A stretch of DNA of 64,000 nucleotides, taken from assembly GCF_000738775.1 (NCBI RefSeq), contig NZ_JPOC01000020.1, positions 62,001 through 126,000 on the forward strand, read 5' to 3'. The stretch's first letter is position 1, and each line of letters opens with the position of its first letter. Positions 1 through 64,000 of this stretch are shown here, in pieces. Origin of the DNA: Prescottella defluvii (lineage in GTDB: Bacteria; Actinomycetota; Actinomycetes; Mycobacteriales; Mycobacteriaceae). The position numbers and the translations under genes are program-made. Below the pieces are notes generated by a model. The model was not told where the DNA came from and searched no databases. It was given only the letters and a program-made list of their open reading frames with translations.

Positions 1-740
1 GGAAGGGCGGCGACCTGCAGGTGTTGGTCGACTCGCTGGCCCGGTTCACCGAGACGGCGACCGAGGCGCTGCCGGAGACACTGACCTTCATCAGCGACGG
101 CCGGACGGTGCTCGACACCCAGGCCGAGCAGTCGGGGTCGATCCGCGCGTTCAGTGACGGGCTCGAGCAGATCGCCGCCCAGTTGAAGTCGAGCGATCCC
201 GACGTACGACGGCTGATCGGCACCGGTACCGATGCCACGGCCACGGTCGGCAAGCTCGTCGAGAACAGCGGCGACGCGTTGACCGCGAACCTGACGAACC
301 TTGCGACGACGCTCACGACGGTGTCGCCGACGTTCATCGCATTGCAGCCGTTCCTGCAGTTCCTGCCGGCGCTGTCGGCGGGGGCGTCGGCGGTGGCGCC
401 GGGCGACGGCACGATCCACTTCGGACTGGTCCTCGAGACCAACAATCCGGTGCCGTGCACGCAGGGCTACGAGGGCACTCAGGAGACCCTCGCGAAGATG
501 AAGGCGGAGAACCCGAACTTCGACGACACCGTCGACAGCTTCCCGTTCAACATGGACGCACGATGCACGGTCGAACAGGGCAACCCGACGGGTGTCCGCA
601 GTGCCGGACGCATCGTCTACGCCGATCCGCAGACCCCGCAGCCGTGGGACAGTACGCCTAAGGTCGACCCCGACAAGTTGAATCTGAACCCGATCGCCAC
701 CCAGATCGCGACGCTCATGGGCGTCGTGCCGGCGCGGTAG
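1..740 (+). CDS. MCE family protein, 3' part (5' end outside window)
   Basis: The reading frame is already open at base 3 with no start of its own, so this is the C-terminal part (about 245 residues) of a larger MCE protein. The visible segment has the helical, Ala/Thr-rich C-terminal region of actinobacterial MCE proteins and the characteristic block near residues 145-160 (VPCTQGYEGT) before the end. MCE proteins form periplasmic hexamers that carry lipids or sterols to a YrbE/MceG ABC importer. It is followed after 40 bp by two Mce-associated genes, which normally follow mceF, so this is probably the sixth MCE protein. Which mce operon this belongs to (mce1, mce4, other) cannot be decided here. 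Confidence 0.85.
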   Translation, partial: KGGDLQVLVDSLARFTETATEALPETLTFISDGRTVLDTQAEQSGSIRAFSDGLEQIAAQLKSSDPDVRRLIGTGTDATATVGKLVENSGDALTANLTNLATTLTTVSPTFIALQPFLQFLPALSAGASAVAPGDGTIHFGLVLETNNPVPCTQGYEGTQETLAKMKAENPNFDDTVDSFPFNMDARCTVEQGNPTGVRSAGRIVYADPQTPQPWDSTPKVDPDKLNLNPIATQIATLMGVVPAR

Positions 741-780
741 CGCCGGGCGAGAATTCATTACCCGAGAGTAAGGTTGCCGT

Positions 781-1398
781 GTGACGGACACCACCACGAC
801 CGCGCCCACGAAGAACATCACGCTCGCTGCCGTGGCGGTGGGGGTGCTCCTCGTCGGCGCGCTGGTTGCAGCGGTCTTCTTCGGGATCGGGTGGGCGAGG
901 GCCGAGTCGGGCCGCTCGACCGCGGATGCGCGCGACACGGCGCTGTCCGACGCCCGGCAGGCGGCAATCAATCTCAACTCGTACGACGCCGCCGACATGG
1001 AGAAGTCCTTCGCCGATCTCGAGTCGTCGATCACCGGATCGCTCCTCGACGATCTGGGGAAGACGCGGGAGGACATGACCGCAGCCGCCGCCGCATCGGG
1101 CGCCAAGACCGACGGGCGCGTGCTGCGGGCCGCCCTGACCTCGCTCAATGTCGACGACGGGACCGCGGACGCGATGCTCGTCGTCGAGACCTCGACCGTG
1201 ATGCCGAATCTCGAGACGCCGGTGAAACGTCAGATCACGATGCGGATGAGCCTCGTGCGCGACGGCGACGTCTGGAAGGCGTCCGACGCCGGCAACCTCG
1301 GTGAGCCCGTCGTGATCGACCCGGGGACGCCGCGCCCGGCCGCGCCCGCGCCCGCGCCGGAAGGCCAGGCCACCGATCCGCAGAGCGGCGGACAGTAG
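781..1398 (+). CDS. Mce-associated membrane protein
   Basis: This 205-residue protein has a short cytoplasmic N-terminus, one hydrophobic segment at about residues 14-36, then an extracytoplasmic domain of the Mce-associated (Mas) type and a Pro/Ala-rich tail (PAAPAPAPEG). Mas proteins accompany MCE lipid importers and are thought to stabilise the complex. The GTG start at 781 is preceded by an AAGG element about 7 nt upstream. It sits 40 bp after the MCE gene on the same strand, so co-transcription is likely. Confidence 0.8.
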   Translation: MTDTTTTAPTKNITLAAVAVGVLLVGALVAAVFFGIGWARAESGRSTADARDTALSDARQAAINLNSYDAADMEKSFADLESSITGSLLDDLGKTREDMTAAAAASGAKTDGRVLRAALTSLNVDDGTADAMLVVETSTVMPNLETPVKRQITMRMSLVRDGDVWKASDAGNLGEPVVIDPGTPRPAAPAPAPEGQATDPQSGGQ

Positions 1399-1453
1399 TC
1401 CGTCTCAGCAGCCGCCGACGTCTCCGCGTCGGTCGCTGGAAGGAGTTCCATCA

Positions 1454-2233
1454 GTGCCTCCCATTCGTCGTAATCCGAAGGCGTCCCCGTCGGCCGCTCG
1501 GCGGCCCAAGATCGCGGGCGGTTCCGCGCCCCGGTCGGTGGCGTCGCCGTCCCGCGGTGAGGACGCGGTCAGCGAGTCGGTCGACAGCGTGCTGCTCGTC
1601 AAGGAACCCGTGGTCGAGGAGCCTGCCGTGCAGGAGCCCGCGGTCGCGGAACCAACCGTGCAGGAGTCTGCCGCGCAGGAACCTGCCGTCGACGGAACCG
1701 GGTCGAAGCCGTCGGTGCCGACCGTGCCGGAGGCCGGGCGCGGGGCGGGTCGGCGTGCGGTCGTGATCGCGGGTGTCGCGGCGGTCGTGCTGGCGGCGTT
1801 CGCCGGCGTCGCGGCGATGGTGTCCCGTGACGGTGCGTCAGCCAATCGTGCGTACGTCGATGTCGGTGCGACGTCGGAGGTTGCGGCGGCGGCGGAGCAG
1901 GCGCTGACGGCCGTGACCGTCTATAGTGCTGATTCGATCGACCAGTTCCCCGACACGGCGCGCGCAGTGATGACGGACGGGATGAAGGCGGAGTTCGATC
2001 GGACAATCGGCACGACGGTCGACATCGTCAAGCAGACGCGGTCGGACACGGCGGCGCAGGTCACGAACGTGGGCGTCATGCTTCTCGGCGAGAATCGGGC
2101 CGAGGTGCTGGCCAACTTGATCGTGAGTGTCGAGAACGACGGCGTCGCGGCCGGCAGCACATCCGGGCCGGTGATTCTGAGAATGGAGAAGGTAGACGGT
2201 CAGTGGCTGCTGTCCGGTGTCGAGAACTCGTGA
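1454..2233 (+). CDS. Mce-associated membrane protein with acidic repeat N-terminus
   Basis: This 259-residue protein has an unusual N-terminal region of about 100 residues, with a low-complexity Glu-Pro-Ala-Val repeat stretch at about residues 53-76 (units such as EPAVQ, EPAVA, EPTVQ). One membrane segment follows at about residues 97-120 (AVVIAGVAAVVLAAFAGVAA), then a Mas-like extracytoplasmic domain similar in layout to that of the preceding gene. GTG start at 1454. It is probably the last gene of the mce operon: 360 bp of non-coding DNA follow before rpoB. The repeat region is predicted cytoplasmic and may bind a partner; this is inference. Confidence 0.75.
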   Translation: MPPIRRNPKASPSAARRPKIAGGSAPRSVASPSRGEDAVSESVDSVLLVKEPVVEEPAVQEPAVAEPTVQESAAQEPAVDGTGSKPSVPTVPEAGRGAGRRAVVIAGVAAVVLAAFAGVAAMVSRDGASANRAYVDVGATSEVAAAAEQALTAVTVYSADSIDQFPDTARAVMTDGMKAEFDRTIGTTVDIVKQTRSDTAAQVTNVGVMLLGENRAEVLANLIVSVENDGVAAGSTSGPVILRMEKVDGQWLLSGVENS

Positions 2234-2283
2234 CTGCGTGGGCGCACTCCGCGGTCGAAGCTCGAAGCGCCGGGATCTGGGCT

Positions 2284-2333
2284 TGACGCGGCGATGATCA
2301 CGCGTCACTCTAAGCGTGAACATTCACGCGTCA
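2284..2333. repeat. Cluster of CGCGTCA elements in the rpoB upstream region
   Basis: The 10-mer TCACGCGTCA occurs twice as a direct repeat (2298-2307 and 2324-2333, 26 bp apart). Its core also occurs inverted (TGACGCG, 2284-2290). Between the two direct copies lies the palindrome GCGTGAACATTCACGC (2314-2329; 7-bp arms, 2-bp centre). The cluster lies in the 360-bp gene-free stretch 2234-2593, about 50-95 bp upstream of the best rpoB promoter. It looks like a regulator-binding array; the regulator is unknown. Confidence 0.5.
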
Positions 2334-2378
2334 TACCGCGTGCGGCACCCGCGACGGGTGTCCTTTCTGCTGCCCGAC

Positions 2379-2407
2379 TCGACATCTACTGAGTTTGGGT
2401 GTAATTT
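2379..2407 (+). promoter_or_regulatory. Probable sigma-A promoter of rpoB
   Basis: TCGACA (2379-2384) and TAATTT (2402-2407) are separated by exactly 17 bp, giving a -35 one mismatch from TTGACA and a -10 of the TANNNT type. Transcription would start near 2414, leaving a leader of about 180 nt before the rpoB start. The rest of 2408-2593 contains no gene that I can support. Confidence 0.5.
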
Positions 2408-2593
2408 TGGACGTTGCGCTGGCTGCCTCCTGTCCACCTCTCATCCTCACTGTGGCGAAGTGTTCCACTTCCTGCTCCTGTGGCGAGGTTTCGTTCGGGT
2501 TGTAACCAGCGAATTCGCCCCACATGAAGAAGCAGATACAGCGGCGGTCGCACCAGCAAGAGCGGCCCGCGTGAGGTGCTGGAAGGACGCATC

Positions 2594-5500
2594 TTGGCAG
2601 TCTCTAGCCAGACCAAGGCAGTTGCCGGAATCCCCGGAGCCCCGAAGAGGGTCTCGTTCGCGAAAATTCGCGAGCCCCTCGAAGTACCAGGGCTCCTCGA
2701 TGTACAGACCGATTCGTTCGAATGGTTGATCGGCTCGCAGGGCTGGCGTGAGCGTGCAGCCGCGCGCGGCGACGGTGCGGTCACGGGTGGCCTCGAAGAA
2801 ATCCTGGCGGAACTCTCGCCTATCGAGGACTTCTCGGGGTCCATGTCCCTGTCCTTCTCGGACCCGCGCTTCGACGAGGTCAAGGCCTCTGTCGACGAGT
2901 GCAAAGACAAGGACATGACCTACGCGGCGCCGCTGTTCGTCACCGCGGAGTTCATCAACAACAACACCGGTGAGATCAAGAGCCAGACGGTCTTCATGGG
3001 TGACTTCCCGATGATGACCGACAAGGGCACGTTCATCATCAACGGCACCGAGCGTGTCGTCGTGTCGCAGTTGGTCCGCTCGCCGGGCGTGTACTTCGAC
3101 GACACCATCGACAAGAGCACCGAGAAGACCCTGCACAGCGTCAAGGTCATCCCGGGCCGCGGTGCGTGGCTCGAGTTCGACGTCGACAAGCGTGACACCG
3201 TCGGTGTCCGTATCGACCGCAAGCGCCGTCAGCCGGTCACCGTGCTGCTGAAGGCCCTGGGTTGGACCACCGAGCAGATCACCGAGCGTTTCGGTTTCTC
3301 CGAGATCCTCATGGCGACGCTCGAGAAGGACAACACCGCCGGCACCGACGAGGCGCTGCTCGACATCTACCGCAAGCTGCGTCCGGGCGAGCCGCCGACC
3401 AAGGAGAGCGCGCAGACGCTCCTGGAGAACCTGTTCTTCAAGGACAAGCGCTACGACCTCGCTCGCGTGGGCCGCTACAAGGTCAACAAGAAGCTGGGCC
3501 TCAACACCGGCCTGCCCGTCGAGGCATCGACCCTCACCGAGGAAGACATCGTCGCCACGGTCGAGTACCTGGTGCGCCTGCACGCCGGTGACCGGACGAT
3601 GACCGCCCCCGGCGGCGTCGAGGTTCCCGTCGAGGTCGACGACATCGACCACTTCGGCAACCGTCGTCTGCGCACCGTGGGCGAGCTCATCCAGAACCAG
3701 ATCCGCGTGGGCCTGTCCCGCATGGAGCGTGTCGTCCGCGAGCGCATGACGACTCAGGACGTCGAGGCGATCACGCCGCAGACCCTGATCAACATCCGCC
3801 CGGTCGTCGCCGCGATCAAGGAGTTCTTCGGAACCTCCCAGCTGTCGCAGTTCATGGACCAGAACAACCCGCTGTCGGGTCTGACCCACAAGCGTCGTCT
3901 GTCGGCGCTGGGCCCCGGTGGTCTGTCCCGTGAGCGCGCCGGCCTCGAGGTGCGAGACGTTCACCCGTCGCACTACGGCCGTATGTGCCCGATCGAGACT
4001 CCGGAAGGCCCGAACATCGGCCTGATCGGTTCGCTGTCGGTGTACGCCCGCGTGAACCCGTTCGGTTTCATCGAGACCCCGTACCGCAAGGTCGAGGACG
4101 GTGTCATCACCGATCAGGTCGACTACCTGACCGCGGACGAAGAGGACCGGTACGTCGTCGCGCAGGCCAATTCGTCTGTCGACGTCAACGGCCACTTCGT
4201 CGAGGACCGGGTGCTGGTCCGCCGTAAGGGCGGCGACGCGGAGCTCGTCTCGGGCTCCGAGGTCGACTACATGGACGTCTCGCCGCGACAGATGGTCTCC
4301 GTCGCGACCGCGATGATTCCGTTCCTCGAGCACGACGACGCCAACCGTGCCCTCATGGGCGCGAACATGCAGCGTCAGGCCGTGCCGCTGGTCCGCAGCG
4401 AGTCTCCGCTGGTCGGTACCGGTATGGAGCTGCGTGCCGCGGTCGACGCCGGCGACGTCATCGTCACCGAGAAGTCCGGTGTGGTCGAGGAGGTCTCCTC
4501 CGACTACGTCACCGTGATGGCCGACGACGGCAGCCGCAAGACGTACCGTCTGCGCAAGTTCGCGCGCTCGAACCAGGGCACGTGCGCCAACCAGCGTCCG
4601 ATCGTGGACGAGGGTCAGCGGGTCGAGACCGGCCAGGTCCTGGCCGACGGCCCCTGCACCGAGAACGGTGAGATGGCGCTCGGCAAGAACCTGCTCGTGG
4701 CGATCATGCCGTGGGAGGGCCACAACTACGAGGACGCGATCATCCTGTCGCAGCGCCTCGTGGAGGAGGACGTGCTCACCTCGATCCACATCGAGGAGCA
4801 CGAGATCGATGCCCGCGACACCAAGCTCGGTGCCGAGGAGATCACCCGGGACATCCCGAACGTCTCGGACGAGGTCCTCGCCGATCTCGACGAGCGTGGC
4901 ATCATCCGGATCGGTGCCGAGGTCCGCGACGGCGACGTGCTGGTCGGCAAGGTCACCCCGAAGGGCGAGACCGAGCTGACGCCGGAGGAGCGCCTGCTGC
5001 GTGCGATCTTCGGTGAGAAGGCCCGCGAGGTTCGCGACACGTCCCTCAAGGTTCCGCACGGTGAGTCCGGCAAGGTCATCGGCATCCGCGTGTTCTCGCG
5101 CGACGACGACGACGATCTGCCTCCCGGCGTCAACGAGCTGGTCCGCGTGTACGTGGCGCAGAAGCGCAAGATCCAGGACGGCGACAAGCTCGCCGGCCGC
5201 CACGGCAACAAGGGCGTCATCGGCAAGATCCTCCCGCAGGAGGACATGCCGTTCCTGCCCGACGGCACCCCGGTCGACATCATCCTGAACACGCACGGTG
5301 TTCCGCGTCGTATGAACATCGGTCAGGTGCTCGAGACGCACCTGGGCTGGATCGGCAAGACCGGCTGGAACGTGCAGATCGCCGCCGACGGTTCGCGTCC
5401 CGACTGGGCCGCGAGCCTGCCGGAGGAGATGCTGTCCGCACCGGCCGACTCGAACATCGCCACCCCGGTGTTCGACGGTGCCAAGGAGGACGAGCTCACC

Positions 5501-6082
5501 GGTCTGCTGGGTGCGACGCTGCCCAACCGTGACGGTGAGCAGATGGTCGGTTCCGACGGCAAGGCGACGCTGTTCGACGGTCGCTCCGGCGAGCCGTTCC
5601 CGTACCCGGTGTCGGTCGGCTACATGTACATCATCAAGCTGCACCACCTGGTCGACGACAAGATCCACGCGCGTTCGACCGGCCCGTACTCGATGATCAC
5701 CCAGCAGCCGCTCGGCGGTAAGGCCCAGTTCGGTGGCCAGCGCTTCGGTGAAATGGAGTGCTGGGCGATGCAGGCGTACGGCGCCGCCTACACCCTGCAG
5801 GAGCTGCTCACCATCAAGTCGGACGACGTCGTCGGCCGCGTGAAGGTGTACGAGGCCATCGTCAAGGGCGAGAACATCCCCGAGCCGGGCATCCCCGAGT
5901 CCTTCAAGGTGCTCCTCAAGGAGCTCCAGTCGCTGTGCCTCAACGTGGAGGTGCTGTCCTCGGACGGCGCAGCCATCGCGATGGCCGACGGCGACGACGA
6001 GGACCTCGAGCGTGCCGCCGCGAACCTGGGCATCAACCTGTCCCGGAACGAGGCCGCGACCGTGGACGATCTCGCGAACTAG
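2594..6082 (+). CDS. rpoB: DNA-directed RNA polymerase beta subunit
   Basis: RpoB is the catalytic beta subunit of RNA polymerase. The rifampicin-binding cluster is visible and wild type: [16 protein letters not shown] followed by [13 protein letters not shown], keeping the residues equivalent to D516, H526 and S531. The C-terminal catalytic region contains [12 protein letters not shown] and the closing clamp segment ending [10 protein letters not shown]-type sequence. I chose TTG at 2594 (1162 aa) because GGAAGGA precedes it at proper spacing and the product then begins like the revised M. tuberculosis RpoB; an in-frame GTG at 2576 would give 1168 aa. rpoC follows 121 bp downstream. The neighbouring mce genes fit the known closeness of the MCE ATPase gene mkl to rpoB in mycobacteria. 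Confidence 0.98.
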
Positions 6083-6090
6083 TTTTCGGT

Positions 6091-6120
6091 CCCCGGGCTG
6101 TGTGTGAGCACAGCCCGGGG
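6091..6120 (+). terminator. Strong hairpin between rpoB and rpoC
   Basis: CCCCGGGCTGTG (6091-6102) and CACAGCCCGGGG (6109-6120) form a perfect 12-bp stem with a 6-nt loop, starting 8 bp after the rpoB stop. No T-run follows, so it may be a partial attenuator or an mRNA processing/stability element rather than a full terminator. rpoC must still be expressed, by read-through or from its own promoter. Confidence 0.6.
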
Positions 6121-6203
6121 GCGCTAGAGCACATTTGAATTGGCAGTCAGGAAAAGCGGATCTCACCCGCTGATCCACAATCCCTCTGGGGAAAGGAAGT
6201 TAC

Positions 6204-10163
<3,960 letters not shown>

Positions 10164-10180
10164 CCGGTAGGAACGTCTGA

Positions 10181-10222
10181 CTCGAAGGCCCCGCCCCCGT
10201 TTCGGGGGGCGGGGCCTTCGAG
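10181..10222. terminator. rpoC terminator
   Basis: A perfect 18-bp stem (CTCGAAGGCCCCGCCCCC, 10181-10198, against 10205-10222) with a 6-nt loop begins 17 bp after the rpoC stop. It lies between convergent genes (rpoC and the minus-strand thioesterase) and probably works in both directions. Confidence 0.85.
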
Positions 10223-10269
10223 CATTTCCGGGGAAGGCGGGATCGGGCGGCCCGGCGGGGCCTGGCCGG

Positions 10270-11055
10270 CTAGAGCGTCTCGACGCGGGCGGTGGCGCGC
10301 ACCTCGTCCGCCACGAGGAACCACAGGGACAGTGCGGTGGCGCTGTCGTGGGTTCGGATGCGGACGTGGTCGCGGGCGAGGATCGGGCTCAGGTGCTCGA
10401 CGACCGCGCGGTACGGGGTTTCGAGGAGGTCGGGGCGGTCGGTGAGGTATTCCTCGACCACGTGCCAGTAGGTGGCGTTGTTGACGTGGTTGAACGGGTC
10501 GATGTCGGTTGCCCGTAGGTGGAACGTGCGGTCGTCCTCATCGGTGTCGGGTGGGGTCGCCGGCAGCCACGGCTTCCATTTGAGTCGGTGTTCGTCGGTG
10601 GTGCGGCCGAGGTCGGTGAGCAGGTCGTCGCTGATCCGCGCCGGCATGCCGGTGTCGGTGCCGATGTTGATCCAGAATCCTTCGGTCTCGATCAGCGCGT
10701 TCGCGTCGTTGGTCATCCGGACGCGCATCGCCGACCACCGGGTGGAGTGTGCCGCGCACCAGCGCCGCAGGTGGATGCGGTCGGGCCACACCGCGGGCCG
10801 GTGGACGTCGACGACGGTGCGGCGCACGATCCACAGGGGGTCGGTTCGGTCGAAGCCGGAGGCCGCCAGATTGTCGGTGCCGATGTCCTGGAGGTAGCGG
10901 GCGATCCCGTCGAGCCGCAGTCGGTAGGCGGTGTCGACGTCGCCGGTGCGGATGGGCCGTGACGTCTCGAAGCCCTGTCCGTGCGGGGGTGCGGGGGCGA
11001 GGCTGTGTGCTGCGGTGGCGGGCTGCGCTGTGGGGACGATCTGCTCGGAAGGCAC
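10270..11055 (-). CDS. Acyl-ACP thioesterase family protein
   Basis: The 261-residue protein resembles the FatA/FatB-like acyl-ACP thioesterases found in actinobacteria: two hotdog folds in tandem. The first begins around residue 30 (FETSRPIRTGDVD); the second contains the conserved segment DIDPFNHVNNATYW near residue 190, matching the NHVNN motif of the family. It would release free fatty acids from acyl-carrier protein or act on a related thioester. GTG start at 11055, preceded by GAGGG. It is divergent from fprB, with 210 bp between them. The substrate cannot be read from sequence. Confidence 0.8.
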   Translation of the reverse strand: MPSEQIVPTAQPATAAHSLAPAPPHGQGFETSRPIRTGDVDTAYRLRLDGIARYLQDIGTDNLAASGFDRTDPLWIVRRTVVDVHRPAVWPDRIHLRRWCAAHSTRWSAMRVRMTNDANALIETEGFWINIGTDTGMPARISDDLLTDLGRTTDEHRLKWKPWLPATPPDTDEDDRTFHLRATDIDPFNHVNNATYWHVVEEYLTDRPDLLETPYRAVVEHLSPILARDHVRIRTHDSATALSLWFLVADEVRATARVETL

Positions 11056-11265
11056 GTTGGTTCCCTCGGTTCGGCGGGTGTCGCCAGCGATTCTGGCAGT
11101 TCCCTCGGTGGGTCGTCAGAAGATTCGGGCAGTGATGCTTGTTCGGCGTCGCCGGTCCGAGTACAGTCCCATAGCTGTAACTCTACGTCACATGAAGGCC
11201 GTCACATCGGTGGCGTCGGCGGGCGTGCATCACGTCTGGTGTGGCACGAAGAACGGGAATCGAAC

Positions 11266-12960
11266 ATGGCCTACGTCATTACCCAGGCGTGCTGCAACGA
11301 CGCGAGTTGCGTCTCGGCGTGCCCCGTGAACTGCATCCACCCGACGCCCGAGGAAGCGGAGTTCGCGACCACCGAGATGCTCTACATCGAACCGCAGGCA
11401 TGCATCGACTGCGGTGCCTGCGTCGATGCGTGTCCGGTGAATGCGATCTTCCCCGAGGACCAGTTGACGGAGTCGCTGTCCCGCTACCGGGAGATCAACG
11501 CCGACTACTACACGCGGCACCCGCTGCAGCCGGATTGGATCCCGCTCACTCCCGCCACCCCGCCGGTCCGTGACCTGGGCACACTCCGGGTCGCGATCGT
11601 CGGGGCCGGGCCGGCCGCGTGCTACGCCGCCGAGGAACTCCTCAAGCGGTCCGACGTCGAGGTGGAGATGTTCGAGAAGCTCCCGACGCCGTGGGGGCTG
11701 GTCCGCGCGGGCGTCGCCCCAGATCATCCGGGGACCAAGGTCGTCACGGAGATGTTCGACTGGTCGCTCGGACGCGACGAGTTCCGGTTCCACCTCAACG
11801 TCGAGGTCGGCAAGCACCTCAGCCACGCCGACCTGCTGGCCCATCACCACGCGGTGATCTATGCGGTCGGTGCCTCGAGCGATCGCGCGCTCGGCATCCC
11901 CGGTGAGGACCTGCCCGGCAGCCACGCCGCCACCGAGTTCGTGGCCTGGTACAACGGGCACCCGGACTACGCGGACCGGGTGTTCGACCTGTCCGGCGAG
12001 CGGGCCGTCGTCGTCGGGAACGGCAACGTCGCGCTCGACGTCGCCCGCATCCTTACGCTGGACCCCGACGATCTCGCCAGTACCGACATCGCCGATCACG
12101 CGCTGGCGGCGTTGCGGGAGAGCAATGTTCGCGAGGTCGTGCTCTTGGGCCGCCGCGGACCGGCGCAGGCGGCGTACACGACTCCGGAGTTCCTGGCGCT
12201 CGGCGACCTGCCGGGTGTCGACGTCGTGATCGACCCGGCGGAGGTGGAACTTGATTCCCGGTCGCAGGCACTGATCGATGCCGGCGAGGTTGAACCGGCC
12301 GTCGCGATGAAGGTGCGCCTCGCGCAGGAGTTCTCGCAGCGGGCCCTCACCCCCGGCAACAAGCGGATCGTGTTCCGGTACCGGACGTCGCCGACGGAGA
12401 TCCTCGGCGCGGACCGGGCCGAGGGTGTGACCGTGGTGGCGAACGAACTGGTCGAGGACGCGGCCGGTTCTCTCGCCGCACACCCCACCGACGACACCGC
12501 GCGCGTCGACGCGTCGCTGGTGCTGCGTTCGATCGGCTACCGGGGCCGGCCGCTCGCGGGTGTCCCGTTCGACGAGCGGCGGGGGGTGATCCCCAACGAT
12601 CGCGGTCGTGTCGTCGCCGGCGGCGGGGAGCCCGTCGACGGTGTGTACGTGACCGGGTGGATCAAGCGGGGTCCGAGCGGCGTGATCGGCACCAACAAGA
12701 CGTGCGCCCGGGAGACGGTCGCACGGATCGTCGAGGACTTCGAGGCCAAGCGACTGTCGGCGCCGGCACTGGGCCGGAAGGACCTGTCCAAGCTGCTGGC
12801 CCGTCGGCGGCCGGAGCGGATCTCGCGCCGCGGATGGGAGGCGATCGATCAGGTCGAGCGCGGTCGCGGGCTGGCGGCCGGCCGGCCCCGGGTGAAGATG
12901 ACCGATACCGCGGAGATGGTGGCGGTCGGCCGTAAACGGAGGGGCCTGTTCGGTAACTGA
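11266..12960 (+). CDS. fprB: Ferredoxin / ferredoxin-NADP reductase fusion
   Basis: The 564-residue protein fuses an N-terminal ferredoxin (cysteines at 9/10, 15, 19, 23 and a second cluster CIDCGACVDACPVN near 45-60) to an adrenodoxin-reductase-type module. The FAD motif is VAIVGAGPAACYAA near residue 107 and the NADP motif VVVGNGNVALDVA near 248. This is the FprB architecture of mycobacteria (575 aa). It moves electrons between NADPH and iron-sulfur partners. The ATG at 11266 begins MAYVITQACC, which is where family members start; longer in-frame upstream extension is not coding-like. Confidence 0.93.
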   Translation: MAYVITQACCNDASCVSACPVNCIHPTPEEAEFATTEMLYIEPQACIDCGACVDACPVNAIFPEDQLTESLSRYREINADYYTRHPLQPDWIPLTPATPPVRDLGTLRVAIVGAGPAACYAAEELLKRSDVEVEMFEKLPTPWGLVRAGVAPDHPGTKVVTEMFDWSLGRDEFRFHLNVEVGKHLSHADLLAHHHAVIYAVGASSDRALGIPGEDLPGSHAATEFVAWYNGHPDYADRVFDLSGERAVVVGNGNVALDVARILTLDPDDLASTDIADHALAALRESNVREVVLLGRRGPAQAAYTTPEFLALGDLPGVDVVIDPAEVELDSRSQALIDAGEVEPAVAMKVRLAQEFSQRALTPGNKRIVFRYRTSPTEILGADRAEGVTVVANELVEDAAGSLAAHPTDDTARVDASLVLRSIGYRGRPLAGVPFDERRGVIPNDRGRVVAGGGEPVDGVYVTGWIKRGPSGVIGTNKTCARETVARIVEDFEAKRLSAPALGRKDLSKLLARRRPERISRRGWEAIDQVERGRGLAAGRPRVKMTDTAEMVAVGRKRRGLFGN

Positions 12961-13072
12961 CCGTCGCCGCTTCTCCCCGGGTAGCTTCGTCCGGAGGGCG
13001 CAGACGGCCTGCAGGGTAAGGCGCCCGGTGGACGCTCTTGTCGATGGTGCTCGGAGATCTCGGAGGTGGAAA

Positions 13073-14038
13073 GTGCGCGCAGTGGTGGTCACGGAGTTGG
13101 CGGGTCCGTCGGCGATGGCGGTGCAGGAGGTGCCGGAGCCGGATGCGACGGGGTTGGTCCTCATCGACGTCAAGGCCAGTGGTGTGTGCTTCCCTGACCT
13201 GTTGATCAGCTACGGCAAGTACCAGATCCGGCCCGAGCCGCCGTTCGTGCCGGGAACCGAGGTCGCGGGCGTCGTGCTCGATGCGCCGGAGGGCAGCGGG
13301 TTCGAACGCGGTCAGCGGGTGCTGGCGGTCTCGAGTCTCGGTGGTTACGCGGAGCGGGTCGCCGTCCACCCGAACCTGGTGCTTCCGATTCCGGACGATC
13401 TGGCGTTCGAGGCCGCGGCCTCGTTGATCATCAACTATCAGACGATGGAGTTCGCCTTCACGCGTCGTGCGCGGCTGCAACCCGGTGAGACCGTCGCGAT
13501 CCTGGGCGCCGCCGGTGGGGTCGGAACGTCCGCGATCCAGCTGGCGAAGGCGCACGGTGCCCGCGTGATCGCGGTGGTCCGACGTGACGGTGCCGACGAC
13601 TTCCTGCGCGAGATCGGCGCCGACGAGGTGGTGCGCCTGACCGACGGCTGGGCGGCACGGGTGCGGGAGCTGACCGGCGACCGCGGAGTCGATGTCGTGG
13701 TCGATCCGGTCGGCGGCGACGCGTTCGACGATGCCGTCCGGGCGTTGGCGCCGGAGGGTCGTCTGGTGGTGATCGGTTTCGCCGGTGGGGGGATCCCGTC
13801 GGTGAAGGTCAATCGAGTGTTGTTCCGGAACGTCAGCATCGTGGGGGCCGCGTGGGGCGAGTTCCTGCGGGTCGAACCGTCGGCACTCGCCGAGACTCAC
13901 GCGGCGCTGGTCGAGCACGTGCGTCGCGGTCTGCGTCCCGTCGTGAAGGCGCGCTATCCGCTGGCGGCCGCGGCAGAGGCGCTCGCGGACCTCGAGGCCG
14001 GTCGGGTGCTCGGAAAGGCCGTTCTGCTCCAGGAATGA
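13073..14038 (+). CDS. NADPH:quinone oxidoreductase (MDR superfamily)
   Basis: A 321-residue medium-chain dehydrogenase/reductase lacking the structural-zinc cysteine cluster, hence of the quinone oxidoreductase/crotonyl reductase branch. The nucleotide-binding motif GAAGGVGTSAIQLAKAHGA is at about residues 141-159. GTG start at 13073 is chosen because GGAGGTGG lies just upstream and the product then starts VRAVVVTELAG, typical of the family. It stands alone between fprB and a MarR/MFS pair. The electron acceptor is not evident. Confidence 0.85.
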   Translation: MRAVVVTELAGPSAMAVQEVPEPDATGLVLIDVKASGVCFPDLLISYGKYQIRPEPPFVPGTEVAGVVLDAPEGSGFERGQRVLAVSSLGGYAERVAVHPNLVLPIPDDLAFEAAASLIINYQTMEFAFTRRARLQPGETVAILGAAGGVGTSAIQLAKAHGARVIAVVRRDGADDFLREIGADEVVRLTDGWAARVRELTGDRGVDVVVDPVGGDAFDDAVRALAPEGRLVVIGFAGGGIPSVKVNRVLFRNVSIVGAAWGEFLRVEPSALAETHAALVEHVRRGLRPVVKARYPLAAAAEALADLEAGRVLGKAVLLQE

Positions 14039-14151
14039 TTGTGTTCCTCATCACCTAGCCCCCTCCTGCGTCGAAAATCTGTTGCTGCAGGTGGGGGCCT
14101 CGTGGTGTCGTGGAAGGGTCGCGATTCCGGGTACCGATCCGGGTTGCTTGC

Positions 14152-14182
14152 ATTGTTGCAATAGTTGCGTGGTCGCTAGTAT
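14152..14182 (+). promoter_or_regulatory. Promoter and likely MarR operator
   Basis: The palindrome ATTGTTGCAAT (14152-14162, arms ATTG/CAAT) overlaps a -35 TTGTTG (14153-14158). An 18-bp spacer leads to TAGTAT (14177-14182). Predicted transcription start falls at about 14189-14191, on the GTG start codon itself, so the marR transcript may be leaderless. The palindrome is a good candidate for the operator of the adjacent MarR protein. Confidence 0.5.
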
Positions 14183-14190
14183 TCACGCTC

Positions 14191-14661
14191 GTGCCAGATG
14201 TGACGCCAGACGATGTCTACACGGTGCTCGAGGAGTTCATCATGCGACTTCTGGGCATGGGGGAGTCCGAGTCGATGGACACCCTCGTCGCGATGGACCT
14301 GTCGTTCTCTCAGGTCCGCGCACTCTTCGTGCTGGCGCAGCACGGGGAGCCGATCGCGATCAACGTGGTCGCCGAGTGTCTGCGGATGTCGGTGGCCGCT
14401 GCCGGTCGCAACATCGACCAACTGGTGTGCCAGGAATTGGTGCTGCGCCGCGAAGACCCCGACGATCGCCGGATCAAACGGGTCTCACTGACGGAGGCCG
14501 GGCGAACTCTGGTCTCCCGTCATCTCGAGGACAAGCGTGACGAGCTGCGCGCGTTTGCGGGACGGCTCGACCAGCCGGACCGCAGACAGTTGCTCGAGGC
14601 CCTTCAATCCATACTCGCAGGCGACGCCCTGCGAGCCCGAAGTCAGGAATTCTGCTCATGA
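14191..14661 (+). CDS. MarR family transcriptional regulator
   Basis: A 156-residue winged-helix regulator. The recognition segment is near residues 55-85 (INVVAECLRMSVAAAGRNIDQLV) and is followed by the beta-wing signature REDPDDRRIKRVSLTEAG. GTG at 14191 is preferred; an upstream extension to 14110 would add a spurious hydrophobic stretch. Its stop overlaps the start of the downstream MFS gene by 4 bp (ATGA), so the two are translationally coupled. It probably represses its own operon and responds to a pump substrate. Confidence 0.85.
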   Translation: MPDVTPDDVYTVLEEFIMRLLGMGESESMDTLVAMDLSFSQVRALFVLAQHGEPIAINVVAECLRMSVAAAGRNIDQLVCQELVLRREDPDDRRIKRVSLTEAGRTLVSRHLEDKRDELRAFAGRLDQPDRRQLLEALQSILAGDALRARSQEFCS

Positions 14662-16169
14662 CGACGCCCAACTCGCCGGCGGCGCCCCCATCCGGGGCGC
14701 CGGGGTCGGACAAGATCGACGGCGCGGTCCTCAAGATCGCCTCCGTGGTGGTGCTCGGCGCCATCATGTCCATCCTGGACGTCACCGTCGTCAGTGTTGC
14801 GCTGCCGACGTTCGCCCAGGAGTTCGACACTACCTACGCGGTCGTCGCCTGGACCATGACCGCGTACACGCTCGCGCTGGCCACCGTCATCCCGGTCACC
14901 GGCTGGGCCGCGGACCGGTTCGGCACCAAGCGGCTGTACATCGGCGCCCTGGTGCTGTTCGTCATCGGTTCGGTTGCGTGTGCGTTCGCGTGGGACATCT
15001 CGTCGCTGATCGCGTTCCGAGTCCTGCAGGGCCTCGGCGGCGGCATGCTGATGCCGCTGGGTATGACGATCATGACCCGGGCTGCCGGCCCGGAGCGCGT
15101 CGGCCGCGTCATGGCGGTGCTGGGTATCCCGATGCTGCTCGGCCCCATCGGCGGCCCGATCCTCGGTGGCTGGCTGATCGACGCCGCCAGCTGGCACTGG
15201 ATCTTCCTCATCAACCTGCCCGTCGGCATCATCGCGCTGGTGGCCGCGTTCAAGCTGCTGCCGAAGGACGAGCCGAGCCCGTCGCAGGCGTTCGACGTCG
15301 TCGGCATGGTCCTGCTCTCGCCGGGTCTGGCGCTGTTCCTGTACGGCGTGTCGTCGATTCCCGAGCACGGCAAGGGCTTGACTCCCGACGTGCTCGTTCC
15401 GGTGGGTATCGGTCTCGCGCTCATCGTCGGATTCGTCTTCCATGCGCTGCGCAAGGATCATCCGCTGATCGATCTGCGCCTGTTCCAGAACCGGCAGCTG
15501 ACGATCGCCGTCCTCACCACGACGGTGTTCATCATCGCGTTCATGGGCGCCGGACTGCTGTTCCCGAGCTACTTCATCCAGGTGCGCGGTGAGTCGGCGA
15601 TGGCCGCCGGTCTGCTGCTCGCGCCGCAGGGTCTCGGTGCGATGGTCACGATGCCGATCGCCGGCCGACTGGTCGACAAGCTCGGACCGGGCAAGATCGT
15701 GCTGACGGGTATCCCGCTGATCGCACTGGGCATGTTCACGTTCACCCAGCTGTCCGCGACGTCGCCGTACCCGCTCCTTCTCGGCTCGCTGTTCGTGATG
15801 GGCATGGGCATGGGCTGCACGATGATGCCGCTGATGACGGCCGCGATGGTCACGCTCAAGCACGAGATGATCGCCCGCGGTTCGACCCTGATGAACATCG
15901 TGCAGCAGGTTGCCGGCTCGATCGGTACCGCGACGATGTCGGTGGTCCTCACCAGCCAGATGACGTCGCACGGTCTGGACAAGGAAGCGGCACCCCCGAC
16001 GGATCCGGCCGGCGTCGCGCAGATGCTCGAGTCCTCCGCGCAGTCCTTCGGCGGCACCTTCATGGTGGCGTTCGTGATCGTCCTGCTGACGCTGATCCCC
16101 GCGTTCTTCCTGCCGCGCAAGCGCATGGTCGCGTCGACGGAGAGCGTCCAGCCGGTGATGATGCACTGA
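14658..16169 (+). CDS. MFS multidrug efflux transporter (DHA2/EmrB-QacA type)
   Basis: The 503-residue protein is strongly hydrophobic, with about 14 membrane segments expected for the DHA2 family. Motif A-like WAADRFGTKRLYI is near residue 88 and the motif C-like segment GIPMLLGPIGGPILGGWLI near 155. It would export drugs or other amphiphiles with proton antiport. It is translationally coupled to the MarR gene and followed by a clear terminator, forming a closed two-gene operon. Confidence 0.9.
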   Translation: MTTPNSPAAPPSGAPGSDKIDGAVLKIASVVVLGAIMSILDVTVVSVALPTFAQEFDTTYAVVAWTMTAYTLALATVIPVTGWAADRFGTKRLYIGALVLFVIGSVACAFAWDISSLIAFRVLQGLGGGMLMPLGMTIMTRAAGPERVGRVMAVLGIPMLLGPIGGPILGGWLIDAASWHWIFLINLPVGIIALVAAFKLLPKDEPSPSQAFDVVGMVLLSPGLALFLYGVSSIPEHGKGLTPDVLVPVGIGLALIVGFVFHALRKDHPLIDLRLFQNRQLTIAVLTTTVFIIAFMGAGLLFPSYFIQVRGESAMAAGLLLAPQGLGAMVTMPIAGRLVDKLGPGKIVLTGIPLIALGMFTFTQLSATSPYPLLLGSLFVMGMGMGCTMMPLMTAAMVTLKHEMIARGSTLMNIVQQVAGSIGTATMSVVLTSQMTSHGLDKEAAPPTDPAGVAQMLESSAQSFGGTFMVAFVIVLLTLIPAFFLPRKRMVASTESVQPVMMH

Positions 16170-16189
16170 CCTTCCGGACCCTCCGGTGG

Positions 16190-16223
16190 AGCCCCCGAGC
16201 GATGCGAATCGCTCGGGGGCTCT
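16190..16223 (+). terminator. Terminator after MFS transporter
   Basis: A perfect 15-bp stem (GAGCCCCCGAGCGAT, 16190-16204; complement 16209-16223) with a GCGA loop begins 20 bp after the stop and is followed by TTCGCGTT. Confidence 0.85.
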
Positions 16224-16319
16224 TCGCGTTCTCGGGGGTGTCTCGGCGCGTCGCTTCGAACTTGTCGGGGTGCGGTCCTATCGTCACGACAGGAGCCTCG
16301 AGTAGGGAAGGGGCGCATC

Positions 16320-16676
16320 ATGGCTGAAGAGCCTGGCGTCGCGCACAACCCGGACAACACTTCGAACTGGCACTACTACGCGGTCGTGGGGACCACGGTC
16401 GGGGGCGGTCACACGCTCGCCGAATTCGGCCCGCACTCCACCGCACTCACGGCGCTGCAGGTCGCCGTCCATTCGGTCAATCGCACGGCGTACTCGCTGT
16501 TCGAGCAGGGGATGACCGGGAACATGCTCGCCGAGCAGCAGGTGGTGGAGCGCCTTCCGATCACGAACTTCGCGATCGAGCGGCTCGATCCGGTCACTCG
16601 TGCGCCGGATCTCGGGTGGTCGCTCAACGGCGGCCGCCGACGGTCGTGGCTCGGTGTGGGACATCTGAGCGCCTGA
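16320..16676 (+). CDS. Conserved-looking hypothetical protein, 118 aa
   Basis: I do not recognise this protein. It has an ATG start at 16320 preceded by GGGAAGGGG, a normal high-GC codon pattern, no signal peptide and no membrane segment. The N-terminus is polar ([21 protein letters not shown]), the middle part predicts helix (residues 40-75), and the C-terminus is Arg/Gly-rich. It lies between a terminator and the palindrome that precedes the atu/liu-like operon, on the same strand, so it may be monocistronic. Confidence 0.6.
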
Positions 16677-16720
16677 CGGCCGCGGGTCCTACGCCGGGCC
16701 GGGCACCGCCTCGCCGCCCA

Positions 16721-16762
16721 GCGACGGTAAACAATCATGCATGCTTGATTTTTTACCGTCGC
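16721..16762. promoter_or_regulatory. 42-bp near-perfect palindrome, probable operator of the atu/liu-like operon
   Basis: Left arm GCGACGGTAAACAATCATGC (16721-16740) continues into a mirror-image right arm that ends at 16762; the centre is GCATGC at 16739-16744. Only four symmetric positions out of 42 (two base pairs of mismatch per arm) break the symmetry. It lies 35 bp upstream of the GTG of the first operon gene. The AT-rich core in a GC-rich genome and the even symmetry suggest a dimeric TetR-type or similar repressor site. Confidence 0.65.
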
Positions 16763-16797
16763 GGTGTGATCCTGGTCTCAGGACTGGAGGAGGGTAT

Positions 16798-17589
16798 GTG
16801 GCTGACCTGAGCAAGATCGTCGACGACCTGCGGGCGGAGGGGGCGGCGCTCGACGCGCTCGTCGCCGATCTGCCGGACGAGAGGTGGGGGACTTCGACAC
16901 CCGCCGAGGGCTGGACCGTGGCGCACCAGATCGGTCACCTCGTGTGGACGGACCGCGCCGCACTGCTGGCGGCCACCGACGCGGACGCCTTCGCGGCGCA
17001 ACTGACGGAGGCGTGGAAGAACCCGTTCGGGTTCGTGGACGAGGGCGCCGAGGTCGAGGCGCAGCGCCCCCCGCGGGAACTGCTGGCCGACTGGCGGGAG
17101 GTCCGGAACAGGCTCGCGGCGGTGCTCGAGGCGGTTCCGGCCGGCACCGCACTGCCGTGGTACGGGCCGCCGATGAGTGCGGCGTCGATGGCGACCGCGC
17201 GACTGATGGAGACGTGGGCGCACGGCCGCGACGTCGCCGACGCGCTCGGCGCGGTGAGCGGGCCGACCGATCGGTTGCAGCACATCGCGCGGTTGGGTGT
17301 CCGCACCCGCGACTTCGCATACAGCGTCAACCAGTTGACCCCGCCCGCCGAGGAGTTCCGGGTGGAGCTGACCGCGCCGGACGGCGCCGTCTGGGGGTGG
17401 GGTCCCGAGGATGCCGCGCAGCGGGTCAGCGGTTCCGCCGAGGACTTCTGCCTCCTGGTCACCCAGCGTGCGCACCGGCGGGACACCGACCTGCGTGCGA
17501 CGGGCGCCGACGCCGAGACGTGGCTCGGGATCGCGCAGGCGTTCGCCGGACCGTCCGGCGCCGGCCGTGACGCGAAGGCCGTCCGGTGA
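16798..17589 (+). CDS. TIGR03084 family metal-binding protein (mycothiol-isomerase-like fold)
   Basis: A 263-residue protein whose first about 150 residues look like the mycothiol-dependent maleylpyruvate isomerase N-terminal (DinB-like) domain. Candidate metal ligands are the His of [12 protein letters not shown] (about residues 40-50) and of [11 protein letters not shown] (about 141), the usual three-His pattern. The GTG start at 16798 follows GGAGGAGGG. Its last bases overlap the GTG of atuA (GTGA), so it is the first gene of the coupled operon. Its reaction is unknown; a mycothiol-dependent step is possible. Confidence 0.8.
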
Positions 17590-19325
17590 GCGCCCCGGTC
17601 CGGATCGGGAACTGCTCCGGCTTCTACGGCGACCGCATCTCGGCGATGCGGGAGATGCTCGAGGGCGGCGACCTGGACTACCTGACCGGCGACTATCTCG
17701 CCGAGTTGACGATGCTCATCCTCGGCCGCGACCGCATGAAGGATCCGGCGCGCGGCTACGCGAAGACCTTCCTCCGTCAGGCCGAGGACTGTCTCGGGCT
17801 CGCACTCGATCGCGGCGTGAAGATCGTCGCCAACGCCGGCGGGCTCAACCCGGCCGGACTCGCCGACGCGCTGCGCGAGGTCAGCGACCGACTCGGTCTG
17901 AACGCCCGCATCGCGCACGTCGAGGGCGACGACCTCATCGGGCGGGCCGCCGAACTCGGCCTGGACCGGGAGACCGCACCGCTCACCGCGAACGCCTACC
18001 TCGGGGCCTGGGGCATCGTGGAATGCCTGAACGCGGGCGCCGACGTCGTCGTCACCGGGCGGGTCACCGACGCCTCGGTGATCGTCGGCCCCGCCGCCGC
18101 GCACTTCGGTTGGGCCCGGGACGATTTCGACCGGCTCGCCGGTGCGGTCGTGGCCGGGCACGTGATCGAGTGCGGCACGCAGGCGACCGGAGGCAACTAC
18201 TCGTGGTTCACCGAGATCGCCGACCTGGGGCGGCCCGGCTTCCCGATCGCCGAAATCCACGACGACGGCTCGTCGGTCGTCACCAAGCACGCCGGTACCG
18301 GCGGGGCGGTGAACCGGGGGACCGTGACGGCCCAGTTGCTGTACGAGATCACCGGCGGCCGCTACGCGAACCCCGACGTCACGGCGCGGATGGACTCCGT
18401 CGTGCTCACCGACGACGGCCCGGACCGCGTCCGCCTCTCCGGCGTCACCGGTGAGGCCCCGCCGCCGCAGTACAAGGTGTCGCTCAATGCGCTCGCCGGT
18501 TTCCGGAACGAGGCCACCTTCGTGCTCACCGGACTCGACATCGAGGCCAAGGCGAATCTGGTTCGGCAGCAACTGGATACGTGGCTGACGGTGCGGCCGC
18601 AGGAACTCGAGTGGACCCTGGCGCGGACGGACCATCCCGACGCCGACACCGAGGAGGCCGCGAGCGCGCTGCTGCGCTGCACGGTCCGCGACACCGACCC
18701 GAATGTCGTCGGACGGGCGTTCTCGTCGGTTGCGGTCGAGTTGGCGCTCGCGAGCTACCCGGGGTTCACGCTCACCGCGCCGCCGTCGAACGGGCAGCCG
18801 TACGCGGTGTTCACGCCCGGCTACGTCGATGCCGGTGAGGTGCCGCACGTCGCGGTGCTGCCGGACGGCACGCGCGTCGCCGTCGCTCCGAGTGTCGACA
18901 CGAGACCGCTCGAGGATCTTCCGGAACCTGCTCTGCCGGAGCCGCTTCCGGAGCTCGAGACGGTGAGTGTGCCGCTCGGTGTGATCGCGGCCGCGCGCAG
19001 CGGCGACAAGGGCGGCAACGCCAACGTCGGGGTGTGGGTCCGCACCGACGACCAGTGGCGTTGGCTCGTGCACGCGCTCACCGTCGACGAGGTGAAGCGA
19101 ATGCTCCCCGAAACGAAGGGCCTGACCGTGACCCGGCACGTGCTTCCGCACCTGCGGGCGGTGAACTTCGTGATCGAGGGCATCCTCGGCCGCGGCGTCG
19201 CGTCGCAGGCCCGCTTCGATCCGCAGGCCAAGGGCCTCGGCGAATGGCTGCGCTCGCGGCACATCGAGATCCCGCTCGACTTGGTTCCCTCTTACGCCGA
19301 CGAACTTCAGGAAGGGCACGCATGA
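17586..19325 (+). CDS. AtuA-like protein (DUF1446, acyclic terpene utilisation)
   Basis: The 579-residue protein matches the AtuA/DUF1446 family. The N-terminal signature [11 protein letters not shown] is followed by [16 protein letters not shown] near residue 80 and a long mixed alpha/beta region with [20 protein letters not shown] near 155. A second domain (AtuA-C-terminal-like) begins around residue 460 ([18 protein letters not shown]). AtuA is required for citronellol/geraniol use in Pseudomonas, but its reaction is not established. It overlaps its neighbours by 4 bp at both ends (GTGA, ATGA). Confidence 0.88.
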
Positions 19326-20470
19326 GTGTGTGGGACACCCCCGAACGGCAACAGCTCCGCAAGACTGTCCGGGGCTTCGTGGAACAGGAGATCCTGCCGC
19401 ACCTGAACGACTGGGAGCGCGACGGCGAGATTCCACGTGAATTGCACCGCAAGGCCGCGGCACTGGGACTGCTCGGTGCCGGCTTCCCGGAGGAGGTCGG
19501 CGGCGACGGCGGCGACCTGGTCGACGCGGTGCTGATCTGCGAGGAGATGCACCAGGCCGGCGCGTCCGGCGGGCTGTTCGCGTCGCTGTTCACGTGCGGG
19601 ATCGCGTTGCCGCACCTGATCGCGGCGGGTGACCCGCGGCAGATCGACCGGTGGGTGCGGCCCACCCTCGCGGGCGAGAAGATCGGGTCGCTCGCGATCA
19701 CCGAGCCCGGGGGCGGCTCCGACGTCGGGCACCTGCGCACGACCGCGGTGCGCGACGGCGACCACTACGTCGTCAACGGGGCCAAGACGTTCATCACCTC
19801 AGCCGTGCGTGCCGACTTCGTCGTCACCGCGGTCCGCACCGGCGGCCCCGGCGCGGGTGGGGTGTCGCTCCTCGTGATCGAGAAGGACACACCGGGATTC
19901 GAGGTGGCCCGGAAGCTCGACAAGATGGGCTGGCGGGCGTCCGACACCGCCGAGCTGTCGTTCGTCGACGCTCGGGTCCCGGTGGAAAACCTGGTAGGCG
20001 AGGAGCACTCGGGGTTCGCGCAGATCGCGCAGGCGTTCCTCACCGAGCGGATCGCGCTGGCCGCGCAGGCGTATGCGAGCGCGCAACGCTGCCTCGACCT
20101 GACGCTGCAGTGGTGCCGCGACCGTGAGACGTTCGGCCGCCCGCTGATCTCCCGGCAGGCGGTGCAGAACACGGTCACCGAGATGACGCGGCGCACCGAT
20201 GTCGCCCGCGTCTACACCCGCGCCCTCGTCGAGCGGTCGCTCGTCTCGGACGAGGACTTCGTCGCCGAGGTGTGCTTCGCGAAGAACACCGCCGTCGAGG
20301 CCGGTGAGTGGGTGGCCAACCAGGCCGTGCAGCTGTTCGGCGGCATGGGCTACATGGCAGAGAGCGAAGTGGAGAGGCAGTACCGGGACATGCGGATTCT
20401 GGGAATCGGGGGCGGGACGACGGAGATCCTGACCTCCCTGGCGGCGAAGCGATTGGGGTACCAGGCATGA
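19322..20470 (+). CDS. Acyl-CoA dehydrogenase (isovaleryl/citronellyl-CoA dehydrogenase type)
   Basis: A 382-residue FAD-dependent acyl-CoA dehydrogenase with the FAD/substrate signatures ITEPGGGSDVGHLRTTA near residue 122 and ERQYRDMRILGIGGGTTEIL at the C-terminus. The usual catalytic Glu of medium-chain enzymes (EGT) is replaced by Gly (GGGT). A Glu is present in FLTERIALAAQ (about residue 242), the helix-G position used by isovaleryl- and long-chain-type enzymes. This suits a branched substrate. ATG at 19322 overlaps the atuA stop. Confidence 0.9.
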   Translation: MSVWDTPERQQLRKTVRGFVEQEILPHLNDWERDGEIPRELHRKAAALGLLGAGFPEEVGGDGGDLVDAVLICEEMHQAGASGGLFASLFTCGIALPHLIAAGDPRQIDRWVRPTLAGEKIGSLAITEPGGGSDVGHLRTTAVRDGDHYVVNGAKTFITSAVRADFVVTAVRTGGPGAGGVSLLVIEKDTPGFEVARKLDKMGWRASDTAELSFVDARVPVENLVGEEHSGFAQIAQAFLTERIALAAQAYASAQRCLDLTLQWCRDRETFGRPLISRQAVQNTVTEMTRRTDVARVYTRALVERSLVSDEDFVAEVCFAKNTAVEAGEWVANQAVQLFGGMGYMAESEVERQYRDMRILGIGGGTTEILTSLAAKRLGYQA

Positions 20471-22065
20471 CGATCCTGCGATCGACGCTGGACGTGCACT
20501 CACCGGAGTACGCGTCGGCGGCGGAGTCGATGACCACCAAGCTCGCCGAGATCGAGGCCGAGCACGCGAAGGCGCTCGCCGGAGGCGGCGAGAAGTACGT
20601 GGAGCGCCATCACAAGCGGGGCAAGCTGCTGGCCCGCGAGCGGATCGAACTGCTGCTCGACCCGGATTCGCCGTTCCTCGAGCTGTCACCGCTCGCGGCG
20701 TGGGGCACCGAGTTCCCGGTGGGCGCGTCCACGATCGTCGGTATCGGCGTCGTCAGCGGCGTCGAATGCCTCATCGTCGCGAACGACCCCACGGTCCGCG
20801 GCGGCACCTCGAACCCGTGGACCCTGAAGAAGGGCTTCCGCGCCAACGACATCGCCGTCCAGAACAGGCTGCCGGTGATCTCGCTCGTCGAGTCGGGAGG
20901 CGCCGACCTGCCGACGCAGAAGGAGGTCTTCATCCCGGGCGGACGGATGTTCCGCGACCTCACCAAGCTGTCGGCAGCCGGGATCCCGACGATCGCGCTG
21001 GTCTTCGGCAACTCCACCGCCGGTGGCGCGTACATCCCCGGCATGTCCGATCACGTCGTGATGATCAAGGAACGCTCCAAGGTGTTCCTGGCCGGTCCGC
21101 CGCTGGTGAAGATGGCGACGGGGGAGGAGTCCGACGACGAGTCCCTCGGCGGCGCCGAGATGCACGCGCGCACCTCGGGTCTCGCGGACTACTTCGCGGT
21201 GGACGAGCCCGACGCGATCCGCATCGGCCGCAGCATCGTCCAGCGGCTGAACTGGCGCAAGCAGGGGCCCGCACCGCGCGCCGAGGTGATCGAACCGCTC
21301 GAAGACCCCGAGGAACTGCTGGGCATCGTCCCGGCCGATCTGAAGATCCCGTTCGATCCGCGCGAGGTGATCGCCCGCATCGTCGACGGCTCCGACTTCG
21401 ACGAGTTCAAGCCGCTGTACGGGTCGTCGCTCGTCACCGGCTGGGCTGAACTCCACGGCTACCCGATCGGCATTCTCGCCAACGCGCGGGGCGTGCTGTT
21501 CAGCGAGGAGTCGCAGAAGGCCACCCAGTTCATCCAGCTCGCGAACCGGTCGAACACGCCGCTTCTGTTCCTGCACAACACCACCGGATACATGGTGGGC
21601 AGGGAGTACGAGGAAGGCGGCATGATCAAGCACGGCTCGATGATGATCAATGCCGTCTCGAACTCCACGGTCCCGCACATCTCGATCCTGCTGGGGGCGT
21701 CGTACGGCGCCGGTCACTACGGCATGTGCGGGCGCGCGTTCGATCCCCGCTTCCTGTTCGCGTGGCCCAGTTCCAAGTCGGCGGTCATGGGCGGTGCCCA
21801 GCTCGCGGGTGTCATCTCCATCGTCGGCCGTGCCGCCGCGGAGGCCCGCGGGCAGGCGTTCGACGCGGAGGCCGACGCCGGCATGCGCGCGATGATCGAG
21901 AACCAGATCGAAGCCGAGTCGCTGCCGATGTTCCTGTCGGGGCGCCTGTACGACGACGGTGTCATCGACCCCCGCGACACCCGCACGGTGGTGGGAATGT
22001 GCCTGTCGGCCATTGCCACCGCCCCGATCGAGGGCACCGAGAACTTCGGTGTCTTCCGGATGTGA
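20467..22065 (+). CDS. Acyl-CoA carboxylase beta (carboxyltransferase) subunit
   Basis: A 532-residue carboxyltransferase of the methylcrotonyl/geranyl-CoA carboxylase type. The N-terminal half contains the acyl-CoA pocket glycine run GNSTAGGAYIPGMSDH near residue 179; the C-terminal half contains LHNTTGYMVGREYEEGG near 369 and ASYGAGHYGMCGRAFDPRF near 412. It would transfer carboxyl from biotin to a branched or terpenoid enoyl-CoA. It overlaps the previous gene by 4 bp (ATGA) and pairs with the biotin subunit gene 8 bp downstream. Confidence 0.92.
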   Translation: MTILRSTLDVHSPEYASAAESMTTKLAEIEAEHAKALAGGGEKYVERHHKRGKLLARERIELLLDPDSPFLELSPLAAWGTEFPVGASTIVGIGVVSGVECLIVANDPTVRGGTSNPWTLKKGFRANDIAVQNRLPVISLVESGGADLPTQKEVFIPGGRMFRDLTKLSAAGIPTIALVFGNSTAGGAYIPGMSDHVVMIKERSKVFLAGPPLVKMATGEESDDESLGGAEMHARTSGLADYFAVDEPDAIRIGRSIVQRLNWRKQGPAPRAEVIEPLEDPEELLGIVPADLKIPFDPREVIARIVDGSDFDEFKPLYGSSLVTGWAELHGYPIGILANARGVLFSEESQKATQFIQLANRSNTPLLFLHNTTGYMVGREYEEGGMIKHGSMMINAVSNSTVPHISILLGASYGAGHYGMCGRAFDPRFLFAWPSSKSAVMGGAQLAGVISIVGRAAAEARGQAFDAEADAGMRAMIENQIEAESLPMFLSGRLYDDGVIDPRDTRTVVGMCLSAIATAPIEGTENFGVFRM

Positions 22066-22073
22066 GGAACCGA

Positions 22074-24080
22074 GTGAGCAGCACTGTGAGTACTTCCCCC
22101 GTCACCTCCGTCCTGGTCGCCAACCGCGGTGAGATCGCCAGACGCGTCTTCGCGACGTGCCGGCGCACCGGGGTCGGCACGGTCGCGGTCTTCTCCGATC
22201 CCGACGCCGCGAGCCCGCACGTCGCGGAGGCCGATGCCGCGGTCCGGCTGCCGGGTTCGACACCGGCCGAGACGTACCTGCGCGCCGACGCGCTCATCGC
22301 CGCGGCGCGTGCCGCCGGGGCCGACGCCGTCCACCCCGGATACGGATTCCTCTCGGAGAACGCCGATTTCGCGCAGGCCGTCGAGGCTGCCGGACTCACC
22401 TGGATCGGGCCGCCGCCCAAGTCCATCGAGCTGATGGGCTCGAAGGTGGAGTCCAAGCGGATCATGGCCGAGGCCGGCGTCCCCGTCCTCGCCGAGTTGG
22501 ACCCGGCATCGGTCACCGAGGCCGACCTGCCGGTCCTGGTCAAGGCGTCCGCCGGTGGCGGCGGCCGCGGCATGCGCGTGGTGCGTGAGCTGTCGGCGCT
22601 GCCCCGCGAGATCGAGGCGGCCGCGCGCGAGGCCCAGTCCGCGTTCGGTGATCCGACGGTGTTCTGCGAGCGCTACCTCGAGACCGGACGGCACATCGAG
22701 GTCCAGGTGATGGCCGACCGGCACGGCACGGTGTGGGCGGTCGGCGAGCGTGAGTGCTCCATTCAGCGCCGCCACCAGAAGGTCGTGGAGGAGGCTCCGT
22801 CGCCACTGGTCGAACGCATTCCGGCCATGCGTGCGCGCCTGTTCGAGGCGGCGCGCCTCGCCGCCAACGCGATCGGCTACGAGGGCGCCGGCACCGTCGA
22901 GTTCCTCGCCGATGAAGCGGGAGACTTCTACTTCCTCGAGATGAACACGCGTCTGCAGGTGGAACACCCGGTCACCGAGTGCACCACCGGGCTCGATCTC
23001 GTCGAGCTGCAGCTACAGGTGGCGGCCGGTGCCGCACTGCCCGCCGAACCGCCCGCCCTGCGCGGACACTCGATCGAGGTCCGGCTGTACGCCGAGGACC
23101 CCGCCCACAACTGGCGACCGCAGAGCGGCACCGTCGAACGCATCGAGTTGCCCGGCCCCGCCGCGGAGTTCGAGGTTCTCGACCGGACCGGGGTGCGCCT
23201 GGACTCGGGCGTCGAGGACGGGTCGGTGGTGAGCGTCTTCTACGACCCCATGCTCGCGAAGGTCATCTCGTTCGCGCCCACCCGCACGCAGGCCGCGCAG
23301 GTGCTCGCGTCGGCGCTGGCCCGCACCCGGCTGCACGGTCTGCAGACCAACCGGGATCTCCTGGTGAACGTCCTGCGCCATCCCGCGTTCCTCGCGGGCG
23401 ACACCGACACCGCGTTCTTCGACACCCACGGACTCGACGCGCTGTCGCGTCCGCTCGCCGACGAGCAGGCCGAGAAGCTGTCCGCGCTCGCGGCCGCGCT
23501 GGCCGACGCCGCCGCCAATCGTGCCGCGGCACCGGTGAACGCCGGCCTGCCCAGCGGCTGGCGGAATCTGCCGTCGCAGCCGCAGCACAAGCAGTACGCG
23601 GGCACGCACGGCGAGCACGACATCCGCTACCTGCAGACCCGATCGGGTCTGACGGCGGAGGACTTCGAGAACGTCGTACTGGTGTCGTCGGCGCCCGACC
23701 GGGTGGTGCTCGACGTCGCGGGTCTGCAGCGCGGGTTCGACGTGGCCCGCTACGGGGACCTGGTGTGCGTCGACTCGGCGCTCGGACCGGTATCGCTCAC
23801 GGCGGTACCGAGATTCGTCGACCCGTCGACCGTCGTCGCGGAGGGGTCGCTGCTGGCGCCGATGCCGGGTGCGGTGATCCGCCTCGGCGCGGCGGCGGGC
23901 GATCGCGTGGAGGCCGGTCAGCCGATTCTGTGGCTCGAGGCCATGAAGATGGAGCACACCGTCAAGGCGCCCACCGCGGGCGTGCTCACCGAACTACCCG
24001 TTGCCGTCGGCCAGCAGGTCGATGTCGGATCGATCCTGGCAATCGTGGAAGCAGAAGTCGCAGAAGGAGAAACCACATGA
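22074..24080 (+). CDS. Acyl-CoA carboxylase alpha (biotin carboxylase/carrier) subunit
   Basis: The 668-residue protein starts with the biotin carboxylase signature VLVANRGEIARRVF, has the ATP-grasp glycine loop KASAGGGGRGMRVV near residue 157 and the ERECSIQRRHQKVVEE motif near 225, and ends with a biotin carrier domain whose EAMKMEH lysine lies about 43 residues from the C-terminus. The GTG at 22074 is preferred (GAGG 6 nt upstream). With the beta subunit it forms an MCC/GCC-like carboxylase. Similar accA1/accD1/fadE19 genes are adjacent in M. tuberculosis (Rv2500c-Rv2502c). Confidence 0.92.
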   Translation: MSSTVSTSPVTSVLVANRGEIARRVFATCRRTGVGTVAVFSDPDAASPHVAEADAAVRLPGSTPAETYLRADALIAAARAAGADAVHPGYGFLSENADFAQAVEAAGLTWIGPPPKSIELMGSKVESKRIMAEAGVPVLAELDPASVTEADLPVLVKASAGGGGRGMRVVRELSALPREIEAAAREAQSAFGDPTVFCERYLETGRHIEVQVMADRHGTVWAVGERECSIQRRHQKVVEEAPSPLVERIPAMRARLFEAARLAANAIGYEGAGTVEFLADEAGDFYFLEMNTRLQVEHPVTECTTGLDLVELQLQVAAGAALPAEPPALRGHSIEVRLYAEDPAHNWRPQSGTVERIELPGPAAEFEVLDRTGVRLDSGVEDGSVVSVFYDPMLAKVISFAPTRTQAAQVLASALARTRLHGLQTNRDLLVNVLRHPAFLAGDTDTAFFDTHGLDALSRPLADEQAEKLSALAAALADAAANRAAAPVNAGLPSGWRNLPSQPQHKQYAGTHGEHDIRYLQTRSGLTAEDFENVVLVSSAPDRVVLDVAGLQRGFDVARYGDLVCVDSALGPVSLTAVPRFVDPSTVVAEGSLLAPMPGAVIRLGAAAGDRVEAGQPILWLEAMKMEHTVKAPTAGVLTELPVAVGQQVDVGSILAIVEAEVAEGETT

Positions 24081-25240
24081 GCAGCTTCATCGAGTCGGAG
24101 GAGCAGAAGGAGCTGCGGGCGGCGGTGTCCAAGCTCGCGCAGCGCTTCAACTACGTCGACTACGTGCTGCCGAAGGCCCGCAAGGGCGAGCCGCTCACGG
24201 AGTTGTGGACCGAGGCCGGCAAGCTCGGGTTCCTGGGCGTCAACCTGCCCGAGGAGTACGGAGGCGGGGGAGCGGGCATCTACGAACTCGCGCTGGTGCA
24301 GGAGGAACTCGCGGCACAGGGCGCCGGACTGCTGCTGGTCGTGGTCTCGCCCGCGATCTGCGGCACCATCATCGGCAAGTACGGCACCGATGCGCAGAAG
24401 CAGGAATGGCTGACCGCGCTCGCCGACGGCTCCAAGATCATGGCGTTCGGCATCACCGAGCCCGATGCGGGTTCCAACTCGCACCAGATCACCACCACGG
24501 CGCGAAGGGACGGAGACGACTGGATCCTGCGCGGCAACAAGGTCTACATCTCCGGCGTCGATCAGGCCGACGCCGTCCTGATCGTGGCCCGCACCGAGGA
24601 CCACAAGACGGGCAAGCTCAAGCCCGCACTGTTCATCGTGCCCACCGAGGCCGAGAACTTCGTCGCGCAGCCGATGGAGATGGACGTCGTCGAGCCCGAT
24701 CGCCAGTTCACGCTGTTCCTCGACGACGTCCGACTGCCCGCCGACGCGCTGGTCGGCTCGGAGGACGCGGCACTGATGCAGTTGTTCGCGGGTCTCAACC
24801 CGGAACGCATCCTGGGGGCGGCGATGGCGATCGGCATGGGGCGCTGGGCGCTCGAGGCGGGCGTGAAGTTCGCGAAGGAACGCACCGTCTGGAAGACGCC
24901 GATCGGCGCTCACCAGGGGCTGGCACATCCGTTGGCGCAGTGCAAGATCGAGCTCGAGCTCGCCAAGCTGATGATGCAGAAGGCGGCCGTCCTCTACGAC
25001 AGCGGCGACGACTTCGGTGCGGCGGAGGCCGCGAACATGGCCAAGTACGCGGCCGCCGAGGCCAGCATCCGGACTCTCGACCAGGCGATCCAGACGCACG
25101 GCGGCGCGGGCCTGACCAAGGAGTACGGGCTGTCGGCGATGCTCGGTGCGGCGCGGATCGCGCGGGTGGCTCCGGTGAGCCGCGAGATGATCCTCAACTT
25201 CGTCTCCCAGCATTCGCTGGGCTTGCCGAAGTCGTACTGA
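24077..25240 (+). CDS. Acyl-CoA dehydrogenase (second)
   Basis: A 387-residue acyl-CoA dehydrogenase. Visible signatures are GITEPDAGSNSHQITTTA near residue 131 and HGGAGLTKEYGLSAMLGAAR near 344. The C-terminal catalytic Glu position reads VAPVSREM, so it lacks EGT. A Glu in GLNPERILGA (about residue 241) is the likely base. It differs clearly from the first dehydrogenase of the operon, suggesting two oxidation steps or two substrates. It overlaps the carboxylase stop (ATGA). Confidence 0.88.
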   Translation: MSSFIESEEQKELRAAVSKLAQRFNYVDYVLPKARKGEPLTELWTEAGKLGFLGVNLPEEYGGGGAGIYELALVQEELAAQGAGLLLVVVSPAICGTIIGKYGTDAQKQEWLTALADGSKIMAFGITEPDAGSNSHQITTTARRDGDDWILRGNKVYISGVDQADAVLIVARTEDHKTGKLKPALFIVPTEAENFVAQPMEMDVVEPDRQFTLFLDDVRLPADALVGSEDAALMQLFAGLNPERILGAAMAIGMGRWALEAGVKFAKERTVWKTPIGAHQGLAHPLAQCKIELELAKLMMQKAAVLYDSGDDFGAAEAANMAKYAAAEASIRTLDQAIQTHGGAGLTKEYGLSAMLGAARIARVAPVSREMILNFVSQHSLGLPKSY

Positions 25241-25250
25241 GGCGGTAGCG

Positions 25251-26057
25251 ATGACTGATTCCGATGCGGTACCCGTGATCGATCGTTTCGTTCGATACGA
25301 CGTCGCCGACAGTTGTGCGACGCTCACGCTGGACTCGCCGCACAATCGCAATGCGATCTCGAGCCGGCTGGTCGGTGAACTGCTGCAGGGCTTGGCCGAT
25401 GCCGCGGCCGACGACGGGGTGCGTGCCGTCGTGCTCACCCACACCGGTGGCACGTTCTGCGCGGGTGCGGACCTGTCGGAGGCGAGTGGCGCCGCGGACG
25501 CCGACCCGGCGGAACTCGCGGCCGAGCGGACCCGTCAGATGGTCGGTCTGTTGAGGGCGATCGTGGAGCTACCGAAACCGGTGATCGCCCGTGTGGACGG
25601 ACACGTCCGTGCCGGTGGGATGGGTCTGGTGGGGGCGTGCGACATCGTCGTCGCCGGTCCGGACAGCACGTTCGCGTTGACGGAGGCTCGTCTGGGTCTG
25701 GCGGCGTCGATCATCTCGCTCACGGTGATTCCGCGGCTCACGGCGCGTGCGGCCGGACGCTACTTCCTCACCGGCGAGAAGTTCGGTCCGCACGAGGCGG
25801 AGGCGATCGGTCTGGTCAGCGAGGCGGTGCAGGACGCGGAGGACACTGTCCGGGAGTTGGTCGCGACTCTGTGGAAGTGCTCGCCGCAGGGGTTGGCCGA
25901 GTCCAAGAAGCTCACGACGATGCGGATGCTCGAGGACTTCGATCGCTACGGGGATGTCCTCGCCGCGCAGTCCGCGGCGCTGTTCGGATCGGCCGATGCG
26001 GTCGAGGGAATCACGGCGTTCATGCAGAAGCGGCGGCCGTCGTGGGTGCCCCAGTGA
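25251..26057 (+). CDS. Enoyl-CoA hydratase/isomerase family protein
   Basis: A 268-residue crotonase-fold protein: the oxyanion-hole segment GGTFCAGADLSEA lies near residue 65 and HVRAGGMGLVGACDIVVAG near 118. In this gene context it probably hydrates the carboxylated enoyl-CoA, the LiuC/AtuE role, although a generic beta-oxidation hydratase is possible. It begins 10 bp after the second dehydrogenase and is followed by a hairpin, ending the operon. Confidence 0.87.
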   Translation: MTDSDAVPVIDRFVRYDVADSCATLTLDSPHNRNAISSRLVGELLQGLADAAADDGVRAVVLTHTGGTFCAGADLSEASGAADADPAELAAERTRQMVGLLRAIVELPKPVIARVDGHVRAGGMGLVGACDIVVAGPDSTFALTEARLGLAASIISLTVIPRLTARAAGRYFLTGEKFGPHEAEAIGLVSEAVQDAEDTVRELVATLWKCSPQGLAESKKLTTMRMLEDFDRYGDVLAAQSAALFGSADAVEGITAFMQKRRPSWVPQ

Positions 26058-26088
26058 TGTCCGACCGCAGTGCCGACACACGGATGCG

Positions 26089-26110
26089 CCGTGACCCGGA
26101 CGGGTCACGG
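26089..26110. terminator. Bidirectional terminator between convergent genes
   Basis: CCGTGACCCG (26089-26098) pairs perfectly with CGGGTCACGG (26101-26110) around a 2-nt centre. It lies 31 bp after the hydratase stop and 16 bp beyond the stop of the minus-strand 42-residue peptide gene, so it can end both transcripts. Confidence 0.65.
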
Positions 26111-26126
26111 CGCGGTCCGGGCATTG

Positions 26127-26255
26127 TTACTTGCCCAGGCCCTGGAACGCGTCGAGCGAGCCGGAGAAGAAGTCCAGCGCCTTGAGCAGGTTGGAGGCGT
26201 TCGACGCGAAATCCTTGACGAAGTCGAAGTAGGGGATGAAGTCTGCAGAACCCAT
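26127..26255 (-). CDS. Small amphipathic peptide, candidate PorA/PorH-type channel protein
   Basis: This gene encodes 42 residues with no signal peptide: it starts MGSADFIPYFDFVKDFAS and ends DAFQGLGK. Aromatic and aliphatic residues alternate with Asp/Lys/Ser so that the middle (about 8-38) would form an amphipathic helix, with a net acidic charge. Size, absence of a leader, Phe/Asp/Leu/Ser composition and FF motif resemble the 40-60-residue PorA/PorH cell-wall channel peptides of Corynebacterium. AGGAG sits 8 nt before the ATG, and a hairpin follows the stop, so it looks like an independent, well-translated gene. It could instead be a different secreted or membrane-active peptide; homology is by pattern only. 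Confidence 0.6.
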   Translation of the reverse strand: MGSADFIPYFDFVKDFASNASNLLKALDFFSGSLDAFQGLGK

Positions 26256-26358
26256 GGAAAGTGCTCCTGTGTGAGTGGATCGGGAGGAAGTGGGCCTTCC
26301 CTCACAGGAATTAGTAGCGGCCGCAACGCGGTTCGGCAATCGAGATGTGACTAAGGAC

Positions 26359-26377
26359 ACCCTAATTTGGGTATTAT
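26359..26377 (+). promoter_or_regulatory. Inverted repeat and -10 element upstream of tetR
   Basis: ACCCTAATTTGGGT (26359-26372) is a near-palindrome with arms ACCC/GGGT. It abuts TATTAT (26372-26377), a plausible -10 for the TetR gene at 26447. The site is in the 191-bp divergent spacer between tetR and the 42-residue peptide gene, so it could affect both. The remainder of the spacer shows nothing else clear. Confidence 0.4.
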
Positions 26378-26446
26378 CCGCATCCTGAGCACGCGTGATT
26401 CACTCGAAACCCGACCACGGCCGACCCGAGAGGACGAACGACGGAC

Positions 26447-27085
26447 ATGCGAGCACCGCAGCAGGACCGGAGCCGGCTGACCCGGCATCGCCTCCTCGAG
26501 GCAACCGTCGACTGTCTGGCCGAGTTCGGTTGGTCGGCCACGACGGTGGCCGTCGTCGCGCAACGCGCCGGCGTCTCCCGTGGCGCCACGCAGCATCACT
26601 TCCCGACCCGCGAGGATCTCATCACCGCAGCGCTCGAGTTCATGTTCGACAGCCGGATGGAGCAGGCGCGGCGTGAGGCGACGGAGCTGCCGGACGGTGC
26701 GGGCCGGACCGAGGCGGTGGTGGCGCGGCTCGTCGACTACTACTCGGGCTCGCTGTTCAAGGCGGCGCTGCAGGTGTGGACGGCGGCGGCCGCCGACGCG
26801 GAACTGCGGGCGCGGGTCCTCCCGCTCGAGGACCGGTTCGGCCGCATCGCGCACCGCACCGCCGTCGAGAGTCTCGGCGTGGACGATTCGAACCCGACGG
26901 TCCGACGTCTGGTCCAGGCGACGCTCGATCTGGCGCGCGGTCTCGGGCTCGCGGACGTCCTCACCGACGACTCGCGACGTCGGGCCGAGATCGTGCGGTG
27001 CTGGGCCGCCCAGCTCGACTCCGCGCTGTCACCGCTCGACGCTCGACGCGGTGATGTGACGTCGCCCGCGTCGCCGGTGTCGTAG
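26447..27085 (+). CDS. TetR family transcriptional regulator
   Basis: A 212-residue regulator with an N-terminal TetR HTH (residues about 8-55; VAVVAQRAGVSRGATQHHFPTREDLI). The C-terminal ligand domain is unassigned. It lies just past the atu/liu-like operon; in M. tuberculosis a TetR gene (Rv2506) also neighbours the accA1/accD1 cluster, so it is a reasonable candidate repressor for the 16721 palindrome, though its own upstream repeat is different in sequence. The divergent 42-residue peptide gene is another possible target. Confidence 0.88.
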   Translation: MRAPQQDRSRLTRHRLLEATVDCLAEFGWSATTVAVVAQRAGVSRGATQHHFPTREDLITAALEFMFDSRMEQARREATELPDGAGRTEAVVARLVDYYSGSLFKAALQVWTAAAADAELRARVLPLEDRFGRIAHRTAVESLGVDDSNPTVRRLVQATLDLARGLGLADVLTDDSRRRAEIVRCWAAQLDSALSPLDARRGDVTSPASPVS

Positions 27086-27103
27086 CCGGTACAGTTCCGC
27101 CCC

Positions 27104-27628
27104 ATGTCGATCAAGCTGGTGGGGGTGCTGGCGGGTGCCGCCGTGCTGGTCGCCGGCTGCGGTGCGGCGGACGGGTCCGACGAATCCGTCGGCTCGACGG
27201 TGTCGACCGTGCGCGCGACCGGTCCGTTCTTCGGTGAGTGCGGTTCGGTCACCGACGAGGAGGTGGCCGAAGCGTTCGGCGTCCCGGGGTTCGGCACGGT
27301 GGTCCGAAACTCGGTGGGCTGCGAGTGGCAGGTATCGCAGGATGCCGGGCAGGGCGGCCCGCACGTGTCGTTCTCGTGGTACCGCGGCAGTCCGATCGGG
27401 CGTGAGCGGGCCGGCAGCGAACTGATCGGGCGTCCGGCCGCCGACATCGAGATCGCGGGGAACCCGGGGTTCGAGGCGTCCGTGTCGAGCAGGCTGTGCG
27501 AACTGGGTGTCGAGTTCGGCGACGGCTTCGTGCACTGGTCGGTCGCGTACGTCGGCTCGGTACCGACGGCCGATCCGTGCGTCGCGGCGCGAGAGCTCGC
27601 GGAGCTCACCGTGGCGAGGGGGAAGTGA
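27104..27628 (+). CDS. DUF3558-type lipoprotein
   Basis: A 174-residue secreted lipoprotein with a signal peptide and lipobox LVAGC (Cys about residue 19), then a DUF3558-like domain (CGSVTDEEVAEAFGVPGFGTV ... CEW) containing four further cysteines likely to form disulfides. DUF3558 proteins are surface lipoproteins of actinobacteria with unknown role. It is paralogous in layout to the gene 2 bp downstream and probably co-transcribed with it. Confidence 0.8.
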   Translation: MSIKLVGVLAGAAVLVAGCGAADGSDESVGSTVSTVRATGPFFGECGSVTDEEVAEAFGVPGFGTVVRNSVGCEWQVSQDAGQGGPHVSFSWYRGSPIGRERAGSELIGRPAADIEIAGNPGFEASVSSRLCELGVEFGDGFVHWSVAYVGSVPTADPCVAARELAELTVARGK

Positions 27629-27629
27629 A

Positions 27630-28172
27630 GTGACCCGGATTCCGGCATCCGTCGTCCGTTCGGCCGCGGTCCTGGCGCCTGCGCTCGTCCTCGCGGGCTG
27701 CACGTCGATCGTTTCCGGTACGCCGACCCCCGTCGGCGCCGGGGAATCCGGCGCGTCGTCGAGATTCGCGTCGCTGCTCACCGAGTGCGATGTCGTCGCG
27801 CCGGACAGGATCGCCGAGGCGGTCGGCGGCGGCCCCGTCGAACGGGGCTTCTTCGGCGCGATCTGCCGCTGGACGGTCGGTGGCCCGAGCGGTCCCGTGC
27901 GGGTGACGTTCAACTGGTTCGAGACCGGTTCGCTCGACATCGAGCGCCGGACGTCCGAACAGTTGGGGTACGACGTGCAGGACGTGAGCATCGAGGGCCG
28001 GCGCGCCGTGCTGTCGCGCCCGCCGCAGGATCCGGGTAGCTGCGGGATCTCCGCAGGTGGCCCGGCCGGTGGCGTCGTGGGCTGGTGGGTGCAGTTCCGG
28101 GCGGCGGGACATCCCGATCCGTGTGACGCCGCGATCGAGCTGGCGAAACTGACGCTGACGCAGAGCGCGTGA
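27630..28172 (+). CDS. DUF3558-type lipoprotein (tandem paralogue)
   Basis: A 180-residue lipoprotein with lipobox LAGC (Cys about residue 25) followed by a Ser/Gly/Pro linker and a DUF3558-like domain (LLTECDVVAPDRIAEAVGGG ... CRWTV). GTG at 27630 is chosen because it gives a proper signal peptide and begins 1 nt after the preceding stop. The two genes look like a tandem duplication with considerable divergence. Confidence 0.78.
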   Translation: MTRIPASVVRSAAVLAPALVLAGCTSIVSGTPTPVGAGESGASSRFASLLTECDVVAPDRIAEAVGGGPVERGFFGAICRWTVGGPSGPVRVTFNWFETGSLDIERRTSEQLGYDVQDVSIEGRRAVLSRPPQDPGSCGISAGGPAGGVVGWWVQFRAAGHPDPCDAAIELAKLTLTQSA

Positions 28173-28585
28173 GTCGGACCTGCCGCGACCTGCCGCGACC
28201 GGCACAGCCGATGTCCGGGCTTACATACCACGCCGGGCATACCATGTTCGGCCCGCTTTGACCTCGAATGGAGCTGCCGGGTATCGTTGGGGGTCGTGTC
28301 CGACCGTGGGGGTCGCTACGCAGGCTATTGCTTCCGCGTGTCCGGGCCGATCTGTGTGCCTATGCGAGGCATTGCCGTGCGCGAGTTTCTGTGGTTTCTG
28401 CAGGTACGAGCATCCGGTTGCCTGTGTAGGGGTGCGCGACACGCCCGACCTCGTGTGCACGCGAGGACCGGGTGAGGGGCAGCAGCTCTCTTGCCCCAAC
28501 CGATGGATCCCTAATTTCAGAACAGCCAAGGTTGCTTGAACGGGTTCCTGTACGAGCAGTCCGAAACGAAGAAGAAAGCCGGTAA
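28173..28585 (+). promoter_or_regulatory. Gene-free 413-bp region with str promoter and long leader
   Basis: The best sigma-A promoter is TTGACC (28258-28263), an 18-bp spacer and TATCGT (28282-28287), giving a start near 28294 and a leader of about 290 nt before rpsL. The leader contains a hairpin with arms GGGGCA (28476-28481) and TGCCCC (28492-28497) and a palindromic CTCGTGTGCACGCGAG-like element at about 28460-28475. A tandem GACCTGCCGC repeat lies near 28176-28196. No convincing gene is present. Confidence 0.5.
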
Positions 28586-28960
28586 ATGCCAACCATCAAC
28601 CAGCTGGTCCGCAAGGGCCGCCGCGACAAGGCCGCCAAGGTCAAGAGCGCGGCGCTCAAGGGCAGCCCGCAGCGTCGTGGCGTGTGCACTCGCGTGTACA
28701 CCACTACCCCCAAGAAGCCGAACTCCGCGCTGCGTAAGGTCGCCCGTGTGCGCCTGACCAGCTCCGTCGAGGTCACCGCTTACATCCCGGGTGAGGGCCA
28801 CAACCTGCAGGAGCACTCGATGGTGCTCGTCCGCGGCGGTCGTGTGAAGGACCTTCCGGGTGTGCGCTACAAGATCATCCGTGGCTCGCTCGACACCCAG
28901 GGTGTCAAGAACCGCAAGCAGGCACGCAGCCGCTACGGCGCCAAGAAGGAGAAGAGCTAA
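28586..28960 (+). CDS. rpsL: 30S ribosomal protein S12
   Basis: The 124-residue S12 protein is normal in length. It keeps Lys43 in the [13 protein letters not shown] loop and the second conserved lysine in [12 protein letters not shown], i.e. the streptomycin-susceptible form. S12 is at the decoding centre. It is the first gene of the str operon and overlaps rpsG by one base (TAATG). Confidence 0.98.
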
Positions 28961-29430
28961 TGCCACGTAAGGGCCCCGCTCCCAAGCGCCCGCTGATCGC
29001 CGATCCGGTCTACGGTTCGCCGCTGGTCACGCAGCTCGTCAACAAGATCCTCATGGACGGCAAGAAGTCCACTGCCGAGCGCATCGTCTACGAAGCACTC
29101 GAGCAGGCCCGCGAGAAGACCGGCACCGATCCGGTCGTCACCCTCAAGCGCGCGCTCGACAACGTCAAGCCCGCCCTCGAGGTTCGCAGCCGTCGTGTCG
29201 GTGGCGCCACCTACCAGGTGCCGGTCGAGGTTCGCCCCGGTCGCTCCACCACGCTGGCCCTGCGCTGGCTGGTGACCTTCTCGCGTGCACGTCGTGAGAA
29301 GACCATGGTCGAGCGTCTCGCCAACGAGCTCATGGATGCCAGCAATGGTCTCGGTGCAGCCGTGAAGCGTCGCGAGGACACCCACAAGATGGCTGAAGCC
29401 AACAAGGCGTTCGCGCACTACCGCTGGTGA
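28960..29430 (+). CDS. rpsG: 30S ribosomal protein S7
   Basis: The 156-residue S7 protein begins [11 protein letters not shown] and ends [15 protein letters not shown], as in other actinobacteria. S7 nucleates assembly of the 30S head and contacts the E site. Its start overlaps the rpsL stop, implying translational coupling. A long inverted repeat follows before fusA. Confidence 0.98.
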
Positions 29431-29435
29431 CACCA

Positions 29436-29490
29436 CGCCAGGCCGGGGGAGCCTCACGGGTCTGAATCCCGAGAAACCCCCGGCCTGGCG
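29436..29490 (+). other. Long stem-loop between rpsG and fusA
   Basis: CGCCAGGCCGGGGG (29436-29449) pairs with CCCCCGGCCTGGCG (29477-29490), a perfect 14-bp stem with a 27-nt loop that itself holds CGGG/CCCG arms. It starts 6 bp after the rpsG stop. It may partially terminate or process the str transcript, which would lower fusA/tuf relative to rpsLG unless they have a separate promoter. Confidence 0.6.
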
Positions 29491-29589
29491 TCGTCACTAC
29501 TGTGTCGGTTCCGTAATCGGGCCGGCTGACAAGAGAAAAGACGGTGGCCCCAGAAGGGCCGACACGATCAACGAGCGGGGAAGAATCCT

Positions 29590-31692
29590 GTGGCACAGGA
29601 AGTGCTGACCGACCTGAACAAGGTCCGCAACATCGGCATCATGGCGCACATCGATGCCGGTAAGACCACCACCACCGAGCGCATCCTCTTCTACACCGGT
29701 GTGAACTACAAGATCGGTGAGACCCACGACGGTGCGTCGACCACCGACTGGATGGAGCAGGAGAAGGAGCGTGGTATCACCATCACCTCCGCTGCTGTCA
29801 CCTGTTTCTGGAACGACAACCAGATCAACATCATCGACACCCCGGGTCACGTCGACTTCACGGTTGAGGTCGAGCGTTCCCTCCGTGTTCTCGATGGCGC
29901 CGTTGCCGTGTTCGACGGCAAGGAGGGCGTCGAGCCCCAGTCCGAGCAGGTCTGGCGCCAGGCTGCCAAGTACGACGTTCCGCGCATCTGCTTCGTCAAC
30001 AAGATGGACAAGATGGGCGCGGACTTCTACTTCACCGTGCAGACCATCATCGACCGTCTCGGCGCGAAGCCGCTGGTCCTGCAGCTGCCGATCGGCGCTG
30101 AGGACGACTTCGACGGCGTCGTCGACCTCGTCGAGATGCGCGCTCTGACCTGGCGCGGCGTCACCGAGATCGGTACCCCGGCGACGATCGAGGAGATCCC
30201 GGCGGAGCTGGCCGACAAGGCTGCCGAGTACCGCGAGAAGCTGCTCGAGACCGTTGCCGAGTCCGACGAAGCTCTCATGGAGAAGTACTTCGGCGGCGAG
30301 GAGCTCACGATCGAGGAGATCAAGGGCGCCATCCGCAAGCTGACGGTCAACTCCGAGCTGTACCCGGTGCTGTGTGGCACCGCGTTCAAGAACAAGGGCA
30401 TCCAGCCCATGCTCGACGCGGTCATCGACTACCTGCCGACCCCGCTGGACATCGGCGAGGTCGAGGGTCACAAGCTGAACGACGAGGAGACCATCCTCAA
30501 GCGCAAGCCGAGCAAGGAAGAGCCGTTCTCGGCGCTGGCCTTCAAGATCGCTGCGCACCCGTTCTTCGGCAAGCTCACCTTCGTGCGCGTCTACTCGGGT
30601 CGTATCGATCCGGGTGCCCAGGTCCTCAACGCGACCAAGGGCAAGAAGGAGCGCATCGGCAAGCTCTTCCAGATGCATGCCAACAAGGAGAACCCGGTCG
30701 ACGAGGCCGTGGCCGGCCACATCTACGCGATGATCGGCCTGAAGGACACCACGACCGGTGACACCCTGTGCGCGCAGGACAACCCGATCGTCCTCGAGTC
30801 CATGACCTTCCCGGATCCGGTCATCCAGGTCTCCATCGAGCCCAAGACCAAGTCCGACCAGGAGAAGCTGGGCACCGCGATCCAGAAGCTCGCCGAAGAG
30901 GATCCGACCTTCTCGGTCGAGCTCGACGAGGAGACCGGCCAGACCGTCATCGGCGGCATGGGCGAGCTTCACCTCGACATCCTCGTCGACCGTATGCGTC
31001 GCGAGTTCAAGGTCGAGGCCAACGTCGGCAAGCCGCAGGTTGCGTACCGTGAGACCATCACCAAGACGGTCGAGAAGCACGAGTTCACGCACAAGAAGCA
31101 GACCGGTGGTTCGGGCCAGTTCGCCAAGGTCATCATCGCCCTCGAGCCCTTCCTGGGTGAGGACGGCGCGAGCTACGAGTTCGAGAACAAGGTCTCCGGT
31201 GGCCGCGTTCCGCGCGAGTACATCCCCTCCGTGGACGCCGGTGCGCAGGACGCGATGCAGTACGGCGTTCTCGCCGGCTACCCGCTCGTGAACCTGAAGC
31301 TGACCCTGCTCGACGGCGCATACCATGACGTCGACTCCTCGGAAATGGCCTTCAAGGTTGCCGGTTCGCAGGCGCTGAAGGAAGCCGCCCGCAAGGCCGG
31401 CCCGGTCATTCTCGAGCCCATCATGGCTGTCGAGGTCACTACGCCCGAGGACTACATGGGTGAAGTGATCGGCGACCTCAACTCCCGCCGTGGCCAGATC
31501 CAGGCCATGGAGGAACGCAGTGGTGCCCGTGTCGTGAAGGCGCTGGTTCCGCTCTCGGAGATGTTCGGCTACATCGGTGACCTGCGGTCGAAGACCCAGG
31601 GTCGAGCGAACTTCTCCATGGTGTTCGATTCCTACGCAGAGGTTCCCTCGAACGTCTCGAAGGAAATCATCGCCAAGGCGACCGGCGAGTAA
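29590..31692 (+). CDS. fusA: Elongation factor G
   Basis: The 700-residue translocase shows G1 [15 protein letters not shown] near residue 21, G2/G3 with DTPGHVDFT near 84 and NKMDKMGAD near 138, followed by the EF-G-specific domains. It drives ribosomal translocation and recycling. The GTG start at 29590 follows GGGGAAG. It sits between rpsG and tuf as expected for the str operon. Confidence 0.98.
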
Positions 31693-31781
31693 CCTCGGTT
31701 TCGTCGGCCGAAGCACGACCAACGTAATAACCAACCGCACTGCTGCATACCGCAAGCACAATCAGTCCAGGAGGACATCCA

Positions 31782-32972
31782 GTGGCGAAGGCGAAGTTCG
31801 AGCGGACCAAGCCGCACGTGAACATCGGCACCATCGGTCACGTCGACCACGGCAAGACCACGACCACCGCGGCCATCACCAAGGTGCTCGCGGACAAGTA
31901 CCCGGACATCAACGAGAGCTTTGCGTTCGATCAGATCGACAAGGCTCCCGAAGAGAAGGCCCGTGGCATCACGATCAACATCTCGCATGTTGAGTACCAG
32001 ACGGAGAAGCGTCACTACGCTCACGTCGATGCCCCCGGTCACGCCGACTACATCAAGAACATGATCACCGGCGCGGCTCAGATGGACGGCGCGATCCTGG
32101 TCGTGGCGGCTACCGACGGCCCGATGCCCCAGACGCGCGAGCACGTGCTGCTCGCTCGCCAGGTCGGCGTGCCCTACATCCTCGTCGCGCTGAACAAGGC
32201 CGACATGGTCGACGACGAGGAAATCCTCGAGCTCGTCGAGATGGAGGTCCGCGAACTGCTGGCCGGCCAGGAGTTCGACGAGAACGCTCCGGTCATCCCG
32301 ATCTCGGCACTGAAGGCACTCGAGGGCGACCCGAAGTGGGTCAAGTCCGTCGAGGACCTGATGGACGCGGTCGACGAGTCCATCCCGGACCCGGTTCGTG
32401 AGACCGACAAGCCGTTCCTGATGCCCGTCGAGGACGTCTTCACGATCACCGGTCGTGGCACCGTCGTCACCGGTCGTATCGAGCGTGGCGTGGTCAACGT
32501 GAACGAGGAAGTCGAGATCGTCGGCATCCGCACCGAGGTCACCAAGACCACGGTCACGGGCATCGAGATGTTCCGCAAGCTGCTCGACCAGGGCCAGGCT
32601 GGCGACAACGTCGGTCTGCTGGTTCGTGGCATCAAGCGCGAAGATGTCGAGCGCGGCCAGGTTGTCGTCAAGCCGGGCACCACGACTCCCCACACGGAGT
32701 TCGAGGGCCAGGCGTACATCCTGTCCAAGGACGAGGGCGGCCGCCACACGCCGTTCTTCAACAACTACCGTCCGCAGTTCTACTTCCGTACGACTGACGT
32801 GACGGGCGTTGTGACCCTGCCCGAGGGCACCGAGATGGTCATGCCCGGTGACAACACCGAGATGTCCGTCGTGCTGATCCAGCCGGTCGCTATGGACGAG
32901 GGCCTGCGTTTCGCGATCCGTGAGGGTGGCCGCACCGTCGGTGCCGGTCGCGTCACCAAGATCGTCAAGTGA
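31782..32972 (+). CDS. tuf: Elongation factor Tu
   Basis: The 396-residue EF-Tu shows [14 protein letters not shown] at residue 18, [11 protein letters not shown] near 81 and [10 protein letters not shown] near 136. It delivers aminoacyl-tRNA to the ribosome. The GTG start follows CAGGAGG. The gene is the last of the str operon and is followed by a strong terminator. Confidence 0.98.
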
Positions 32973-33002
32973 GCTAGTTTTCACTGACGGTTGATCCCGT
33001 CG

Positions 33003-33034
33003 ATGGCGCCCACTCCTTCGGGAGTGGGCGCCAT
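33003..33034. terminator. tuf terminator
   Basis: ATGGCGCCCACTCC (33003-33016) pairs with GGAGTGGGCGCCAT (33021-33034) around a short TTCG loop, 30 bp after the tuf stop. It also lies beyond the 3' end of the convergent LysR gene and may end both transcripts. Confidence 0.85.
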
Positions 33035-33080
33035 TGCGCGTTTCGGGGCTCGTCCGGTGTCGCCGGGGCGTGCGGAAGTG

Positions 33081-33974
33081 TCAGGAAGCCCGTGAGGCGG
33101 GGACCGTGAACGCGTTCCGCGTGTGCATCAGGAGTTCCCGCAGCGCGGGGGCGGGCTCGTGTTTCCACACCAGCGCCAGTACCGCGTCGACGGCGATGTC
33201 GGCGATCGGTCGTGATTCCAGGCCCGGATACGACGAGGCCATGGACTCGCTCAGGATTGCGACGCCCAACCCGCGCATCGCGAGGTCGGCCACGGCGTCA
33301 GGGGCGCTTGCCTGCAGGGCGATGTCGGGTCGGCAGCGGAGATCCGCGCACCCCTGCTCGAGGACTGCGCGGATGCCGGTGCCCATCGGCAGGGTGACGA
33401 GAGGATGCGCAACCACCTCGGCCAGCGTCACCGTCGGCATCCGGGTGAGCGGGTGGCCGGCAGGGGCGGCGGCGACGAGGCCTTCGCTGACGAGCGTGAG
33501 CGAGGCCAGATCGGTGGGCGGGTGGCCGGGGATCCCGACGAGCGCGAGGTCGATCGCGCCGCCGCGTACGCCGTCGACGAGTCGATCGGAGTTGTCCTCG
33601 AGCAGGCTCACGTCGACACCCGGGTGTGCGCGATGGAACGCGGACAGCGCATCGAACAGGGGTGTCACGGTGCAGGCAGTGACCATGCCGACCTCGAGCC
33701 GGCCCCGGACCAGCTGATTGACGTCGTCGACTGCGTCACGGACGGCGCGGGCCGCGGCCAGTGCGGCGCGGGCGTGCGCGAGTGCGGCCTCTCCGGCCGT
33801 CGTGAGCGTGGCGATGCGCGTCGAGCGGTCGAAAAGGGGCGCGCCGAGATCGTTCTCGAGCTGCCGGATCTGTGCGCTGATCCCGGACTGGCTGACGTGG
33901 ACGCGGGCCGCGGCGCGTGTGAAGTTCGCTTCCTCGGCGACCGCGACGAAGTACTCGAGTTGGCGCAATTCCAT
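33081..33974 (-). CDS. LysR family transcriptional regulator
   Basis: A 297-residue LysR-type regulator: N-terminal winged HTH (MELRQLEYFVAVAEEANFTR, then VHVSQSGISAQIRQLENDLG) and a periplasmic-binding-like effector domain from about residue 90. It is divergent from a SnoaL-like gene with a 99-bp spacer, the typical LysR arrangement, so that gene is the likely target. The effector is unknown. Confidence 0.9.
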   Translation of the reverse strand: MELRQLEYFVAVAEEANFTRAAARVHVSQSGISAQIRQLENDLGAPLFDRSTRIATLTTAGEAALAHARAALAAARAVRDAVDDVNQLVRGRLEVGMVTACTVTPLFDALSAFHRAHPGVDVSLLEDNSDRLVDGVRGGAIDLALVGIPGHPPTDLASLTLVSEGLVAAAPAGHPLTRMPTVTLAEVVAHPLVTLPMGTGIRAVLEQGCADLRCRPDIALQASAPDAVADLAMRGLGVAILSESMASSYPGLESRPIADIAVDAVLALVWKHEPAPALRELLMHTRNAFTVPASRAS

Positions 33975-34073
33975 AACTGATGATTCTACTTTCGAGCAGA
34001 ACTATCTGTTGGACTTCTCGTTTGGGGAGACGGATGCTGAAGGCACCGAATTCGCTGCACGAGAGGACCAGGC

Positions 34074-34439
34074 ATGACGAGTACCGAGAAGGCCATGACC
34101 CCCGAGGATCTCACCCGGCTGTTCGTCGATCGCTCCAACGCGGGCGACGCCGACGGCGTCGCGGCGCTGTACGAGGAGGGCGCGGTGATGGCGTACCCGC
34201 CCGGATCGGTGACCGTGGGCCGGGCCGCGATCCGCGATCTGTGGGCGCAGGTGCTGGCGCACGCTCCTCGCTTCGAGCCGGAACCGCCGCTGCCGACACT
34301 GGTGAGCGGTGGGCTCGCCCTGACGTCGACGCCGCCCCGGGACGGGGCGGGCGCGCGGGCGCAGGTGGTCCGCCGACAGCCGGACGGCAGCTGGCTGCGG
34401 GTCCTCGATCAGCCGGAGTTCGTCCGGCCTCCCGAGTGA
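34074..34439 (+). CDS. SnoaL/NTF2-like domain protein
   Basis: A 121-residue small alpha+beta protein of the NTF2-like (SnoaL/DUF4440) fold: LTRLFVDRSNAGDADGVAAL then YPPGSVTVGRAAIRDLW, ending with RQPDGSWLRVLDQPEF. ATG at 34074 follows AGAGGA. Such proteins may be isomerases, hydrolases or simple binding proteins; the activity is not predictable. Divergent from the LysR gene and convergent with the pentapeptide gene. Confidence 0.75.
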   Translation: MTSTEKAMTPEDLTRLFVDRSNAGDADGVAALYEEGAVMAYPPGSVTVGRAAIRDLWAQVLAHAPRFEPEPPLPTLVSGGLALTSTPPRDGAGARAQVVRRQPDGSWLRVLDQPEFVRPPE

Positions 34440-34459
34440 GTATTCGCGCGGGTGCGCGG

Positions 34460-35104
34460 CTAGTGGCCGGCCACCCGCAGTCCGTTCGCGGCCGCGAAGC
34501 TCACTGCCTGGTGCATCTCGATGCGCGCGCCGGTGAGTTTCGCGGACGTCCACAGCGCGGCGTCGACGCGGGCACCTTCCAGGTCGGCGTCGTCGAGACG
34601 TAGCTCCCCGGTCCGTGCGCCGGTCAGATCGGCGCCACGCAGGATCGCCTTGCGGAGGTCGGCCTTGACGAGGTTCGCCTCCCGCAGGCGGCAGCCCGAC
34701 AGGTCCACGCCGCGCAGGTCGATCTCGCCGAGCGAGGCGAGGGTGAAGTCGACCTCCTCGAGGGTGAGCGGGCGGATCCGGGAGTCCCGGATGACCGAAC
34801 CCATGAAGCTCGAATGGCGGAAGGTGCTGTCCCACATGCGGGTGTATTCGAAGTGGCAGTTTCGGAACGCGGACCCGCTGTGCTGTGACCCGGTGAGGTC
34901 GGCTCCGGTGAAGTCGCATTCGGTGAACGTCACCGACTCGGTGACGAGGTCCGACAGGTCGGTGTCCCGGAAGGTGCAGCCCGTGTAGGTGCGGTGCCGC
35001 CAGGTCTCGCCAGCGAACGTCGCGTCGGAGAAGTCCTCGCCCTCGATGTGCGTGCCTTCGTTGTCGGAGTCGGTGTTCGTGAGGTCGGGGTCCGTGTCGC
35101 GCAT
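34460..35104 (-). CDS. Pentapeptide repeat protein
   Basis: A 214-residue protein (ATG at 35104; upstream in-frame ATG at 35122 lacks a ribosome site). After an acidic N-terminus, residues about 20-205 consist of A(D/N)LXX-type pentapeptides (e.g. DLSGCRLREANLVKADLRKA), which fold as a right-handed quadrilateral beta-helix. Some such proteins mimic DNA and protect gyrase, but most are uncharacterised. It is the last gene, 4 bp after the envelope-stress operon on the minus strand. Confidence 0.87.
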   Translation of the reverse strand: MRDTDPDLTNTDSDNEGTHIEGEDFSDATFAGETWRHRTYTGCTFRDTDLSDLVTESVTFTECDFTGADLTGSQHSGSAFRNCHFEYTRMWDSTFRHSSFMGSVIRDSRIRPLTLEEVDFTLASLGEIDLRGVDLSGCRLREANLVKADLRKAILRGADLTGARTGELRLDDADLEGARVDAALWTSAKLTGARIEMHQAVSFAAANGLRVAGH

Positions 35105-35108
35105 GGGG

Positions 35109-35735
35109 TCAGTCTGCTCCATCGACGGCGGCGGGCGGCGGTCCGGGTGCGTCGGGTGTCGCCGCCGGTGCATGGTCGGCGCGGTCGAGGTGCAGCAGGA
35201 CTCGCACCGCGACGTCGGCGACCGCGGTGCCGCCGAGCGCGGAGGTCGTGGTGGCCGCGATCCGCTCGGACGCGTGGGTGAGCGCGGCGGCGTCGGAGTG
35301 CGGATCGGCCTCGACGGTCACCTGGATCGTCGCGAGCCCACGATCGGACAGGGCACGCCCCCTCGCGCGCCGCACCCCGGGCAGTCGCTCGAGTTCGGTG
35401 GCGACGCCGGTCGCGATCGGGCCGAGGTCGATCGACACGGGGGTGTCGGTCCGTGACTCGAGGAACTGGCTGGGCGCGGCGCGGCGCCGGGTGAGGTCGA
35501 CGGCGAGGACCGCGACCGCCAGGACGAGGCAGACACCGATCGTCACGCCGAGTGCCGTGTGCCACCAATCCTGTTGGGGGACCTCGATCAACCGGTCACG
35601 GTCGAAGTTGGTCACCGCGTCGCGGATCGTGGTGACGCCGCGGTCCCACGCGAGTGCCGCCGCGCCGGCCGCGGCGAGGGCGAGCCCGACGAGAAGGACC
35701 AGGAGGCGGTTCAGTGCCGCCGCGCGGCGCTTCAC
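35109..35735 (-). CDS. AmaP-like membrane protein (DUF6286-like)
   Basis: A 208-residue protein with two N-terminal membrane segments (about residues 8-30 and 55-77) and a soluble C-terminal domain of Asp23-partner type (TELERLPGVRRARGRALSDRGLATIQVTVEADP). This matches actinobacterial proteins that anchor Asp23-family proteins to the membrane. The GTG start at 35735 overlaps the upstream stop (GTGA). Part of the 37680-to-34460 operon. Confidence 0.75.
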   Translation of the reverse strand: MKRRAAALNRLLVLLVGLALAAAGAAALAWDRGVTTIRDAVTNFDRDRLIEVPQQDWWHTALGVTIGVCLVLAVAVLAVDLTRRRAAPSQFLESRTDTPVSIDLGPIATGVATELERLPGVRRARGRALSDRGLATIQVTVEADPHSDAAALTHASERIAATTTSALGGTAVADVAVRVLLHLDRADHAPAATPDAPGPPPAAVDGAD

Positions 35736-36721
35736 GATCGCTTCTGAGGACGGTCGGCGCGTGTCTTGACGCGCAGTTTCAGGGGGTGGCCGAGGAGGGA
35801 GAGTACGTCGCCGACAGCGTCGCCGACGGCGTCTCGGAGGCCGTCCGCGTCGGGTCCGGTGACGGCGGCATCGGTGATCACGTGGACGGTGGCGCGGCGG
35901 CGGTCGACGATGGTGTGCGCGGACAGTACCCGGGGCACCGTGCCGGCGCGCGCACTGCACATGCGGGCGACGTCGACGGGACGCATCCACACGGTGGCGG
36001 CGCCGTCGCCGGTGCGGAGCGGAACGTGGGTCCGGGAGCGTGGGGCGAGCGCGAGGAACACGAACACGATGCCGACGACGAGACCGGCGAGCGCGACTGG
36101 GACCAGCCACTGCTCCCAGTGCAGGCGTCCGAGCCATTCGAAGGTGTTCTGCAGCCAGGGCGCTCCCGTGATCGTGCCGCGGGCTATCAGCAGTTCGCGG
36201 GCTGCGACGGCAGCCAGGCCCAGCAGGCCCAGCGCGATCAGGATCGCCGCGGGGACCGCGGCGGGCGCGGCGGTCGGTGGCCGCGGTGCGATCACGGTGT
36301 CGGCGGGACGGGGCGTCGGGCACGCGATGTCGGAGTCGGCGGGCGTGTCGGGGCCGGTGCCGGCGACGAGTACGCCGAGTTGGTGCAGTTGCATCCCGGT
36401 GAGGCTCTCGACCTGTCGGCCCACTTCGTGGTGGACGCGCCGGGTCAGCTCCGCGACGTCACACGGCCAGTGCACACCGAGGTACAGATTGACCGCCACC
36501 GACCGTGTCCCGGTGGAGACGTCGGCGCGGGGCAGTTCGCGGCCCGTGAACCGGGTGAGCCCGCCGCCCTGCGCCACCACTCCGGGCACCTCGAGGGCTG
36601 CGGTGGTCGCGATCTTCTCGATCGCCCGGTCCTTGATGACCAGGCTTCCCCGTGACCCGGGTTCGTCGATCGCTGCGCGAGCCGGCGGGGCGTCGCTCGG
36701 TTCGGTGTCCGGTTCAGCCAC
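35732..36721 (-). CDS. Asp23/Gls24-like protein with membrane domain
   Basis: A 329-residue protein combining an N-terminal Asp23/Gls24-like domain (GSLVIKDRAIEKIATTAALE ... VNLYLGVHWP, about residues 24-115), two membrane segments (about 150-172 and 200-225) and a C-terminal DUF6286/AmaP-like domain. The fusion of Asp23-like and anchor modules in one chain is typical of actinobacterial versions of the alkaline-shock system. GTG start at 36721 overlaps the upstream 59-residue gene by 8 bp. Confidence 0.75.
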   Translation of the reverse strand: MAEPDTEPSDAPPARAAIDEPGSRGSLVIKDRAIEKIATTAALEVPGVVAQGGGLTRFTGRELPRADVSTGTRSVAVNLYLGVHWPCDVAELTRRVHHEVGRQVESLTGMQLHQLGVLVAGTGPDTPADSDIACPTPRPADTVIAPRPPTAAPAAVPAAILIALGLLGLAAVAARELLIARGTITGAPWLQNTFEWLGRLHWEQWLVPVALAGLVVGIVFVFLALAPRSRTHVPLRTGDGAATVWMRPVDVARMCSARAGTVPRVLSAHTIVDRRRATVHVITDAAVTGPDADGLRDAVGDAVGDVLSLLGHPLKLRVKTRADRPQKRS

Positions 36722-36893
36722 GGCCGCGGGATCGGAGCAGGGCGCCGAGGTCGAGGTGGCCGTCGCGGTGGGCGCCGATCGCCATTCCGACCGCGCCGAG
36801 GAGCACGGCGAAGACGAAACCGCTGAAGCCGCCGAGGATTCCGGCGAGCGCCAGGAGCAGTCCCGCGATCAGCCCCATGCCTGTACTGCTCAT
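36714..36893 (-). CDS. Small membrane protein, DUF2273-like (59 aa)
   Basis: This 59-residue gene begins MSSTGMGLIAGLLLALAG and has two closely spaced hydrophobic segments (about 6-22 and 25-42) followed by a polar Arg-rich tail (HRDGHLDLGALLRSRGRG). It matches the layout of DUF2273 proteins found in Asp23/AmaP operons. It overlaps the upstream gene by 4 bp (ATGA) and the downstream gene by 8 bp, so coupling supports it despite its size. Confidence 0.75.
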   Translation of the reverse strand: MSSTGMGLIAGLLLALAGILGGFSGFVFAVLLGAVGMAIGAHRDGHLDLGALLRSRGRG

Positions 36894-37207
36894 AGTTCGG
36901 GTCCTGTCTCGTTGTCGGGGAGGCCGGTCAGGTCCTCGATCGTCACGTCCACCGGCACGCTCACGACCTCGCGGACGGCGTCGCGGATCCGCTCGGCGGT
37001 GGCGAACAGGTCGGCCGGATACCGGACGGTGACGTGGACGGAGCAGCGGGTGTCGTCGATGCGTACGCCGGTGACCCGTCGGCCGGGCAGATACGTGGCG
37101 ACCTCGCCGAACTCGCCACCGTGCAGTCCCACCACCTGGGGTACCGCCAGCGCAGCCTGTGCGGCGAGCTCGGCCGGTGAGAGTGTCTGTGCGACAGGCT
37201 CTGTCAC
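36890..37207 (-). CDS. Asp23/Gls24-related short protein
   Basis: A 105-residue soluble protein resembling a minimal Asp23/Gls24-type domain: AAQAALAVPQVVGLHGGEFGEVATY then VHVTVRYPADLFATAERIRDAVRE and a hydrophobic VDVTIEDLTGLP strand near the end. It is nested between two Asp23-operon genes with 4-bp overlaps at both ends. Probably a partner in the same envelope complex. Confidence 0.7.
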   Translation of the reverse strand: MTEPVAQTLSPAELAAQAALAVPQVVGLHGGEFGEVATYLPGRRVTGVRIDDTRCSVHVTVRYPADLFATAERIRDAVREVVSVPVDVTIEDLTGLPDNETGPEL

Positions 37208-37680
37208 TGCACCCTCGGTTTGGCGTCGGGTTCGGCGCCGGTGTCGGTCTCGTCGAAGAGCACGACGTCGAAGACGGTGATGTTGACCTCGGTGACTTCG
37301 AGGCCGGTCATGTTCTCGACCGCGGCGATGACGTTCCGGCGGATCCCGGCCGCGAGTTCGTGCAGTGCCACGCCGTATTCGGCGACGATGCCGATGTCGA
37401 TCGCGGCCTGCTTCTCGCCGACCTCGACGGCGACACCCTGCCGATGATCGACGCGGGCACCGGGGATGCGGTCGCGGAGCGCACCGACGACGCGTGCGGT
37501 GCCGCCGCCGACGTCGTAGACGCCGTTGATCTCGCGGGTGGCGATACCCGCGATCTTCGCGACGACCGCGTCCGCGATGATCGTCCTGCCCTGCGAGCTG
37601 ATCAGGTCGGGCGTCCCGCTCGCCCCGAATGGGATTCGCCCACCCGTCGTGTTCGAACCTGCGCCCGGATCAGTGGTCAT
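37204..37680 (-). CDS. Asp23/Gls24 family envelope stress protein
   Basis: A 158-residue Asp23/Gls24 protein: GRTIIADAVVAKIAGIATREINGVYDV near residue 31, then VDHRQGVAVEVGEKQAAIDIGI and AAVENMTGLEVTEVNITVFDVV. ATG at 37680 is supported by GAGGAG 5 nt upstream. It is the first gene of a six-gene, overlap-rich operon running to 34460. In firmicutes Asp23 is membrane-tethered via AmaP and responds to envelope stress; the role in actinobacteria is not established. Confidence 0.87.
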   Translation of the reverse strand: MTTDPGAGSNTTGGRIPFGASGTPDLISSQGRTIIADAVVAKIAGIATREINGVYDVGGGTARVVGALRDRIPGARVDHRQGVAVEVGEKQAAIDIGIVAEYGVALHELAAGIRRNVIAAVENMTGLEVTEVNITVFDVVLFDETDTGAEPDAKPRVQ

Positions 37681-37847
37681 CGTCGCTCCTCTTACGGTGC
37701 CGTTCCCGCGTCGGCCCGGTTCCGGTTCAACTGTAGTGACTTCCGCGTCCGCTCGGGAGCAGCGACGGGCCACGGTTCGAGCGGCGACCGCCGGCGGTGC
37801 GGGACCCGGCCCGGTCGAGGGAGTATCGCTGGACCCTACGTGTTTGA

Positions 37848-37863
37848 TAAGAACAAGTTCTAA
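37848..37863. promoter_or_regulatory. KstR-like operator
   Basis: TAAGAACAAGTTCTAA contains the core AACnnGTT with 6-bp inverted arms (AGAAC/GTTCT). It matches the mycobacterial/rhodococcal KstR pattern TnnAACnnGTTnnA except for one outer T. It lies 47 bp upstream of the ferredoxin reductase gene and in the divergent spacer with the Asp23 operon. The rest of this 229-bp spacer shows nothing else clear. Confidence 0.55.
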
Positions 37864-37909
37864 TTCTTGCGACGGCCCGTGCGGGTCGCGGCGATGGAGG
37901 GTTGACGCA

Positions 37910-39112
37910 ATGTCGAGTAACGAGAGCACCGTGGGTCCGGTCGTGATCGTCGGGGCCGGTCTGGCCGCCGTCCGCGCCGCCGAGGAGCTTCGCCAGGCGG
38001 GGTACGACGGCGAACTGGTGATCGTCGGTGACGAGCCGCACCTGCCCTACGACCGGCCGCCGCTGTCGAAGGAAGTGGTGCGCGGCGAGAACGACGACAC
38101 GACGCTGCGGCCGCGAGAGTTCTTCGACGAGCAGCGGATCGATCTGCGTCTGGGCGCCGCCGCGACGGGCCTCGACCGGGAGAACCGCACGGTCGCGCTG
38201 TCGGACGGCACGGAGATCGCGTACGCCGACCTGGTGATCGCGACCGGTCTGACCCCGCGCCGCATCCCGGGCCTGCCCGAGCTGGCCGGCGTCCACGTCC
38301 TGCGGTCGGTCGACGAGAGCCGCGCGCTGCGGGCCGACCTCCGCGAAGGGGCCCGCGCCCTGGTCGTCGGCGCCGGTTTCATCGGGTGCGAACTGGCCGC
38401 GAGCATGCGGGCGCTGGGTCTGGACGTCGTGCTCGTCGAACCGCAGCCCGCGCCGCTCGCGTCGGTGCTGGGGGAGCGGGTCGGTGCGCTGGTCGGGCGC
38501 ATGCACCGGGACGAGGGTGTCGACGTCCGCGCCGGTGTGGGCCTGGCCTCGCTGACCGGGCAGGAGCGGGTGAGCGGTGCCGTGCTGTCCGACGGCACCG
38601 AGCTCGACGTCGATGTCGTCGCGATCGGGATCGGCTCGGTGCCCGTCACCGGTTGGCTCGATGGTTCGGGGATCGCCCTGGACAACGGTGTGCTGTGCGA
38701 CGACGTGGGCCGGACCGCCGATCCGCACGTGTGGGCGATCGGCGACGTTGCCGCGTGGCGTCACGAGGCGGGCGGTCACAAGCGGGTCGAGCACTGGAGC
38801 AATGCCGGTGACCAGGCGAAGATCCTCGCGGGGGCGCTCACCGGCACCGGCGACCCGGACGCTCCGGCGCAGGTCCCGTACTTCTGGAGCGACCAGTACG
38901 GCGTCAAGATCCAGGCCCTCGGCACCGTCTCGGCCGACGACGACGTCCACGTGATCAAGGACGACGGCCGCAAGTTCGTCGTCTACTACTCGCGCGGCGG
39001 CGCGCTGACCGCGGTCGTCGGACTGGGATCGGCCGGTGCGGTGATGAAGATGCGCGCGAAGATCGCGGCGGGGGTGCCGATCGGGGAACTGCTCGAGGCC
39101 GCCCCTGCCTGA
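37910..39112 (+). CDS. Ferredoxin reductase (rhodocoxin/putidaredoxin reductase family)
   Basis: A 400-residue FAD/NAD(P) enzyme: FAD motif VIVGAGLAAVRAAEELR at residue 12, PYDRPPLSKEV near 46, NAD motif ALVVGAGFIGCELAASM near 147 and the second FAD motif DPHVWAIGDVA near 268. It would reduce a ferredoxin serving a cytochrome P450 or oxygenase. ATG at 37910 follows GGAGG. Position between tuf and mftR parallels Rv0688 of M. tuberculosis. The upstream KstR-like box hints at a steroid-linked role. Confidence 0.9.
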   Translation: MSSNESTVGPVVIVGAGLAAVRAAEELRQAGYDGELVIVGDEPHLPYDRPPLSKEVVRGENDDTTLRPREFFDEQRIDLRLGAAATGLDRENRTVALSDGTEIAYADLVIATGLTPRRIPGLPELAGVHVLRSVDESRALRADLREGARALVVGAGFIGCELAASMRALGLDVVLVEPQPAPLASVLGERVGALVGRMHRDEGVDVRAGVGLASLTGQERVSGAVLSDGTELDVDVVAIGIGSVPVTGWLDGSGIALDNGVLCDDVGRTADPHVWAIGDVAAWRHEAGGHKRVEHWSNAGDQAKILAGALTGTGDPDAPAQVPYFWSDQYGVKIQALGTVSADDDVHVIKDDGRKFVVYYSRGGALTAVVGLGSAGAVMKMRAKIAAGVPIGELLEAAPA

Positions 39113-39130
39113 CCCGGCTAGATTTGTCAG

Positions 39131-39898
39131 GTGATCGTTGCGCTCATCGACTCGGGTCTGGGACTGCTTCCGACGTCTGCCTGGCTGCGTCGGTTGCGGC
39201 CCGATCTGGATCTGATGCTGTCGCTCGACCCGGAGAATGCGCCGTGGGGGCCGCGGGACGAGCAGTGGGTGATCGACCGGGTGGTCGGCACGGCGCGCCG
39301 GGCGGTCGAGCGGGGCGCCGAGGTGGTGGTGCTGCCGTGCAACACCGCGAGTGTCACCGCGCTCGACCATGTGCGTGCCGACCTCGGCGACGGCATTCCC
39401 GTCATCGGTACGGTGCCGGCGATCAAGCCGGCCGCGGCGGTGTGTGATTCCGTCGCCATCTGGGCCACCGCCGCGACCACGGCGAGTGCCTACCAGGCGA
39501 ATCTGGTCGAGGAGTTCGCGAACGGAAGTTCGGTGGTGGGGGTCGCGTGCCACGGGTTGGCCGACGCGATCGATCTCGGCGACGTCGAGGCGGCGCGGGC
39601 TGCCATCGCGTCGGCGGCGGCCCGTACCCCCGACGACGTGGCCGGTGTCGTGCTCGGGTGTACGCACTACCCGCTCGTCGCGGACGAGATCGCCGCGCAC
39701 CTTCCCGACGGGGTCGCGTTGTTCGACAGCGCCGAGGCGGTGGCGGCGCAGACCCTGCGCCGCATCGATGCGCTCGGACGGGACACGACCGGGCAGGGGA
39801 CCGTGGAGGTCCTACTCAGTGGGACCAGGGGGAACCTGCCGGTCAGTGCCGCGGCGTTCGACGCCGGACGGCTCCTGCTGGCCGCGCCGTCGCGCTGA
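39131..39898 (+). CDS. Glutamate racemase-like protein (Asp/Glu racemase family)
   Basis: A 255-residue protein with both catalytic-cysteine motifs of Asp/Glu racemases: VLPCNTASVTALDHV near residue 73 and VLGCTHYPLVADEI near 175. The N-terminal DSGLGLLP differs from the DSGVGGL of canonical MurI. It stands 18 bp after the ferredoxin reductase, not in a cell-wall cluster, so it may be a second, specialised racemase. Its substrate is unsure. Confidence 0.75.
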   Translation: MIVALIDSGLGLLPTSAWLRRLRPDLDLMLSLDPENAPWGPRDEQWVIDRVVGTARRAVERGAEVVVLPCNTASVTALDHVRADLGDGIPVIGTVPAIKPAAAVCDSVAIWATAATTASAYQANLVEEFANGSSVVGVACHGLADAIDLGDVEAARAAIASAAARTPDDVAGVVLGCTHYPLVADEIAAHLPDGVALFDSAEAVAAQTLRRIDALGRDTTGQGTVEVLLSGTRGNLPVSAAAFDAGRLLLAAPSR

Positions 39899-39923
39899 CC
39901 CGCTCGGGTCGGGTCGGGTCGGT

Positions 39924-40535
39924 TCAGCCCAACTGCACCATCCCGGCGGCGACGACCCGGGCCACGCTGCCCAACTCGTCGCCCGCGCGTCGCCGGATGT
40001 CGTCGAGGTCGTGGACCCGGTCGTCCATCCGGTCGTCGTGGGCGGCCGAGAACATCGCCGCGACCCACGCGTTCGCGCAGGCTCGCAGGGTTCCCGGCTG
40101 TACCGGGCCGACGGCGCTGGCCTGCAGGACACGGACCGTCGCGTCCTGCAGGTACGAGCGGAATCGTCGCAGGTGATGACGGATGTCGGGGTGCGTCTCG
40201 GCCTCCCGCCAGATGATCACCCGCATCGTCGACGAGTGGTGGTCCCGCGTGTTGAGCGCGGTGTCGAGATTGATCAGGCTGGTCGCGGGGTCGCCCGGCG
40301 CGACGACGGGGCCGAGGTCGTCGAGCGGTTCGGCGGGCAGTCGCTCCGCGAGCAGGGCGGTGAGGATGTCGGCCTTGGTGTCGAAGTAGTAGAAGATGAG
40401 CCCCTTGGGCACCCCGGCGGCCGCGGCGACCGCGGCCGTCGAGGTGGCGTCGAATCCGTGCTCGGCGATCAGCGATTCGGCGGCGTCGAGGATCTTCTTG
40501 CGGGAGGTCCCGTCGCCGTCAGTGCGCTGCGACAC
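39924..40535 (-). CDS. TetR family transcriptional regulator
   Basis: A 203-residue regulator whose HTH spans about residues 10-55 (STAAVAAAAGVPKGLIFYYFDTKADIL). GTG at 40535 is preferred; the longer GTG at 40559 would overlap the upstream SPW gene by 41 bp instead of 17. Same strand as and overlapping the SPW-repeat gene, so it probably regulates that gene or an unlinked target. Confidence 0.87.
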   Translation of the reverse strand: MSQRTDGDGTSRKKILDAAESLIAEHGFDATSTAAVAAAAGVPKGLIFYYFDTKADILTALLAERLPAEPLDDLGPVVAPGDPATSLINLDTALNTRDHHSSTMRVIIWREAETHPDIRHHLRRFRSYLQDATVRVLQASAVGPVQPGTLRACANAWVAAMFSAAHDDRMDDRVHDLDDIRRRAGDELGSVARVVAAGMVQLG

Positions 40536-40881
40536 CGCCGTGTCCGTGCATCCGGGCACTCATCGCCGGCATCCCGGCGACGGCGACCACCACGGTCAGC
40601 GCTCCGACCACCCAGGCCGTCCACGATGCCCCGGTCATCGCGCTGAAGTTCATGACCCACGGGGAGATGAACATCAGGACGCCGAACACGCCCATCGCGT
40701 AGTCCGCCGCGGCCGTCGACGGGCGTGCCATCTGGGCCAGGCCGGACAGGGCGACCAGCACACCGAGCACGATCAGCGACCAGCGGGCGCCGGTGTCGGT
40801 GGCGAGCCACAGGGGTGACAGGGCCGCGTAGGCGCCGAGGACGACAGCCGCGTAGTCCTGCCAACGAGTTGATGCCTTCAT
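40519..40881 (-). CDS. SPW-repeat membrane protein
   Basis: A 120-residue protein with four predicted membrane segments in two similar halves, each carrying an SPW-type motif (AALSPLWLAT and FISPWVMNF), as in the SPW repeat family. The ATG at 40881 follows GAGGAGG. The C-terminal residues (MHGHGGVAAH) are His-rich. Function unknown. Its 3' end overlaps the TetR gene. Confidence 0.85.
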   Translation of the reverse strand: MKASTRWQDYAAVVLGAYAALSPLWLATDTGARWSLIVLGVLVALSGLAQMARPSTAAADYAMGVFGVLMFISPWVMNFSAMTGASWTAWVVGALTVVVAVAGMPAMSARMHGHGGVAAH

Positions 40882-41004
40882 GCCAGCCTCCTCGGGAAAG
40901 GATTGTGTCCTCACCCCAGTGTCACGCCGACTGACCGGCCGATCAATATGTTCCGATTGCGCTCTTGTTGCAGGTTTGTGCAGTTCAGGACACGAAACAG
41001 TACG

Positions 41005-41046
41005 CGAGAGGCCCGACCCCACCAGGTGGTGGAATCGGGCCTCTCG
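41005..41046. terminator. kshB terminator
   Basis: CGAGAGGCCCGA (41005-41016) pairs with TCGGGCCTCTCG (41035-41046), a perfect 12-bp stem whose loop carries a nested CCACC/GGTGG pair. It lies 21 bp beyond the kshB stop. Confidence 0.75.
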
Positions 41047-41066
41047 GAAGGTGCGGGAACCGCGTG

Positions 41067-42122
41067 TCAGAACTCGATCTTGAGGTGATCGCTCACCGGC
41101 TTGGCCTGGCAGCCCAGGATGTAGCCGTTGTCGATGTCCTCCTGGTCGAGGACGCCGGCGTGGTCCATCGCGACCTCGCCCTCGCGGACGGTGCAGGCGC
41201 ACGAACCGCACTCGCCCTCCTGGCAGGAGTACGGCACGTCCAGGCCCTTGGACAGCATGACGTCGACCAGGGTCTGCTTGCGCGGCCACGCGAAGCTGTG
41301 GGTCTCGCCGTCCAGTTCGATCTCGACGGTCGCGGCGTCGGCGGCCTCCTCCTCGGTGACCTCCTCGAGTTCGACGTCCTCGAACGGGTCGCCGCTGAGG
41401 GAGTTGAACACCTCGGCGTGGACCTGCGCGCGCGGCATCCCGGCCTGGGCCAGCGCCTCGTGGATGGTGTCCATGAACGGGCCGGGGCCACACATGAACG
41501 CCTCGTACGAGGTGTACGGAGCCAGGAGCGTTGCGAGCTGCGTCGCGCTCGGCAGGCCCTGGACCGTCTCGATCCAGTGGAAGATCGTGAGGCGGTCGGC
41601 GTACTTGGCGGCGAGCTCGCGCAGCTCGGCAGCGAAGATCACCGACTCGACGTCGCGGTTGCCGTACAGGAGGACGACCTTGCTGTCGCTCTGGGTGAGC
41701 GCCGACTTCAGGATCGACATGACGGGCGTGATGCCGCTGCCGCCGCCGAAGAGCAGGAAGTTGTGGTCGAGCGACTTGGGGGTGAAGACGCCGGCGGGGG
41801 GCAGGACCTCGATCTGGTCGCCCACCGAGATGTTGTCGCAGAGCCAGTTGGAGCCGTAGCCCTCGGCGGTGCGCTTGACGGTGACCTTGGGTGCGTCGTC
41901 GGTGAACGGCGAGCTCGCCAGGGAGTAGCAGCGGGCGACCGAGCCGGTCTGGTCGCTGGGAATGCGCAGCGTCAGGAACTGGCCGGGCTTGTACTGGAAC
42001 TTGCTCTTCATGTCCGCGGGGACGTCGAAGACCAGCGACCGCGAATCGGGGGTCTCCTCGATAACCCCGGACACGGTGAGCACCGCGGATCGAGAGCTGT
42101 GCGGCACATCGATAGTGGTCAT
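41067..42122 (-). CDS. kshB: 3-Ketosteroid-9-alpha-hydroxylase reductase subunit
   Basis: A 351-residue reductase with an N-terminal FAD domain (ARCYSLASSP near residue 64), a NAD(P)H domain (LLFGGGSGITPVMSILKSA near 124) and a C-terminal plant-type 2Fe-2S ferredoxin (CQEGECGSCACTV near 303). It passes electrons from NADH to the Rieske oxygenase KshA, which opens the steroid B ring. Family identity is supported by length, domain order and by a perfect KstR box upstream. No kshA is in the window, as is common. Confidence 0.92.
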   Translation of the reverse strand: MTTIDVPHSSRSAVLTVSGVIEETPDSRSLVFDVPADMKSKFQYKPGQFLTLRIPSDQTGSVARCYSLASSPFTDDAPKVTVKRTAEGYGSNWLCDNISVGDQIEVLPPAGVFTPKSLDHNFLLFGGGSGITPVMSILKSALTQSDSKVVLLYGNRDVESVIFAAELRELAAKYADRLTIFHWIETVQGLPSATQLATLLAPYTSYEAFMCGPGPFMDTIHEALAQAGMPRAQVHAEVFNSLSGDPFEDVELEEVTEEEAADAATVEIELDGETHSFAWPRKQTLVDVMLSKGLDVPYSCQEGECGSCACTVREGEVAMDHAGVLDQEDIDNGYILGCQAKPVSDHLKIEF

Positions 42123-42151
42123 GCGAACTCTGGTCCTCTCGTGGATCAGTG

Positions 42152-42174
42152 TAGAACGTATAGAACGTGTTCTA
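42152..42174 (-). promoter_or_regulatory. KstR box with extra half-site
   Basis: TAGAACGTGTTCTA (42161-42174) is a perfect palindrome around GT and fits the KstR consensus. An additional TAGAAC half-site lies 9 bp to the left (42152-42157). The sites end 30 bp upstream of the kshB start and overlap its probable promoter (a TACACT -10-like element on the minus strand). Confidence 0.8.
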
Positions 42175-42230
42175 GTTTCAGCGTAGCAGCGTAGCGACGT
42201 TACCGGGGCGATGGTAATTCGCCGCTTCCG

Positions 42231-42249
42231 GCTCCCGCTGATCGGGAGC
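42231..42249 (-). terminator. Small terminator downstream of mftM
   Basis: GCTCCCG (42231-42237), CTGAT loop and CGGGAGC (42243-42249) form a perfect 7-bp stem 31 bp after the mftM stop on the minus strand. It separates the mftR-mftM unit from the kshB promoter. Confidence 0.5.
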
Positions 42250-42279
42250 GTCTCGAGAGGTGTGATCGGGGCTCGGGAA

Positions 42280-43083
42280 TCAGGCCTCGAGGACCAGCCA
42301 GCCGCCGTGATGCTCGAAGACCTCGAAGGGCCGGCCCGTCGAGGCGCCGAGTTCGCGCAGTGCGTCGGCGTCGAACGTGCGGATGTGGCCGTGGCAGGCG
42401 GTGGCCTCGTCCTCGTACGGGACCGCGATCACGACGCGCTCGCGGGCGATGCGCAGGGCCTCGGCGACGACCGCGGCACCCGTCGCGGGATCCACGTGCT
42501 CGAGGAGGTGGACGGCGGTGACGGTGTCGGCGCTGTCGTCAGGCACAGGGACGTTCGCGGCGTCGCACACGAGGGTGTCGATGGGGATGCCGAGCTGCGG
42601 GGCGACGGCGTCGAGCAGCGTCATGGTGCCCGGCAGGATGTCGGTCGCGGTGACGGGGACGCCTGCGCGGGCCAGGCGCAGCGGCAGGAAGCCGAAGCAG
42701 GAGCCCAGGTCGAGGACGCTGCCGCGGACCAGTTCGGCGGCCTTGTCGTGGATCGGGGCGAAGTCGGCGGTGCCGTTCTGGAGATCCTCGAGCGAGTTCC
42801 GGTAGTAGACGGTCCAGGAGTCGAGCGCGCCGGGCACGGTCGACCGGACCAGCCCCACCATGGTGAGTTCGAACTCCACCTGCCCGAAGCTCGCGTCGCC
42901 GATGGAAGCGGTCACCTCGGCGACCAGGCGTTCGCTCAGTGCGTCCGGCCCCAGCGAGTGGCGAACGTGCAGCGCGTCGCCGGTCCTGGTGAGCGAGAGG
43001 GGGCCGCTGGGGACGCGCTCGACGGTGACGTGGTCGTGCGACCACCGACCGGGTGTGCAGGGGGCGAGCGAATCAAGCGTCAT
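42280..43083 (-). CDS. mftM: Mycofactocin oligosaccharide methyltransferase
   Basis: A 267-residue SAM-dependent methyltransferase: SAM-binding motif I VLDLGSCFGFLPLRLA near residue 121, with ATDIL following and DTVTAVHLLEHVDP near 184. It matches the MftM family that methylates the glucose chain of mycofactocin. It lies next to mftR, overlapping it by 11 bp and pointing away from mftA, so MftR probably co-controls it. Confidence 0.82.
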   Translation of the reverse strand: MTLDSLAPCTPGRWSHDHVTVERVPSGPLSLTRTGDALHVRHSLGPDALSERLVAEVTASIGDASFGQVEFELTMVGLVRSTVPGALDSWTVYYRNSLEDLQNGTADFAPIHDKAAELVRGSVLDLGSCFGFLPLRLARAGVPVTATDILPGTMTLLDAVAPQLGIPIDTLVCDAANVPVPDDSADTVTAVHLLEHVDPATGAAVVAEALRIARERVVIAVPYEDEATACHGHIRTFDADALRELGASTGRPFEVFEHHGGWLVLEA

Positions 43084-43714
43084 GGTGGGCGGCCCCGTTC
43101 AGGAGTGGTTCGTGCAGGTCGGCGAGGCCGGTGTAGAGCACCCGACTGCCCTGGGAGATGAGGTCGATCAGGTCGAGGGACTCGTCGGTCAGCCACGTCT
43201 CGTATGCCCCGAGTGCGACGCCGAGCATGAGGTAGCCGACGGTCTTGGGGAGCTGGTCGGTGGGCTCGAGGCCCAGTCGTTGCGCGACGTACTCGGCGAT
43301 CACCCTGCGCCAGCCGTCGTACATCACCACCGAGTACGCCTGCAACGCCGGCACGACGAAGATCAACTCCATGCGACGCCGGTGGCCTTCCGCGACCTCG
43401 GGCGGAAAACTGTTGAACGCCAACACGACCGAGACGAGGCTGTCGAGGATCGACATGTCGGCGGGCGTCTCCGCGAGCATGGTGCGCATCTCCGACATGT
43501 GCGCGTCGAAGTCGCCCCACGGCACCGCGTTCTTCGACGGGAAGTACCGGAAGAACGTGCGACGCGCGATGCCGGCGGCCTCGGCGATGTCGTCGACGCT
43601 GGTGTCGTCGAACCCGCGGGCAGCGAACAGGTCGATGCCGACCGCGGCAATGCGGTCACGTGTCGTGGTCGGTCTCCTACCGATTCGCGTCGACGGGTTC
43701 CTGCGAGTTCGCAC
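43073..43714 (-). CDS. mftR: Mycofactocin system TetR regulator
   Basis: A 213-residue TetR protein (HTH about residues 30-60; DDTSVDDIAEAAGIARRTFFRYFPSK). GTG at 43714 is chosen because AGGAGG lies 8 nt upstream. A GTG at 43732 has no ribosome site. MftR in mycobacteria represses mft genes and is released by long-chain acyl-CoA. It is divergent from mftA, with palindromic sites between. Confidence 0.92.
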   Translation of the reverse strand: MRTRRNPSTRIGRRPTTTRDRIAAVGIDLFAARGFDDTSVDDIAEAAGIARRTFFRYFPSKNAVPWGDFDAHMSEMRTMLAETPADMSILDSLVSVVLAFNSFPPEVAEGHRRRMELIFVVPALQAYSVVMYDGWRRVIAEYVAQRLGLEPTDQLPKTVGYLMLGVALGAYETWLTDESLDLIDLISQGSRVLYTGLADLHEPLLNGAAHHDA

Positions 43715-43763
43715 CTGTGTGGCCTCCTTCACTAGTCATTGTGCACCCAATGCCATTACAGTG

Positions 43764-43792
43764 GTGAGTCGAGTCACAGTGAAGAAGTCACT
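43764..43792. promoter_or_regulatory. Candidate MftR operators between mftR and mftA
   Basis: Two inverted repeats lie side by side: GTGAGTCGAGTCAC (43764-43777; arms GTGA/TCAC, centre TCGA) and AGTGAAGAAGTCACT (43778-43792; arms AGTGA/TCACT). The shared GTGA/TCAC half-sites, four in 29 bp, suggest cooperative binding of two dimers controlling both directions. Confidence 0.6.
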
Positions 43793-43838
43793 ATGACCAC
43801 AGACTCCGATCCCGGGGTCCGATTTGGAGGAGGAATCG

Positions 43839-43940
43839 ATGTCCGATCGCGACAGTGTCATTTCTGCCAACGAGAACCAGCTCGTCGAGGAATCCCTCGT
43901 CGAAGAGGTTTCCATCGACGGCATGTGCGGCGTGTACTGA
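43839..43940 (+). CDS. mftA: Mycofactocin precursor peptide
   Basis: A 33-residue gene beginning MSDRDSVISANENQLVEES and ending with the diagnostic core IDGMCGVY. MftC decarboxylates and cyclises the terminal Val-Tyr; MftE then cuts the peptide to release the Val-Tyr-derived unit. GGAGGAGG sits just before the ATG. It is 2 nt from mftB. Confidence 0.97.
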   Translation: MSDRDSVISANENQLVEESLVEEVSIDGMCGVY

Positions 43941-43942
43941 TC

Positions 43943-44245
43943 GTGTCCACACCAGCCGCCGGCAGCAGCTCGTCGGCCGGCACGATCGATCTCGACGCGG
44001 CGTGGAAGCTTCACCCGCAGGTGGCGCTGCGCCCCGAACCTTTCGGGGCGCTGCTCTACCACTTCGGAACGCGCAAGCTCTCGTTCCTGAAGAACCGGAC
44101 CATCGTCGCGATCGTCGAATCCCTGCCGGAGCACCCGGACGTCCGGGCAGCTCTGTCGGCGCAGGGCATCGAGGAGGATGCGGCACGGCCGTATCTGCGC
44201 GCCCTCGAGACCCTGGCCGACTCGCACATGATCGTGCCGTCCTGA
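43943..44245 (+). CDS. mftB: Mycofactocin peptide chaperone
   Basis: A 100-residue PqqD-like RRE protein that binds MftA and presents it to MftC. After a Ser-rich N-terminus the RRE region reads WKLHPQVALRPEPFGALLYHF and LSFLKNRTIVAIVESL. The GTG start at 43943 lies 2 nt after the mftA stop, and 61 bp precede mftC. Confidence 0.95.
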   Translation: MSTPAAGSSSSAGTIDLDAAWKLHPQVALRPEPFGALLYHFGTRKLSFLKNRTIVAIVESLPEHPDVRAALSAQGIEEDAARPYLRALETLADSHMIVPS

Positions 44246-44306
44246 GCTCTGTCTCATCTCCACACATGCACCCAACCAGACATCCCCGATGTGAGGACGC
44301 AGCCCC

Positions 44307-45524
44307 ATGACCTCAGTTCTCGAGCCGCCCGCCCCCAAGGTGGGTCGGCTAGTCGACCAGTTCGAACTCGGTCTCGACGCGCCGATCTGCCTCACGTGGG
44401 AACTCACCTACGCCTGCAACTTGTCCTGCGTGCACTGCCTGTCGTCCTCGGGACGTCGGGACCCGCGCGAGCTGTCCACCGAGCAGTGCAAGTCGATCAT
44501 CGACGAGTTGCAGCGCATGCAGGTGTTCTACGTCAACATCGGCGGTGGCGAGCCCACGGTGCGCTCCGACTTCTGGGAGCTCGTCGACTACGCGACCGAG
44601 CACCAGGTGGGCGTGAAGTTCTCCACCAACGGCGTCAAGATCGACAAGAAGGTCGCCGAGCGCCTCGCGGCCAGCGACTACGTGGACGTGCAGATCTCGC
44701 TCGACGGCGCGACCGCCGAAGTCAACGACGCGGTGCGCGGCCCGGGTTCGTTCGCGATGGCGGTCCGGGCGCTCGAGAATCTGGCGGAGGCCGGGTTCAA
44801 GGACGCGAAGATCTCGGTCGTCGTCACCCGGCAGAACGTGAGCCAGCTCGACGACTTCAAGGAGCTCGCCGACAAGTACGGTGCGACGCTGCGCATCACG
44901 CGGCTGCGTCCGTCCGGTCGCGGTGCCGACGTGTGGGACGAGTTGCATCCCACGCTGGACCAGCAGCGCGAGTTGTACGACTGGCTGGTCGCGAACGGCG
45001 AGGGCGTCCTGACGGGCGACTCGTTCTTCCACCTGTCCGCGTACGGTGACGCGTTGCCGGGCCTGAACCTGTGTGGTGCGGGTCGCGTCGTGTGCCTGAT
45101 CGACCCGATCGGCGACGTGTACGCGTGCCCGTTCGCGATCCACGACCAGTTCCTCGCCGGAAACATCGTCTCGGACGGTGGTTTCCAGCAGGTCTGGCAG
45201 CATTCGGAGCTGTTCCAGGATCTGCGGTCGCCGCAGACCGGTGGCGCGTGCGCCAAGTGCGACCACTACGACTCGTGCCGCGGCGGCTGCATGGCGGCCA
45301 AGTTCTTCACCGGCCTGCCGATGGACGGCCCGGACCCCGAGTGCGTCCAGGGATACGGCGAGTCGGCGCTCGCGGCCGACCGCAGTGTGCCCAAGTCCAG
45401 CCAGGACCATTCGCGGACCGGTAAGCGTGCCGAGCGTCGCACGCCGCAGGCGCCGGTTCCGCTCACCTTGCTGACCCGTCCGCCGGCCAAGATCTGTGAC
45501 GAAAATCCGCTTGCCGGGATGTAG
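44307..45524 (+). CDS. mftC: Mycofactocin radical SAM maturase
   Basis: A 405-residue radical SAM enzyme. The SAM-cluster motif CNLSCVHC has Cys37, Cys41 and Cys44. GGGEP follows near residue 75, and the C-terminal SPASM-type auxiliary-cluster cysteines appear as CLIDPIGDVYACPF, CAKCDHYDSCRGGC and CVQG. It catalyses oxidative decarboxylation and C-C bond formation on MftA. The last about 45 residues form a polar tail. Confidence 0.96.
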   Translation: MTSVLEPPAPKVGRLVDQFELGLDAPICLTWELTYACNLSCVHCLSSSGRRDPRELSTEQCKSIIDELQRMQVFYVNIGGGEPTVRSDFWELVDYATEHQVGVKFSTNGVKIDKKVAERLAASDYVDVQISLDGATAEVNDAVRGPGSFAMAVRALENLAEAGFKDAKISVVVTRQNVSQLDDFKELADKYGATLRITRLRPSGRGADVWDELHPTLDQQRELYDWLVANGEGVLTGDSFFHLSAYGDALPGLNLCGAGRVVCLIDPIGDVYACPFAIHDQFLAGNIVSDGGFQQVWQHSELFQDLRSPQTGGACAKCDHYDSCRGGCMAAKFFTGLPMDGPDPECVQGYGESALAADRSVPKSSQDHSRTGKRAERRTPQAPVPLTLLTRPPAKICDENPLAGM

Positions 45525-45532
45525 TTCCCGAT

Positions 45533-45583
45533 GGCCGAATGTCGCACGCGTGCAGTCCAACTGAACGTGTACGACATTCGGCC
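45533..45583 (+). other. Inverted repeat / hairpin between mftC and mftD
   Basis: GGCCGAATGTCG (45533-45544) pairs exactly with CGACATTCGGCC (45572-45583); imperfect pairing extends into the 27-nt loop. It starts 8 bp after the mftC stop and ends 28 bp before mftD. No T-run follows, so processing, mRNA protection or partial attenuation fits better than full termination. Confidence 0.6.
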
Positions 45584-45611
45584 GGAACCCCTTGATCGAA
45601 AGAAGAGTGTG

Positions 45612-46790
45612 ATGGCCAAGAGTGCCTGGTTCGAGACGGTTGCCGAAGCGCAGCGTCGCGCGCAGAAGCGCCTGCCCAAGTCGGTGTATGCGGCGCTCGT
45701 CGCGGGCTCCGAGAAGGGTCTGACCGTCGATGACAACATCGCGGCATTCACCGAACTCGGGTTCGCGCCGCACGTCGCCGGACTGTCCGGAGAGCGTGAC
45801 CTCTCGACGACCGTGATGGGCCAGCCCATTTCGATGCCCGTGATGATCTCGCCCACCGGTGTGCAGGCCGTGCACCCGGACGGCGAGGTCGCGGTTGCGC
45901 GCGCCGCCGCCGCGCGGGGCACCGCGATCGGGCTCAGCTCGTTCGCGAGCAAGTCCATCGAGGAGGTGGCGGCGGCTAATCCGCAGACCTTCTTCCAGAT
46001 GTACTGGGTGGGCGACCGAGACACGCTGCTCCAGCGCATGGAGCGGGCTCGCGCGGCGGGGGCGACCGGACTGATCATCACGCTGGACTGGTCGTTCTCC
46101 AACGGTCGCGACTGGGGCAGCCCGTCGATCCCGGAGAAGATGGACCTCAAGGCGATGTTCCAGTTCGCGCCCGAGGGCATCACCCGCCCGAAGTGGCTGT
46201 GGGAGTTCGCCAAGACCGGCAAGGTTCCGGATCTGACGACGCCGAACCTTGCGGCGCCGGGCCAGGCGCCGCCCACGTTCTTCGGTGCGTACGGCCAGTG
46301 GATGGGCACGCCTCTCCCGACGTGGGAGGACGTCGCGTGGCTGCGTGAGCAGTGGGGCGGACCGTTCATGCTCAAGGGCGTCATGCGCGTCGACGACGCC
46401 AAGCGGGCACTCGACGCCGGCTGTTCGGCGATCTCGGTGTCGAACCACGGCGGCAACAATCTCGACGGCACCCCCGCACCGATCCGTGCGCTGCCGGCGA
46501 TCGCCGAGGCCGTGGGCGATCAGCTCGAGGTCGTGCTCGACGGCGGCATCCGCCGCGGCAGCGACGTCGTCAAGGCGCTCGCGCTCGGCGCGCGGGCCGT
46601 CATGATCGGCCGTGCGTACCTGTGGGGCCTGTCGGCCAACGGCCAGGCCGGTGTCGAGAACGTCCTCGACATCCTCCGCGGTGGCATCGACTCGGCCGTC
46701 CTGGGCCTGGGCCACAAGTCGATTCACGATCTCAGTGCCAACGACCTGGTGATCCCGGAGGGTTTCCGCCGCGACCTGGGCGTCGGCTAG
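45612..46790 (+). CDS. mftD: Mycofactocin FMN-dependent dehydrogenase
   Basis: A 392-residue alpha-hydroxyacid-oxidase-like FMN enzyme: SPTGVQAVHPDGE near residue 80, active-site block ISVSNHGGNNLDGTPAP near 276 and VLDGGIRRGSDVVKALALGA near 310. MftD oxidises the amine of the released Val-Tyr-derived intermediate to give premycofactocin. ATG at 45612 begins MAKSAWFET. The OYE gene follows 18 bp later. Confidence 0.94.
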   Translation: MAKSAWFETVAEAQRRAQKRLPKSVYAALVAGSEKGLTVDDNIAAFTELGFAPHVAGLSGERDLSTTVMGQPISMPVMISPTGVQAVHPDGEVAVARAAAARGTAIGLSSFASKSIEEVAAANPQTFFQMYWVGDRDTLLQRMERARAAGATGLIITLDWSFSNGRDWGSPSIPEKMDLKAMFQFAPEGITRPKWLWEFAKTGKVPDLTTPNLAAPGQAPPTFFGAYGQWMGTPLPTWEDVAWLREQWGGPFMLKGVMRVDDAKRALDAGCSAISVSNHGGNNLDGTPAPIRALPAIAEAVGDQLEVVLDGGIRRGSDVVKALALGARAVMIGRAYLWGLSANGQAGVENVLDILRGGIDSAVLGLGHKSIHDLSANDLVIPEGFRRDLGVG

Positions 46791-46808
46791 AAGACCGCGC
46801 GCCAGCGG

Positions 46809-48785
46809 ATGCGCGGCAGTCTCACCGAGCAGTTCACCCTGGCCGGGCGCACCGCCCGGTCCAGGGTGCTGTTCGGCCCGCACGAGACCAACCTGGGTGA
46901 CGGCCGGGGGCTGTCGCCGCGACATGTCGCGTATTACGAGCGCCGGGCGCGGGGCGGTGCCGGGCTGATCGTCACCGAGACCGCGTCGGTGCACCAGAGC
47001 GACTGGCCCTACGAGCGGGCACCGCTCGCCGCGGACTGCGAACCGGGTTGGCGCGCGGTGGCCGACGCGTGCCGCCCGCACGAAACGCTGGTGCTCGCGG
47101 GTCTCGGCCATACCGGGCTGCAGGGGTCGAGTGCGTGGTCGCAGTCCGCGCTGTGGGCGCCGTCCCGGTTCCCGGATCCGGTGTCGCGTGAGCTGCCGAT
47201 GGAGATGGAGTCCGGCGAGATCGATGCGCTCGTCGAAGGTTTCGCATCGGCTGCGCGGCTTGCGGTGTCTGCGGGCATCGACGGCGTCGAACTCGATGCG
47301 GGCGCTTTCTCCCTGCTGCGGCAGTTCCATTCCGGACTGACCAACCGTCGCGCCGACGGCTACGGCGACGACCGATTGCGCCTCACCCGCGAGGTGGTCG
47401 CCGCGGTGCGCGCCGAACTGGGTGCCGACCGGATCCTCTCGCTGCGGCTCAGCTGCGACGAACTCGCACCGTGGGCCGGTGTCACCCCCGACGAGGCCGT
47501 CGAACAGGTTCGCGCGCTAGCGGATTCACTGGACCTGCTCGTGGTCGTGCGCGGCGGCCCGTTCGCCACCGACGCCTACCGCCCGGACCTGGGTACCGGC
47601 CCCGGATTCAACCTCGACCTGTGCCGGTCGATGCGGGCGGCCGCCGACGGTCGCATCCCGGTCGTGCTGCAGGGCAGTGTCGTCGACGCCGAGCAGGCCC
47701 AGCATGCCCTCGACGACGGCGACGCCGATCTGGTCGAGATGACGCGGGCGCAGATCGCGGACCCCGACCTGGTCACGCGTGTGCGGGACGGCCTCGATCC
47801 GCGTCCGTGCGTGCTGTGCAACCAGACCTGCCTGGTGCGTGATCCGCGCAATCCGATCGTCACCTGCATCGGCAATCCGTCGGCCGGGTACGAGACGGTC
47901 GATCCCGAACCCGTCGTCGTCGCGGCGCCGGCGGCGGCGCTCGTGGTGGGCGGTGGTCCCGCCGGGCTCGAGGCGGCGCGGGTACTGGCGCGGCGTGGCT
48001 TCCGGGTGACGTTGACGGAGAAGGCTGCTCGGACGGGCGGCATGGTCCGCACGGCTGCCGTCGGGAGCGGGCGGGCGCGGTTGGCGGGGCTCGTCGACTG
48101 GCTCGAGGGGGAGTGCCGCCTGCTCGGGGTGGAGATCCGGACGGGCATCGAGATCGGTGTGGACGGTGTGGAGGATGCGCAGCGCGGCGGCGGGGTCGTC
48201 GTCGTGGCGACGGGGAGCACCGCGCGTCCGGCTCTGTGCCCGGTCGAGGAAGGTGTGCAGGCCGTCACCGCCGCCGACGTGCTGGCGGGCGTGCCGCTCG
48301 ACCCCGGTCCGGTACTGGTGTCCGATCCGGTCGGCGGTCCCGTCGCGGTGTCGGTGGCGTCGTTGCTGGCGGCCCGCGGCCGGGTGGTCGCGATCGCCAC
48401 GCCGGATCAGTTGATCGGATCGAGACTGGGGCCCACGGGGGATCTGACGGGGGCGAACAAGCGTCTGGCGGCCGCCGGTGTGACGTCGCATCTGGCGGTT
48501 GTCCCGGTGGGTGGGAGAGCGGGAGAAGTGTTGCTGCAGAACCGCTTCACGGGGGTTTCATTCGGCGTACCGTGCTCGGTACTGGTGGACTGCTCGGCTC
48601 CTCTGCCGAACGAGCAACCGGTCGGTGCGGCAACGAGGGTCGGCGATTGTGTCGCCCCGCGCACAGTTCTCGAAGCCGTCCGCGAGGGGCGTCTCGCGGC
48701 AGTGTCGGCGGTGCCGTCGATATCGGAAGTATCGGCGGCGCCCGGGCACCGGTCCACGCCAGTCAACGAGATTGTCACGGGATAG
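46809..48785 (+). CDS. Mycofactocin-associated FadH/OYE-family oxidoreductase 1
   Basis: A 658-residue flavoprotein with the 2,4-dienoyl-CoA reductase layout: FMN TIM barrel (about 1-330), 4Fe-4S cysteines CVLCNQTC plus a fourth Cys near residue 351, then FAD (ALVVGGGPAGLEAARVLA near 378) and NADP-like domains. Such proteins recur in mycofactocin loci. The residue aligned with the catalytic Tyr of FadH appears to be Ser (GAFSLLRQF). Substrate unknown; an auxiliary cofactor-recycling or enoate reductase role is inferred. Confidence 0.85.
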   Translation: MRGSLTEQFTLAGRTARSRVLFGPHETNLGDGRGLSPRHVAYYERRARGGAGLIVTETASVHQSDWPYERAPLAADCEPGWRAVADACRPHETLVLAGLGHTGLQGSSAWSQSALWAPSRFPDPVSRELPMEMESGEIDALVEGFASAARLAVSAGIDGVELDAGAFSLLRQFHSGLTNRRADGYGDDRLRLTREVVAAVRAELGADRILSLRLSCDELAPWAGVTPDEAVEQVRALADSLDLLVVVRGGPFATDAYRPDLGTGPGFNLDLCRSMRAAADGRIPVVLQGSVVDAEQAQHALDDGDADLVEMTRAQIADPDLVTRVRDGLDPRPCVLCNQTCLVRDPRNPIVTCIGNPSAGYETVDPEPVVVAAPAAALVVGGGPAGLEAARVLARRGFRVTLTEKAARTGGMVRTAAVGSGRARLAGLVDWLEGECRLLGVEIRTGIEIGVDGVEDAQRGGGVVVVATGSTARPALCPVEEGVQAVTAADVLAGVPLDPGPVLVSDPVGGPVAVSVASLLAARGRVVAIATPDQLIGSRLGPTGDLTGANKRLAAAGVTSHLAVVPVGGRAGEVLLQNRFTGVSFGVPCSVLVDCSAPLPNEQPVGAATRVGDCVAPRTVLEAVREGRLAAVSAVPSISEVSAAPGHRSTPVNEIVTG

Positions 48786-48794
48786 GAGATCACG

Positions 48795-49607
48795 GTGGGA
48801 CAGTTCGACGGCAAGGTCGCCTTCATCACGGGTGCGGCGCGCGGCCAGGGCCGCACGCACGCGGTGCGGTTGGCACGGGAGGGTGCCGCGATCATCGCGG
48901 TGGATGTCTGCAAGAGCGTCACCGACGACAACACGTACGACGCGGCGACGTCCGAGGACTTCGCCGAGACGGTGCGCCTCGTCGAGGCCGAGGGCGCGAA
49001 GATCTACGCCCGTGAGGCGGACGTCCGCGACAGTGCGGCGCTGAGGGCCGTCGTCGATGCGGGTGTGGAGCAGTTCGGTCGGCTCGATGTCGTGATCGCG
49101 AACGCCGGCATCTGCAACTGGAACCGATTCTGGGAGATGTCGGACGAGCAGTGGGAGACGCTGATCGACATCAACCTCACCGGAGCGTTCAAGACGCTCA
49201 AGGCGGCGGTGCCGGCGATGATCGAGGCGGGCAACGGTGGCTCCATCATCGTCGTCAGCTCGGTGGCCGGTATCAAGGCACTGCCGGGCCAGGCGCACTA
49301 CGCGGCGTCGAAGTTCGGTCTGGTCGGACTGACACAGGCCGCCGCGAAGGAGTTGGGCGAGTACCGGATCCGGGTCAACTCGATCCACCCGTACGGCGTC
49401 AACACGCATATGGGTACCGATCAGGGCAGCCTGGTGATCCTGCAGCAGTACCCGCACTACGGTCCGAACTTCGCACCGATCCTCACCGAGAAGCCGATCG
49501 CCGACCCGGACGACATCTCGGATGCGGTGCTGTGGTTGGCCGGGGACGGGTCCAAGACCGTCACGGCCAGCCAGGTGGCGCTGGACCAGGGCAACACCAA
49601 GGTCTGA
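48795..49607 (+). CDS. Mycofactocin-coupled SDR family oxidoreductase
   Basis: A 270-residue short-chain dehydrogenase: TGAARGQGRTHAVRLA at residue 12, NAGICNW near 95, Ser about 155 with HYAASK (Tyr/Lys catalytic pair) near 168. It has the longer segment after the second beta strand (DVCKSVTDDNTYDAATSEDF) typical of SDRs that hold NAD tightly and use mycofactocin as electron acceptor. Preceded by AGGAG; 9 bp after the OYE gene. Confidence 0.9.
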   Translation: MGQFDGKVAFITGAARGQGRTHAVRLAREGAAIIAVDVCKSVTDDNTYDAATSEDFAETVRLVEAEGAKIYAREADVRDSAALRAVVDAGVEQFGRLDVVIANAGICNWNRFWEMSDEQWETLIDINLTGAFKTLKAAVPAMIEAGNGGSIIVVSSVAGIKALPGQAHYAASKFGLVGLTQAAAKELGEYRIRVNSIHPYGVNTHMGTDQGSLVILQQYPHYGPNFAPILTEKPIADPDDISDAVLWLAGDGSKTVTASQVALDQGNTKV

Positions 49608-49621
49608 CCGAGCTGTATCCG

Positions 49622-51568
49622 ATGTTGTTCTCCCCGCTCCGCCTGGGCTCGCGCACGCTGGCCAACCGGGTCGTGTTCACCGCGCACCTGACGAACTATG
49701 CGTGCGGTGGCCTGCCCACCGAGCAGCACGCCGCGTACTACGCGGCCCGGGCCGCCGGCGGGGTGGGGATGATCGTCACCGAGGAGCAGTGCGTCCATCC
49801 GTCGGATTGGCCGTACGAGAAGGTGATTCACGGGTACCGCCCGGAGGTGGTCGAGGGGTATCGCAGGATCACCGACGCCGTGCACGAGCACGGCGCGGTG
49901 ATCCTCGCGCAGCTCAATCACAACGGAGGGCAGGGGTCCGGGATGTATTCCCGCCGCCCGCTGTGGGCGCCGAGTCCGGTGCCGGACCCGCTGTTCCGGG
50001 AGGTCCCCAAGGCGCTCACCGCGGACGAGATCGCGGAACTGGTCGCCGGGTACGCGACCGTTGCCGGGCACTGCCGCGACGGCGGATTCGACGGCGTCGA
50101 ACTGCAGGCGTCGCAGTCGTCGCTGATCCGCGGATTCCTCGCGCGACAGACGAATCTGCGGACCGACGGCTACGGCGGTCCGGTCGAGAACCGGGCGCGT
50201 TTCCTGCTCGAGGTGATCGCGGCGGTGCGGGAGGCCATCGGGTCGGATCTCGTTCTGGGCGTGCGCCTCTCAGGTGACGAGCAGGTGTCCGGCGGCATCG
50301 TGCTCGACGAGGCGGTGGCCGTGGCGCGGCTGGTGGAGGCGACGGGCGTCGTCGACTACATCAACACCACGATGGGGGTGGCGACCGAGACGCTGCATCT
50401 GGTGGAACCGTCCATGGCGACGCCACGCGGATACGCACTGCACATCTCCGATGCCATCCGGCGCGGTGTCGCGCTGCCGGTGGTGGGGGTGGGGCGGCTC
50501 AAGGATCCGGCCGAGGCGGAGCGCGCGCTGGTGGAGGGCCGCTGCGATCTGATCGGGGTGGTGCGCGGTCAGATCGCCGACCCGGAGTTCGTGGCGAAGG
50601 CCCGGCGGGGTGCCGCTGACGAGATCCGTACCTGCCTGTCGTGCAATCAGGAGTGCGTCGGGCGGATGGGTCTGGGCCGGTGGCTCGGATGTGTCGAGAA
50701 TCCGCGCGCGGGTAGGGAATCGGTGCCGCTGCCGCAGTCGCGTATGCCCGAGCGACGAGTCGTGGTGGTCGGTGGCGGCCCGGCGGGGTTGTCCGCCGCG
50801 GCGACGGCGGCCGAGCGCGGGCACCGTGTGACGCTGTTCGAGCGGTCGGAGGTGCTGGGCGGGCAGATCCGGGTGGCGGCGTCGGCGGCAGGTCGTGGTG
50901 AACTCGGCGATCTGGTGCGGAACCTGGTCGGGGAGTGCGAGCGCCGAGGTGTGCTGATCGAGACGGGTGTGGAAGTCGACGTCGACCTGCTCGACGGGCT
51001 GGCGCCGGATGTCGTCGTCGTGGCGACCGGTGCGCGTCCGGTCCTGCCGTGGTGGGCGGGGGAGTGTGCGCGGGTCGTCCATGCCCGGGACGTTCTCGAG
51101 GGGCGGGCGGATCCGGACGGCCGTGTGCTGGTGGTGGACGAGCTCGGTTTCCATCAGGGGCCGTCGGTGGCGGAGACGTTGGCGGCGCGGGGGTGTGCGG
51201 TGACGATCGCTGCGCCGGGGATGATCGTCGGGCAGGATCTCGGCATCACTCTCGACATGGAGGGGTGGCAGCGGCGGGCGCACCGTGCGGGCATCGTGCA
51301 GTGGACCGATGTCGGTGTCACCGGTGTCGTCGAGGAATCCGGTGGCCTACGGGTGGCGATGGACCACCACCTGACGGGTCGGGCACGGACGAACGTGTTC
51401 GACTGGGTGGTCTGCGCAACCCATCAGGAGCCGGACGAAGAGCTGTGGAAGACGCTGTCGGGCAGTGGTTCTGGATCCTTCGAGGTGTACCGCATCGGGG
51501 ACGCCGTCACGCCGCGGCGCTCGCATGCCGCGGTGCTGGAGGGGCATCGAGTGGCGGTGTCGCTGTAG
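49622..51568 (+). CDS. Mycofactocin-associated FadH/OYE-family oxidoreductase 2
   Basis: A 648-residue paralogue of the 46809 gene: FMN barrel starting MLFSPLRLGSRTLANRVVFT, iron-sulfur cysteines CLSCNQEC with a fourth about 11 residues on, and a FAD motif VVVVGGGPAGLSAAATAAERG near residue 380. The FadH Tyr position again seems to be Ser (SQSSLIRGF). ATG at 49622 has no good ribosome site; a CTG at 49604 overlapping the SDR stop (CTGA) would add six residues and is possible. Confidence 0.85.
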   Translation: MLFSPLRLGSRTLANRVVFTAHLTNYACGGLPTEQHAAYYAARAAGGVGMIVTEEQCVHPSDWPYEKVIHGYRPEVVEGYRRITDAVHEHGAVILAQLNHNGGQGSGMYSRRPLWAPSPVPDPLFREVPKALTADEIAELVAGYATVAGHCRDGGFDGVELQASQSSLIRGFLARQTNLRTDGYGGPVENRARFLLEVIAAVREAIGSDLVLGVRLSGDEQVSGGIVLDEAVAVARLVEATGVVDYINTTMGVATETLHLVEPSMATPRGYALHISDAIRRGVALPVVGVGRLKDPAEAERALVEGRCDLIGVVRGQIADPEFVAKARRGAADEIRTCLSCNQECVGRMGLGRWLGCVENPRAGRESVPLPQSRMPERRVVVVGGGPAGLSAAATAAERGHRVTLFERSEVLGGQIRVAASAAGRGELGDLVRNLVGECERRGVLIETGVEVDVDLLDGLAPDVVVVATGARPVLPWWAGECARVVHARDVLEGRADPDGRVLVVDELGFHQGPSVAETLAARGCAVTIAAPGMIVGQDLGITLDMEGWQRRAHRAGIVQWTDVGVTGVVEESGGLRVAMDHHLTGRARTNVFDWVVCATHQEPDEELWKTLSGSGSGSFEVYRIGDAVTPRRSHAAVLEGHRVAVSL

Positions 51569-51622
51569 GCCCTGCATCTCACGCAGCTCGTCGCCCCACC
51601 GGGCAGGCCGCAGTCGCTCGGC

Positions 51623-51970
51623 TCAGACGCTGATCAAACGGAGGACGATCGCGGCGACGGCGAGGAGTCCGAGGAAGGCCGCTCCGCCGATGTTCTTGTC
51701 ACCGGCCCGCAGGTGCATGGTGACGGCGCCGATGAAGTAGAGGGTGACGCCGATGGCGGCGGCGACACCGATCCACGGCACCCACAGTCCGACGACGAGT
51801 CCGATGGCGCCGAGTGCCTTCAGTGCGGCGAGTTTCGGGAACCAGGAGTCGTGCGCTCCTGCATTGCGCATGCTGGTGGTCACCTGCTCGTTCCGGGTGG
51901 CGGTCAGGAACGCGGAGGCGGTGAGCGCAAGCGTCAGCAGGACGGCGACGACGGCGTAGGCGATGAACAT
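51623..51970 (-). CDS. DoxX-like membrane protein
   Basis: A 115-residue protein with four membrane segments (about 1-22, 45-63, 68-84, 92-110) and a DoxX-like pattern (KLAALKALGAIGLVVGLWVP). Such proteins are linked to redox or envelope stress, but the function is loose. It is divergent from a MarR gene, with 91 bp between, and lies in the middle of the mycofactocin locus. Confidence 0.8.
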   Translation of the reverse strand: MFIAYAVVAVLLTLALTASAFLTATRNEQVTTSMRNAGAHDSWFPKLAALKALGAIGLVVGLWVPWIGVAAAIGVTLYFIGAVTMHLRAGDKNIGGAAFLGLLAVAAIVLRLISV

Positions 51971-52061
51971 GTGTGATTCCGATCGATTGAGGGACCCTAA
52001 TCGTTGCAAGGTATCAATGATTGCGACAGGTAAACAATAGGGGTCCTGATACGGTGGCGGG

Positions 52062-52520
52062 ATGACGTCGACGCGTGCAGCGACAGTGCCGACCGAACGC
52101 CTCGGCTTCCTCCTCGCGTTCCGCGGTGAACTGGCCGGAATCCGGTTGAGGGGCGCGCTCGCCGTCACCGGGCTTCGATCGCGCCAGGCGATGACTCTGC
52201 TGCACCTCGGTCACGGTTCGATCGGGCAGCGCCAGCTCGCCGACGCGATGGGTGTCGATCCGAGTCAGCTGGTGGCAATCCTCAATGACCTCGAGTCGGC
52301 GGGGTTGGCCGAGCGTCGTCGAGATCCCGCGGACCGCCGCAGGCACATCGTCGAGATCACCCCCGAGGGGGCGCGCACGGTCACTCGTATCGAGCAGGCC
52401 CTCGGGGACGCGGACGCCGAACTGTTCGCCGAGCTGTCCGACGAGGAGTCGGCCGCGTTGCAGGCTCTGCTCGAGCGGGTCCGGGTGAACGGCGCCGGCG
52501 TCGAATGCACCGAGGACTGA
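52062..52520 (+). CDS. MarR family transcriptional regulator
   Basis: A 152-residue MarR protein: RQLADAMGVDPSQLVAILNDLE (recognition helix, about residues 60-82) and wing RRDPADRRRHIVEITPEGAR. Its stop overlaps the mftE ATG (TGATG), so the regulator is translated together with mftE. The divergent DoxX gene is the likeliest target: the spacer contains ATCAATGAT (52013-52021) and TAAACAATA-type AT-rich sequence. Confidence 0.87.
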   Translation: MTSTRAATVPTERLGFLLAFRGELAGIRLRGALAVTGLRSRQAMTLLHLGHGSIGQRQLADAMGVDPSQLVAILNDLESAGLAERRRDPADRRRHIVEITPEGARTVTRIEQALGDADAELFAELSDEESAALQALLERVRVNGAGVECTED

Positions 52521-53212
52521 TGGACGGGACGATTCGTCTCGCCGAGGCACGTTGGCCCGACATCGCCCGGGACGCCCTGACGGTCGCGGTCCCGGTCGGG
52601 TCGTTCGAGCAGCACGGCCCGCACCTGCCGCTGGACACCGACACCCGGATCGCGTCGGCGGTGACCCGCGTGCTGACCGGCGTGACCGCGGCGCCCGCGA
52701 TCGAGTACGGCGCCAGTGGTGAGCACGAGGGCTTCGCCGGCACGATTTCCATCGGAACCGCGGCGCTCGAGACGCTGCTCGTCGAGTACGGCCGCTCGGT
52801 GTGCCGGTGGGCGCGGCGTGTGGTGTTCGTCAACGGGCACGGTGGTAACGGTCCGGCGCTGGTGAAGGCCGTCGAGTTGCTGCGCTACGAGGGCCGCGAC
52901 GTGGCCTGGCTTCCGTGTGCGGTCCCCGGCGCCGACGCGCATGCCGGGCGAACGGAAACATCTCTGCTGCTGCATCTTTCACCGCAGGCCGTGGCGATGG
53001 AGCGGGCGGAGCCGGGGAACACCGCGCCGATCGTCGAGTTGATGCCGCAGCTGCGGGCGGGCGGCATGGCGGCCGCGACCGCCAATGGCATTCTCGGCGA
53101 TCCCACCGGGGCGTCCGCGGAGGAGGGGGAGCGGTTGTTCGCCGACCTCGTCCGCCGGGCCGACTCGGCGATCGAGGGGTGGACTCTGCGGCCGGACGGG
53201 CGCCTCGCCTGA
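52520..53212 (+). CDS. mftE: Mycofactocin peptidase (creatininase family)
   Basis: A 230-residue metallopeptidase. Metal-binding motifs: [19 protein letters not shown] near residue 27, VNGHGGNG near 105 and [10 protein letters not shown] near 140. MftE cleaves modified MftA to release the Val-Tyr-derived core. ATG at 52520 overlaps the MarR stop; an ATG at 52505 would add five residues. It is separated from mftD by 5.7 kb, an expanded arrangement compared with mycobacteria. Confidence 0.94.
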
Positions 53213-53285
53213 CGAAAGTGACGATTCGTCCGGGTTTTCTGCAGCAAGTTGTGTCCGTTACCGAATCGAGCCTTACGATCGTCTG

Positions 53286-54683
53286 ATGCAACATGCACGC
53301 CTCCCCGACGGGTTCGGGATCCGCATCGATCCCAAGGTGCGTGCCTATTCCGGTGGCCGCGTCCTGATCGGCGGCTCACCGATGCGCATGCTCAAGCTCG
53401 CGCCGGCCGCTGCCGCGATGATCGGCGACGGCTATCTCGAGGTCGTCGACTCGCAGACCGCGGTGGTCGCCCGGCACCTGCTCGACTCCGGTGTCGGGAA
53501 CCCGCGCCCCATGACCACTCCGTCGCCCGGCGACGTCACCGTCGTGGTGCCGTTGCGGGACAACGTCGACGGCATCGCCCGTCTCGTCCCGGCACTGAAG
53601 GGCCTCAATGTGGTCGTCGTCGACGACGGGTCCGCGACGCCGCTCGAGCTTCCGGACCTGTCCGGCTGCACCGCGCACGTGACGCTCCTGCGGCACGAGT
53701 CCTCCCGTGGCCCGGCCGCGGCCCGGAACACCGGATTGCGCGCCGCACAAACACCTTTCGTGGCCTTCCTGGATTCGGATGTGCTACCGAAGACGGGTTG
53801 GCTCGAACGAATGCTCGGCCACTTCAGTGATCCCGCGGTCGCGTTGGTCGCGCCGCGGATCGTCGCCCTCGAACCCGAGGGTTCGATGCTGGCCCGCTAC
53901 GAGCACGCGCGGTCGTCGCTGGATCTCGGGCGGAAGGAAGCAGCGGTCCGCTCGGGCAGTCCGGTGTCGTACGTACCGAGCGCGGCCATGCTGGTGCGCC
54001 GGGACGTCCTGTCCGAGCTGGGTGGGTTCGACGAGTCGATGCACGTCGCCGAGGACGTCGACCTGTGCTGGCGGCTCCAGGAGGGCGGCTGGCGCCTGCG
54101 CTACGAGCCGGTCGCGCACGTCGCGCACGACCACCGCGTGTCGTTCGGGAAGTGGTTCACCCGCAAGCTGTTCTACGGGACCGGGGCAGCGCCGCTGGCG
54201 GCCCGGCACGAGGGCATGGTGCCGCCGGTAGCGATGTCGAAGTGGACGTTGTTCGCGGTCCTCGCGGCCGCGACGTGCACCCGGATCGGGCTGCTCGGCA
54301 GTCTCGCCACCCTGCTGGTGACGATGCTCCGCCTGCGTCGCACGTTCCGTGAGCTGGACCAGCCCACACGCATCGCCGCGATCCTCGCGGCGCGTGGTTT
54401 CGTGGGCGGCGCATGGCAGCTCGCGTCCGCGATGTGCCGGCACTACTGGCCGGTGACCCTGCTGGCGGTCGTGCTGTCCCGCCGGATCCGGCGGCTGGCC
54501 TTGATCGTCGCGGTCACCGAGGGCGTCGTGGACTGGTCGACGCACCGTGAGCCCGGCGGGCTGGGACCGGTGCGGCACACCGCGTTCAAACGACTCGACG
54601 ACGTCGCGTACGGCGCGGGGCTGTGGAAGGGCGCCGCCCGTGCCCGCGACCTGCGGGCGTTGACGCCGCGCATCGGTAGCTGA
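53286..54683 (+). CDS. mftF: Mycofactocin glycosyltransferase
   Basis: A 465-residue family-2 glycosyltransferase. An N-terminal segment ([19 protein letters not shown]) precedes the GT-A domain with [13 protein letters not shown] near residue 113 and the metal-binding [12 protein letters not shown] near 162. Membrane-associated hydrophobic segments follow from about residue 325. MftF adds a beta-1,4-glucan chain to premycofactocin. ATG at 53286; it precedes mftG by 2 bp. Confidence 0.94.
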
Positions 54684-54685
54684 CG

Positions 54686-56167
54686 GTGGACCGGGGCGGC
54701 CCGGACATCCCGGCGTCGGCGGATGTCGTCGTGATCGGTGGTGGTTCGTGCGGGAGCGTCGTCGCCGGTCGTCTCAGCGAGGACCCGAGCCGACGGGTCC
54801 TGCTCGTCGAATCCGGTCCGGGCCACCGGATTCCCGCCGAGTTCCCACCAGAACTCGTCGACGCCGGGGTGCTCCCGGTGGGCCCGGACAGCCGCTGGAT
54901 CTGGCCGTATCCGGTGGAGCTCACGGGCAGTCGTGCCGGCTGGATCGCGCGGGGGCGGGTGCTGGGCGGTTCGGGTGCCGTCAACGGCGGCTACTTCGTG
55001 CGGGCGCAGGTGGGCGACTTCGCGCACTGGCCGGCGTCGTGGTCCTACGAGCACGTGCTGCCGTACTTCAGGAAGATCGAGTCCGACGCCGACTTCGGCG
55101 GTCCGTGGCACGGGTCGACGGGTCCGATTCCGGTGCGCCGCGACCCCGTCGACCACTGGCATCCGGTGAGCGCCGCGTTCGCCGACGTCGCGCACGCCGC
55201 GGGTCATCCCGACGACCGCGACAAGAACGCACCCGGATCGCACGGCATCGGCCCGGTGCCGCTGAACATCCGGGACGGTGTGCGGGTGGGTCCGGCGTCG
55301 GCCTATCTGCTGCCCCATCTGGGGCGGCCCAACCTCACCGTCCGGTCCGACACGACCGTGACGCGGGTGCTGTTCTCCGGAACGCGGGTGGAGGGAGTCG
55401 AGGTCACCGTCGACGGTCGGGTGGGGACGATTCGGGCGTCGACGGTGGTCCTCACCGCCGGCGCGGTCGCGACCCCGCACCTGCTGATGCTGTCCGGGGT
55501 CGGTGCCGCCGACCATCTGGCGGCGCTGGGCATCCCGGTGGTCGCGGACCTACCGGCGGTGGGTTCGGAGTTCAGCGACCATCCCGAGGTGGTGCTGCCG
55601 TACCGCTACCGGCGCCCCGTCGCCCGGACCTCCCGAACCCCGGTGCTGCAGGTGACGCTCAACACCGGGGACATCGAAATGCGTCCGTACACAGCGGCAT
55701 TCGGTGACCTGATACCCGGATCGGGAATCGGCAAACCGTGCCTCGGGGTGGTGCTGATGACACCGCGCAGCCGCGGCGAGATCCGCCTGGTGTCGCCGGA
55801 TCCGGGGGACGCGCCGACGGTGTCGTACCGCTATCTGGAGTCGGCCGGGGACCGGGACGCGTTGCGCTCGGGTGTGGCCCACGCCGCCGACCTCATGCAC
55901 TCCGGGCCGATGAGCCGCCTGCTCGAACCCGAGCGCATCGAGACGTCCGACGACTGGCTGTCCGACCATCTCGGCACGTCCCTGCACCTGTCGGGCAGCT
56001 GCCGGATGGGCGTCGACGAGGAGTCGTCGGTGGTGGACGAGCGGTGCCGTGTCCACGGAATCGACGGCCTGTACGTCGTCGATACGTCGATCCTGCCTTC
56101 GGTGCCCAGTCGTGGCCCGCACGCCACCGCCGTCATGGTCGCGGAGCGTGCCAGCACCTTCGTGTGA
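54686..56167 (+). CDS. mftG: Mycofactocin-associated GMC oxidoreductase
   Basis: A 493-residue GMC flavoprotein: FAD motif DVVVIGGGSCGSVVAGRLSE near residue 13, GGSGAVNGGYFVR near 97 and the C-terminal HLSGSCRMGVDEES and VPSRGPHATAVMVAERAS blocks with the active-site His pair. MftG re-oxidises mycofactocinol by passing electrons to the respiratory chain. GTG start 2 bp after mftF implies co-expression. Confidence 0.93.
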   Translation: MDRGGPDIPASADVVVIGGGSCGSVVAGRLSEDPSRRVLLVESGPGHRIPAEFPPELVDAGVLPVGPDSRWIWPYPVELTGSRAGWIARGRVLGGSGAVNGGYFVRAQVGDFAHWPASWSYEHVLPYFRKIESDADFGGPWHGSTGPIPVRRDPVDHWHPVSAAFADVAHAAGHPDDRDKNAPGSHGIGPVPLNIRDGVRVGPASAYLLPHLGRPNLTVRSDTTVTRVLFSGTRVEGVEVTVDGRVGTIRASTVVLTAGAVATPHLLMLSGVGAADHLAALGIPVVADLPAVGSEFSDHPEVVLPYRYRRPVARTSRTPVLQVTLNTGDIEMRPYTAAFGDLIPGSGIGKPCLGVVLMTPRSRGEIRLVSPDPGDAPTVSYRYLESAGDRDALRSGVAHAADLMHSGPMSRLLEPERIETSDDWLSDHLGTSLHLSGSCRMGVDEESSVVDERCRVHGIDGLYVVDTSILPSVPSRGPHATAVMVAERASTFV

Positions 56168-56217
56168 GCGGCATTACAGTGGCTGTCGGGGGCGTCAGGG
56201 GTCGATGGAGGGCGTCG

Positions 56218-57525
56218 ATGGCAGGTCAGGAGTTCGGTTCGCGCAATCCGTGGATTGCGGTGCGTCCCGGCGACGACCCCGCGGTGCTCGCGGAGAGGAC
56301 GTCGTCGGCGCATCAACTGTTCGTGGACTCGGAGCTCGACGGCACCGGGGTCGATGCCGTCCGGTCGGTCGTCCGGGAGTCGTGGTTGCGCAGCCGGGGG
56401 AGCGGTGTGAGCCCGGACGTCGTCGACGACGGGGTGGTCCTCGACGGGGCCGCGCTCGCGCAGTACCGGGCGGAGCATCCGCTGGCCGCGATCCGCCCGG
56501 TGGTGCGGAAACTGCTGGTCGAGGACGCTGCGGACACCGGTCTGCTCGTTGCGATCAGCGATGCGCACGGCCGGTTGCTGTGGGTCGAGGGTGACGCCGT
56601 GGCGAAGGACCGGGCGCTGCGCATGAACTTCGTCGAGGGCGCGGACTGGAGCGAGGAACGGGTGGGGACCAACGCTCCCGGTACCGCGCTCGCACTCGAC
56701 CACGGTGTCCAGATCTTCGCGGCCGAGCACTTCAACCGTGCGGTCCACGAGTGGAGTTGTTCGGCGGCCCCGATCCACGACCCGGTCACGGGGCGGACGA
56801 TCGGTGCACTCGACATCACCGGCGGACCCCGGGTGGCGGTGCCGGAGGCGCTCACCCTCGTCCGTGCCACGGTGGCGGCGGCCGAGGCGGAGTTGCGGTT
56901 GCAGGCGTTGGCGTCGCCGCGACCGTCGGTGGCGTCGGCGCCGCGCCTCGAGGTCCTGGGGTCGGGGCGTCCGGGCCTGATCGTGGACGGTGAACGCAGT
57001 CATCTGTCGCGCCGGCACGCGGAGATCCTGCTGCTGCTCGCCGAACACCCCGAGGGTCTCGCCGCCGACCAGCTCGCGGTGCTGCTCGACGAGGAGGAAC
57101 TGGACGCGGTCACGATCCGGGCCGAGATGTCGCGGCTACGTAAGGTTTTCGGTGCCGAACGACTGGGATCGCGACCGTACCGGCTGCTCGCGCCGCTCGC
57201 GTCCGACGTCGACGACGTGCGGTCGCTGCTCGACCGCGGTGACCTCGAGTCGGCGCTGCACCTGTACGGCGGGCCGGTGTTGCCGGGGTCGGAGGCGCCC
57301 GGCGTCGAGGACGTGCGGGAGGAGCTTCGTGTGCGGGTGCAGGCGACGGTCCTGCGCGGCGGTGACTCGCGCCTGCTCGCGTCGTGGACGAGTTCGATCC
57401 ACGGCCGCCACGACCGCACCGCCTGGGTGGCGTACCTGTCCACCCTCGACACCGGTTCGTCGCGGCACGCGCAGGTGGAGGCCCACCTGCGCGTGCTCGA
57501 CCGAAGGTTCGGGTCGGGCTACTGA
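56218..57525 (+). CDS. GAF-domain transcriptional regulator with SARP-like C-terminus
   Basis: A 435-residue protein. Residues about 35-210 form an AcoR-type N-terminal sensor with a GAF domain (WSEERVGTNAPGTALALDHG; FNRAVHEWSCSAAPIHDPVTG). No AAA+ or sigma-54 domain follows. Instead, residues about 250-320 look like a winged HTH (AEILLLLAEHPEG...LRKVFGAERLGSRPYRL), then a BTAD-like stretch (YGGPVLPGSEAPGVEDVREELR). It likely senses a small molecule and activates the nearby aldehyde/alcohol/ethanolamine operon. Its 3' end overlaps the convergent synthetase gene by 7 bp. Confidence 0.8.
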   Translation: MAGQEFGSRNPWIAVRPGDDPAVLAERTSSAHQLFVDSELDGTGVDAVRSVVRESWLRSRGSGVSPDVVDDGVVLDGAALAQYRAEHPLAAIRPVVRKLLVEDAADTGLLVAISDAHGRLLWVEGDAVAKDRALRMNFVEGADWSEERVGTNAPGTALALDHGVQIFAAEHFNRAVHEWSCSAAPIHDPVTGRTIGALDITGGPRVAVPEALTLVRATVAAAEAELRLQALASPRPSVASAPRLEVLGSGRPGLIVDGERSHLSRRHAEILLLLAEHPEGLAADQLAVLLDEEELDAVTIRAEMSRLRKVFGAERLGSRPYRLLAPLASDVDDVRSLLDRGDLESALHLYGGPVLPGSEAPGVEDVREELRVRVQATVLRGGDSRLLASWTSSIHGRHDRTAWVAYLSTLDTGSSRHAQVEAHLRVLDRRFGSGY

Positions 57526-59150
57526 ACCTGTGCCGTCTCGGACTCCGCGGATGCGACGGCCGCGGCCCAGCGGTAGTCGGCCTTGCCGGCGGGGGTGCGC
57601 TTGACCTCCTCGACGGTCACCACGGCGCGCGGAACCTTGTAGCCGGCGAGCGTCTTGCGGCAGTGCTCCTGGACGCCGTCGAGTGTCAGTTCCGCCGCGT
57701 CGGGGTAGACCGCGATCACGGCCGCGACCCGCTGACCCATCCGCTCGTCGGGCACCGGTACGACGAGGGCGTCGGAGATCGCCGGGTGTGCGTGGAGGGC
57801 GGCCTCGACCTCCTCCGCGAACACCTTCTCGCCGCCGGTGTTGATGCACTGCGAGCCGCGTCCGAGGAAGACGATGGTGCCGTCGGCCTCGATCGTGCCC
57901 ATGTCGCCGAGCACCGAGATGCGGGTGCCGTCCGCACGGGTGGGGAAGGTGCGGGCGGTCTTCTCCTCGTCCTTGTAGTAGCCGACGGGGACGTTGCCGA
58001 TGCGGGCGATGTAGCCGATCTCGTCGGACCCGGCGGGGATCTGTTCGAGACGCTCGTCGACCAGGATCATGTTGGGCGACGGGGGCATCCGCAGGTTGCC
58101 GTTCTCGTCGATGGTGAAGGCGCCGTCGTTGCCGGACTCGGACGCTCCGAAGTTGTCGCGTAGCAGCAGGTCCGGCTTGACCGCGAGCATCCTCTCGCGC
58201 ACGCTCAGCGACCAGATCGCGCCGCCCGAGGTGATCGAGAACAGCGAACCGAGATCGACTTCGCCCTTGCGGCGCTCCATCTCGTCCACCAGTGGCAGTC
58301 CCATGCCGTCGCCGACGATGAGGATCACCTGCAGTGATTCCTTCTCGATCGACTCGACGACCTTGCGCGGGACGAAGTCGCGCATCAACACCACCCGTGC
58401 GCCGAGAGTGAAGAAGGTGAAGAGTGAGTACAGTGCGGCCCCGTGCATGAGCGGTGCCGCGATCAGGAACGAGAGATCGGGGAATTCCTTTGCGGCAGCA
58501 GCAACCTCGGCGAGATCCTTCCGGGCGTCCTCGCCGTAGGGATTGCCGCCGGAGAGGGGCTTGCGGAAGAAGTCGTCGTGCCGCCAGATGACGCCCTTGG
58601 GGTAGCCGGTGGTTCCGCCGGTGTAGAGGACGTACAGATCGTCGCCGCTGCGCGGGGCGAACTCGGCGGTGGCCGGTAGGTCGCGCGCGTCACTGAACGG
58701 CACCACCGAGACCGAGCGGGCCTCGGCCGCCGAACGCAGTTCGTCGGTGATGTCGCCGACGACGATGACGGTCCGCACCAGTGGGCAGCGTTCGAGCAGC
58801 CCGGCGAGGGTGCGCTGGTGTTCGGGGAGTTCGACGACGACCGCGATCGAGTCCGAGTTGGTGAAGATGTACTCGAGTTCGGCGGGGGTGTAGCGGTAGT
58901 TGACGTTGATCGGTACCGCCCGGATCTTGATCAGGCCCAGGACCGACGTGACGTGCTCGACGCTGTTCTTCAGGAACAGCGACACGTGCTCGCCGGGCGC
59001 GATACCGGCCTGCGCGAGCAGTTGGGCCGTCTTGTTCGCCTCGCCGTCGAGTTCGGCGTACGTGAAGTTCTCGCCCTCGTACGTCAGGGCTGTCCGGTCG
59101 GGCACCGCCGCCGCGACTGTCTCGAAAACATCGGCCAGGTTGAACTGCAT
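57519..59150 (-). CDS. Acyl-CoA synthetase (FadD19-like)
   Basis: A 543-residue ANL-family adenylate-forming ligase: P-loop YTGGTTGYPKGVIWRHDD near residue 178, NTGGEKVFAEEVEAALHAHP near 440 and the C-terminal catalytic Lys in GKADYRW near 530. Length and motifs resemble mycobacterial FadD19, which activates steroid side chains, but related enzymes act on fatty acids. ATG at 59150 follows GGAAGGA. Transcribed alone and divergent from the aldehyde dehydrogenase operon. Confidence 0.87.
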   Translation of the reverse strand: MQFNLADVFETVAAAVPDRTALTYEGENFTYAELDGEANKTAQLLAQAGIAPGEHVSLFLKNSVEHVTSVLGLIKIRAVPINVNYRYTPAELEYIFTNSDSIAVVVELPEHQRTLAGLLERCPLVRTVIVVGDITDELRSAAEARSVSVVPFSDARDLPATAEFAPRSGDDLYVLYTGGTTGYPKGVIWRHDDFFRKPLSGGNPYGEDARKDLAEVAAAAKEFPDLSFLIAAPLMHGAALYSLFTFFTLGARVVLMRDFVPRKVVESIEKESLQVILIVGDGMGLPLVDEMERRKGEVDLGSLFSITSGGAIWSLSVRERMLAVKPDLLLRDNFGASESGNDGAFTIDENGNLRMPPSPNMILVDERLEQIPAGSDEIGYIARIGNVPVGYYKDEEKTARTFPTRADGTRISVLGDMGTIEADGTIVFLGRGSQCINTGGEKVFAEEVEAALHAHPAISDALVVPVPDERMGQRVAAVIAVYPDAAELTLDGVQEHCRKTLAGYKVPRAVVTVEEVKRTPAGKADYRWAAAVASAESETAQVQ

Positions 59151-59332
59151 CAGCGTTCCTTCCAGAGCAGCGACACGATCGGCGGAACACGTTCCACCTG
59201 TGACCTGCACCCTAGCCAGGCGGGTACCGGTTCCGTGACGAAATTCGGACATCGATCGATCCGGACGTAGGGAACTGTTCGGGCGGATTCGGACCGGGTC
59301 GCCGCGCAGTTGTGACCTCGAACCCAACGTGG

Positions 59333-59385
59333 TTGCAACGTTGACATGCCTAGTGTCCTGTATCACACCCCGAGTGGAGGTGTGA
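59333..59385 (+). promoter_or_regulatory. Promoter-proximal inverted repeats upstream of aldehyde dehydrogenase
   Basis: The stretch holds the 8-bp palindrome GTTGCAAC (59332-59339), the consensus -35-like TTGACA (59341-59346) and a perfect 7-bp inverted repeat TCACACC (59363-59369) / GGTGTGA (59379-59385) directly before the leader of the aldehyde dehydrogenase gene. No ideal -10 at 17 bp is seen. These are candidate sites for the GAF regulator encoded at 56218. Confidence 0.45.
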
Positions 59386-59407
59386 CAGCGCAGACAGGAG
59401 ACTTCGT

Positions 59408-60931
59408 ATGAGCGTGTATGCCCGTCCCGGTTCACCCGACGCCCTGATGTCCTTCGAATCGCGGTACGACAACTGGATCGGTGGCGAGTGGGTGGCACCG
59501 GTGAAGGGGCAGTACTTCGAGAACCCGACCCCGGTCACGGGTAAGCCGTTCTGCGAGATCGCACGGTCGACGGCCGAGGACATCGACCTCGCGCTCGACG
59601 CCGCCCATGCCGCGGCACCGGCGTGGGGCAAGACCTCGGCGGCCGAGCGCGCGGTCATCCTGAACAAGATCGCCGACAGGATGGAGCAGAACCTCGAGTC
59701 CATCGCGCTGGCCGAGTCCTGGGACAACGGCAAGCCGATCCGCGAGACCCTCAACGCGGACATCCCGCTCGCGATCGACCACTTCCGCTACTTCGCGGGT
59801 GCGATCCGCGCGCAGGAGGGCTCGCTGTCGGAGATCAACTCCGACACCGTCGCTTACCACTTCCACGAGCCGCTCGGTGTGGTCGGCCAGATCATTCCGT
59901 GGAACTTCCCGATCCTGATGGCCGTGTGGAAGCTGGCACCGGCGCTGGCCGCCGGCAACGCCATCGTCCTCAAGCCCGCGGAACAGACCCCGGCGTCGAT
60001 CCTGTACCTGATGGGTGTCATCGGTGATCTGCTGCCCGCCGGCGTGCTCAACGTCGTCAACGGCTTCGGCACCGAGGCGGGCAAGCCGCTCGCATCGAGC
60101 CCCCGGATCCGGAAGATCGCGTTCACCGGCGAGACCACCACCGGCCGGCTGATCATGCAGTACGCATCGCAGAATCTGATTCCGGTGACGCTCGAACTGG
60201 GCGGCAAGAGCCCCAACGTGTTCTTCTCCGACGTCCTCGCCGCCCCCGACGACTTCCAGGACAAGGCGCTCGAGGGTTTCACGATGTTCGCGCTCAACCA
60301 GGGCGAGGTGTGCACGTGCCCGTCGCGTGCGCTGATCCAGAAGGACATCTTCGACGACTTCCTCGCGCTCGCCGCGGTACGCACCAAGGCGGTGCGTCAG
60401 GGCGATCCGCTCGACACCGACACGATGATCGGCGCGCAGGCGTCGAACGATCAGCTCGAGAAGATCCTGTCGTACATCGAGATCGGCAAGAACGAGGGCG
60501 CCCGCCTGATCACCGGCGGCGAGCGGGCCGAACTGGGTGGCGACCTGTCGGAGGGCTTCTACGTCCAGCCGACGATCTTCACCGGCGACAACGGCATGCG
60601 GATCTTCCAGGAGGAGATCTTCGGTCCGGTCGTGTCGGTGACGTCGTTCGCGGACTACGACGACGCCATCTCGATCGCGAACGACACCCTCTACGGTCTC
60701 GGTGCCGGCGTGTGGTCGCGTGACGGCGGCGTCGCGTACCGGGCCGGACGCGACATCCAGGCCGGGCGGGTGTGGACCAACACCTACCACCAGTATCCGG
60801 CGCACGCGGCGTTCGGCGGCTACAAGCAGTCCGGTATCGGCCGCGAGAACCACCACATGATGCTCGCGCACTACCAGCAGACCAAGAACCTGCTCGTCAG
60901 CTACGCACCCAAGGCGCAGGGCTTCTTCTGA
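59408..60931 (+). CDS. NAD-dependent aldehyde dehydrogenase (ExaC-like)
   Basis: A 507-residue aldehyde dehydrogenase: [20 protein letters not shown] near residue 158, catalytic Glu in [14 protein letters not shown] near 264 and catalytic Cys in [14 protein letters not shown] near 302. It matches the acetaldehyde/ExaC group. It is first in the operon with an alcohol dehydrogenase and ethanolamine lyase, so acetaldehyde is the likely substrate. Confidence 0.93.
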
Positions 60932-61009
60932 TCCGATCCATCCACGCACTGCGCGGCGCCGGCGGGTGCCCACGTCGGCGCTGCGCCCCCACCCCATCCG
61001 GAGGTTCCC

Positions 61010-62035
61010 ATGACCGAGACGATGAAGGCCGCGGTTGTCCGCGAGTTCGGAAAGCCCCTGTCCATCGAGGAGGTGCCGATACCGAAGCCCGCCCGCGACC
61101 AGGCGCTCGTGAAGGTCCGTTCGAGCGGTGTCTGCCACACGGATCTGCATGCGGCCAAGGGTGATTGGCCGGTCAAGCCGCAGCCGCCGTTCATCCCGGG
61201 ACACGAGGGCTACGGCGAGGTGGTGGAGCTGGGGGAGGGTGTCACCGATCTCGCGGTCGGCGACCTCGTCGGCAACGCGTGGCTGTGGTCGTCGTGTCTC
61301 GAGTGCCGGTACTGCCGCACCGGCTGGGAGACGCTGTGCGAGACGCAGATCAACGGCGGCTACACCGTCGACGGTTCGTTCGCGGAGTACATGCTGGTCG
61401 ACTCCCGCTTCGCGGCCCGGGTTCCGGCGGGTGCCGACCCCATCGAGGTCGCCCCCGTCCTGTGTGCCGGGGTCACCGTCTACAAGGGCCTCAAGGTCAG
61501 TGACGTCCGGCCCGGCCAGTGGGTGACGATCTCCGGCATCGGCGGCCTCGGCCACGTCGCGGTCCAGTACGCGACCGCGATGGGGTTGCGGGTGGCCGCG
61601 GTCGACGTCGCCGACTCCAAACTCGCCCTCGCCGCCGGTTTCGGCGCCGAGGTGCTCGTCAACGCCTTCGAGGAGGACCCGGTCGAGAAGATCCAGGAGG
61701 CCACCGGAGGAACCGACGGGGTTCTGGTGACCGCGGTCAATCCGGCCGCGTTCGGGCAGGCGATCGGCATGGCCCGCCGCGGCGGCACCATCACGTGCAT
61801 CGGCCTGCCGCCGGGGGACTTCCCGACGCCGATCTTCGACACCGTCCTGAAGGGGCTCACGCTGCGCGGGTCGATCGTCGGTACCCGCCAGGACATGGCG
61901 GAGGCACTCGACTTCTACGCCCGCGGGTCGATCCACCCGACGGTTCACACCCGCAGGCTCGAGGACATCAACGACATCTTCGACGAACTCGAACGCGGTG
62001 CGGTCGACGGGCGCATCGTCCTGGACTTCGCGTGA
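61010..62035 (+). CDS. Zinc-dependent alcohol dehydrogenase
   Basis: A 341-residue MDR-family alcohol dehydrogenase: catalytic-zinc region GVCHTDLHAAKGDWP near residue 38 and GHEGYGEVVELG near 63, structural-zinc cysteines CLECRYCRTGWETLC near 92, and NAD motif SGIGGLGHVAVQYATAMG near 175. AdhP-like, it interconverts primary alcohols and aldehydes. Its stop overlaps the DUF779 start (GTGA). Confidence 0.93.
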   Translation: MTETMKAAVVREFGKPLSIEEVPIPKPARDQALVKVRSSGVCHTDLHAAKGDWPVKPQPPFIPGHEGYGEVVELGEGVTDLAVGDLVGNAWLWSSCLECRYCRTGWETLCETQINGGYTVDGSFAEYMLVDSRFAARVPAGADPIEVAPVLCAGVTVYKGLKVSDVRPGQWVTISGIGGLGHVAVQYATAMGLRVAAVDVADSKLALAAGFGAEVLVNAFEEDPVEKIQEATGGTDGVLVTAVNPAAFGQAIGMARRGGTITCIGLPPGDFPTPIFDTVLKGLTLRGSIVGTRQDMAEALDFYARGSIHPTVHTRRLEDINDIFDELERGAVDGRIVLDFA

Positions 62036-62544
62036 GCGTCGCGCCGCCCCGGGTGGTCGTGACGGCTGCCGCCGCGGCTCTGCTGCGACACCTCACCGAC
62101 GTCCACGGACCCGTGATGCTGCACCAGTCCGGGGGCTGCTGCGACGGGTCGGCGCCGATGTGTTTCCCGTTGGGGGAGTTCGTCGTCGGGGATCGGGACG
62201 TGCTGCTCGGCGTGCTAGACCTGGGCGCCGGTGTCGGGGAGGCTCCGGCGTCGGCGCCCGAGGGTGACGACGCGGTCCCGGTGTGGATCTCCGGACCCCA
62301 GTTCGACACGTGGAAGCACACCCAGTTGGTGCTCGACGTCGTTCCGGGTCGCGGCGCCGGATTCAGCCTCGAGGCACCCGAGGGTGTGCGGTTGCTCAGC
62401 CGTGGCCGGGTGTTCGACGCCGGCGAGATCACCGCGCTGGCAGCGGCGGTACCGATCCTCGGACGCGACTGGGAGGAGGGTGTCCGTCCCGGCCCTTCGC
62501 CGGTACCGCTCGTCGTCCCGAATGCGGAGGAGGAGGCCGGGTGA
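62032..62544 (+). CDS. DUF779 domain protein
   Basis: A 170-residue protein of the DUF779 family, recognised by LMLHQSGGCCDGSAPMCFP-type sequence (here MLHQSGGCCDGSAPMCF, about residues 28-44) and VWISGPQFDTWKHTQLVLDVV near 84. The Cys-Cys...Cys group suggests metal or thiol chemistry. DUF779 genes often accompany acetaldehyde dehydrogenase genes; the function is unknown. Coupled by 4-bp overlaps to both adh and eutB. Confidence 0.85.
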   Translation: MSVAPPRVVVTAAAAALLRHLTDVHGPVMLHQSGGCCDGSAPMCFPLGEFVVGDRDVLLGVLDLGAGVGEAPASAPEGDDAVPVWISGPQFDTWKHTQLVLDVVPGRGAGFSLEAPEGVRLLSRGRVFDAGEITALAAAVPILGRDWEEGVRPGPSPVPLVVPNAEEEAG

Positions 62545-63953
62545 CCGTCCACCGACGCCAGATCTCGGGGACGACCTACACGTTCGACGGGCTGGTCGAC
62601 CTCATGGCGAAGGCGACACCGCTGCGTTCGGGTGACCAATTGGCCGGGTGCGCAGCCGAATCCGACGCCGAACGCGCGGCAGCGCAGTGGCTGCTCGCCG
62701 ATCTGCCGCTCACGACGTTCCTGAACGACCCGGTGGTGCCGTACGAGGACGACGAGGTGACCCGCCTCATCGTCGACTCCCACGACCGCGCTGCGTTCGG
62801 CGCGGTCTCGCACCTGACGGTCGGCGGGTTCCGCGACTGGTTGCTGGCGACCACCGCGGCACCCGCTGCGGCCGCGACCCTCGCCGCCGTCGCGCGGGGG
62901 CTGACCCCGGAGATGGTGGCCGCGGTCAGCAAGATTATGCGCAATCAGGACCTGATCGCGGTGGCGCGTGCGGTCACGGTGACGTCCGGATTCCGGACCA
63001 CGATCGGGCGCCCGGGCACTCTCGCGACGCGTCTGCAGCCCAACCACCCCACCGACGACCCCCGCGGTATCGCGGCCGCGATGCTCGACGGGTTGCTGAT
63101 GGGCTGCGGTGACGCGGTGATCGGCGTCAATCCGGCCACCGATTCGCCGCACGCGACGTCCGACCTCCTGCACCTGCTCTACGACATCCGTCGGCGTTAC
63201 GACATCCCGGTGCAGTCCTGCGTGCTCTCGCACGTCACGACCACACTCGACCTCGTGAACGCGGGTGCGCCCGTTGACCTGGTCTTCCAGTCGGTGGCGG
63301 GAACCGAGGGCGCCAATTCTGGTTTCGGCGTGAACATCTCGCTGCTGCGGGAGGCCGACGAGGCGGGGCGGTCCCTGGGCCGCGGCACGGTCGGGGACAA
63401 CGTGATGTACCTCGAGACCGGGCAGGGTTCGGCGTTGTCGGCGGGCGCCCACCTCGGGACCGGCGGCCGACCCGTCGACCAGCAGACACTCGAGGCCCGC
63501 GCCTACGCCGTGGCGCGGGATCTCGAACCGTTGCTGGTGAACACCGTCGTCGGGTTCATCGGGCCGGAGTACCTGTACGACGGGAAACAGATCGTCCGGG
63601 CCGGACTCGAGGACCACTTCTGCGGCAAACTGCTGGGGCTGCCGATGGGCGTCGACGTCTGCTACACCAACCATGCCGAAGCCGATCAGGACGACATGGA
63701 CAACCTCCTCACCCTGCTCGGCGTCGCGGGAACGGCCTTCGTCATCACGGTCCCCGGCGCCGACGACGTCATGCTCGGGTACCAGAGCCTGTCGTTCCAC
63801 GACGTGCTGTACGCCCGGCGCGTGCTGGGACTGCGCCCGGCACCCGAGTTCGAGGCATGGTTGCAGCGTCTGGGGATGGCGGACGGCGACGGCCGGGTCC
63901 TGCCCGCCGACGTCGACTCGTCGCCCCTGCGGGAGTTGGCGGCGGGTCGATGA
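62541..63953 (+). CDS. eutB: Ethanolamine ammonia-lyase large subunit
   Basis: A 470-residue EutB: AVSKIMRNQDLIAVA near residue 133, RLQPNHPTDDPRGIAAAMLDG near 165, and QSVAGTEGANSGFGVNISLL near 250 in the TIM-barrel active site. With EutC and adenosylcobalamin it converts ethanolamine to acetaldehyde and ammonia; the two upstream dehydrogenases can then use the acetaldehyde. GTG start overlaps the DUF779 stop. No microcompartment shell genes are visible. Confidence 0.95.
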   Translation: MTVHRRQISGTTYTFDGLVDLMAKATPLRSGDQLAGCAAESDAERAAAQWLLADLPLTTFLNDPVVPYEDDEVTRLIVDSHDRAAFGAVSHLTVGGFRDWLLATTAAPAAAATLAAVARGLTPEMVAAVSKIMRNQDLIAVARAVTVTSGFRTTIGRPGTLATRLQPNHPTDDPRGIAAAMLDGLLMGCGDAVIGVNPATDSPHATSDLLHLLYDIRRRYDIPVQSCVLSHVTTTLDLVNAGAPVDLVFQSVAGTEGANSGFGVNISLLREADEAGRSLGRGTVGDNVMYLETGQGSALSAGAHLGTGGRPVDQQTLEARAYAVARDLEPLLVNTVVGFIGPEYLYDGKQIVRAGLEDHFCGKLLGLPMGVDVCYTNHAEADQDDMDNLLTLLGVAGTAFVITVPGADDVMLGYQSLSFHDVLYARRVLGLRPAPEFEAWLQRLGMADGDGRVLPADVDSSPLRELAAGR

Positions 63954-64000
63954 GCGAACTCTGGGACGAACTGCGGCGCGGCACGCAGGCACGGATCGGC
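63950..64000 (+). CDS. eutC: Ethanolamine ammonia-lyase small subunit, 5' end (cut by window)
   Basis: Only 17 codons are present (MSELWDELRRGTQARIG). The ATG overlaps the eutB stop by 4 bp. EutC is expected at this position, and the RxxTxARIGLGR-type N-terminus of EutC agrees with RRGTQARIG. Confidence 0.85.
   Translation, partial: MSELWDELRRGTQARIG

Follow-up and report, generated by a model that had tools for sequence, protein, structure and literature searches.

The peptide gene and its signals

The window, i.e., the whole 64,000-nucleotide stretch of Prescottella defluvii DNA that was analysed, carries a small gene on the minus strand at 26127..26255 (stop codon included). Its reading frame begins with ATG at 26255-26253, ends with TAA at 26129-26127, and encodes a 42 aa peptide, MGSADFIPYFDFVKDFASNASNLLKALDFFSGSLDAFQGLGK, referred to here as type 1. 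The plus-strand frame at 26127-26255 is likewise open, and no support was found for it. The gene is convergent with an enoyl-CoA hydratase gene, ech (25251..26057, plus strand; NCBIfam PRK07827, E 5.9e-125), and divergent from a gene for a TetR-family regulator (26447..27085, plus strand; Pfam TetR_N, 2.1e-11). A DUF3558 gene at 27104-27628 and another ORF reaching to 28172 lie beyond tetR, and the ORFs past 28172 read, by eye, as ribosomal proteins and elongation factor G.

The ribosome site that the original prediction assigned to the gene is present as AGGAG at 26264..26268 (minus strand), 8 nt 5' of the ATG, and the inspected type-1 orthologs have the same motif, or one close to it, ahead of their start codons. 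An upstream alignment of 16 orthologs revealed a conserved, likely -10 element, TACTAAT (26310..26316, minus strand), and a likely -35 element, TTGCCG (26334..26339, minus strand), 17 nt 5' of it, in which TTGC is conserved. No sigma-70-type site was detected upstream of the gene by a simple pattern search. The block AGGGTGTCCTTAGTCACA at 26346..26363 (minus strand) is a possible regulator site, for which the 16 orthologs give a consensus of approximately AGGGTnACCTtcnTCACA; the GGTnACC copy in the block of the window is imperfect (GGTGTCC). A AGGGTnACCTtcnTCACA-like block was not seen by eye upstream of the type-1 copies that are not linked to tetR (L003, L019, and L020). A hairpin with a 12-bp stem (26086..26113, assigned to neither strand), placed in the gap where the peptide gene and ech converge, is a likely terminator, which perhaps works in both directions. 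It has a folding energy of -37.1 kcal/mol and a z of -4.13, and hairpins with z < -2 are found 3' of the type-1 orthologs in 14/14 genomes of the genus. The gene was predicted to have its own terminator; the strong hairpin bears this out in part, but it has no T-run, and a scan for T-run-based terminators at the gene found none.

The peptide has a net charge of -2 and a helical moment of 0.57, which was equalled or exceeded by 0/1000 and 3/1000 shuffles in two runs. No Sec/Tat-like signal was seen by inspection. Small porins of this size class have fewer than 60 aa, no Sec/Tat signal, and an amphipathic predicted helix, and the window peptide shares all of these features. As claimed, the gene encodes an acidic and amphipathic peptide that is leaderless by inspection, and the helix is a predicted one.

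Conservation and rate of change

Relatives were sought in 14 genomes of the GTDB genus that includes Prescottella agglutinans, P. defluvii, and P. equi. Type-1 matches occur in all 14, and every genome has a copy that adjoins the tetR and ech orthologs, in the same place as in the window; the conservation in related genomes on which the original prediction depended was thus found. A second full-length type-1 copy is present elsewhere in 3/14 genomes. The same position between ech and tetR is also occupied by a type-1 peptide gene in Rhodococcus tukisamuensis, R. maanshanensis, and R. oryzae. Because the ortholog adjoins tetR and ech in 14/14 Prescottella genomes, the 42-aa ORF is confirmed as a real gene. 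The shortness of the ORF could suggest a frame open by chance, a reading whose probability is close to nil: conservation in 14/14 genomes is accompanied by a ribosome site, a promoter, and a hairpin, and the ortholog beside tetR and ech in each of them rules it out. Selection on the codons points the same way. Using 7 of the 9 extracted coding sequences and their first 40 codons, dN/dS was below 1 in 21/21 pairs (0.22-0.82). In the six pairs that include the window peptide, it was 0.56-0.82, a weak sign of constraint. Gly32-Ser33 is invariant among 18 type-1 peptides. The rate of change of the peptide is otherwise high. The window peptide and its counterpart in genome G013 share 52% identity with a dN of 0.39, whereas the TetR proteins of the same two genomes share 95% identity over the first 194 residues with a dN of 0.024. 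The peptide thus appears to be changing far faster than its TetR neighbour, as might befit a surface part.

Insertion into an older ech-tetR pair

The gene order was compared in 80 tetR loci: 69 have ech on the same strand, no more than 1.5 kb upstream of tetR, and no peptide gene is present in 58 of these 69; the gap between the two genes is 104 nt or less in 49 of the 58. These compact pairs include those of Catenulispora and Actinacidiphila, which are not known to have mycolic acids. In the 11 peptide-bearing loci, the ech-tetR gap is 339-436 nt, with 678 nt in L078, a locus with a broken ech alignment. Given the compact peptide-free pairs and the larger peptide-bearing gaps, it is most likely that an older ech-tetR pair received the peptide gene, together with its promoter and hairpin, by insertion. 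TetR as the ancestral partner of the peptide is ruled out by these older pairs. The divergent TetR gene was proposed to share the promoter region of the peptide gene; the divergent arrangement and the common intergenic region are indeed there, but TetR is the older partner of ech. The 300 nt that precede tetR contain GGTnACC in 6/11 peptide-bearing loci and in 10/69 other loci; among random windows, 285/1600 contain it. These frequencies rule out the motif as an ancestral TetR operator.

The position between ech and tetR, kept in all genus genomes and three further Rhodococcus species, would also suit a small protein that regulates the neighbouring acyl-CoA operon or acts on its TetR regulator. 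Such a role is highly improbable, as 58 of the other 69 loci have the pair without the peptide, 49 of them with the short gap and Catenulispora among them, and as 3/14 genomes hold a second full-length copy of the peptide gene elsewhere.

Distribution and types of the peptide family

A type-1 profile was built from 18 peptides (set A1), which were 18 of 27 matches; six others were moved to a type-2 set (A2), and L017, L018, and L026 were not family members. In a further set (A3), the near-identical rows L005 and L006 were omitted, and L095 and L101 were added. The profile found matches in 63/351 genomes of the family sample and in 7/31 genera, type-2-like peptides included. At E <= 0.001, matches occurred in 3/348 genomes of the order sample, each in family f1, and those in wider samples were confined to the same family. 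In 24 genomes of other families, two matches only were obtained, with E values of 1.14 and 1.64. A search of the PDB with the peptide sequence gave none at E <= 10, and a phage collection searched with the peptide of a relative gave no match. A plasmid collection gave a single match, with an E value of 2, in a record without annotation.

Three types of the peptide are present in Prescottella: type 1, the window peptide; type 2, MDLSYLSEFFGAFSDLFGALDFFSGSLG; and type 3, MGSSEILTVLNAV... Type 2 has full-length matches in 6/14 Prescottella genomes. The type-2 peptides L022, L023, L024, L025, L027, and L062 are 29-31 aa long (e.g., MDLSYLAEFFGAFSDLFGALDFFSGSLGA), with GAAAGG 5' of the start. Type 3 is present as one copy per genome in 14/14 Prescottella genomes, occurring together with type 1 in each, and has a Ser/Gly-rich tail; 13 of the 14 peptides (one was a duplicate) formed set A7. 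In the genome of the window, the type-3 peptide MGSSEILTVLNAVTSIVKALNSLGTASS... is encoded on the minus strand 3' of groEL2 (G000:C46:68918-69055), and L186 and L202 are further examples.

Similarity to PorA, PorH, and PorACj models

That the peptide may be of the PorA/PorH type was the central idea of the original prediction. The sole NCBIfam match of the window peptide is PorACj, with an E value of 0.17 and 11.9 bits against a cut-off of 28. A comparison of the 18 type-1 members with 18950 NCBIfam models, at E <= 10, touched no families other than PorACj (3/18 members, best E 0.041), porH_2 (2/18, best E 0.0097), and pora_1 (1/18, best E 0.0038), all below cut-off. In the control, 90 composition shuffles touched three unrelated families, and 0/90 touched PorACj, PorH, or PorA. 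The model search therefore singled out the expected families, but none of the 18 members passes a curated porin cut-off. Four type-2 peptides (29-45 aa) were also scanned; two touched porH_2 (0.022 and 0.03), and 4/4 touched PorACj (0.12-4.4). Among three type-3 peptides scanned, 0/3 touched any NCBIfam family. None of the 14 Prescottella genomes gave a match to the PorACj, PorH, or PorA model at E <= 0.01; the pora_1 and porH_2 cut-offs were passed only by the C. glutamicum control (both models) and by genus g3 (porH_2, 3/201 genomes). In genus g13, an 85-90-aa ORF containing FFSGSADIMSGSGD (L181, G094:C106:52844-52903) matches PorACj at 7.8e-4 and 22.5 bits, below the cut-off.

Profiles were compared with one another using 60 column shuffles per pair. 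The PorACj-type set came from 5 of the 7 genomes passing the NF038022 cut-off (L173 was omitted, and L177 was moved to the PorH-type set), and the PorH-type set of three peptides included one that falls short of the porH_2 cut-off. Both sets were drawn from genus g3, taken as Corynebacterium on its model matches and groEL2 neighbourhood, and the type-3 set comprised 12 of the 14 peptides. Type 1 matched type 2 at 97%, type 3 at 94% (over the N-terminal 23 residues only), and two peptide groups of genus g4 at 93% and 90%, with 0/60 shuffles as good in each comparison. A g4 peptide (G121) is also matched by the type-1 profile at 2.2e-7. Directly, type 1 reached 17% with the PorACj-type set (1/60 shuffles as good) and 11% with the PorH-type set. 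Type 2 is the Prescottella type with the profile nearest to these sets, at 83% and 66%, respectively, and the g4 groups reached 45-62% with the PorACj-type set and 5-9% with the PorH-type set. Type 3 compared with type 2, g4, and the PorACj/PorH-type sets gave 0.2-2.6% (0.2-0.3% for the last two), and its match to the g48/g23 set was weak, at 26.5%. Judged from these profiles, the link of type 1 to PorACj and PorH is one that runs via intermediates and not directly.

The groEL2 neighbourhood and mycoloyltransferases

In Corynebacterium, porA and porH are located between groEL2 and ppk2 (PMC3792995; also PMC5944148, each as far as the available text goes). The window gene, flanked by ech and tetR, is not part of such a groEL2-porH-porA-ppk2 arrangement. 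The type-3 gene is found 3' of groEL2 in 14/14 Prescottella genomes, at a distance of ~1.4-2.5 kb, and in several of them a hydrolase-like ORF (by eye) lies between the two. A mycoloyltransferase gene is convergent with the type-3 gene in 13/14 genomes, one of them by a partial match (L211); L208 has no match. In genus g4, tandem pairs of 47-54-aa leaderless peptides that match type 1 directly follow groEL (L217 was located by a groEL search, and L183 and L184 were located by eye). In the one g4 genome checked, G016 (L217), a mycoloyltransferase gene follows these peptides on the same strand.

The genome of the window encodes 12 PF00756 proteins, of which PDB searches covered 2. The mycoloyltransferase of the groEL2 locus has Cmt1 as its best PDB match, yet it is without the extra loop of Cmt1. 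Three Cmt1/MytC-like enzymes of the genome share 43-46% identity with Cmt1 and have most of this loop; the eight other alignable proteins are without it, and the twelfth could not be aligned. The function of PorAH requires O-mycoloylation of at least one partner, and its pore is made up of five PorA and five PorH copies, according to the accessible text of PMC12632848. The sites of this modification are mostly Ser among Ser, Gly, and Ala, and the part of PMC11066868 consulted gives no strict consensus for them, so that Ser33 as the acylation site of the window peptide is only a guess.

A small, leaderless, and amphipathic peptide could also be secreted as a phenol-soluble-modulin-like surfactant or a leaderless bacteriocin. 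This is very improbable: the neighbours examined (ech, tetR, and the DUF3558 gene) include no exporter, the sample matches at E <= 0.001 stay within one family, and the profiles lead to peptides of the groEL2 locus.

Comparison with known envelope proteins

PorACj of C. jeikeium (NCBIfam NF038022) has 40 aa and PorACur of C. urealyticum has 37 aa; both are of similar size to the window peptide and helical, and PorACj is leaderless (PMC3792995 and PMC5944148, in the portions seen). The same portions describe an AGGAG ribosome site of its own and a strong stem-loop for PorACj, as in the window gene. Unlike PorACj, the window peptide matches the profile weakly, its gene is away from the groEL2-ppk2 locus, and the Gly-Ser core is invariant in the type-1 family. 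PorA and PorH of C. glutamicum (pora_1 and porH_2) share with it the size class, the lack of a signal peptide, the helix, and the Ser/Gly stretches; type-1 relatives weakly match both models, and relatives lie 3' of groEL2. The differences are that no match exceeds a cut-off and that the possible partner of the window peptide is encoded in another locus and not in an operon with it.

PMC9233653, as far as its available text shows, characterises cell-wall channels of Rhodococcus that belong to the MspA-type porins of PF09203 (PorARr, PorBRr, and PorARc); these are encoded by genes of 540-702 bp, have a signal peptide, and are MspA-like, in contrast to the window peptide. Membership of the type-1 family in MspA is ruled out, as no Pfam family was hit at E <= 10 by any of the 18 members. 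MspA-family matches in the genome of the window lie at C79:1688-2257, C79:9162-9629, and C17:87891-88370 (G000), and at least one match over the cut-off is present in 14/14 genomes of the genus.

Proposed nature of the peptide

The window peptide is most likely a distant relative of the small Corynebacterium pore proteins, a tiny helical peptide of the outer envelope. The family matches, the profile links to groEL2-locus peptides, and the mycoloyltransferase gene adjoining these support a kinship with PorA/PorH. The original idea of a PorA/PorH-type channel survives in this weakened form: the sub-cut-off matches are specific and the shuffle control is clean, but no curated cut-off is passed, the direct profile comparisons are low, and the gene is not at the groEL2 locus. 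The best explanation of these results is that type 1 represents a branch, widespread and as yet unnamed, of the clan of small peptides to which PorA, PorH, and PorACj belong. We consider it fairly probable that the product is a leaderless amphipathic mycomembrane peptide of this kind, probably O-mycoloylated and oligomeric in the outer membrane. The type-1 gene would give rise to a leaderless, amphipathic, and mostly alpha-helical peptide, which would be exported by a route shared with corynebacterial PorA and PorH. A Cmt1/MytC-like mycoloyltransferase would then probably O-mycoloylate the serine of the invariant Gly32-Ser33 or one close by, and oligomers of the peptide would reside in the outer membrane of mycolic acids.

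A channel role is plausible by analogy, since the nearest studied relatives are channels. A ProtX-like role is equally plausible, and the presence of MspA porins in every genus genome counts against the PorA/PorH reading. The type-3 peptide of the groEL2 locus could combine with type 1 to form a small pore, similar to PorAH, in addition to the MspA-type porins. That Prescottella and related Rhodococcus have such a second pore, alpha-helical, hetero-oligomeric, composed of types 1 and 3, and acylated by Cmt1-like enzymes, is put forward as a tentative and somewhat doubtful proposal.

The same family and enzyme evidence would serve a mycoloylated mycomembrane peptide that forms no channel, namely a ProtX-like surface or anchoring protein, perhaps under phage selection. 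ProtX of C. glutamicum is very small, predicted to be helical, mycoloylated, and of little-known function (PMC9671496 and PMC5310785, in the text available). It is a likely receptor of corynephage Cog, which requires both ProtX and PorA (PMC9671496, same portion). The fast change of the window peptide relative to TetR would suit such a protein, and channels are already supplied by MspA porins. This reading is nevertheless rated less probable than the main one, as the likeness to ProtX is drawn from published descriptions and as recombinational replacement could also account for the fast change.

Significance

Our survey of the literature on PorA/PorH, the mycomembrane, mycoloylation, and Rhodococcus porins and small proteins, which covered it in part and included few subscription papers, found no report of such peptides outside Corynebacterium. 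If a pore of types 1 and 3 exists in Prescottella and related Rhodococcus, the small-porin clan would be old, widespread among mycolate outer membranes, and not confined to Corynebacterium, and phages might be exerting selection on its fast-evolving members. The peptides also bear on export without a signal, for which the route of PorACj is called unknown in the part of PMC3792995 consulted. Being short and well defined, they lend themselves to solvent extraction, mass spectrometry, and assays in bilayers. Tiny peptides linked to groEL2 and mycoloyltransferases across the family would alter the view of outer-membrane permeability, anchoring, and phage recognition.
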